From Tatumella ptyseos ATCC 33301 (GTDB taxonomy: Bacteria > Pseudomonadota > Gammaproteobacteria > Enterobacterales > Enterobacteriaceae), in contig NZ_JMPR01000010.1 of the NCBI RefSeq assembly GCF_000735525.1, forward strand, positions 1 through 35,815: DNA of 35,815 bases, written 5' to 3'. This document shows positions 1 to 35,815 of this stretch, piece by piece; position 1 is the stretch's first letter; each line of letters opens with the position of its first letter. A program made the position numbers and the translations under genes. The notes under the pieces were generated by a model. It did not search any database and had not been told where the DNA came from. It saw nothing but the letters and a program-made list of their open reading frames with translations.

Positions 1-561
1 TCCAGAGACATCACATCCACCGGTAGGGATCGTTACGTTGTTGTTCGCATAGATATTCCAGACATACGATGCTGAACTGCTAAAGTTATTCGTCTGGTGT
101 AACACCAGACTGGCAATTAAAGAGCCGCTGGAAATAACCACCCCTCCGGCTGTACTGATCGGTGTCAGGTTAAGTTTTACCGGCCATGATTTGAACGACT
201 TTGAGTTATAAGTTACTTTCGCGGTTTCAGAGGTGGTCGGAAACGCATAAGACGTACCGTTATAATCTACAGTTCCGCTAAACGAACTCAGTAAGCCCCC
301 GAAGGCAGAGCCTGATTGCAGCGACACATAGTCAATATAGGTTGGCGGATATTCGTCATTACAAGTAATGCTTTGTGACAGATCCACGACGAGGTTACTG
401 CTCGCTCCCACGGAAGGTGTCAGGGTAACGTAAACATTCGCATCTCCTCCCCCTGCCGGCACAGTGACGCCCGCTGCCGTTTTGCAGGTAAATGACCATG
501 CACTGAACGACATAAATAAAGAAAGAAAAACACTTACGGCCAACCACAGGTTCTTTTTCAT
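1..561 (-). CDS. fimH: FimH-type two-domain pilus tip adhesin (partial, cut by window edge)
   Basis: First 187 codons of a type 1-like fimbrial adhesin; the reading frame is open to base 1, so the rest of the lectin-domain linker and the pilin domain lie outside the window. It was read directly from the minus strand, starting at the ATG at 559-561. A signal peptide ends in AWS, and the mature protein starts FTCKTAAG, like E. coli FimH (FACKTANG). Conserved blocks include GGGDANVYV, FPTTSET and PTGGCDV. The N-terminal domain should bind a glycan at the pilus tip. Mature Phe1, Asp54, Gln133 and Asn135 are kept, but the E. coli pocket residues Asn46-Asp47 align with Asp-Glu, and Asp140 and Phe142 are lost in a one-residue-shorter loop. 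It is the last gene of the fim operon, 50 bp after fimG. The family is clear; sugar specificity is uncertain. Confidence 0.93.
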   Translation of the reverse strand, partial: MKKNLWLAVSVFLSLFMSFSAWSFTCKTAAGVTVPAGGGDANVYVTLTPSVGASSNLVVDLSQSITCNDEYPPTYIDYVSLQSGSAFGGLLSSFSGTVDYNGTSYAFPTTSETAKVTYNSKSFKSWPVKLNLTPISTAGGVVISSGSLIASLVLHQTNNFSSSASYVWNIYANNNVTIPTGGCDVSG

Positions 562-611
562 AGTAAATCTCATGATTAACGGGAGTTAACATACCGCTGA
601 TCTGAACTGCC

Positions 612-1115
612 TTACTGCCATGTATAAGTGACATCCACAACTGACTGTATAGAGCCCTGAGTGGCACTCCCTGCAGAAGAGATCGCCCGGACTTCAAGAT
701 TGAAGGTACTGGACAATGAGGAATCACTGACCGCTGACGTCAGCGTACCGCCGTTGGTAATATTATTACCACTACTGTCTGCCAGCTGTACGGCGATATT
801 CCCTGCCGTGCCCTGGTTTAAGAAATAGGTCCCTGTAGAATCAGAAGTCCCGGTGAAGGTGGCTTTCACACTGCTGGTACCGACAGGACAATTAGTCAGA
901 TCAAGCGCCACGGTCTTCCAGTCAGAAACTGAACCCGCACTCTGCAAGGTCGACGTTGATAATGTTCCCAGACTAACGTTGGCGGTCGTTGTGCTGATCG
1001 TACAGGGTTTAGCGACAACCTGACCGGTGATGGTGATCGTGACATCTGCCGCCTGTACAGCAGCGGCTGCCAGACAGAGTGCCGCACAGATAACTCCTGA
1101 ATATATCGTCTTCAT
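612..1115 (-). CDS. fimG: FimG-type minor pilin, tip fibrillum subunit
   Basis: Minor pilin of 167 residues, probably the subunit that joins the FimH adhesin to the rest of the tip. A signal peptide is followed by cleavage near residue 22 (VQA|ADVTITITG). Two cysteines at about 38 and 76 would form the pilin disulfide, and the chain ends in the alternating hydrophobic strand VDVTYTWQ used for donor-strand exchange. It closely follows recalled E. coli FimG (VVAKPCT, LTNCPVGTS, DSTG, NQGTA, ATQGSIQ). It lies 12 bp downstream of fimF and upstream of fimH, the canonical order, so it is co-transcribed. Nothing is broken. Assignment to FimG rather than a generic pilin rests on both sequence and position. 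Confidence 0.92.
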   Translation of the reverse strand: MKTIYSGVICAALCLAAAAVQAADVTITITGQVVAKPCTISTTTANVSLGTLSTSTLQSAGSVSDWKTVALDLTNCPVGTSSVKATFTGTSDSTGTYFLNQGTAGNIAVQLADSSGNNITNGGTLTSAVSDSSLSSTFNLEVRAISSAGSATQGSIQSVVDVTYTWQ

Positions 1116-1127
1116 CTCTGCCCCTGT

Positions 1128-1661
1128 CTATTCAAATTCCAGAGTGATGGTCGCGGATGCAGTCACTGTACCGGCTGTCACCGGATAAACGGTCGACATC
1201 ATGCGGGCATAAAACGTCAGGCTGTTAGCCTGACCCGCGGTCAGTGTGTGCCAGCTCATATCATCCTCACTCTGATTGATGGGGATAACCGTCTTATCAC
1301 TGTTCAGGATCTCAACACCTATCCCCTGAGCCTCGGTGCTATCACCGCTATCAATGGCCAGTAACGAACTGTTGGTCGTATCTGCCACGCCGGTAAAGCC
1401 CACTTTTACACCGCTGGCGGCACTGCCACAGGAAGAGAAATCCAGTGAGAAAGGCACCATCGGTGAAACAGCCCCCGATTTATTAAATGTTTTGGTCGCA
1501 TAATTCATAAGATCCACCGTCATTGTCTTGGAGGCAGTGGAAACTACGCAGGTATTGTCCTGAACCGTACCGGTGATATTGATGACACTGTCCGCCGCCA
1601 GACAATTTCCAGTCATCGATAAAGGCAGCAGGGATAGCATCAGCGATAAATATAATTTCAT
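1128..1661 (-). CDS. fimF: FimF-type minor pilin, rod-tip adaptor
   Basis: Minor pilin of 177 residues expected to link the FimA rod to FimG in the tip fibrillum. A signal peptide ends LAA|DSVINITG; cysteines at about 38 and 78 make the immunoglobulin-like disulfide; the C-terminus ATITLEFE is a donor or acceptor beta strand. Motifs shared with recalled E. coli FimF include TVDLM, VKVGFTGVAD, FYARMM and PVTAG. It begins 12 bp after the usher stop and ends 12 bp before fimG, so it is translated as part of one transcript. Length is normal and no defect is seen. Confidence 0.92.
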   Translation of the reverse strand: MKLYLSLMLSLLPLSMTGNCLAADSVINITGTVQDNTCVVSTASKTMTVDLMNYATKTFNKSGAVSPMVPFSLDFSSCGSAASGVKVGFTGVADTTNSSLLAIDSGDSTEAQGIGVEILNSDKTVIPINQSEDDMSWHTLTAGQANSLTFYARMMSTVYPVTAGTVTASATITLEFE

Positions 1662-1673
1662 AATAATCCCCGG

Positions 1674-4268
1674 TTACTGACAGTCAGCAGAGGTGTAGCT
1701 TAATACCTGTTTCTGACTGGAAACAGGTAAGTGATAGCTGGCAACACATTGATCTGCCGCACTATCGCCCCATTTGATGTTGATTTTTCCGCTCAGAGGT
1801 AAACCGGACAGATACACCTGACCCGCATCGCCGACAATACTGGAAGACTGGCTGCCAGCCAGCGAGGCTGTCGCCCCGAAAGGAATCGGCTTCCCGTTAT
1901 GGGTGGCCGTCATAATGACTTTCAGTCCAATATGCGTTTTAAAGTCAGCACGGACGACGGCACCATAAGTCGGCACGACGTTGATGACGGCATCGTCCAT
2001 ATCAACGTTATTTGCTAATGTATTGGTATCCAGTGCAATGCGATTTTCACGATAGTTTAAAGCATATGGCTGTACAGCATACCCGCGCCAGTCAGTTCTG
2101 ACACCGGTCTGGTTTTCTACCGAAACATGTGCAGCACCCGGCGCTTTAATCAATACCACGGTGTCATTCATTGGCTGGCTCAGGGTGACTCCGTTAGCAT
2201 GTGCCAGAACACCCCCGCTCACCCCATAATAAACCTGATTGTAACCATCGCTGCCACTATAACCGACGTTAGCATTACCATAAGCACCACGATAATACAG
2301 CGAGGCAGTATTGGATGAGTCTGATGATGATTCACCACCGGAGTTGTACCCGGTCTGTACGTTATAACTGAGGTTATTATCCTGCAGCAGTGTTCCGTAG
2401 ACGCCCACCTGGTTAGTCGATTGTCCTTCGAAATTGCTGGAGCTACTGTAGCTAATGCTTGAGTTACGGAACGCGCTGGTATCATCTGAACGCATCCAGT
2501 GGCTGAACGGAATGTTGACATTCAGTGACAGTACCTTATCCGTACCTTCTGCCCATGCACTTCGGTTCAGGCTGTAGTTTACGCTAAATGTAATGTCCCG
2601 GATGGAACTGCTGTAGCCGGCTTGTAACTGGAGATCATCCTGGTGGGTTCCCCAGTAGGTCTGCTGGCTTCCGGTCAGATAAAGCGTAGAGGTCTTACCC
2701 ACCTGCTGAGTAATTGTCGCCTGCAGGCGTCCGCGTTTGCTGTAAGCAAGATTATAGTAGTCGGTATAGGTCGGTTTCACCTGTAACTCACCGTCCTGAG
2801 TGACTACCGAATAGCCACTCATCTGGTTCCAGGTGGTATCGGCCAGCGAATAATAGCCTTTGGTGGAATAACGGTAACCTACCAGCTGGAAGTTTGTATG
2901 AGTATCCTGCAACGACTTGTTATAGAGGAAACGGAAGGATTGGCCCTGATGATGAGTATTATCGGTCAGGGTAGAACTCGCCTGAGTCGCATCCACTGAT
3001 ACTGCTCCCAGGATGCCAAGGTTCTTACCCAGTCCCAGGTCATAAGCATGATAGTTATCCGATTGCTGGGTCCCGCCATACAGCGTAAACCCGGCCGGTA
3101 GCCCCCACATTGCGATCCCCTGCGCAACTTTAGGGCTGGTCTGTTCGGAGTTACCACTACGAAACTCACCGGCGGTCAGACCATATTTCACCCGTCCTTC
3201 ACGTTGCAACATGGGTACTGAGGAGTAAGGGACGGTGAAAGATTGCGTAGACCCGTTGGCTTCAGTGATCGTTACCTGTAAATCACCACTACTACCATTC
3301 GCATTCAGATCATTAATGGTGAACGGTCCCGGCGGAACCGTTATCTGATAAATATTGTAGCCGTTCTGACGGACTGTAACCCTGGCGGTTCCGGTTGCAA
3401 TGCCGTGGATGACAGGGGCAAAACCCTGCTGGCTGTTCGGCAGCATATCGTCATCAGAGGCAAGCTGAACCCCTCTGAAGTTTATACTGTCAAAGACATC
3501 GCCACTGGTATAACTGTCCCCGATCGTAAGACGACTACGTAACGGAACAACATCCCGTTCCAGATAGGTATTAACATGCTTCCAGGTATTCTGGGTATAT
3601 CCGGTGCTACTGTCATCGTAGTTCCACGTCGAAGTATCTCTTAACCGCCAGGGACCGAAGTTAAAACCGCTTTGCAGATTGAGATACGCATAGGAACTAC
3701 TCCCGCCATTGGGGGTATGTGCATTATTTCCGGTGAAGTTATAGTTGAGCAGTCCGGCGGTGATGCCGTTATCCCACAACGCCGGGGGAATATAGCCATG
3801 AGCCTGATTATGCATCATAGCCTGAGGAATACTCAGATAGAGGCGCTGTGTACCTGCATCAAAGCGGCTTGAGGCTTCTTTACTGATCGTACTAAAGGGG
3901 ATGCAGGACTCTTTTGCCAGTGCGGCAATACCCGGGATGGAAAGAACATCCACCCCCATATCAGACAACAGCCCCCGGGTAATGCATGGGTCCAGGGACT
4001 TTTTATCCGGGCTTAATCCGAAATCTACGGTCCGGGTGGTGTAATAACCATCGTTCAGGTAAATATCTACCCTGTATTTCCCGGGTGGGGCATCGAGACC
4101 ACTTTCAAACTGGGATAAATCAGCAACCGCCCCGGGATCGTTTGATAAAAATCGGGGGTTAAAATAAACATCCGCATAGGCCGCTGATTGGCATGTCAGA
4201 GCCAGAAACAATGCCATCGGTGTAAATGCCAGATTTCGTGACGTGACGTATTTTGCTGATAAGGCCAT
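1674..4268 (-). CDS. fimD: FimD outer-membrane usher
   Basis: Outer-membrane usher that takes chaperone-subunit complexes, catalyses donor-strand exchange and secretes the growing pilus. The mature protein begins DVYFNPRFL, the family-typical start, and continues through the N-terminal chaperone-binding domain, a long Tyr/Gly/Ser-rich 24-strand barrel with plug, and C-terminal domains ending in a Cys pair region. Conserved blocks: NYNFTGN, PLRSRLTIGD, FAPVIHGIA, VPPGPFTIND, YYGVSGGVLAHANGVTL, NQTGVRTDWRGYAV, QVYLSGLPLSGK. The start is uncertain: the frame extends to a TTG at 4319. I prefer the ATG at 4266-4268 (864 residues, 32-residue signal peptide), although neither start has a strong ribosome site. 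It follows fimC and precedes fimF by 12 bp. Confidence 0.93.
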   Translation of the reverse strand: MALSAKYVTSRNLAFTPMALFLALTCQSAAYADVYFNPRFLSNDPGAVADLSQFESGLDAPPGKYRVDIYLNDGYYTTRTVDFGLSPDKKSLDPCITRGLLSDMGVDVLSIPGIAALAKESCIPFSTISKEASSRFDAGTQRLYLSIPQAMMHNQAHGYIPPALWDNGITAGLLNYNFTGNNAHTPNGGSSSYAYLNLQSGFNFGPWRLRDTSTWNYDDSSTGYTQNTWKHVNTYLERDVVPLRSRLTIGDSYTSGDVFDSINFRGVQLASDDDMLPNSQQGFAPVIHGIATGTARVTVRQNGYNIYQITVPPGPFTINDLNANGSSGDLQVTITEANGSTQSFTVPYSSVPMLQREGRVKYGLTAGEFRSGNSEQTSPKVAQGIAMWGLPAGFTLYGGTQQSDNYHAYDLGLGKNLGILGAVSVDATQASSTLTDNTHHQGQSFRFLYNKSLQDTHTNFQLVGYRYSTKGYYSLADTTWNQMSGYSVVTQDGELQVKPTYTDYYNLAYSKRGRLQATITQQVGKTSTLYLTGSQQTYWGTHQDDLQLQAGYSSSIRDITFSVNYSLNRSAWAEGTDKVLSLNVNIPFSHWMRSDDTSAFRNSSISYSSSSNFEGQSTNQVGVYGTLLQDNNLSYNVQTGYNSGGESSSDSSNTASLYYRGAYGNANVGYSGSDGYNQVYYGVSGGVLAHANGVTLSQPMNDTVVLIKAPGAAHVSVENQTGVRTDWRGYAVQPYALNYRENRIALDTNTLANNVDMDDAVINVVPTYGAVVRADFKTHIGLKVIMTATHNGKPIPFGATASLAGSQSSSIVGDAGQVYLSGLPLSGKINIKWGDSAADQCVASYHLPVSSQKQVLSYTSADCQ

Positions 4269-4354
4269 TAGTAAAGTAATCCCGTATAGAATGGCATTTA
4301 GTGAGCCGGCGATAATCAAGATATCGCCGGAATCATCTCAGGGAAGTACGATAT

Positions 4355-5056
4355 TTATTCAAAAACCCCTTTTGTTACCGGAGTCAATGCACCAAAATCA
4401 TTAATCGTCTGGTAGGTAATCTGGCTACCGGCACCCGGCAACAGCGGCACTGAGGTATTCCCCATAGGTGGCACCATAGTATTCGCCAGTGCTTTATTCC
4501 CCGCCATTAACGAAGTCACCGTCAGATAATAGGGCGTCGGGTTAATGAGTACCAGTTGTGATCCGGATTTACGAAAACGTAATTTTTGTGGCGCAGCTTC
4601 CGGCGGCATACTCAATCCCACCGGTCGGTAAAAGAGCTTAATACGACTGATAATGGCTAATTGCAGTGTATTTTGTTTTTCCTGCGAAGAACTCATTGCA
4701 GGGATCGCTTTAACATTCAACCAGAATAATGTTTCACGATCTTTAGGGAGTGTCTGGTTAGTCCCGTCAATAATACGTAAGGTATTTTCCCTTTTACCTT
4801 TGATGACGAATAAGGGAGGGGTTACAACAAAACGGTCTTCGCGTTGCCCCGCGGCATTTTCAATCCATGACTGAATAAGATAAGTACTCTTATCATCATT
4901 GTTACTGATACCCAATGAGACCTGTTTTTGATTCGAAGGATAAACGACCCGGGTAGCACCAAGAGCAACACCAGCTTCCGCCTGACCTGCAATACCTAGA
5001 GAGGTGACAGCCATAAATCCTATGGCCAATATTTTCTTATGTATACCTTGAATCAT
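4355..5056 (-). CDS. fimC: FimC periplasmic pilus chaperone
   Basis: Periplasmic PapD/FimC-like chaperone of 233 residues that folds pilin subunits by donor-strand complementation and delivers them to the usher. A signal peptide is cleaved after AEA (residue 28), giving mature GVALGATRVVYP; the invariant Arg8 of the mature chain and the Lys in IKLFYRP form the subunit-anchoring cleft. The G1-strand region, interface motif LFWLNVKAIP and C-terminal NPTPYYLTV all match the family. The start was set at the ATG at 5054-5056, because AGGAGAG lies seven bases upstream; an ATG further upstream (5095) lacks this. It lies between fimI and fimD. Length is normal. Confidence 0.95.
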   Translation of the reverse strand: MIQGIHKKILAIGFMAVTSLGIAGQAEAGVALGATRVVYPSNQKQVSLGISNNDDKSTYLIQSWIENAAGQREDRFVVTPPLFVIKGKRENTLRIIDGTNQTLPKDRETLFWLNVKAIPAMSSSQEKQNTLQLAIISRIKLFYRPVGLSMPPEAAPQKLRFRKSGSQLVLINPTPYYLTVTSLMAGNKALANTMVPPMGNTSVPLLPGAGSQITYQTINDFGALTPVTKGVFE

Positions 5057-5118
5057 TACTCTCTCTCCTAAATCAATAAACCCATATGCTAACAAGATGT
5101 TATATTTCGTTATTTTTA

Positions 5119-5655
5119 TTACTGATAGGTTAAAGAAAACCAGGCCTGCGCATTAGCAAGACCACCGGTAACATCACTTGAAGTCGACCGGTATTTCGCA
5201 ATTAAATTAAGCACCAGCGGACCGGAGTTGATATCCCTGACGGATAAAATTCCGCTATTAACCGGTATAAGATCCCCCTGTTCATCAAACAGGGCAATCC
5301 CGATTCCGTGGGCAACATTATTACCTTGTTCAATTGCCAATAAATCAGGATTCTGCTGATCAGCAACCCCACGAAACACGATATTCATATTTCGTTTTAC
5401 GCTTTGACTACAATGCTTGAAATACAGAGAAAATAAAACAGGATCAGAATCATCGCCGGCATGGATAAATTTATTATTACTGACCTGTCCCATTGGCACG
5501 GTCAGATATTGTTCGCCATCATCCACAATGCAGGTATCTGATAAAATTTCACCCTGAAATCTCATTAATCCGCCGGCCAGTGTAATATTGTTTGGTGGTG
5601 AGGCTATCGCCTGACCCATGACTACCAGCAGGAAAAATAATCTGATTTTCCACAT
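5119..5655 (-). CDS. fimI: FimI-type fimbrial subunit
   Basis: Pilin-like protein of 178 residues matching FimI, thought in E. coli to help terminate or anchor the rod at the usher. A signal peptide (about residues 1-19) precedes ITLAGGLMRFQGEI; cysteines are at about 42 and 82, and the C-terminus reads GGLANAQAWFSLTYQ, nearly the same as recalled E. coli FimI. Further matches are VPMGQVS, FRGVAD and IGIALFDEQG. It lies 76 bp after fimA, across two hairpins that may lower its expression relative to the major pilin. No defect seen. Confidence 0.9.
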   Translation of the reverse strand: MWKIRLFFLLVVMGQAIASPPNNITLAGGLMRFQGEILSDTCIVDDGEQYLTVPMGQVSNNKFIHAGDDSDPVLFSLYFKHCSQSVKRNMNIVFRGVADQQNPDLLAIEQGNNVAHGIGIALFDEQGDLIPVNSGILSVRDINSGPLVLNLIAKYRSTSSDVTGGLANAQAWFSLTYQ

Positions 5656-5686
5656 AGCATATTCTCTGTATCAGGAAAATAAAGTC

Positions 5687-5719
5687 GGACCTTCCCTGGT
5701 CCAGGGTATAGAAATACCC
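5687..5719 (-). promoter_or_regulatory. Tandem hairpins between fimA and fimI
   Basis: Two inverted repeats sit back to back just after the fimA stop: GGGTAT/ATACCC at 5704-5709 and 5714-5719, and GGACC/GGTCC at 5687-5691 and 5698-5702. On the minus strand a moderately U-rich stretch (GACTTTATTTT) follows. I infer a partial terminator or RNA-stabilising 3' structure that lets fimA mRNA outnumber the downstream message, as in other pilus operons. Confidence 0.45.
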
Positions 5720-5731
5720 GCTTATATATTC

Positions 5732-6304
5732 TTACTGATACTGCACCTGGAAAGTTGCATCTGCGTTTGCTGTACCGGCAGTTGCTTCACCCAGTGCATA
5801 GTAACGCGCCTGGAATGGCAGGGAGTTAGTACCAGATACCAGAGTTTTAGTGGCGCTGAAAGTTCCGCCATCCAGAGGCAGCGCTGTACCAGTGCTGTCC
5901 AGGATCTGGATACCGACATTAGCAGCTGAACCTGCTGAAGAGCTCTGCAGTGCTAAAACAGCCGGGTAAGACGTTGAAGTACCGGTTGAGCTAGTACTGG
6001 TCGCCTGAACCCCTGTAAAAGCAATAGAAGCTTTCGTTGCAGTTGAAACATCGCAATCATCTAACTGAATATTGAAACCGACAGCGCTGCTGGTATCACC
6101 GGCAGCAGCAAGGGTGCTGGCCTTAACCTGACCCAGTTGTACAGTTTGATTAACAGAACCAGCATCTACCGCACAAGCCGCATCAACAACTTCACCTTCG
6201 AAGTGGACAGTACCACCATTAACTGTGGTGGTGGCAGCGTGTGCCATAGATACAGTCAGAGAAAGAGCAGAAAGGACGCCAACTACCAGTGATTTGATTT
6301 GCAT
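5732..6304 (-). CDS. fimA: FimA-type major fimbrial subunit
   Basis: Major rod pilin, 190 residues, first gene of the fim operon. The start at the ATG at 6302-6304 gives a normal signal peptide cleaved at AHA|ATTT (residue 23); the frame runs further upstream but that stretch has no pilin or signal character. Cysteines at about 44 and 84 form the disulfide, and the chain ends [10 protein letters not shown], the polymerisation strand. Conserved blocks are [27 protein letters not shown] and [10 protein letters not shown] Ser/Thr-rich loop around residues 101-114 is longer than I recall in E. coli FimA. It is preceded by a short leader ORF and a tandem repeat. Major-pilin identity follows from its first position and hairpins behind it. 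Confidence 0.94.
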
Positions 6305-6324
6305 ACAGTTTGCCTTATTTATCC

Positions 6325-6348
6325 AAATTAAAATTAAAATTAAAATTG
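6325..6348 (-). repeat. Tandem 6-bp repeat in the fimA leader
   Basis: AAATTA occurs three times head to tail on the plus strand, followed by a fourth unit with one mismatch (AAATTG). The array lies 20-44 bp upstream of the fimA start codon, between a putative leader ORF and fimA. Short arrays of this kind can gain or lose units by polymerase slippage; whether this one does is unknown. Confidence 0.7.
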
Positions 6349-6384
6349 GCGGCCAGCTATCCGGTTCAGTGCAATGAAGTTCAT
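6340..6384 (-). CDS. Putative 14-residue leader peptide upstream of fimA
   Basis: A short minus-strand [17 protein letters not shown], begins at the ATG at 6382-6384 and stops with TAA inside the AAATTA repeat array, 35 bp before the fimA start codon. It is not in the fimA frame. Its ribosome-binding site AGGAAGG (6391-6397) is six bases from the ATG and is stronger than that of fimA itself. No family is known to me. If fimA transcription starts upstream of 6400, this ORF would be translated and could couple to fimA translation. It could also be a chance ORF: no promoter was fixed and no homologues could be checked. Confidence 0.4.
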
Positions 6385-6397
6385 TTATAACCTTCCT

Positions 6398-6803
6398 GTA
6401 GGACCACCTGTTCCGGGAAATGAGCAAAAAGTGCTATACCACGGACGAATTCAGAGTAGGACTTATCTGAGTAAATGGCAAATCTACTGTTAAAAAAAAC
6501 TGATGTGTTAAGCAAAATAAAAGTAGTTATCTTTACTTTTACTTTTATATTGGAATGAAAAAATAAAATAAATAATTAAATTCATTAAAATCAATTAGTT
6601 AAATAAAAAAATACCACCATGAATTGTACGCCTACTATATATGCAAAAGAAACAATCAATATGGCAACAAAATAAACAACGGAATTAACAATCGTTTTTA
6701 TAAAAAACCAAAATAAAAACTATCAAAATAAGCTAAAATTCTATTGCCTTGTTTAGGTTTCGTATAATTTCATACGTTTTAAATGCATCAAGCCTATCAA
6801 AAC
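6398..6803. other. AT-rich intergenic region upstream of the fim operon
   Basis: About 400 bp of very AT-rich sequence with many A and T runs and no credible ORF. It should contain the fim promoter, but I could not pick one -10/-35 pair with confidence. There is no TTGGGGCCA-type inverted repeat of an E. coli fimS switch and no recombinase gene next to it. The composition would suit H-NS binding; that is inference. Confidence 0.6.
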
Positions 6804-6843
6804 GCAAAAAAAAAAAGCCAAAAACTATTAAGTTAAGTGGCTT
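6804..6843 (-). terminator. Possible terminator downstream of nuc
   Basis: On the minus strand AAGCCA (6838-6843) can pair with TGGCTT (6815-6820) across a 17-base loop, followed by a run of 11 T (A-run 6806-6816 on the plus strand). The short stem makes this a weak candidate. It lies about 190 bp after the nuc stop. Confidence 0.4.
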
Positions 6844-6935
6844 ATAATTAGTATATTTACCATAAGGTGCCAAATTTTATCGTTCGCAGTGGAAACATAA
6901 AAACAAAAAAGTGCCGACGCGGGGATCCATTGACG

Positions 6936-6980
6936 GTGACAGACCCGGTGCCCCGGGGTCGAAAAACGCAGATCTGTCAC
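6936..6980. repeat. Nested inverted repeat downstream of nuc
   Basis: GTGACAGA (6936-6943) and TCTGTCAC (6973-6980) are perfect inverted arms, with a second pair GACCC/GGGTC (6942-6946 and 6956-6960) inside. It lies 56 bp after the nuc stop. It may act as a transcript 3' structure; it has no proper T-run, so I do not call it a terminator. Confidence 0.45.
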
Positions 6981-7035
6981 GGAAAAAGTGAAAGCGTGGA
7001 AATCGTCTTCTGATACGACAATATACTCACAAAAT

Positions 7036-7569
7036 TTAGTATACCGACTGATAATCCTGACCGTAATCCCAGCGCTCCTGCCAATGCAGCAGATACGTGC
7101 GGGCCAGAGACGGAAGATTACGGATAACCACCACATTTTCAGAATTGCGTCGTTCGGCACTGGCCGTGTAGTTAAATGAGCCTGTCTCGACTGTCTGCCC
7201 GTCGACAATAATGACCTTGTCGTGCTGTATCGGGTAATGGTGATCGGTTCTCAGAGGGATACCACTGTTCACAATGAAATTCATTGCAGCAATACTGGAT
7301 TTGCTTCGGTTCCCTCGCTCATCGACCACAATTTTCACATCCACACCTCGTCTTCTGGCATCGGCCAGGGCCCGCATAATATCCGGCGCGGTAAAAGAGT
7401 AGGAAAGCATACGAATGCTGCTACGGGCTGATGCAATAGTCTCCAGCACCAGTGTCCGGGCGCTTCCCTCCGGCGAAAAACCGACATCCACTGAAGGTTC
7501 GGCAGCGGTGGCGGAAAACATCACGGAGCTGCACAGGATCCCCGCAATACATAAAATCGTTTTTTTCAT
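7036..7569 (-). CDS. nuc: Secreted PLD-family endonuclease (Nuc type)
   Basis: Exported non-specific nuclease of 177 residues of the single-HKD phospholipase D family, whose best-known members are plasmid pKM101 Nuc and Salmonella Nuc. A signal peptide ends at about residue 23 (TAA|EPSVDVG). The catalytic motif is His116-x-Lys118-x4-Asp123 followed by Gly130-Ser131-x-Asn133 and Glu144 (TGSFNYT, NSENVVVI). A single HKD per chain means the active enzyme is a dimer. Other family blocks are FSPEGSA, SIRMLSYSFTAPDI, GVDVKIVVDERGN and NSGIPLRTD. It is a stand-alone gene between the fim region and the channel gene. The ATG has AGAG about nine bases upstream. Substrate (DNA and RNA) is from the family; a role in the periplasm or outside the cell is inference. 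Confidence 0.92.
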   Translation of the reverse strand: MKKTILCIAGILCSSVMFSATAAEPSVDVGFSPEGSARTLVLETIASARSSIRMLSYSFTAPDIMRALADARRRGVDVKIVVDERGNRSKSSIAAMNFIVNSGIPLRTDHHYPIQHDKVIIVDGQTVETGSFNYTASAERRNSENVVVIRNLPSLARTYLLHWQERWDYGQDYQSVY

Positions 7570-7702
7570 CAGTTATCTCTGGTTCCTTCATTATTCAGAG
7601 CCGGCTATCTCTTCCCCGGGCCACTCATCCTGCCAGCCGTTGTCCCCGTAATATTATTGCGTGGCGGGTCGCAAAAAACGTCACCCTATCATTTGCTGAG
7701 AC

Positions 7703-7739
7703 AATAAAAAATCCGCCATTCCTGAAAAGAATGGCGGAT
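7703..7739 (-). terminator. Rho-independent terminator of the potassium channel gene
   Basis: Perfect 11-bp stem (7711-7721 with 7729-7739, ATCCGCCATTC/GAATGGCGGAT) with a seven-base loop, followed on the minus strand by TTTTTTATTG. It lies 27 bp after the stop of the gene at 7766-8947. Confidence 0.92.
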
Positions 7740-7765
7740 GGTAAGTTTTTGTACTGAAAGAAGGA

Positions 7766-8947
7766 TCAGGGGGTATCGGCAGACCGGGTACTGCTGAAAA
7801 AGATATCAGGATGAAGGCTGTCGCTGAGGGTGTCGCCGTTGAGTGTTCGCACCAGGATGTCACTACCGAGTTGCTGTAATGAAAGCACACCATCAGGATG
7901 AACGCGTTTAATTTTACTCATATTCTGGCTGTCATGTACCAGTGCGATAGTTCGGGTATCTTCCCCCCCCGCCTCTTTAGCCGCCAGGACCACAAAAGCG
8001 TTATCCGCATCATTATCCATCAGTGCCACAATGTATCTGGCTTTCGCTGCCCCGGCACGCTCAAGTACCGGCGTCGAAGAGGGATCGCCTTCAATAACAT
8101 CGGTATCGGCAGGAAATGAAGCCCGTTGCCCCGGATAACAGACCACCGTAACAATGCCTCCGGTATCCGTCAGTCCCTGGCTGACACTCTGGGCCAGTGA
8201 CGATGATCCGGCCACGATATAATGATTTTTACGTTCCACGTGTGAGAATCTGCCTTTAAAAATTCGCTGAATATTATGGCTGATCAGAGACCCGGCTATT
8301 GAGGCCACCGATGCCGCAAAAATAGTAATTCCGAGGATAATAACGGTCAGTGTAAACATTCTGGCGACAGTGGTATGCGGAGAAATATCACCAAACCCCA
8401 CCGTAGACATACAGACCATAACAAAATAAAACGCGGTAGAGATATCTTTCACTGGCGGAGTAAACTGGTCACCAAGATAAAGCGTGCCGAGCATGCCATA
8501 CCCCAGCAGCGACAAGATGCTGATAATCGCAAAAATGGTGGTACTGCCCAGGCTGTGTTTATCAAAATGGCGCCAGTGAAAAAGTAAGGCACCGATAGTG
8601 ATCAGGGAGTAAACCACCTCGGTGTGGTGCGCTTTTAAAATAAACGCATTCGCCACAGCAATACAAATTAACAGTAAGACAGAGCTGAACCAGGCAATCC
8701 GGGTACGCATCAGTAGCGTAAATGCCATACACAGCAATACCAGGCCTATCATAAAGCGCGGTATATCCATCGCTTCCAGAAAGCCCAGCGCATCGCTCCA
8801 CGAATGGAAATTATCCAGTCTCTGCGGCGCATTATAGATTACCCGGTGCAGCACGGGACTTAACATCAGATACCCGTTATGGGCCACCATCAACACCAGG
8901 CAATAGATCACCAGTTTCGGGTTTCTGAGTAGGTTATTTATTTTCAT
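7766..8947 (-). CDS. kch: Kch-type voltage-gated-like potassium channel
   Basis: Inner-membrane potassium channel of 393 residues. About six hydrophobic segments occupy residues 10-225; the selectivity filter is STVGFGD at 181-187, with GFGD instead of the GYGD of E. coli Kch. A cytoplasmic RCK/TrkA-N-like domain follows from about residue 241 (HYIVAGSSSLAQSV, VIEGDPSST, ALMDNDADNAFVVLAAK, KIKRVHPDGVLS). These blocks match recalled E. coli Kch, which is slightly longer (417). The usual GxGxxG nucleotide loop is degenerate here. The start at the ATG at 8945-8947 has AGGT upstream. It is monocistronic, with a strong terminator behind and a palindrome 146 bp in front. The symbol is by family resemblance; orthology to E. 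coli kch, which lies elsewhere, is not shown. Confidence 0.85.
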   Translation of the reverse strand: MKINNLLRNPKLVIYCLVLMVAHNGYLMLSPVLHRVIYNAPQRLDNFHSWSDALGFLEAMDIPRFMIGLVLLCMAFTLLMRTRIAWFSSVLLLICIAVANAFILKAHHTEVVYSLITIGALLFHWRHFDKHSLGSTTIFAIISILSLLGYGMLGTLYLGDQFTPPVKDISTAFYFVMVCMSTVGFGDISPHTTVARMFTLTVIILGITIFAASVASIAGSLISHNIQRIFKGRFSHVERKNHYIVAGSSSLAQSVSQGLTDTGGIVTVVCYPGQRASFPADTDVIEGDPSSTPVLERAGAAKARYIVALMDNDADNAFVVLAAKEAGGEDTRTIALVHDSQNMSKIKRVHPDGVLSLQQLGSDILVRTLNGDTLSDSLHPDIFFSSTRSADTP

Positions 8948-9092
8948 CGTTTACCTGGTATATCTGCAGCAGACAGGGCCTGACGGCGACTCCGTATTGA
9001 CACATAGTTCATCAGCTTACGGAAAATAACCGGCGCTGTAATGTAAGATTCTGATAAGGCAGTGATGTATCAGCGTACAACGGATGGCTTTA

Positions 9093-9113
9093 TTGCATAT
9101 CATCGATGTGCAA
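9093..9113. promoter_or_regulatory. Operator-like palindrome upstream of the channel gene
   Basis: TTGCATATC-ATC-GATGTGCAA: nine-base arms with one mismatch around a three-base centre. It sits in the gap between the binding-protein stop (9242) and the kch start (8947). The size and symmetry fit a dimeric repressor or activator site; no regulator is identified. Confidence 0.35.
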
Positions 9114-9169
9114 CCTAATGTTTCAGGCTCTGTCACAGGTGACGCGAGATAAATTAATACGTCTCCTGG

Positions 9170-9217
9170 CGCACGTAAGTGCGACGAAGGGATCCGGCAG
9201 CGAGGACAGCCGGATCC
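9170..9217 (-). terminator. Two hairpins downstream of the binding-protein gene
   Basis: Arms GGATCCGGC (9190-9198) and GCCGGATCC (9209-9217) form a strong stem, and CGCAC/GTGCG (9170-9174, 9179-9183) a small second one. They begin 25 bp after the stop at 9242. Neither is followed by a clear T-run, so they may protect the mRNA end rather than terminate on their own. Confidence 0.45.
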
Positions 9218-9241
9218 TGTTGCGGTTCGTCAGCGAAGGGG

Positions 9242-10012
9242 TCAGGGATAGACTTTAAATTTAAAATATTTCTTCGTCAGTCTGTCATAAGTACCGTTGG
9301 CATGAAGCTCCGCCAGCGCATTATTAATCAATTTCAGGTCGGTGACATCGCTCTTTCGCAAGGCGATACCTACTCCACTCCCGAAGATTTTTTTGTCTGT
9401 CAGCAGGGCTTTAATCACAAATTTTTTTCCTTCAGGGGTGCCTAAGAAACCCTGCTCTGCTGAAACTGCATTTGCGACGCTGGCATCCAGTCGTCCTGCG
9501 ACTAAATCAGGATAGACGTCCATTTGATGGTCATAGGTTACAATATTAACACCTTGTGAAGCCCATTTTGTTTTGGCGTAAGTTTCCTGAATTGTCCCTT
9601 GCGAAACCCCTATATTTTTCCCACGCAGTGATGAAATATCCGTGGTGATTTTACTATCCGCGGGTGTCAGTAATGCGCTGGGGGTGTTGTACAGCAGATC
9701 ACTAAAGGCCACCTGCTGACGACGTTGATCTGTCATCGACATCGCCGAAAGGATAGCGTCAAATTTTTTCGCCTGAAGGGCGGGAATACTCCCATCAAAT
9801 TCCATTTCCACCCACTGACATTTTACTTTTGCCTGTGCACATATTGCATTCCCTAGTTCAATATCGAAACCCTGCAAGCTGCCATCACTGGCTTTAGACT
9901 CAAAAGGCGGGAAGGAGGGGTCAACGCCAAAACGCAGGGTCTGCTCTGCATTTGCCCACTGAGTAAATGCACCTAATACAAGAAGTAATCCACAGGACGC
10001 TATTTTTTTCAT
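9242..10012 (-). CDS. Periplasmic basic-amino-acid-type binding protein (ArgT/HisJ-like)
   Basis: Solute-binding protein of 256 residues, SBP_bac_3 family, closest in my memory to ArgT/HisJ (lysine/arginine/ornithine and histidine binding). A signal peptide is cleaved at ANA|EQTLRFGVD (residue 22). Family blocks are FPPFESK, GFDIELGNAICAQAKVKCQWV, DGSIPALQAKKFDAILSAMSMT, GVSQGTIQETYA and DLVAGRLDAS, and the C-terminus KKYFKFKVYP resembles ArgT. GGAGAAG lies just upstream of the ATG. No permease or ATPase gene is adjacent, so it would have to work with a transporter encoded elsewhere or as a sensor protein. The ligand is an inference from the family. Confidence 0.85.
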   Translation of the reverse strand: MKKIASCGLLLVLGAFTQWANAEQTLRFGVDPSFPPFESKASDGSLQGFDIELGNAICAQAKVKCQWVEMEFDGSIPALQAKKFDAILSAMSMTDQRRQQVAFSDLLYNTPSALLTPADSKITTDISSLRGKNIGVSQGTIQETYAKTKWASQGVNIVTYDHQMDVYPDLVAGRLDASVANAVSAEQGFLGTPEGKKFVIKALLTDKKIFGSGVGIALRKSDVTDLKLINNALAELHANGTYDRLTKKYFKFKVYP

Positions 10013-10287
10013 ACACTTCTCCGGCAGTCAGTGATTTTGTAACAACATACAAAGTTAATAACATAGCGCTTATACACTCACCACCAGAAAATCCGATTCA
10101 TCCAGAGCAAATTCTTATGTAATTACATGTGGTTAAATGATTATCCCCCATAGAAAAACGCGACAGAAAGACATTAACCCGCTTTCCATCAAAATATAAA
10201 ACATGCTCGCCAGGCTACCGCTCTGCGGCATTGAAACCGATGACGTTTTCAGGCATATCCATAGATCAGTTTTGCCGGGGATTTCCC
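10013..10287. other. Intergenic region without recognised genes
   Basis: Non-coding stretch between the binding-protein start and the glmS terminator; with the terminator the gap to glmS is 350 bp. It must hold the promoter of the binding-protein gene, but I see no convincing -35/-10 pair, no RNA gene and no Tn7 end sequence. Confidence 0.5.
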
Positions 10288-10324
10288 AAAAAAAACCGGC
10301 AGGCTGTTAGTCAGCACTGCCGGT
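10288..10324 (-). terminator. glmUS operon terminator
   Basis: Stem ACCGGCAG/CTGCCGGT (10295-10302 with 10317-10324), followed on the minus strand by eight T (A-run 10288-10295). It lies 39 bp beyond the glmS stop codon. Confidence 0.9.
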
Positions 10325-10337
10325 GTTTATTTATTCT

Positions 10338-10400
10338 GAACGCGAGTTTCCGCGCTGCTGGCTTATTCTACGGTAACAGACTTCGCCAGGTTACGTGGCT
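10338..10400. other. Predicted attTn7 site at the glmS 3' end
   Basis: TnsD of Tn7 is known to bind the last 36 bp or so of glmS and direct insertion about 25 bp past the stop. The conserved end of glmS (NLAKSVTVE, stop at 10363-10365) is intact here. No Tn7 end or tns gene is visible, so the site appears empty. Predicted from position and established Tn7 biology, not from a match to a full attTn7 sequence. Confidence 0.5.
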
Positions 10401-12189
10401 GGTCGACATCCGTACCTTTAATCAGAGCAATATGATAAGAAAGCAGCTGCAGAGGGATAGTGTAGAAAATCGGTGCCAGTACCTCTTCAACATGGGGTAA
10501 TGGAATGATTTTCATATTCTCACTGTCGGTAAAGCCGGCATCCTGATCGGCAAACACATACAGTAATCCCCCGCGGGCACGGACTTCTTCAATATTCGAC
10601 TTCAGTTTTTCCAGTAACTCATTGTTCGGGGCAATGATGATCACCGGCATATCCGCGTCAATCAGTGCCAGCGGACCGTGTTTCAGTTCGCCTGCCGCGT
10701 AAGCTTCCGCATGAATATAAGAGATCTCTTTCAGCTTGAGTGCACCTTCCATCGCGATCGGGTACTGATCACCCCGGCCCAGGAACAGCGCATGATGCTT
10801 ATCTGAGAAACCTTCTGCCAGCGCTTCGATTTGCTTATCATGTGCCAGAATCTGTTCGATTCGGCTTGGCAACGCCTGCAACGCATGGACAATCTGATGC
10901 TCCACCTCTTCCGGCTGGCCATTCAGCCTTGCCATTTTCGCCACCAGCATCAGCAGAACCGTTAACTGTGTGGTAAAGGCTTTGGTCGAGGCAACCCCGA
11001 TCTCTACCCCGGCTTTTGTCATCAGCGCCAGGTCCGATTCGCGTACCAGAGAAGAGCCCGGGACATTACAAATAGCCAGCGAGCCCAGATACCCCAGTTT
11101 TTTAGAAAGACGCAACGCTCCCAGCGTGTCTGCGGTTTCACCGGATTGTGAAAGCGTGATCAACAGGCTGTTTTTCCGGACCACAGACTTACGGTAACGA
11201 AACTCAGAGGCGATCTCCACATCACAAGGAATACCGGCCAGCGATTCAAACCAGTACCGGGAGACCAGGCCCGAATTATAAGATGTCCCGCAGGCAACAA
11301 TCTGAATATGTTCCGCCTGACCTAACAGAGACCCGGCCTCCGGCCCCAGCTCGCTCAGGTCAATGATGCCCTGATGAAAACGGCCCTGCAGAGTACTTTT
11401 TATGGCCATCGGCTGTTCATAAATTTCTTTCTGCATGTAATGCCGATAGGTTCCTTTATCCCCGGCATCATAACGGGCAGAGGATTCGATCTCAGGACGG
11501 AAAACCTGCTCACCGTCGGCAAAAATCGTTACAGAACGGCGAGTCACTTCAGCGACATCGCCTTCTTCAAGGTAGATAAAGCGGCGGGTGACCGGCAACA
11601 AAGCCAGCTGATCAGAGGCAATAAAGTTTTCTCCGACCCCGCAGCCAATCACCAGCGGACTTCCGGAGCGGGCAGCCACCAGCACAGAAGGATCATTACT
11701 GTCCATAATGACCATTCCGTAAGCACCGCGCAGTTGTTTGATCACTCGCTGAACAACCTCACACAGGCTACCGCCCTGCTTTTGCTCATGATGAATTAAA
11801 TGAGCAACGACTTCGGTATCCGTCTCCGAGGTAAACTGATACCCCATTTCACGAACCCGCGCCCGTAACTCTTCATGGTTTTCAATGATCCCATTGTGCA
11901 CGAGGACGATATTCCCGGACACATGCGGATGGGCATTGGCTTCTGAAGGTTCGCCGTGCGTCGCCCAACGGGTATGGGCGATACCGGTACCACCGGGCAG
12001 CGGTTGCTGCTCTGCAGCATCCACCAGAGCCTGAACTTTTCCAAGCCGGCGTAAACGGGTCATCTCTCCCGGCTTATCAACCACCGCCAGTCCGGCAGAG
12101 TCATAACCGCGGTACTCCAGGCGGCGCAAACCTTCCAGTAATATTTCAGCGATATCACGTTGTGCAACTGCACCTACTATTCCACACAT
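10363..12189 (-). CDS. glmS: Glutamine-fructose-6-phosphate aminotransferase (isomerizing)
   Basis: Makes glucosamine-6-phosphate from fructose-6-phosphate and glutamine, the first step toward UDP-GlcNAc for peptidoglycan and LPS; cytoplasmic. The 608-residue chain starts MCGIVGAVA, so Cys2 becomes the N-terminal nucleophile of the glutaminase domain (residues 2 to about 240, with [16 protein letters not shown] and HNGIIENH). Two SIS sugar-isomerase domains follow ([69 protein letters not shown]), and the C-terminus [11 protein letters not shown] is canonical. AGGA lies about ten bases before the ATG. It follows glmU by 162 bp and ends at a strong terminator. In E. coli glmS mRNA is activated by the sRNA GlmZ; I could not confirm a pairing site here. 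Confidence 0.98.
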
Positions 12190-12351
12190 ATATTTAATCC
12201 TGAGGTTATGGTGTGTCCACCATAGAAATTGTCATCTGTTCGGGCTGACCGACACAGCAGATCCCCCGGGACACGAAAAATGAGGGGACATGATAGTCAC
12301 GGCTTGTCCGGGCATAGATCACTGCCGGTGCTCCGGAAAATGACAGATAAC

Positions 12352-13722
12352 TTATTTTTTCACCGGGCGTGACCATCCGGTTTTTTCAGTCTGTTGCTTA
12401 CGATTATAAACCAGTGACTCTTCATCCACGTTGTGCATCACTGTCGTGCCTGCAGCAATGGTAACATTGTCGGCAACGCTGACTGGTGCAATAAACTGAC
12501 TGTCCGAGCCTACAAATACGTTATCACCAATAATCGTCTGCGATTTATTCTTACCATCATAGTTACAGGTGATCGTGCCAGCCCCGATATTCACCCCGGC
12601 CCCGATAGTCGCATCGCCGAGATAACTTAAATGGCCGGCTTTAGAGCCTTTTCCAAGGGTCGCCTTTTTAATTTCTACAAAGTTACCCACATGGACAGCG
12701 TCTGCCAGGACAGTTCCCGGTCTCAGTCGGGCAAATGGCCCCACCGTACAGGCTTGCTCAAGGTGTGCATCTTCTATCACGGAATAAGGGCTTATCTCAC
12801 ATCCCTCACCAATAACACTGTTCCTGATAATGCAACCCGCACCGATTCGCACACCGTTACCCAGCACCACTTTACCTTCCAGGATGACGTTGATATCGAT
12901 ATCTACGTCACGGCCATGTTCTAATTCACCCCGTAAATCAAACCGTTCAGGATCCCGCAGCATCACCCCTGCCAGTAATAACTTACAGGCCTGCTCACGC
13001 TGATAAACACGTTCCAGCGCGGCCAGTTGTTGCCGGTTATTGACCCCTTCGGTTTCACTGCTACTGTGCGGATGTACCGCTTCTATACGGCGGCCCTCCT
13101 GATGAGCCATCGCAATAATATCCGTAATATAATACTCTTTTTGGGCATTATTATTCGTCAGTTGCGATAACCAGCGTTTCAAATCTTTGCCATTGGCGAT
13201 CAGAATACCGGTATTGATCTCGTTGATAGTTAGCTGTGCCTCACTGGCATCTTTTTGTTCGATAATACCGGTAACTTCACCATTTTCACGGACAATACGG
13301 CCATAGCCGAACGGGTTTTCCAGCACGACCGTTAACAGACCTATACCACCTTCCGGTTTGTTATCGCGCAGGCGCTGTAAGGTCTGTTGGGAGATCAAGG
13401 GTACATCGCCATACAGCATCAGAATATCTTCATCATCCGAAAACCACGGAGCTGCCTGCTGCATTGCATGCCCGGTCCCCAGCTGTTGTGGCTGTTCAAC
13501 CCAGTGTAAAGAAGGATCCTTCAGGGCTGACTGCAATAGCTCCCCACCGTGCCCGTAGACCAGATGGATATTTGCGGCACCCAGACCTTTCGCAGCATCA
13601 ATCACATGCTGCACCATGGGTTTCCCGGCCAGCTGATGGAGGACTTTCGGAAGATCCGAATACATTCGGGTTCCCTTACCTGCTGCAAGGATAACCACAC
13701 TCATTTCATTATCTGCCATCAT
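12352..13722 (-). CDS. glmU: Bifunctional UDP-GlcNAc pyrophosphorylase / GlcN-1-P acetyltransferase
   Basis: Acetylates glucosamine-1-phosphate and then uridylates it to UDP-N-acetylglucosamine, the last two steps of the pathway. The N-terminal nucleotidyltransferase domain shows [18 protein letters not shown] (from about residue 12), [21 protein letters not shown] and NTGILIANG. From about residue 250 a left-handed beta-helix of hexapeptide repeats carries the acetyltransferase ([50 protein letters not shown]). The chain is 456 residues, the usual length. Two ATGs stand in tandem at the start (13717-13722), and a third at 13702-13704 is possible; ribosome signals are weak for all. It precedes glmS, and a terminator separates it from atpC. 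Confidence 0.98.
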
Positions 13723-13928
13723 CAGCCATCGCTTTTCTTTAAATTCAAAAAAACACAGTATAACGCATAAGGATAATGATACCTGCCCCTATAATCTATA
13801 GTCAGAGTCCTCTCTGTTTGATTATCAACATTCTTGACGGTGCTCTCATTCCTATGCGGCCTGCGTCACGGGGGCAGTTATGCAGAGCTGTCTCATCGGC
13901 ATCCCCGATCTCAGGAAGGCTGAAACGT

Positions 13929-13963
13929 AAAAAAGCCGGTAAGTTTTCACTTACCGGCTTTTT
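13929..13963. terminator. Terminator of the atp operon (symmetric)
   Basis: Thirteen-base stem AAAAGCCGGTAAG/CTTACCGGCTTTT (13931-13943 with 13950-13962) around a six-base loop. The flanking A and T runs make it work on either strand; it ends the atp transcript 24 bp after the atpC stop. Confidence 0.93.
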
Positions 13964-13986
13964 GCAATGCCATCGAGCTACATTGC

Positions 13987-14406
13987 TTACATCGCTTTCC
14001 TGGTCAGTTCGATCACGCGCAGTTTAGCAATGGCTTTCGCCAGTTCAGCAGAGGCCTGAGCATAGTCCACGTCGCCGTGACTTTTGTTCATATGTTCTTC
14101 TGCTTTACGTTTTGCTTCCAGAGCTCGAGCTTCGTCCAGATCGTCGCCACGGATGGCGGTATCAGCCATGACTGTGACAGCTGTTGGCTGAACTTCCAGA
14201 ATGCCACCGGAGAGATAAATAAACTCTTCGCTGTTATTCTCTTTGACGATACGAACCATACCAGGTTTGATGGCAGTCAGGAGCGGGGCATGACCGGGAA
14301 AAATACCCAGTTCACCTTCACTACCTGACACCTGGATATGTTGTACTTCACCGCTGAACATTTGCTGTTCAGCGCTGACAACGTCCAGGTGATAAATCTT
14401 AGCCAT
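13987..14406 (-). CDS. atpC: F1F0 ATP synthase subunit epsilon
   Basis: Subunit epsilon of the F1 central stalk, 139 residues as in E. coli. It couples c-ring rotation to the catalytic head and inhibits ATP hydrolysis through its mobile C-terminal helices. The N-terminal beta-sandwich has [36 protein letters not shown] and [21 protein letters not shown]; the helical hairpin runs from about residue 92 to [10 protein letters not shown]. It is the last gene of the atp operon, 24 bp after atpD, and is followed by a strong terminator. Nothing unusual. Confidence 0.98.
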
Positions 14407-14430
14407 ATCAATCCTCCCGGGAAACTGAAA

Positions 14431-15858
<1,428 letters not shown>

Positions 15859-16725
15859 TTAAACCGCGGAGGCTCCCGAGACAATCTCGGTAAGTTCCTG
15901 GGTGATGCTGGCCTGGCGGGCTTTGTTGTAAACCAACTGAAGCTCTTTGATCAGCTCGCCACCGTTATCGGTTGCAGCTTTCATTGCCACCATACGGGCT
16001 GCCTGCTCGCTGGCCAGGTTTTCTACAACACCCTGATAAACCTGAGACTCGACATAACGACGCAGCAGAGTATCCAGCAGCGCTTTTGGATCGGGTTCGT
16101 ACAGGTAATCCCATGTTTTTGTCTTCAGTTCTTCATCATTATCTGTTGCCGGTAACGGTAACAGCTGATTGAGGACCGGAGTCTGGGACATGGTGTTGTT
16201 AAATTTATTGCTAACGACATAAAGTTTGTCGATGCGGCCTTCATCGTAGGCTTGCAGCATGACTTTTACCGGGCCTATCAGGTCTGACAGTTCCGGTTTA
16301 TCACCTAAGCCTGACGCCTGAGCCACAATATTAGCACCTGCAGATCCAAAGAAAGACAGGCCTTTAGATCCGATAATGGCCAGATCGCTCTGAACCCCTT
16401 TTTCGGACCAGGCTTTCATATCTGCCAGCAATTTTTTGAACAAGTTAATGTTCAGACCACCACAAAGCCCGCGGTCGGTAGAAACGACCAGATAGCCGAC
16501 GCGCTTAACGTCACGCTCTTCCAGGTAAGGGTGCTTGTATTCCAGATTGCCTAACGCCAAGTGACCAATCACTTTGCGAATAGCATCTGCATACGGACGG
16601 CTGGCCGCCATGCGTTCCTGCGTTTTACGCATTTTGGAGGCGGCGACCATTTCCATCGCTTTGGTGATCTTCTGCGTATTCTTTACGCTTCCGATCTTAC
16701 TACGTATTTCTTTTGCGCCGGCCAT
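15859..16725 (-). CDS. atpG: F1F0 ATP synthase subunit gamma
   Basis: Rotor shaft of F1, 288 residues (E. coli 287). The N-terminal helix [20 protein letters not shown] and the C-terminal helix with [17 protein letters not shown] and [15 protein letters not shown] form the coiled coil inside the alpha3beta3 ring; the middle Rossmann-like part has [14 protein letters not shown]. It sits between atpA (52 bp) and atpD (30 bp), in operon order. Its ATG has GGAGAAG just upstream. Nothing unusual. Confidence 0.98.
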
Positions 16726-16777
16726 GAGCTTCTCCTCAAAGTCAGGCGGCTTGCCACTTCAGGCAAGCCGCAAGACA

Positions 16778-18319
16778 TTACCAGGACTGAGTTGCTTTAA
16801 ACGAATCGAGCAGAGCGGTAAGCTTCGCTTCGATTTCGCCGTTAAAGTTACCCGCTTGGTTGATTTCCTGCATCAGTTCAGCATGTTCGCGATCGGCGAA
16901 TGCCAGCAGCGAAGACTCAAAGCTGAGGATTTTAGAAACCTCAACATCACCCAGGTAACCGCGCTCAACCGCAAACAGGACCAGGCCTTGCTGTGCAACA
17001 GACATTGGAGCGTACTGTTTCTGCTTCAGCAGTTCAGTCACTTTCTGTCCGTGTTCCAGCTGCTTACGGGTCGCATCATCAAGGTCAGACGCGAACTGAG
17101 AGAAGGCTGCCAGTTCACGGTACTGTGCCAGAGCAGTACGGATACCGCCGGACAGTTTCTTGACGATTTTAGTCTGTGCTGCACCACCCACACGAGATAC
17201 AGAGATCCCAGGGTTAACCGCAGGACGGATACCGGAGTTGAACAGGTTAGATTCCAGGAAGATCTGACCATCAGTAATCGAAATTACGTTAGTCGGAACG
17301 AACGCAGAAACGTCACCCGCCTGAGTTTCAATGATAGGCAGAGCTGTCAGAGAACCGGTTTTACCTTTCACTGCACCTTTAGTGAATGCTTCAACGTACT
17401 CAGCATTTACGCGTGATGCACGCTCCAGCAGACGGGAGTGGAGGTAGAAAACGTCACCAGGGAATGCTTCACGGCCCGGCGGACGACGCAGCAGCAGAGA
17501 AATCTGACGGTAAGCAACGGCCTGTTTGGACAGGTCATCGTAAACAATCAGAGCATCTTCACCACGGTCACGGAAGTATTCACCCATCGCACAACCGGCA
17601 TAAGGCGCCAGGTATTGCAGAGCTGCAGACTCAGAAGCAGAAGCAACAACGACAATGGTATTTGCCAGTGCGCCATGCTCTTCCAGTTTACGTACAACGT
17701 TAGAAATCGTTGACGCTTTCTGGCCGATCGCTACGTAGACACATTTAATGCCTGAGTCGCGCTGGTTGATGATAGCATCGATAGCCATCGCCGTTTTACC
17801 GGTCTGACGGTCACCGATGATCAGCTCACGCTGACCACGACCGACAGGGATCATGGCATCAACGGCTTTGTAACCAATCTGGACAGGCTGATCAACAGAC
17901 TGACGATCGATAACACCCGGTGCGATAACTTCTACAGGTGAGAAACCATCGTTTTCAACCGGGCCTTTACCATCAATAGGTTCACCCAGGGTGTTAACAA
18001 CACGCCCCAGTAAACCGCGACCAACCGGCACTTCCAGAATACGGCCAGTACATTTCACTTTCATGCCTTCGGCAAGATCCATGTATGGGCCCATAACGAC
18101 AGCACCTACAGAGTCGCGCTCCAGGTTCAGTGCAATCGCGTAACGGTTACCCGGCAGGGCAATCATCTCACCCTGCATCACATCGGCCAGGCCGTTGATG
18201 CGGATGATACCGTCACTTACAGAAACAATAGTACCTTCATTGTGAGCTTCGCTCACGACATTGAACTGAGCAATGCGCTGCTTGATCAGTTCGCTGATTT
18301 CGGTGGAATTCAGTTGCAT
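16778..18319 (-). CDS. atpA: F1F0 ATP synthase subunit alpha
   Basis: Non-catalytic nucleotide-binding F1 subunit, 513 residues, the usual length. The N-terminal [18 protein letters not shown] contacts delta; the Walker A motif GDRQTGKT is near residue 169; [21 protein letters not shown] and the arginine-finger region around [11 protein letters not shown] are conserved. The C-terminal helical domain ends in [13 protein letters not shown]. It lies 14 bp after atpH. Long plus-strand ORFs opposite it (for example 16574-17416) are antisense shadows. Confidence 0.98.
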
Positions 18320-18333
18320 ATGCTCCAGTCCCC

Positions 18334-18867
18334 TTAAGACTGCAAGTCGTCTGCCAGACGCTCAAGACGGCCGCGGACGCTGCCGTCAATAACCATGTCA
18401 CCAGCCTGGATGACTACGCCTGCAATGACAGACTTATCGATTTTGCAATTCAGCTTAACTTTGCGTGATAAACGTTTTTCCATCGCCGCGCTGATTTTAT
18501 TCAGCTGCTCTTCACTCAACTCGTTGGCGGAAGTAACGTCAACTTCGGCAATCGCTTCATAAGCGTCACGTAATTGAATGAACTGCTCCAGTACTGCCGG
18601 AAGCGCTTTCAAACGTTTATATCCTGCCATCACCTTAATCAGGTTCTGGCCATTCTCATCGAGTTGATCACCACAAAGCGCGATAAAAGCAGAAGAAACG
18701 GTCTCTGGTGCCTGAGCACCGGAAAGGATCCCTGAAACCTGCTTATCACTCGCTACTTCAGCGGTAAAAGCCAGCATATTCTGCCAGCGATCAATACTTT
18801 GATGTTCAACAGCAAAGTCAAAAGCTGCTTTGGCGTAGGGGCGAGCTACAGTGGTAAATTCAGACAT
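18334..18867 (-). CDS. atpH: F1F0 ATP synthase subunit delta
   Basis: Peripheral-stalk subunit joining the top of F1 (alpha N-termini) to the b dimer; 177 residues as in E. coli. The N-terminal helical domain begins [17 protein letters not shown], and the conserved C-terminal segment is [35 protein letters not shown]. It is spaced 14 bp from both atpF and atpA, which indicates tightly coupled translation. Nothing unusual. Confidence 0.98.
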
Positions 18868-18881
18868 CAGCCCCTCCCTCC

Positions 18882-19352
18882 TTACAGTTCAGCGACCAGT
18901 TTATCAACGATGTCGCTATTAGCAGCTTCATCCACGGAACGCTCAATAATCTTCTCGGCACCCGCAACAGCCAGCAACGCAACCTGCTTACGCAGTTCTT
19001 CACGTGCACGTTTACGCTCGGCATCAATTTCAGAGTAAGCCTGTGCAATGATTTTGTTACGTTCAGTTTCCGCTTCTGCTTTCGCTTCATCCAGAATCTG
19101 GCCACGACGCTTGTTAGCCTGCTCAATAATAACCTGAGCGTTTTCTTTGGCTTTCTTCAGCTCGTCGGACGCATTAGCCTGAGCGATATCCAGCTCTTTT
19201 TTAGCGAGTTCTGCAGAAGCGAGACTGTCAGCAACTTCTTTCTGACGTTTCTCGATAGCAGCCATGATCGGCGGCCATACGTACTTCATACAAAACGCAA
19301 CGAACAGGATAAACGCGATGGCCTGGCCGAGGATTGTTGCATTAATATTCAC
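18882..19352 (-). CDS. atpF: F1F0 ATP synthase subunit b
   Basis: Membrane-anchored peripheral stalk subunit, 156 residues, working as a dimer. One N-terminal membrane helix ([25 protein letters not shown], split by the family-typical proline hinge) is followed by a long, highly charged coiled coil rich in Ala, Lys and Glu (residues 30-120) and the delta-binding C-terminus. The ATG at 19350-19352 gives the same N-terminus as E. coli AtpF. It follows atpE after 116 bp, the largest internal gap in the operon. Confidence 0.98.
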
Positions 19353-19424
19353 AGCACAATGCCTCTTATTAAGTTAGCTTGATCTGCCGTCATCAAACAG
19401 GTGATAAACGGCAGAGTTTGTTTA

Positions 19425-19735
<311 letters not shown>

Positions 19736-19758
19736 TCAGTAGTGTTGAGATAAAAATA

Positions 19759-20966
<1,208 letters not shown>

Positions 20967-21060
20967 GACGGCTTACTCTCCCTTACTTAAGTTGGGTATA
21001 TCGTGTGTTACACAAACTACTGTTACCACTCCAAAGGAGTGAACAGCAAAAGCCGTGCAA

Positions 21061-21088
21061 ATTATACGGGGCACTCCTACGATTTCAA
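21061..21088 (-). promoter_or_regulatory. Main promoter of the atp operon
   Basis: On the minus strand TTGAAA (21083-21088), a 16-base spacer and a perfect TATAAT (21061-21066) are followed by TTGCACGG. It lies about 95 bp upstream of atpI, with no gene between. Consensus quality and position support it as the operon promoter. Confidence 0.8.
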
Positions 21089-21503
21089 TCTGTAAGTAGA
21101 GAAAAGGTGAACAATTATTTAAAATTCTTTCTTAAACGGAATTTTGACCCATAATCTTCGCCAAAAATCGCAGACTTACAGCTTTTCGGCCCGTTTTTAG
21201 TCAGGGTTTTCCTCTCGTAAACTGAACTCTTTTCGCGGTACAACAGATACTACTCCCGAAAAATACCTTTAACCTCACATTTAGTGTTGTTATTAAAGGT
21301 TTTATTATTCCATTTTTTTATCAATTATTTTACAAACAGGATAAATATAAAATATATAATCGGGATATTCAGGTTAAAAAATAAGAATAATTTATAAAAA
21401 AACGCTGTAATTTATTCACCATCGAAAGTCCGGGAGTAATACAGGCATTCCCGGGCTTACCCCGGAAATTGAGGTACTGAGTATCATCGGAGGGGTGACG
21501 ATT
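21089..21503. other. Intergenic region between the atp promoter and the microcin-like unit
   Basis: About 415 bp with no ORF I believe. It is AT-rich around 21290-21420. I found no RNA gene, no repeat and no insertion-sequence end. Confidence 0.5.
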
Positions 21504-21533
21504 AAAAAGGGGGATGATGATAATCTATCCCCC
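21504..21533 (-). terminator. Terminator of the microcin-like gene
   Basis: On the minus strand GGGGGAT (21527-21533) pairs with ATCCCCC (21509-21515) across an 11-base loop and is followed by TTTTT (21504-21508). A smaller hairpin, CTGGCGG/CCGTCAG, lies just before it. It lies 63 bp after the stop codon at 21596. Confidence 0.85.
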
Positions 21534-21595
21534 GGAGACTGACGGCATTACCGCCAGTGATGACAAAAGGGATTAATCAGACATAACACCGCTTA

Positions 21596-21889
21596 TCAGG
21601 CGGCGGACTTGCGCTGACCGATAATGCTGATAGCATTTTGTACAATGCCCGTTACCCCTAACCCGATGCCGGCCGTTGCCAGAATAGGCGAGAATCCGAC
21701 GATAGCGGCAATCCCTCCACCTAACAGAGCCCCTGACACTTTAAAGTTCGATTTCAGGTTCAGGCCCGAACATCCGGCATCAACCACTGAACCGATAGCA
21801 AAGCCCATCGTTGCGCCGATAGGACCAGTGAAGAAAGTAAAAAGACCACCGCTTACCTGATTTGTTTCGATCACTGAAAGCTCTTTCAT
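21596..21889 (-). CDS. Double-glycine-leader peptide, class II microcin-like precursor
   Basis: A 97-residue protein I do not recognise as a named gene. Its N-terminus MKELSVIETNQVSGG is a textbook double-glycine leader (compare colicin V, MRTLTLNELDSVSGG), the signal cut by C39-peptidase ABC exporters. The predicted mature 82 residues are glycine-, alanine- and isoleucine-rich and strongly hydrophobic, with GAxxGxxxG-like repeats and a single cysteine (residue 40), ending in a basic tail QRKSAA. This composition matches pore-forming class II microcins. AAGGAT is eight bases before the ATG. It has its own promoter and terminator, so it is monocistronic. No immunity gene or C39 exporter is nearby. 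Alternatives are an export-matched signalling peptide or an orphan remnant. The leader is clear; toxic activity is inference. Confidence 0.8.
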   Translation of the reverse strand: MKELSVIETNQVSGGLFTFFTGPIGATMGFAIGSVVDAGCSGLNLKSNFKVSGALLGGGIAAIVGFSPILATAGIGLGVTGIVQNAISIIGQRKSAA

Positions 21890-21922
21890 AAAATATCCTT
21901 ATATATAAATGACCATATTTCG

Positions 21923-21950
21923 ATTATATGCTCCCGCACACGCCTGACAG
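21923..21950 (-). promoter_or_regulatory. Predicted promoter of the microcin-like gene
   Basis: On the minus strand CTGTCA (21945-21950), a 16-base spacer and a perfect TATAAT (21923-21928) lie 34 bp upstream of the start codon. I saw no Fur box or other operator. Confidence 0.65.
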
Positions 21951-22482
21951 CTTTGCGGAACAGGCTGCAGTAAATAGACTGCGCTGTTAATCTATATCAA
22001 AAAAAAACCTTAGTAAACAATGCGATATATTCAAAAAAATCATTTAATTAACAACATGCAGTTCATGAATAATTACATAAGAAAAAAATGGTTTTTTAAA
22101 TTAAAGGCCGGTGTCACTGTAAAAACAAACAAAAATCAGCCAGTGAAATAAAACCAAAAATATAAATTAATCATAGAGGTAACACTCATTACGGTTAACG
22201 TCCTGGTCCTGCATTCTATAAAACAGATTTACTCATTAGCACTGAAACTATCTTATTCAGTGATCACGACGAATACTCCAGCCCCGATAATCCGGCACGG
22301 AATCGCTAGCACACTATCTGTTAAAATTTCATAAAGCATTAATCCAACGGAAAGCCGTATTTCTGAGAGTTTTTCTGTTCTGGCGGAGTAAATCAGGACT
22401 TAATAACGTTTTTTATGTCAGGCAGGTCACATAAAAAAGTAAAAATAGGACATTAACTACGGGCGGAGGAAACAAACGCGGA
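21951..22482. other. AT-rich intergenic region between rsmG and the microcin-like gene
   Basis: About 530 bp, AT-rich especially at 22000-22170. The longest thing seen is a 31-codon plus-strand ORF at 22056 with no ribosome site, which I do not believe. No immunity-protein ORF, RNA gene or mobile-element end was found. Confidence 0.5.
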
Positions 22483-22505
22483 ATACCGGCAAGGTTTGCC
22501 GGTAT
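22483..22505 (-). terminator. Hairpin downstream of rsmG
   Basis: Perfect ten-base arms ATACCGGCAA/TTGCCGGTAT (22483-22492, 22496-22505) with a three-base loop, 14 bp after the rsmG stop. No T-run follows, so termination may be incomplete or Rho-assisted. Confidence 0.55.
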
Positions 22506-22518
22506 GGGTATTCAGGAA

Positions 22519-23139
22519 TTATTGTTGCTTCAGAATGACCAGGTGCCGCTCACCTTCCAGGTCAGGTACCTGTAATGATATGACGGATTCCAGAACCAGA
22601 TGTTCAGGGAGTGCAGAAAGCTCTTCATCCGGAACCTGCCCTTTCAGTGCATAAAAGCGCCCCTGCCCTGCCGCCGGCAGGTGATGGCACCAGCTCACCA
22701 TATCCTGCAAAGAAGCAAATGCCCGGCTTATCACCCCATCAAACAGCGGCTCGTCAGTAAAAGCCTCAACCCGACTTTGCACCGGCGTGATATTTTCCAG
22801 TTTCAGTTCGTGCTGCACCTGCCGTAAAAAACGAACCCGCTTACCCAGGCTGTCCAGTAAGGTGAAATGTGCATGCGGACAGACAATGGATAGTGGAATA
22901 CCTGGCAATCCCGGGCCGGTACCGACATCTATAAATTTCCGGCCTTCCAGGTAAGGTGCAACAACAATACTGTCCATAATATGGCGGATAAGCATCTGCT
23001 GAGGGTCACGAACGGAAGTCAGGTTATAAGCTTTGTTCCACTTGTCCAGCATACCGACATAACTGACCAGCTGATGTTTTTGCTGATCGGAGAGCGAAAT
23101 ACCAGCGCGGTGAAGTAGCGAGGAAAGAGTATTAATCAC
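22519..23139 (-). CDS. rsmG: 16S rRNA (guanine-527-N7)-methyltransferase
   Basis: Methylates N7 of G527 in 16S rRNA using S-adenosylmethionine (formerly gidB); 206 residues, E. coli 207. The SAM-binding region is [17 protein letters not shown], with [15 protein letters not shown] and [18 protein letters not shown] downstream, nearly identical to E. coli. The start codon is GTG (23137-23139) with AGGAA about nine bases upstream. It follows mnmG after 57 bp, as in most enterobacteria, and is probably co-transcribed with it. Confidence 0.98.
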
Positions 23140-23196
23140 GAAGGAAATTCCTGTTAGCGGGGAAACCGAATGGTTTCCCCTGCAGTTACTGAAGAC

Positions 23197-25086
23197 TCAG
23201 GCACTTTTACGAAGTAAACCCTGTTTTTTCAGGTAAATAAGCAAAATAGAGATGGCGGCTGGCGTAATACCTGAAATACGTGAAGCCTGACCAATGGAAG
23301 AAGGTTTATGATCGTTAAGCTTCGCTATCACCTCGTTAGAAAGACCATTCACGTTACGGTAATCGAGGTCTGCAGGTAATACGGTGTTTTCATTACGCTG
23401 CTGGCGCGAAATTTCTTCCAGCTGGCGGGCAATATAGCCTTCATACTTCACCTGTACTTCCACCTGTTCAGCGGCTGACGGATCAGCAAGCGCGGGGCCA
23501 AAGCCTGGTAAAGTCATTAATTTTTCGTACGTCAGTTCCGGACGGCGCAGCAAATCTTCACCATTCGCTTCTTTGGTGAGGGAGGCACTCAGTACCGCAT
23601 TGATCTCTTCAACGTTCCCGGACTTAGGATGGACATGGATATCACGTAAGCGCTGACGCTCCAGTTCCACTGATTCCAGCTTCTGGTTGAAATGAGCCCA
23701 GCGTTCATCATCCACCAGCCCCAGTTCGCGACCGATCGCTGTCAGACGAAGATCGGCATTGTCTTCACGCAACATCAGACGATATTCTGCACGGGAGGTA
23801 AACATCCGGTACGGTTCTTTGGTTCCCAGGGTGCACAGGTCATCGACCAGAACACCGAGATAAGCGTTATCCCTGCGTGGGGTCCAGCCTTCTTTGTCTG
23901 CTGAGAAACGCCCGGCATTCAGGCCGGCCAGTAGTCCCTGGGCTGCGGCTTCTTCATATCCGGTAGTCCCGTTAATTTGTCCGGCAAAGAACAACCCGCT
24001 GATGTATTTACTCTCAAGCGTCGGTTTCAGATCCCGCGGGTCAAAGAAGTCATACTCAATGGCATACCCCGGGCGAATAATTTTTGCATTTTCCAGTCCA
24101 TGCATAGAACGGACAATCTGCATCTGGACATCAAACGGTAAACTGGTCGATATCCCGTTCGGATAAATTTCGTTGCTGGTCAGTCCTTCCGGCTCCAGGA
24201 AGATCTGATGGGCGTTACGATCGGCAAAACGCATGACCTTGTCTTCAATCGACGGACAATAACGCGGACCGATCCCTTCGATCACCCCGGCATACATCGG
24301 GCTGCGATCGAGGTTATTACGGATCACTTCATGCGTTTTTTCATTGGTATGCGTGATGTAACACGCCATCTGCTGCGGATGATCACTGGCTTTCCCCATG
24401 AACGAAAAAACCGGCATCGGTGTATCACCGTGTTGCGGCGTCAGCACCGAAAAATCGATCGTTCTGGCATCAATGCGGGGAGGTGTCCCGGTTTTCAGAC
24501 GATCCACGCGCAGCGGCAGCTCACGTAAGCGGCGTGCCAACGGAACTGAAGGAGGATCACCGGCACGGCCACCACTGTAATTATCCAGACCGATATGAAT
24601 TTTACCGTCAAGGAACGTTCCGACAGTCAATACCACGGCTTTTGCACGAAAGCGTAAGCCCATCTGAGTGACAGCACCCACAACCTGATCGTTTTCGACG
24701 ATAAGATCATCCACGGCTTGCTGGAAGATCATCAGGTTAGGCTGGTTTTCAAGCGCAGTACGTACTGCCTGCCGATAGAGTACGCGATCCGCTTGTGCAC
24801 GGGTCGCCCTGACTGCCGGGCCTTTGCTGCTGTTTAGTATTCTAAACTGGATCCCTGCTTTGTCGATTGCCTGTGCCATCAGGCCGCCCATAGCATCGAC
24901 TTCTTTAACCAGATGTCCCTTTCCGATACCACCAATTGCCGGGTTACACGACATTTGTCCCAGCGTATCGATGTTGTGTGTCAGTAGCAGGGTTTGCTGA
25001 CCCATTCGGGCAGCAGCCATCGCTGCTTCTGTCCCTGCATGACCACCACCGATGATGATGACGTCAAAAGGATCTGGATAAAACAT
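23197..25086 (-). CDS. mnmG: tRNA uridine-5-carboxymethylaminomethyl modification enzyme, FAD subunit
   Basis: FAD-dependent partner of MnmE that builds the cmnm5 group on the wobble uridine of several tRNAs (formerly gidA); 629 residues, the usual length. The dinucleotide-binding motif [15 protein letters not shown] lies near residue 8, followed by [23 protein letters not shown] with the conserved cysteine, [19 protein letters not shown], and the C-terminal helical MnmE- and tRNA-binding domain. The ATG at 25084-25086 follows TGAGGT. It flanks oriC on the left, the standard enterobacterial arrangement, and its transcription runs away from the origin. Confidence 0.99.
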
Positions 25087-25194
25087 GGAGCAGTACCTCA
25101 GTAGATTAACGGTTGGGAGTCTATCCCGGGGGAGGATTCTACTTAAATTCCCTGACCGGCGAAAGTGGCAGGATCGTTAGGGGTTTAAAAGAAA

Positions 25195-25238
25195 GATCTT
25201 TATTTTATGTATGATCTTTCTGTTAGATCTCTTATTAG
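25195..25238. other. oriC DNA-unwinding element (three 13-mers)
   Basis: GATCTTTATTTTA (25195-25207), GATCTTTCTGTTA (25213-25225) and GATCTCTTATTAG (25226-25238) fit the L, M and R 13-mers that melt when DnaA-ATP assembles. The second and third abut, and the first is five bases apart. Confidence 0.88.
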
Positions 25239-25251
25239 GATCCACTGATCT

Positions 25252-25260
25252 TGTGGATAA
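25252..25260 (-). promoter_or_regulatory. DnaA box R1
   Basis: TGTGGATAA on the plus strand, that is a perfect TTATCCACA on the minus strand, 13 bp right of the last 13-mer. It is the only consensus high-affinity box inside this oriC. Confidence 0.95.
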
Positions 25261-25357
25261 GGGTTTTTTCCTGTTACTTAACAGTGATCTAATAAGGATC
25301 GTATGCTGTGAATGATCGGTGATCCTTTCACGTATAAGCTGAGATCAAAAGGGTGAC

Positions 25358-25366
25358 TTATACACA
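25358..25366 (+). promoter_or_regulatory. DnaA box R2
   Basis: TTATACACA, the same sequence as the E. coli R2 box and at the corresponding place (106 bp after R1). Confidence 0.9.
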
Positions 25367-25392
25367 GGTCGAAAAAGCAGCAAGGGTTATTC

Positions 25393-25401
25393 ATTGGATA
25401 A
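25393..25401 (-). promoter_or_regulatory. DnaA box R3 (weak)
   Basis: ATTGGATAA on the plus strand (TTATCCAAT on the minus), followed by CTACCGGTT as in E. coli at R3. Two bases from consensus, so low affinity is expected. Confidence 0.75.
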
Positions 25402-25431
25402 CTACCGGTTATACGCACGTTTAAGGGTGAG

Positions 25432-25440
25432 TTATACACA
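25432..25440 (+). promoter_or_regulatory. DnaA box R4 (variant)
   Basis: TTATACACA at the position and orientation of R4. In E. coli R4 is the consensus TTATCCACA; here base five is A, which makes it identical to R2. Confidence 0.88.
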
Positions 25441-25479
25441 GAAAAACCGAAAAAAAAGGTCACAAAACAGGACTAATCA

Positions 25480-25516
25480 CCACGGATCATTGGAAATAAA
25501 CGATCAATCACCGTGG
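25480..25516 (-). terminator. Imperfect hairpin between mioC and oriC R4
   Basis: CCACGG (25480-25485) and CCGTGG (25511-25516) pair, with partly extended inner pairing. It lies just beyond the mioC stop, and on the minus strand is followed by a weakly T-rich stretch. It may stop part of the mioC transcription that would enter oriC. Confidence 0.35.
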
Positions 25517-25526
25517 CCAGGGGGAT

Positions 25527-25967
25527 CTAAATCAGTGATATCCACTGTTGAAACCATTCTGTGGCCGGATCCTCAGGCACATCGTGTTCCAGGACATCTA
25601 TTTCCAGTCGATCGCCGATCCGTGTCGCTCCCAATGCCTGTAATTGTTGATCCAGGGTCCGTATAGCACCGCAGAACAGGTCATATTCATGGTTACCGAT
25701 ACCTATAGCACCGTAACGAACGGCTGAAAGATCCGGTTGGGTCTCTGAAAGCGTCTGAAAAAACGGTAACAGGTTATCCGGTATTTCACCGGCACCATGT
25801 GTTGAGCTGATCAGTAGCCAGATCCCTGTCGCCGGTACGTCATCATAAGCAGGCCCGTGCAGAACTTCGGCAGAAAGCCCCTTTGCTTCTGCAATTTCAG
25901 CCAGATCTTCAGCGACGTATTCGGCACTGCCCAGGGTACTGCCTGTGATAAACGTAATATCCGCCAT
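25527..25967 (-). CDS. mioC: Flavodoxin-like protein MioC
   Basis: Short-chain flavodoxin of 146 residues that binds FMN; in E. coli it is linked to biotin synthase activity. The FMN phosphate loop is ITGSTLGSAEYVA near the N-terminus, followed by LLISSTHGAGEIPDNLLPFF and YGAIGIGNHEYDLFCGA. The start was set at the ATG at 25965-25967 (MADITFITG), since the frame extends 22 codons upstream through the promoter region with no homology. AGAGGGAAG lies upstream. It borders oriC on the right and is transcribed toward it, the arrangement known in enterobacteria; its promoter carries DnaA boxes. Confidence 0.96.
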   Translation of the reverse strand: MADITFITGSTLGSAEYVAEDLAEIAEAKGLSAEVLHGPAYDDVPATGIWLLISSTHGAGEIPDNLLPFFQTLSETQPDLSAVRYGAIGIGNHEYDLFCGAIRTLDQQLQALGATRIGDRLEIDVLEHDVPEDPATEWFQQWISLI

Positions 25968-25993
25968 CGATCTTCCCTCTGTTAAAGGCGTGC

Positions 25994-26033
25994 ATTGTAC
26001 GCTGTGATCAAGCAGTGATCCACCTGTGGACAA
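25994..26033 (-). promoter_or_regulatory. mioC promoter with DnaA box
   Basis: On the minus strand TGGATC (26017-26022), 17 bases and TACAAT (25994-25999) make a plausible promoter 27 bp before mioC. A near-consensus DnaA box, TTGTCCACA (26025-26033), abuts the -35. This resembles the DnaA-repressed mioC promoter of E. coli. Confidence 0.6.
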
Positions 26034-26099
26034 CAGGGTTATTCATTTTTTATTTTCTGCGGGAAAGGCGGCCAGTTCAGGGGGCGTTCATGAATAAGG

Positions 26100-26108
26100 T
26101 TATCCACA
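26100..26108 (+). promoter_or_regulatory. DnaA box between mioC and asnC
   Basis: Perfect consensus TTATCCACA in the mioC upstream region, 14 bp past the asnC stop. Probably part of DnaA control of mioC transcription. Confidence 0.85.
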
Positions 26109-26121
26109 ATGGCCCTGAGGA

Positions 26122-26583
26122 TCAGGGCTTGATGGTTCGCATGATCGGATTCTGTAAAGAGATAAGCGTTTCGGTGGACTGAATTTCATCAATGGTTTGT
26201 ATCTTATTGATAAGCACCTGTTGAAGGGCATCGATAGAGCGACACATCACCTTGATAAACACGCTGTAATGGCCGGTGGTGTACCAGGCCTCGACAACTT
26301 CGTCGAGCGCTTCCAGTTTGCTCAGCGCGGCAGGATAATCACGGGCACTTTTTAGAATAATGCCGATAAAACAGCAGACATCGAACCCGAGTTTTTTTGG
26401 ATCAACATCAATGCGGGTACCCAGGATAATCCCGGCCTGACGCATTTTTTCGACACGGACATGAATGGTACCGGCACTCACACTGAACTGTTTTGCAAGT
26501 TCAGCATAGGCCGTTTTGGCATTATTCAGCAGGGCGTTAAGGATATCGCGATCAAGTTGATCGAGTTGCAGCGTATCAGCCAT
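26122..26583 (-). CDS. asnC: Lrp/AsnC-family transcriptional regulator AsnC
   Basis: Asparagine-responsive regulator of 153 residues; in E. coli it activates asnA and represses itself. An N-terminal helix-turn-helix (LDRDILNALLNNAKTAYAEL to GTIHVRVEKMRQAGII, residues 8-55) is followed by the RAM effector domain (CCFIGIILKSARDYP, EAWYTTGHYSVFIKVMCRSIDALQ, IQTIDEIQSTETLISLQNPIMRTIKP), almost identical to E. coli. The start was placed at the ATG at 26581-26583, which has AAGGAAA upstream; the frame extends 22 codons further without homology. The usual divergent partner asnA is absent: ovoA, in the same direction, takes its place. Confidence 0.96.
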   Translation of the reverse strand: MADTLQLDQLDRDILNALLNNAKTAYAELAKQFSVSAGTIHVRVEKMRQAGIILGTRIDVDPKKLGFDVCCFIGIILKSARDYPAALSKLEALDEVVEAWYTTGHYSVFIKVMCRSIDALQQVLINKIQTIDEIQSTETLISLQNPIMRTIKP

Positions 26584-26648
26584 CCTGTTTCCTTCTATAT
26601 CAGGGGTAAGGTAAACAGTGACAGTAATCCCCCTGGCGCAGGCTGGCA

Positions 26649-26678
26649 AGGAATAGCTGACCGGAGCCAGCTATTCCT
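26649..26678 (-). terminator. Hairpin downstream of ovoA
   Basis: Perfect arms AGGAATAGCTG/CAGCTATTCCT (26649-26659 and 26668-26678) with an eight-base loop, nine bases after the ovoA stop. No T-run follows it; it may act with Rho or protect the mRNA end, and it separates ovoA from asnC. Confidence 0.6.
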
Positions 26679-26687
26679 GCCGGGCCA

Positions 26688-28820
26688 CTATTTTTTACGC
26701 CAGAGCGTCAGCTGAGCCAACGTATGCTGATATTTGCGGGACGTTTCTCTGATCACAAAGGGAATGTCCTCCGGCGGCGTAATCTCCTCAAAATCGGCCT
26801 GCAGAATGCGCCGTAATGCCTGTAAGGTTGTCACTGCTTCTCCGTTCTCACGGACTCCGCCCAGCCAGTTCTCTTTAGGCGTATATTCTTCAAGCCAGGT
26901 ATAAGGTGAAGAGAGCAGTAAGATCCCACCCGGACGCAGCATCGGCGTAATGTTCTCCAGAAAACGCCGGGGTTCACGCAGTCTGTCCAGCAGATTTGAG
27001 GCGAAAACCAGGTCAAACGCTCCCGGACGGGCTTTCAGGTTACAGGCATCACCCTGCGTAAAATGTACAGGTCCTTGTGCAGCATAGTCAGGTAAGGCAT
27101 CGTTTAGCTGTAATGTCCGGTAATCCACCAGCTCACCTTCACTCGGGATCTGGTAGCGGAACTCTTCTCCCGCAGAAAGCTTTTCTGCCACATCAATAAA
27201 GCGTGCCGAATAATCCATGCCGGTCACCTGAGAGAAATAACGTGACAATTCAAATGTTGCGCGGCCGGTTGCACAGCCGATATCCAGGGCATGTGCCCGC
27301 GACTCACACCAGGGCAGGGCTTTCTCCACCAGCACTTTCGCATAATTGGCGATACCGAACTTATCCGGACCGTACTGAAAATCCAGATATTGTGAGACCA
27401 TCAGGTCTGTTTCATAGGGGTTCACTTTCTGCGTTTCCTGGTGAGATGAGATCACATACCGGAAACCGGCATGCTGAAAGAAATGCCGTCGAAATGCATA
27501 TCGGGCTGATTTCAGCGTCTCGTTTCCTGTCGAAATGAAGCTGCCGCCTTTAATCAGATTGTGTTTTCCGTCAAACGTCGGTGTCGAAAAATCGTCATAC
27601 AACGGATGTACTTTGAACCCGGGGAAACCACTGATAGGTGTCGTCGTCCACTGCCAGACATTCCCGACGATATCGTAAAACCCCTCCTGCGGAAAAAGAT
27701 CTACCGGACACGGTGAGGCGGCATAGCTTAGATTGATATTTGCAGGCAGAGGTTCACCGGCAGCAGGCTCATGTATGCGCTGACGTAACAGGTACCACTC
27801 TGCTTCTGAGGGGAGCTGGACCGGCTCCCCCAGCATTTCTGCTTTCCAGCGACAAAATGCCGCAGCTTCGAGCTGATTCACTTCGGCTGGCCAGTCCCAG
27901 GGCATCGGGACTTCTTCCGTCATCAGACGTAATTTAAGCTGATCGGGTTGCAATACATCACCCACCCAGAAGGTCGGGTGTTCGGCACGGGCAAACTCAC
28001 GCCATTGCCAGCCTTCTTCGTCCCAGAAACGACGCGTGTGGTAGCCGCCGGCCTGTACAAATGCCAGAAATTCCGCATGACTGACCAGCATTTGGCTGGC
28101 CATAAAGGGACTGACTTCTGTTTGCTGAAAGCCGTATTCATTATCCCAGCCGTACGTCTCATCTTCTTTACCCAGTGATACCGGGCCCCCTTCAATCGTG
28201 ACCAGGCTATTTTCCGGGACCTGTGAGCGCTGATGCCTTGCCCGGGGGCAATGGGGCCAGAACGGAGAGGGCTTTACCTGGCTGAGGGGAAGCTGGCGGA
28301 TGAGCACACTGGAGGTTTCAAGGTGGATCCTTTCATGTTCGATCCCCATCAGGATCACCCATGCCGGGCTGTCCCAACTGACAGGCAGGTCCAGCGGCAT
28401 CTCTTCAATAAAATGAAGCACCTGCTGCTTTACTTTCTGACGGTACGCTTTGACATCGCTGACCGGTGGCCATGGGTAATGCTGGTCATCCAGGTCATCC
28501 CAGCTCATTTCATCCACTCCGATAGCCATCATGGACTCGAGCGTGGCATCAATACGGGTGTCGAGATATCCGCCTGCAATCAGCTTATTAATATAAAAGG
28601 TTGCAGTATGGGCATAATAGAAAATAAGCGGATGCCGCAAAGAAATAGCCTTTGTCGTCCAGGCATCCGGACTCTCCAGGCATTCAAACAGGCTCTCATA
28701 CAGTTCCCAGCTGTGAAGAAAATATTCCAGGATCTGTTGACGTTTTTCTGAGGCATTTTTACCGGTTAAAGGAACCGTATAAGACGGTAAAGGCAGGTGT
28801 GGCTGACGGTCGGGTATCAT
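26688..28820 (-). CDS. ovoA: OvoA, 5-histidylcysteine sulfoxide synthase fused to methyltransferase
   Basis: Ovothiol biosynthesis enzyme of 710 residues. Its N-terminal DinB-like domain supplies the iron ligands, probably His71 (FYYAH) with His162 and His166 in HERIHLE, the family HX3HXE motif. A formylglycine-generating-enzyme-like domain follows (about 205-460: EGGPVSLGK, FYDIVGNVWQWT, KGGSFISTGNE, AFRRHFFQHAGFRYV). The C-terminal part (about 490-710) is a SAM methyltransferase, ALDIGCATGRATFELSRYF, which should methylate the imidazole of the thiolhistidine. The iron-dependent reaction joins cysteine and histidine with oxygen at histidine C5. It lies between viaA and asnC, at the place of asnA. 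An E. tasmaniensis OvoA is the best studied relative I recall. Domain order is complete and no residue loss was noticed. Confidence 0.93.
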   Translation of the reverse strand: MIPDRQPHLPLPSYTVPLTGKNASEKRQQILEYFLHSWELYESLFECLESPDAWTTKAISLRHPLIFYYAHTATFYINKLIAGGYLDTRIDATLESMMAIGVDEMSWDDLDDQHYPWPPVSDVKAYRQKVKQQVLHFIEEMPLDLPVSWDSPAWVILMGIEHERIHLETSSVLIRQLPLSQVKPSPFWPHCPRARHQRSQVPENSLVTIEGGPVSLGKEDETYGWDNEYGFQQTEVSPFMASQMLVSHAEFLAFVQAGGYHTRRFWDEEGWQWREFARAEHPTFWVGDVLQPDQLKLRLMTEEVPMPWDWPAEVNQLEAAAFCRWKAEMLGEPVQLPSEAEWYLLRQRIHEPAAGEPLPANINLSYAASPCPVDLFPQEGFYDIVGNVWQWTTTPISGFPGFKVHPLYDDFSTPTFDGKHNLIKGGSFISTGNETLKSARYAFRRHFFQHAGFRYVISSHQETQKVNPYETDLMVSQYLDFQYGPDKFGIANYAKVLVEKALPWCESRAHALDIGCATGRATFELSRYFSQVTGMDYSARFIDVAEKLSAGEEFRYQIPSEGELVDYRTLQLNDALPDYAAQGPVHFTQGDACNLKARPGAFDLVFASNLLDRLREPRRFLENITPMLRPGGILLLSSPYTWLEEYTPKENWLGGVRENGEAVTTLQALRRILQADFEEITPPEDIPFVIRETSRKYQHTLAQLTLWRKK

Positions 28821-28884
28821 TACTGAAGGGCTCCGCTATGCAAAGGCATATATATACTGACTATAGCAGAGAATCAGCATAGCC

Positions 28885-30345
28885 CTACCTTTTCAGGCGT
28901 CGCAGTAATCGCATCCTTAGCCGGGTATCAAATGTCCAGATATGGTCAAATATTCGCAGGATCCCGGGCTTACCGTGCGGTGAAAGTGTGACGGCATGGA
29001 ATCGCTGTTGCCGTTGCTGGCGGATCTTCTCCAGCCGCTGGATCAATTCTTTCGGCAGTCGCTGGGCGATAAAGTCAGAGATAATGACGGCATCCGCATC
29101 CCGCCAGGCTTCAGTTTCCAGGTAGTCACTGACCGTATTCAGGCATTGTGCCAGATCGGTCCCGCCACGGAATCGCTGGCTCAGAAAACGGGTGGCCTGT
29201 TGCAGGCCATCTTCTGCGGTCAGTTCGTAATGGATAACTTCACTGGCAAATAACATCACGTGGCAACGGCGCTTTCCGGTGAGCGCGATTTTAAGTAAAG
29301 CGAGGCAGAATCCCTTTGCACAGCGTTCATTAAATCCACCCATCGAGCCGGAAGTATCCACACAGACAATAAAAGGGCCCGCCGGGGTCGGGTCTTTCCT
29401 GTGTCCGGTCACGGGGTGGTGCCGGAGTTCTTCATGAGATGATTCTCCCTGAAGCTGATAGGTCAGCAGACGTTTTTCCACCAGCCGGCGATAAAATTCC
29501 AGTTCAAGTTCCGTGATGCTCAGCGCTGCCAGTTCCGTCGGCAGCAGACGTAAAATATCATCGCTTTGGTGGATGCCGCTCACCTCTTCAGGAACGGACT
29601 CCGTATGAGGGACCCGGACTTTCTGTACACCCATGGCGGTTTCTTCTGCAGGTTCTGCCGCGGATCCGTGGCTGCGCCCTAATTGTGCTGCCAGAGAGGA
29701 AAGCTCAGGATGTGTTTTCAGAAATTCGCTGTATTCAATAATTAAATCTGCATCTCCCTTTTGTAATGGGGCTTTACTCCTGTCCCATAACTGGCCGGCG
29801 GCGGCTTCTTCGTCTTCTTCCAGCAAGGGGGATAGTTGACCGGTGAGCGTAATCCGTTGCTGTAATTCATTGATTATGCGATCTCTGTGCTGTTCCAGCA
29901 GGTTTTCATTCAGGCTTGCCGTCTGTAACGTCAGGTTCAGTCGCCAGCGTTGAAAGAAAAGGCTGTGTTGTGCCGGCGTAAACAGGGTGTCATCGGCCTG
30001 TCTCCTCAGTTTTTCCGCTTCTTCTGTAAACGGAGAGTTGAGCTGTTCCAGAGCCTGCAGGGTTTCAGGCAACTGCTGGCTGAAGGTATACAGGCTGAGC
30101 GCTTTTTGCCGGGTATAGAGCGCAAACTCCTGAGCCAGCGTCGCCGGTACCGGTGTATTTTTCTGCTCTTCGCTGATGGCGGCTTTAATCGCAGGTAAAT
30201 CACGCAACAGTGCTTTTTTTAGCGCCGGGCTTTTTTCCAGAAACATCACCAGCTGCGGGGCAGCCAGTAGTGTTGTCAGAAAGTCATTCACTGTATCGTA
30301 ATCATTAAATGACAGCAGACTTAGCAGTGTATCGATAGAAATCAT
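28885..30345 (-). CDS. viaA: VWA-domain protein ViaA (RavA stimulator)
   Basis: Partner of the MoxR ATPase RavA; 486 residues (E. coli 483). The N-terminal two thirds are helical and charged. The C-terminal von Willebrand A domain carries the metal-ion site DTSGSMGG (Asp330, Ser332, Ser334) followed by [12 protein letters not shown] and a late ISDF block. In E. coli RavA-ViaA is connected with lysine decarboxylase, respiratory complexes and aminoglycoside sensitivity. Its ATG overlaps the ravA stop by four bases (30342-30345), so translation is coupled. ovoA follows 64 bp after its stop. Confidence 0.96.
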
Positions 30346-31838
30346 TGCATTGCCTGTTCTATCTGATCGGCCACATCCTGCAGGCTGTGTTCAATCACCG
30401 CCAGCCACTGATCGTCGATGAAAAGGCATTGCTGATGCTGACGGAACAGTAAACGTTGTGCCTGTAACTGTTCTTTCAGGGCCTGCAGGCCGAGGGCGAT
30501 TTCCTCGGGCAGCGTATTGTCCGGGCGGCGGGGAGACGCACTCAGCCCGGAGGATTGCAGACTGATATCCCGGATATTCAACCGGTTCCGTTCATCAATA
30601 TATAAATCCAGTGATTGTGCAAAGCCCATCCCGTTAAGTTTGCCTTTAATCTCTCCGCCTTTCTGCAACCATTGGTTCAGTGATTCTCTGTTGATCACCA
30701 GATGCGATACTTTTAAATCATGCAGTGTCAGGGGGTGCAGCAGTATCAGCGTCAGCTGTTCCTCTGTCAGGTCTTGCGGCAAGGATGGATGCGCTTTCCG
30801 GCCAAACAGTGAGCTTTGTTTTTCCAGCGTTAATATTTGTTGCTCGTTCGTCTGTTGTTGCAGTGTGATCCTGCGGGCTTGCAGCTGTTGCAGTTTGAGT
30901 AATATTGCCTGTTGCTCCCATCCGTACCCGGTGACCAGTGATCGTATTTCCTGCTCAATCAGTTGCATGGAGGCTGTGTCGTGCCATAAACAGTCTTTCA
31001 GTAATATCAGGTCCACAGGTGCAATTGACTCACGCCCACTGAAAAATGCGCTAGCCTGCAGTAACCGGGTGGCTTTCTTCCAGCGGCGGTCTGAGATATA
31101 GGGCGCTTCAGCCTGATTTTCCAGCTGGTGGCGTAACCGGTAAATCAGCTCAAAAACAGGATCCGGCAGGGCGATGCGGGTAATATTTTTCTGCCATTGC
31201 TGATATTCGTCATGGGTAATACGTAAAGATCCCCACGAAGAAAGCACGGTGTCTTCTCCTGAGGCGATCAGCATATTACGGAAATTATTTTTGCTACTGA
31301 CATTATCAAGGCATAGTCGTATCAGCATACGGTCATAGAGGGCGGTCAGGCCACTGTCTTCTTCCGGGAATTCATTGGATGCGGTGATCAGTAATCGCAT
31401 CGGGATGGTGGTCTCACTGTCACCGTTACGAAACCGGCGTTCATTAATGGCTGTGAGTAACGTATTCAGGATGGCCGGTCCCGCTTTCCATATTTCATCC
31501 AGGAACACTATTTCCGCTTCAGGAAGATAGCCTTTGGTCAGACGCTGATAACGTCCTTCATCTTTTAGCGCCTGAATAGAGAGCGGACCAAAGACTTCTT
31601 CAGGAGTTGAAAAGCGGGTCATCAGATATTCAAAAGCACGGGCATCCTGAAATGCATATTTCAGCCGACGGGCAATCAGACTTTTGGCAATGCCGGGGGG
31701 ACCCATCAGGAATACGCTTTCACCACAAAGAGCTGCCAGCAGACACAACCGGATAGTATGGTGTCTTTCATACAGCCCTTTTTCCAGCATATCGCTGAGG
31801 CGCGTAATTCTGTCAGCTAAAAGATGAGTCAATGCCAT
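30342..31838 (-). CDS. ravA: MoxR-family AAA+ ATPase RavA
   Basis: Hexameric MoxR AAA+ ATPase, 498 residues in E. coli and 498 here from the chosen start. The Walker A motif is GPPGIAKS at 46-53, Walker B VFLDE at 111-115, sensor 1 lies in [14 protein letters not shown], and the sensor-2 arginine region is [26 protein letters not shown]-like domain follows ([13 protein letters not shown] and neighbours). The ATG at 31836-31838 matches the family N-terminus ([11 protein letters not shown]); an ATG 17 codons upstream is possible, and the ribosome site AAGGA is rather far from either. It is upstream of viaA and divergent from kup. Confidence 0.95.
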
Positions 31839-32099
31839 AATAATAATTGAGTCCTTGTAATCACCGCCGGAGTGCGGTCTTTCCGGCATCTTGCCATGAC
31901 AAACCGGCAGAGGGGGTGCTAAATGATAACCTTTAAGATTGTCTTATTACTGCAGGGTTCTGCAACGGGTTAATAATGAATTTTAGAGACCTTTTATCAA
32001 TACCGGGTGGGTTTTCTGATGAATAAGTGCATACTGTGCCACTTTAGCAGTTAATAAGGCACGTTTTTACGGGACTGGTTAAAAACAAGATAAAATGAT

Positions 32100-33968
32100 A
32101 TGAGCTCAAATAACAAACAATCAACCGGCGCATTGACGCTAGCAGCTATCGGTGTGGTTTATGGTGATATAGGTACCAGCCCGCTGTATACACTACGTGA
32201 GTGTCTTTCGGGGCAATTTGGTTTCGGCATCGAGCAGGAGTCAGTGTTTGGCTTTCTGTCATTGATTTTCTGGTTATTAATCCTTGTCGTTTCTCTGAAA
32301 TATATCAGCTACGTCATGCGGGCGGATAACGCCGGTGAAGGCGGGATCCTGACACTGATGTCTCTTGCCGGACGAAATACCGGTGCCCGGGCCACCGCTA
32401 TCTTGCTTATTATGGGGCTGGTCGGCGGGAGTTTCTTCTATGGCGAGGTCGTTATTACGCCTGCCATCTCGGTAATGTCTGCTATGGAAGGCCTGGAAAT
32501 TGCGGCCCCCTCACTGGATGCTTATATTGTCCCTCTCTCCATTGCTGTACTGACTCTTCTTTTTCTGATCCAGAAACATGGTACCGGGCTTGTGGGCAAA
32601 ATGTTTGCACCGGTCATGCTTATCTGGTTTGTCGTCCTGGCGGTGCTGGGCGTTAACAGTATTATAAAGAATCCGGTCGTATTACAGGCGCTGAACCCCT
32701 GGCATGCGGTTGAGTTTTTCCTGCATTACAAAATGGTGTCCTTTTTTGCGCTGGGTGCGGTAGTCCTGTCTATTACCGGGGTTGAAGCCTTATATGCCGA
32801 TATGGGGCATTTCGGTAAATTACCGATACGTATCGCCTGGTTTTGTGTGGTTCTGCCTTCACTGGTTCTCAACTATTTTGGTCAGGGCGCATTATTGCTT
32901 GCTCATCCTGATGCCATTAAAAACCCGTTCTTCCTGCTGGCACCGGACTGGGCTTTGATCCCGATGTTACTGCTGGCGACCCTGGCCACCGTGATTGCCT
33001 CGCAGGCAGTGATCTCCGGGGTATTTTCACTGACCCGACAGGCGGTACGTCTCGGTTATTTGTCACCGATGCGAATCATCCATACGTCAGAAATGGAATC
33101 CGGTCAGATCTATATCCCTATGATCAACTGGTTACTGTATTCGGCGGTGCTGGTGGTCATTATCTGTTTCAAACATTCCAGCAATCTTGCCGCGGCTTAT
33201 GGTATTGCCGTCACCGGCACGATGATCCTGACCACTATCCTGTCCTGTACGGTCGCACGTAAAAACTGGCACTGGAATATTTTCCTGGTGGGTATGATTT
33301 TCATCGTATTACTGTGCATTGATGTGCCTTTATTCAGTGCCAACCTGATAAAAATCTTCTCAGGTGGCTGGCTGCCGCTTTGTCTGGCACTGGTCATGTT
33401 TATTATTATGACGACCTGGAAAAGCGAGCGGTTCCGCGTCCTACGCAGGATGCATGAACACGGTAACTCCCTGGAAGCGATGATAGCGTCACTGGAGAAA
33501 AACCCGCCACTTCGGGTGCCGGGAACAGCGGTGTTTATGTCCAGAGTGCTGAATGTCATTCCTTTTGCGATGCTGCACAACCTTAAACACAACAAAATAT
33601 TGCATGAGCGGGTAGTGTTGCTGACATTACGTACCGAAGATGCCCCGTATGTCCATAATGTTCGTCGTGTCACGATAGAGCAGCTCTCCCCGACCTTCTG
33701 GCGGGTGGTCGCCAGCTACGGCTGGCGTGAAACGCCAAATGTAGAAGAAATCTTCCATCGGTGCGGACTGGAAGGGCTGAACTGCAGAATGATGGATACC
33801 TCGTTCTTTATGTCACGTGAGTCACTGATTTTAGGGAAACGTCCGTGGTATCTGCGATTGCGCGGTAAGTTATTTATGGCTCTGCAACGTAATGCGTTAC
33901 GGGCACCGGATCAGTTTGAAATCCCGCCAAACCGGGTCATTGAACTGGGGACTCAGGTAGAGTTCTGA
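32100..33968 (+). CDS. kup: Low-affinity potassium transporter Kup
   Basis: Proton-coupled potassium uptake protein of the inner membrane, 622 residues, same as E. coli. The start [28 protein letters not shown] is the family signature; about twelve membrane helices fill residues 15-440 ([50 protein letters not shown]), and a cytoplasmic C-terminal domain of about 180 residues follows with [17 protein letters not shown]. It is the only plus-strand gene in the window and is divergent from ravA across 261 bp. It ends at a strong terminator. In E. coli the rbs operon comes next; here hsrA does. Confidence 0.98.
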
Positions 33969-33970
33969 GA

Positions 33971-34003
33971 AAAGGGGGGCAGGTTATCTGCCCCCCTTTT
34001 TTT
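33971..34003 (+). terminator. kup terminator
   Basis: Twelve-base stem AAAGGGGGGCAG/CTGCCCCCCTTT (33971-33982 with 33988-33999) with a five-base loop, followed by TTTT. It starts two bases after the kup stop. Confidence 0.95.
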
Positions 34004-34121
34004 ATCGGCCCGCTATCTGGTCACCGAAGGCTCAGGACTTGCTCTTCTTACTGCTACCGATAGCTGTAATTACATGCTCTCTGGCACCGGAGTGAATGAA
34101 GTGAACTTCTGTTGCAAGAGA

Positions 34122-35525
34122 TTACGCTTTAGCTTTTTTCTTTTCACGATCGTGAATCAGGTTTTTACCATCTTCCGGTCTCAGTAGCAGGAAGATCAGT
34201 GCGGATAACAGCGTCACAATCCCCATACTCAGGAAGGTGGCATGAAAATCCCAGAGCGCCTCGCCTGAAATGTTTTGCCAGAAACGTAAGACGGCAGCAC
34301 TGACTGCCACACCAAAGCTGATAGCCAGTTGCTGGGTGACGGCCAGTACGCTGTTTCCTGAGCTGGCGTTGTCATCTGTGAGATCGGCCAGGGTGATGGT
34401 GTTCATGGAGGTAAATTGCATCGACATAAACATTCCCATCACAAACAACGGTACCAGCAGTATCCAGAAGGGAAGGCCCGGTGATTGCAATGAGAAGCTT
34501 GCGACGAACAGGCCAATCACTCCGGTGACAATCACCAGAGTCCGGCGATAACCCAGGCTTCGCAGAACCCGGGTCACCAGTGATTTTGCGAGGATAGAAC
34601 CGAGAGCGGTCGGAACCATAATACAGCCAGCGAGCAGAGCGGAATACCCGAACCCTACCTGTAGCATCAGTGGCATCAGGAATGGAACTGAGCCTGTCCC
34701 TAAGCGCGAAGCTATATTACCGATGATCCCGATAGAAAAGGTCCGCGTCTTAAACATTGGCAGACCTATCAGAGGTGCAGGGTGATTTCTGGCATGTCTT
34801 ATATAGAGTAATAGCAGGATAACCCCGCTAATCAGAATGGCAGCGGCCAGTGAACTGCGTACCAGTTGTTCACCAAATAACTCAATACCAACAGAGATCA
34901 GTACCAGCCCGAGACCAAACAGTAAAAAGCCAGGCGCATCAAACCGCCGTTTGGGGGTGGTAAAATCGGGCATATATTTTCGGGCAAAAAAGACCCCGGC
35001 TAACGCTATCGGGATATTAATAAGAAATATCCAGTGCCATGTCGCATAGGTAACCAGGATCCCGCCCAACACCGGGCCCAGTACCGGGCCGATTAATCCT
35101 GGCATCGTCACAAAGTTCAGAATAGGCAGTAATTCACTACGGGGATAGGCCCTCAGTAGCGCAAGGCGGGCTACGGGCATCATCATGGCACCGCCAATCC
35201 CCTGGATGACCCGGGAAACAACCAGCATAGGCAGAGTGCCGGAAAGTGCACAGGTCAAAGAACCTAACGCAAAAAGACTGACGGCCAGAATAAAAATCCG
35301 CCGTGTACCGAACCGGTCAGCCAGCCAGCCGCTTACCGGAATAAGCATGGCCACGGTTAATGTATAACTGATGACTGCCGACTGCATGGCTAACGGAGGG
35401 CGATCCATACTGTGTGCAATAGCCGGCAGGGCAGTATTCAGAATAGTGGCGTCCAGCGACTGCATAAAGAAAGCCATCGCTGCTATCCAGGGTAGGCCAG
35501 ACATACTGCGTGCAGAGCGAACCAT
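34122..35525 (-). CDS. hsrA: MFS multidrug-type exporter HsrA
   Basis: Major facilitator of the 14-helix DHA2 drug:proton antiporter family; 467 residues (E. coli HsrA/YieO 475). The N-terminus [33 protein letters not shown], the loop motif [50 protein letters not shown] and [23 protein letters not shown] follow E. coli closely. The ATG at 35523-35525 has AAGGAT nine bases upstream. The substrate is unknown; in E. coli, hsrA was noted as a homocysteine-sensitivity gene. As in E. coli it lies just upstream of, and divergent from, an rRNA operon. Confidence 0.93.
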
Positions 35526-35707
35526 TAAGTATCCTTTTATTTTCAGATAAGCCGCGGCATTTACCTTAGCCTCAGGCTGAGCATTCAGTCATTATTCAGT
35601 ACTGATCCCGGAAAGAGTAATAAGTATGTAGAAAAAATAGCGACTATTAGTGTTTTTTTTACTCAAAACAGCACATAAAACAGCAAAATGGATAAAAAAG
35701 CGACACT

Positions 35708-35768
35708 CAGAAATTAATTTGGAATAAACCCTTGTCAGAAAAAATTATCTCCCTATAATGCGCTCCCA
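35708..35768 (+). promoter_or_regulatory. rRNA operon P1 promoter with UP element
   Basis: TTGTCA (35732-35737), a 16-base spacer and TATAAT (35754-35759) are followed by the GC-rich discriminator GCGCTCCC and a start at about A35768 (CACTGACACGG follows). This matches rrn P1 promoters of E. coli almost base for base. AT-rich CAGAAATTAATTTGGAATAAACC (about 35708-35730) is a good UP element. The discriminator fits stringent control by ppGpp and DksA. Confidence 0.95.
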
Positions 35769-35815
35769 CTGACACGGCAAAGCGCGATGCGCAGCGACGT
35801 GACAGGGACTGAAGC
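35768..35815 (+). other. Start of a pre-rRNA leader (rrn operon continues outside the window)
   Basis: The 48 bases after the P1 start resemble the beginning of an enterobacterial rrn leader. P2, the antitermination boxes and the 16S gene lie beyond the right edge. By comparison with E. coli (hsrA next to rrsC) this is probably the rrnC counterpart. Confidence 0.75.

Follow-up and report, generated by a model that had tools for sequence, protein, structure and literature searches.

In Tatumella ptyseos ATCC 33301 the interval between rsmG and atpI holds a real gene for a 97-residue precursor, the product of which is probably a C39-exported, glycine-zipper peptide of the bacteriocin-like kind, Cdz-like in sequence and active on membranes. 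The window studied here, that is the whole stretch of 35,815 nucleotides, is contig G000:C10 of the 3.53-Mb genome, and the positions of the relevant features are collected in Table 1. The reading to which we would give somewhat better than an even chance is that the gene specifies a peptide with a double-glycine leader, which is exported in trans and most likely acts in a bacteriocin-like manner on the membranes of neighbouring cells. On such a reading, the leader would direct the precursor to a C39 peptidase-containing ABC exporter (PCAT) encoded at a phoU–nfeD locus; the PCAT would cut after G15, and a cationic glycine-zipper peptide of 82 residues would leave the cell via an adaptor and a TolC-type protein, and might then insert into the membranes of nearby cells, which would probably be relatives. 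The long peptide would perhaps act together with a 73-residue companion, as CdzC does with CdzD in Caulobacter, a pairing suggested by the co-occurrence of the two. The names rsmG, atpI, mnmG, phoU, nfeD, qmcA, mnmE and MFS transporter are those which we take the sequences to indicate, and do not come from profile matches.

Table 1. Features of the precursor gene and its surroundings, numbered from the first nucleotide of the window.
Feature	Position	Strand	Basis or remark
rsmG, upstream flank	22519..23139	minus	flank conserved
Conserved upstream block TTGTTTACTAAG-N2-TTTTTTTTGATATAG	21992..22020	minus	29 bp, ~100 (102) nt before the ATG
Promoter-like CTGTCA-16-TATAAT, as originally proposed	21923..21950	minus	promoter scan; not conserved
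Ribosome binding site AAGGAT	21895..21900	minus	identical in 4/4 Tatumella orthologues
Precursor peptide gene, 97 aa	21596..21889, including stop codon	minus	open reading frame list, ATG start
Double-glycine leader MKELSVIETNQVSGG, residues 1–15	21845..21889	minus	GG kept in homologues; like the companion leaders
Predicted mature peptide, 82 aa, 7912 Da	21599..21844	minus	translation, homologue alignment
Terminator-like hairpin and T5	21504..21533	minus	folding
atpI, downstream flank	20586..20966	minus	context

That the 97-codon frame is a gene is clear because it has orthologues, dN/dS ratios of 0.077–0.160, a conserved ribosome site and, at all four of its Tatumella loci, a hairpin with a T-run. 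The orthologues occur in four of the six Tatumella genomes, its own included (identities 94, 76 and 66%), and all four sit between rsmG and atpI. These ratios come from the five Tatumella pairs computed, several of which are saturated (dS > 1); elsewhere the long peptide gives 0.037 for a pair from genus g246 and 0.225 for a pair from g193. The surrounding intergenic DNA, as judged by eye, largely aligns poorly in Tatumella, the 29-bp block, the ribosome site and the stretch immediately before atpI being exceptions. The stretch before atpI (20967-21154) is strongly kept in Tatumella and partly in g246, whether the peptide gene is present or not, and contains a minus-strand TTGAAA-16-TATAAT (21088-21061).

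Searches further afield add little to this set of relatives. A class-level search gave matches in three of 369 genomes, its own included, and the other two lie inside frames of 253 and 974 aa. Plasmid and phage records yielded nothing related to the window peptide, plasmid records nothing related to the g193 homologue L082, and the E. coli genomes gave no match to DNA 21400-22500 of the window. Weak matches in G022 and G008 (E 0.007) were set aside, since the open frames that contain them are 521 and 934 aa long, as was the candidate L041, which is without a leader.

The original prediction was of a complete single-gene transcription unit. Its ribosome site stands, and so does its terminator with T5: the hairpin GGGGGAU...AUCCCCC and the UUUUU after it occupy 21533-21504, a 54-nt segment containing the hairpin has a folding energy of -23.1 kcal/mol (z -3.65 against shuffles), and hairpins with a T-run, differing in sequence, fold 3' of the gene in all four Tatumella genomes, the shuffle control applying to the window hairpin. 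A simple terminator scan picks up the hairpins of G004 and G002 and misses those of G000 and G003, that of the window being missed because the loop rule of the scan is narrower. Of the proposed promoter, the CTGTCA-16-TATAAT match exists at 21950-21923 and fits 10 of 12 consensus positions, but in an alignment by eye the pair is absent from the other three Tatumella orthologues; moreover, the region holds six promoter-like sites against 3.7 +/- 1.8 in shuffles, such that the match is weak evidence. Between the conserved block and the ATG, a promoter scan of the gene's strand in those three orthologues found no promoter-like site.

The conserved block itself is probably the better candidate for a promoter or a regulator site. 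It matches its motif at 27, 27, 27 and 25 of 27 positions in the four Tatumella orthologues, although the motif was drawn from the same four sequences on which it was scored. As a 26-mer with up to three mismatches it has a single occurrence in the genome, and at the same score the motif is absent from other genera and from the exporter locus; by eye, TGTTTACAAAG is kept at a similar place in genus g246.

With regard to the product, the original description of a double-glycine leader before an 82-residue, glycine-rich and hydrophobic core with one cysteine was correct. The core has 16 glycines, a GRAVY value of 1.0 and a charge of +2.75, that is, it is cationic, and it ends in a short charged or polar C-terminus, GQRKSAA, a feature less clear in the homologues L004 and L065. 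The original prediction had named a non-conserved GG motif as a result that would tell against it; in the event G14 and G15 are invariant in all ten long homologues aligned, and the predicted C39 cleavage site falls after G15. Equally invariant in the ten are G53/G57/G65 and the GxxxGxxxG zipper G25/G29/G33, the latter being flanked in the window peptide by P23 before and D37 after and not interrupted. Counting the leader, 29 columns are invariant, and the single cysteine, retained in six of the ten, is poorly conserved. In the window sequence taken singly, the number of GxxxGxxxG motifs is not above the expectation from composition (p 0.35), and the predicted structure of the peptide (pLDDT 50) is unusable as a model.

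The gene had been called an orphan. This holds for its position, since no exporter gene adjoins it, but not for the genome, in which a plausible exporter is encoded elsewhere, as is a partner peptide. Indeed, the C39 exporter for which a search of the remaining genome had been proposed is there: Peptidase_C39 (PF03412) matches above cut-off occur in five of the six Tatumella genomes and, in that of T. ptyseos, there is one, at G000:C8, together with an adaptor gene. Below the cut-off, C39-like matches are found at L015 (G000:C17:5397-5648) and L014 (G003:C25), the open frames around them being 733 and 736 aa long, respectively. The locus runs phoU – MFS transporter – 73-aa peptide – adaptor – PCAT – nfeD – qmcA – mnmE, in which the HlyD-type adaptor (435 aa) and the PCAT (703 aa) were both assigned by profile, and a TolC-type protein (TIGR01844) lies above cut-off in all six Tatumella genomes. 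The PCAT carries C32, H105 and D121, an intact catalytic triad identical in residues and numbers to that given for CvaB (PMC9746304). The distance between the peptide gene and the exporter is 84 kb in G003 and 129 kb in G004, and in the window genome the two are on different contigs.

Adjoining the exporter in all five Tatumella exporter loci is the companion, a peptide of 73 or 74 aa. In each case it starts M-K-x-L-T..E...VSGA, much like the window peptide, in which GG stands in place of GA, and a profile–profile comparison of the long peptides with the companions aligns their leaders only (probability 31%, E 5e-4), with no alignment outside the leader. One genome, G005, has the exporter and the companion and is without the long peptide. 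A third family of GA-leader peptides, of 98 aa and reading 'MKEL..IE.A.VSGAGGIVD', is seen in two Tatumella genomes, at L108:8938-9234 (G005) and L109:8767-9063 (G002); the open reading frames listed around these loci include no obvious exporter.

The same two-locus layout recurs in a second genus, g246, where the long peptide lies between rsmG and atpI in four of five genomes, in tandem in one, and where the same four genomes have a companion and an adaptor beside phoU; the PCAT is whole in two of them and its start is seen in the other two (G1120, G1121). The tandem duplication is at L098:859-1785 in G1121, and in G675 a second, weaker long-peptide match with one stop falls in the same rsmG–atpI interval. 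Outside Tatumella there are six full-length homologues, 54–67% identical to the window peptide (alignment A5). In genus g193, where two genomes were read of the four with any match (those in G476 and G579 being leader-only), a peptide of 63% identity in G648 is divergent from an adaptor gene with the PCAT next to it, and one of 58% identity in G708 is likewise divergent from an adaptor, the contig ending within ~1.4 kb. Also in G648, a 75-aa GA peptide stands in 18.5 kb of sequence free of any exporter, and further peptide matches lie ~2 kb from a second C39 gene. For loci outside Tatumella, the neighbourhoods comprise open reading frames of at least 60 aa or leader-like ones, L087 being covered up to near its end and L088 in small part, and for L052, L055 and L057 the frames not fitting the leader pattern were read directly. 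In G733 the pst genes near the exporter are preceded by a CpxRA-like pair.

This constancy of place may be read in another way, namely that the long peptide by the atp operon, and the short peptide with the shared exporter by phoU, would form a vertically inherited two-peptide system at two fixed places, with no immunity gene and serving, instead of warfare, a housekeeping function, for instance in kin-directed lysis or surface assembly. We consider this rather unlikely. In G648 of g193 the layout is reversed, such that the long peptide is exporter-linked and a short one stands alone.

The association of peptide and exporter can be followed more widely with profile A4, which was built from the four long peptides and the five companions together with six peptides of more distant relationship, and which matches 57 of the 392 genomes of the GTDB family. 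A C39 exporter is present in 54 of the 57 peptide-bearing genomes against 86 of the 335 others (Fisher p 2.9e-24), counts which assume that both searches covered the same 392 genomes and which take related genomes separately, so that the test is not free of relatedness. Counted by genus, the exporter occurs in 33 of 33 with the peptide and in 33 of 121 without it (p 1.6e-15). Since profile A4 includes exporter-linked short peptides, the co-occurrence test is not independent for those peptides. Of the ten genomes represented in the long-family alignment, nine have a C39 exporter, the exception being G708.

In the 11 genomes of Tatumella and g246, long peptide and exporter are found together in eight, the exporter without the long peptide in one (G005), and the long peptide without the exporter in none; G001 and G530 have neither, G530 by its absence from the C39 matches. 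The last of these counts bears on the view that the gene is a relic, a once-linked microcin gene the export or function of which has been lost. Such a view would suit a gene that is unlinked to its exporter and missing from two of six Tatumella and one of five g246 genomes. It is very improbable in the face of a peptide never seen without an exporter in these 11 genomes, of the low dN/dS in Tatumella, and of an intact frame with a conserved ribosome site and upstream block before it and a hairpin downstream.

In naming the peptide, the profiles give a divided answer. The original prediction had looked to a leader-profile match, and no match was found for the window peptide among curated bacteriocin and microcin profiles, nor with Pfam MccV (PF17508), for which two of the ten homologues are weak matches (best E 0.48). 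On the other hand, two homologues pass TIGR03949, 'class IIb bacteriocin, lactobin A/cerein 7B family' (L054 with 28.0 bits and L083 with 22.7, against a cut-off of 21.5), and the leader aligns with the companion leaders; the window peptide itself gives no reported match to TIGR03949. This family takes its name from Gram-positive bacteriocins. Of what marks a class II microcin, a GG leader is present, as is, in the genome, a PCAT with its triad, adaptor and TolC, whereas an immunity gene near the precursor and similarity to verified microcins, as judged by PF17508, are not. Likewise, the class IIa microcins (V, L, N and PDI) are alike in having a GG or GA leader and export by PCAT, adaptor and TolC; unlike them, the window peptide is without an adjacent immunity gene, and its single cysteine is poorly conserved. 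The name 'microcin' as first given is therefore not earned, there being no adjacent conserved immunity gene and no Pfam MccV match.

The nearer likeness is to the Cdz-like peptides, which are described as being of 60–151 aa, with a leader ending in G[G/A/S], glycine zippers, a polar charged C-terminus and a type I exporter, and of which the carriers include Erwinia sp. (PMC5380434). In sequence the window peptide shares the length (97 aa), the GG, the uninterrupted zipper and the charged or polar C-terminus. The Cdz search rule, by which a type I exporter must lie no more than ~10 kb away, excludes the gene in the window genome, G003 and G004, and admits the homologue of G648. Compared by description, CdzC/CdzD of Caulobacter crescentus are alike in length, leader, zippers, exporter type and a possible two-peptide action, and differ in that the gene here is far from its exporter and has no immunity gene that could be found. 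Cdz-like peptides depolarise the membranes of touching cells (PMC8386478).

Immunity genes were sought at both Tatumella loci. In the rsmG–atpI interval, for which open reading frames of at least 25 aa of G000 were checked, no conserved immunity candidate was found; besides the peptide and antisense frames, those of G000 had matches either in G003, a close relative, and nowhere else, or in genomes without the peptide as well. A 49-aa frame near atpI was dropped as a candidate on the latter ground, having matches in the peptide-less G001 and G005. Similarly, in the MFS–adaptor interval the frames other than companion and antisense were matched only in G003, and no conserved immunity candidate was seen. 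It is because neither locus has a conserved immunity gene that the product is called a C39-exported glycine-zipper bacteriocin-like peptide and not a proven microcin. Perhaps not every microcin has an immunity gene (PMC9746304); in the most active cluster of another study, immunity candidates adjoined or overlapped all six Erwinia/Pantoea candidates (PMC13174018).

The absence of an immunity gene, taken with the fixed place of the gene, keeps a self- or kin-directed role as a candidate, as for the gonococcal Nap peptides. In such a role the peptide would be retained at the cell surface and serve autolysis, biofilm or amyloid-like aggregation, and would need no dedicated immunity protein. Purifying selection and a fixed place in two genera are in accord with this and are unlike the Cdz-like clusters, which are patchy and often transposase-flanked (PMC5380434). 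The Nap peptides, described as bacteriocin-like, with GG leaders and C39 processing sites, provide a precedent in that they promote autolysis with no detectable antimicrobial activity; they are, however, three peptides borne on an island with a candidate immunity gene, which weakens the parallel (PMC11798529). Further, immunity may be unlinked or unrecognised, and two homologues fall under a bacteriocin-type family name. Overall, the probability of a self- or kin-directed role appears fairly low.

The missing immunity gene would also be expected of a secreted signalling peptide, or pheromone, using the same exporter and with a receptor elsewhere, for which the original prediction had left room. 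A GG leader and C39 export are common to Gram-positive pheromones. These pheromones are short, however, whereas the window precursor is long and has a hydrophobic glycine-rich core, with its 29 invariant columns over ten homologues; moreover, inspection of the window genome by eye shows no regulator gene next to either the peptide or the exporter. Signalling is thus quite improbable, and a bacteriocin-like action on membranes remains the favoured reading.

The kind of peptide is already known; this peptide and its conserved split layout were not found in print. A literature search on Tatumella with class II microcins or bacteriocins gave no description of the window gene or of the split layout, and the available portions of PMC11494933, PMC8386478 and PMC10142583 hold no description of the gene. 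Relatives may already sit in the supplement of PMC9746304, since microcin hits are given there for 40.0% of the sampled Erwiniaceae species. What the locus offers is a concrete case of a bacteriocin-like peptide fixed in place over two genera, probably exported in trans and with no recognisable immunity gene. It bears on how many Gram-negative GG-leader peptides escape searches of exporter neighbourhoods, and on whether some of them are no weapons at all.

Some further loci may be recorded. In the window, positions 612-6304 hold what by eye is an ordinary chaperone-usher fimbrial cluster. At L091:7313-11988 (G665:C1:3093500-3113000) five different GG- or GA-leader glycine-zipper peptide frames lie on one strand within 4.7 kb, with one 206-aa frame among the peptides and no exporter-gene match in the 19.5 kb shown. 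At L037, L038 and L040, in genomes of 2.6–2.9 Mb, GA-leader peptides of 72–82 aa, in tandem or singly, stand beside an adaptor gene; these belong to another family of the same order.
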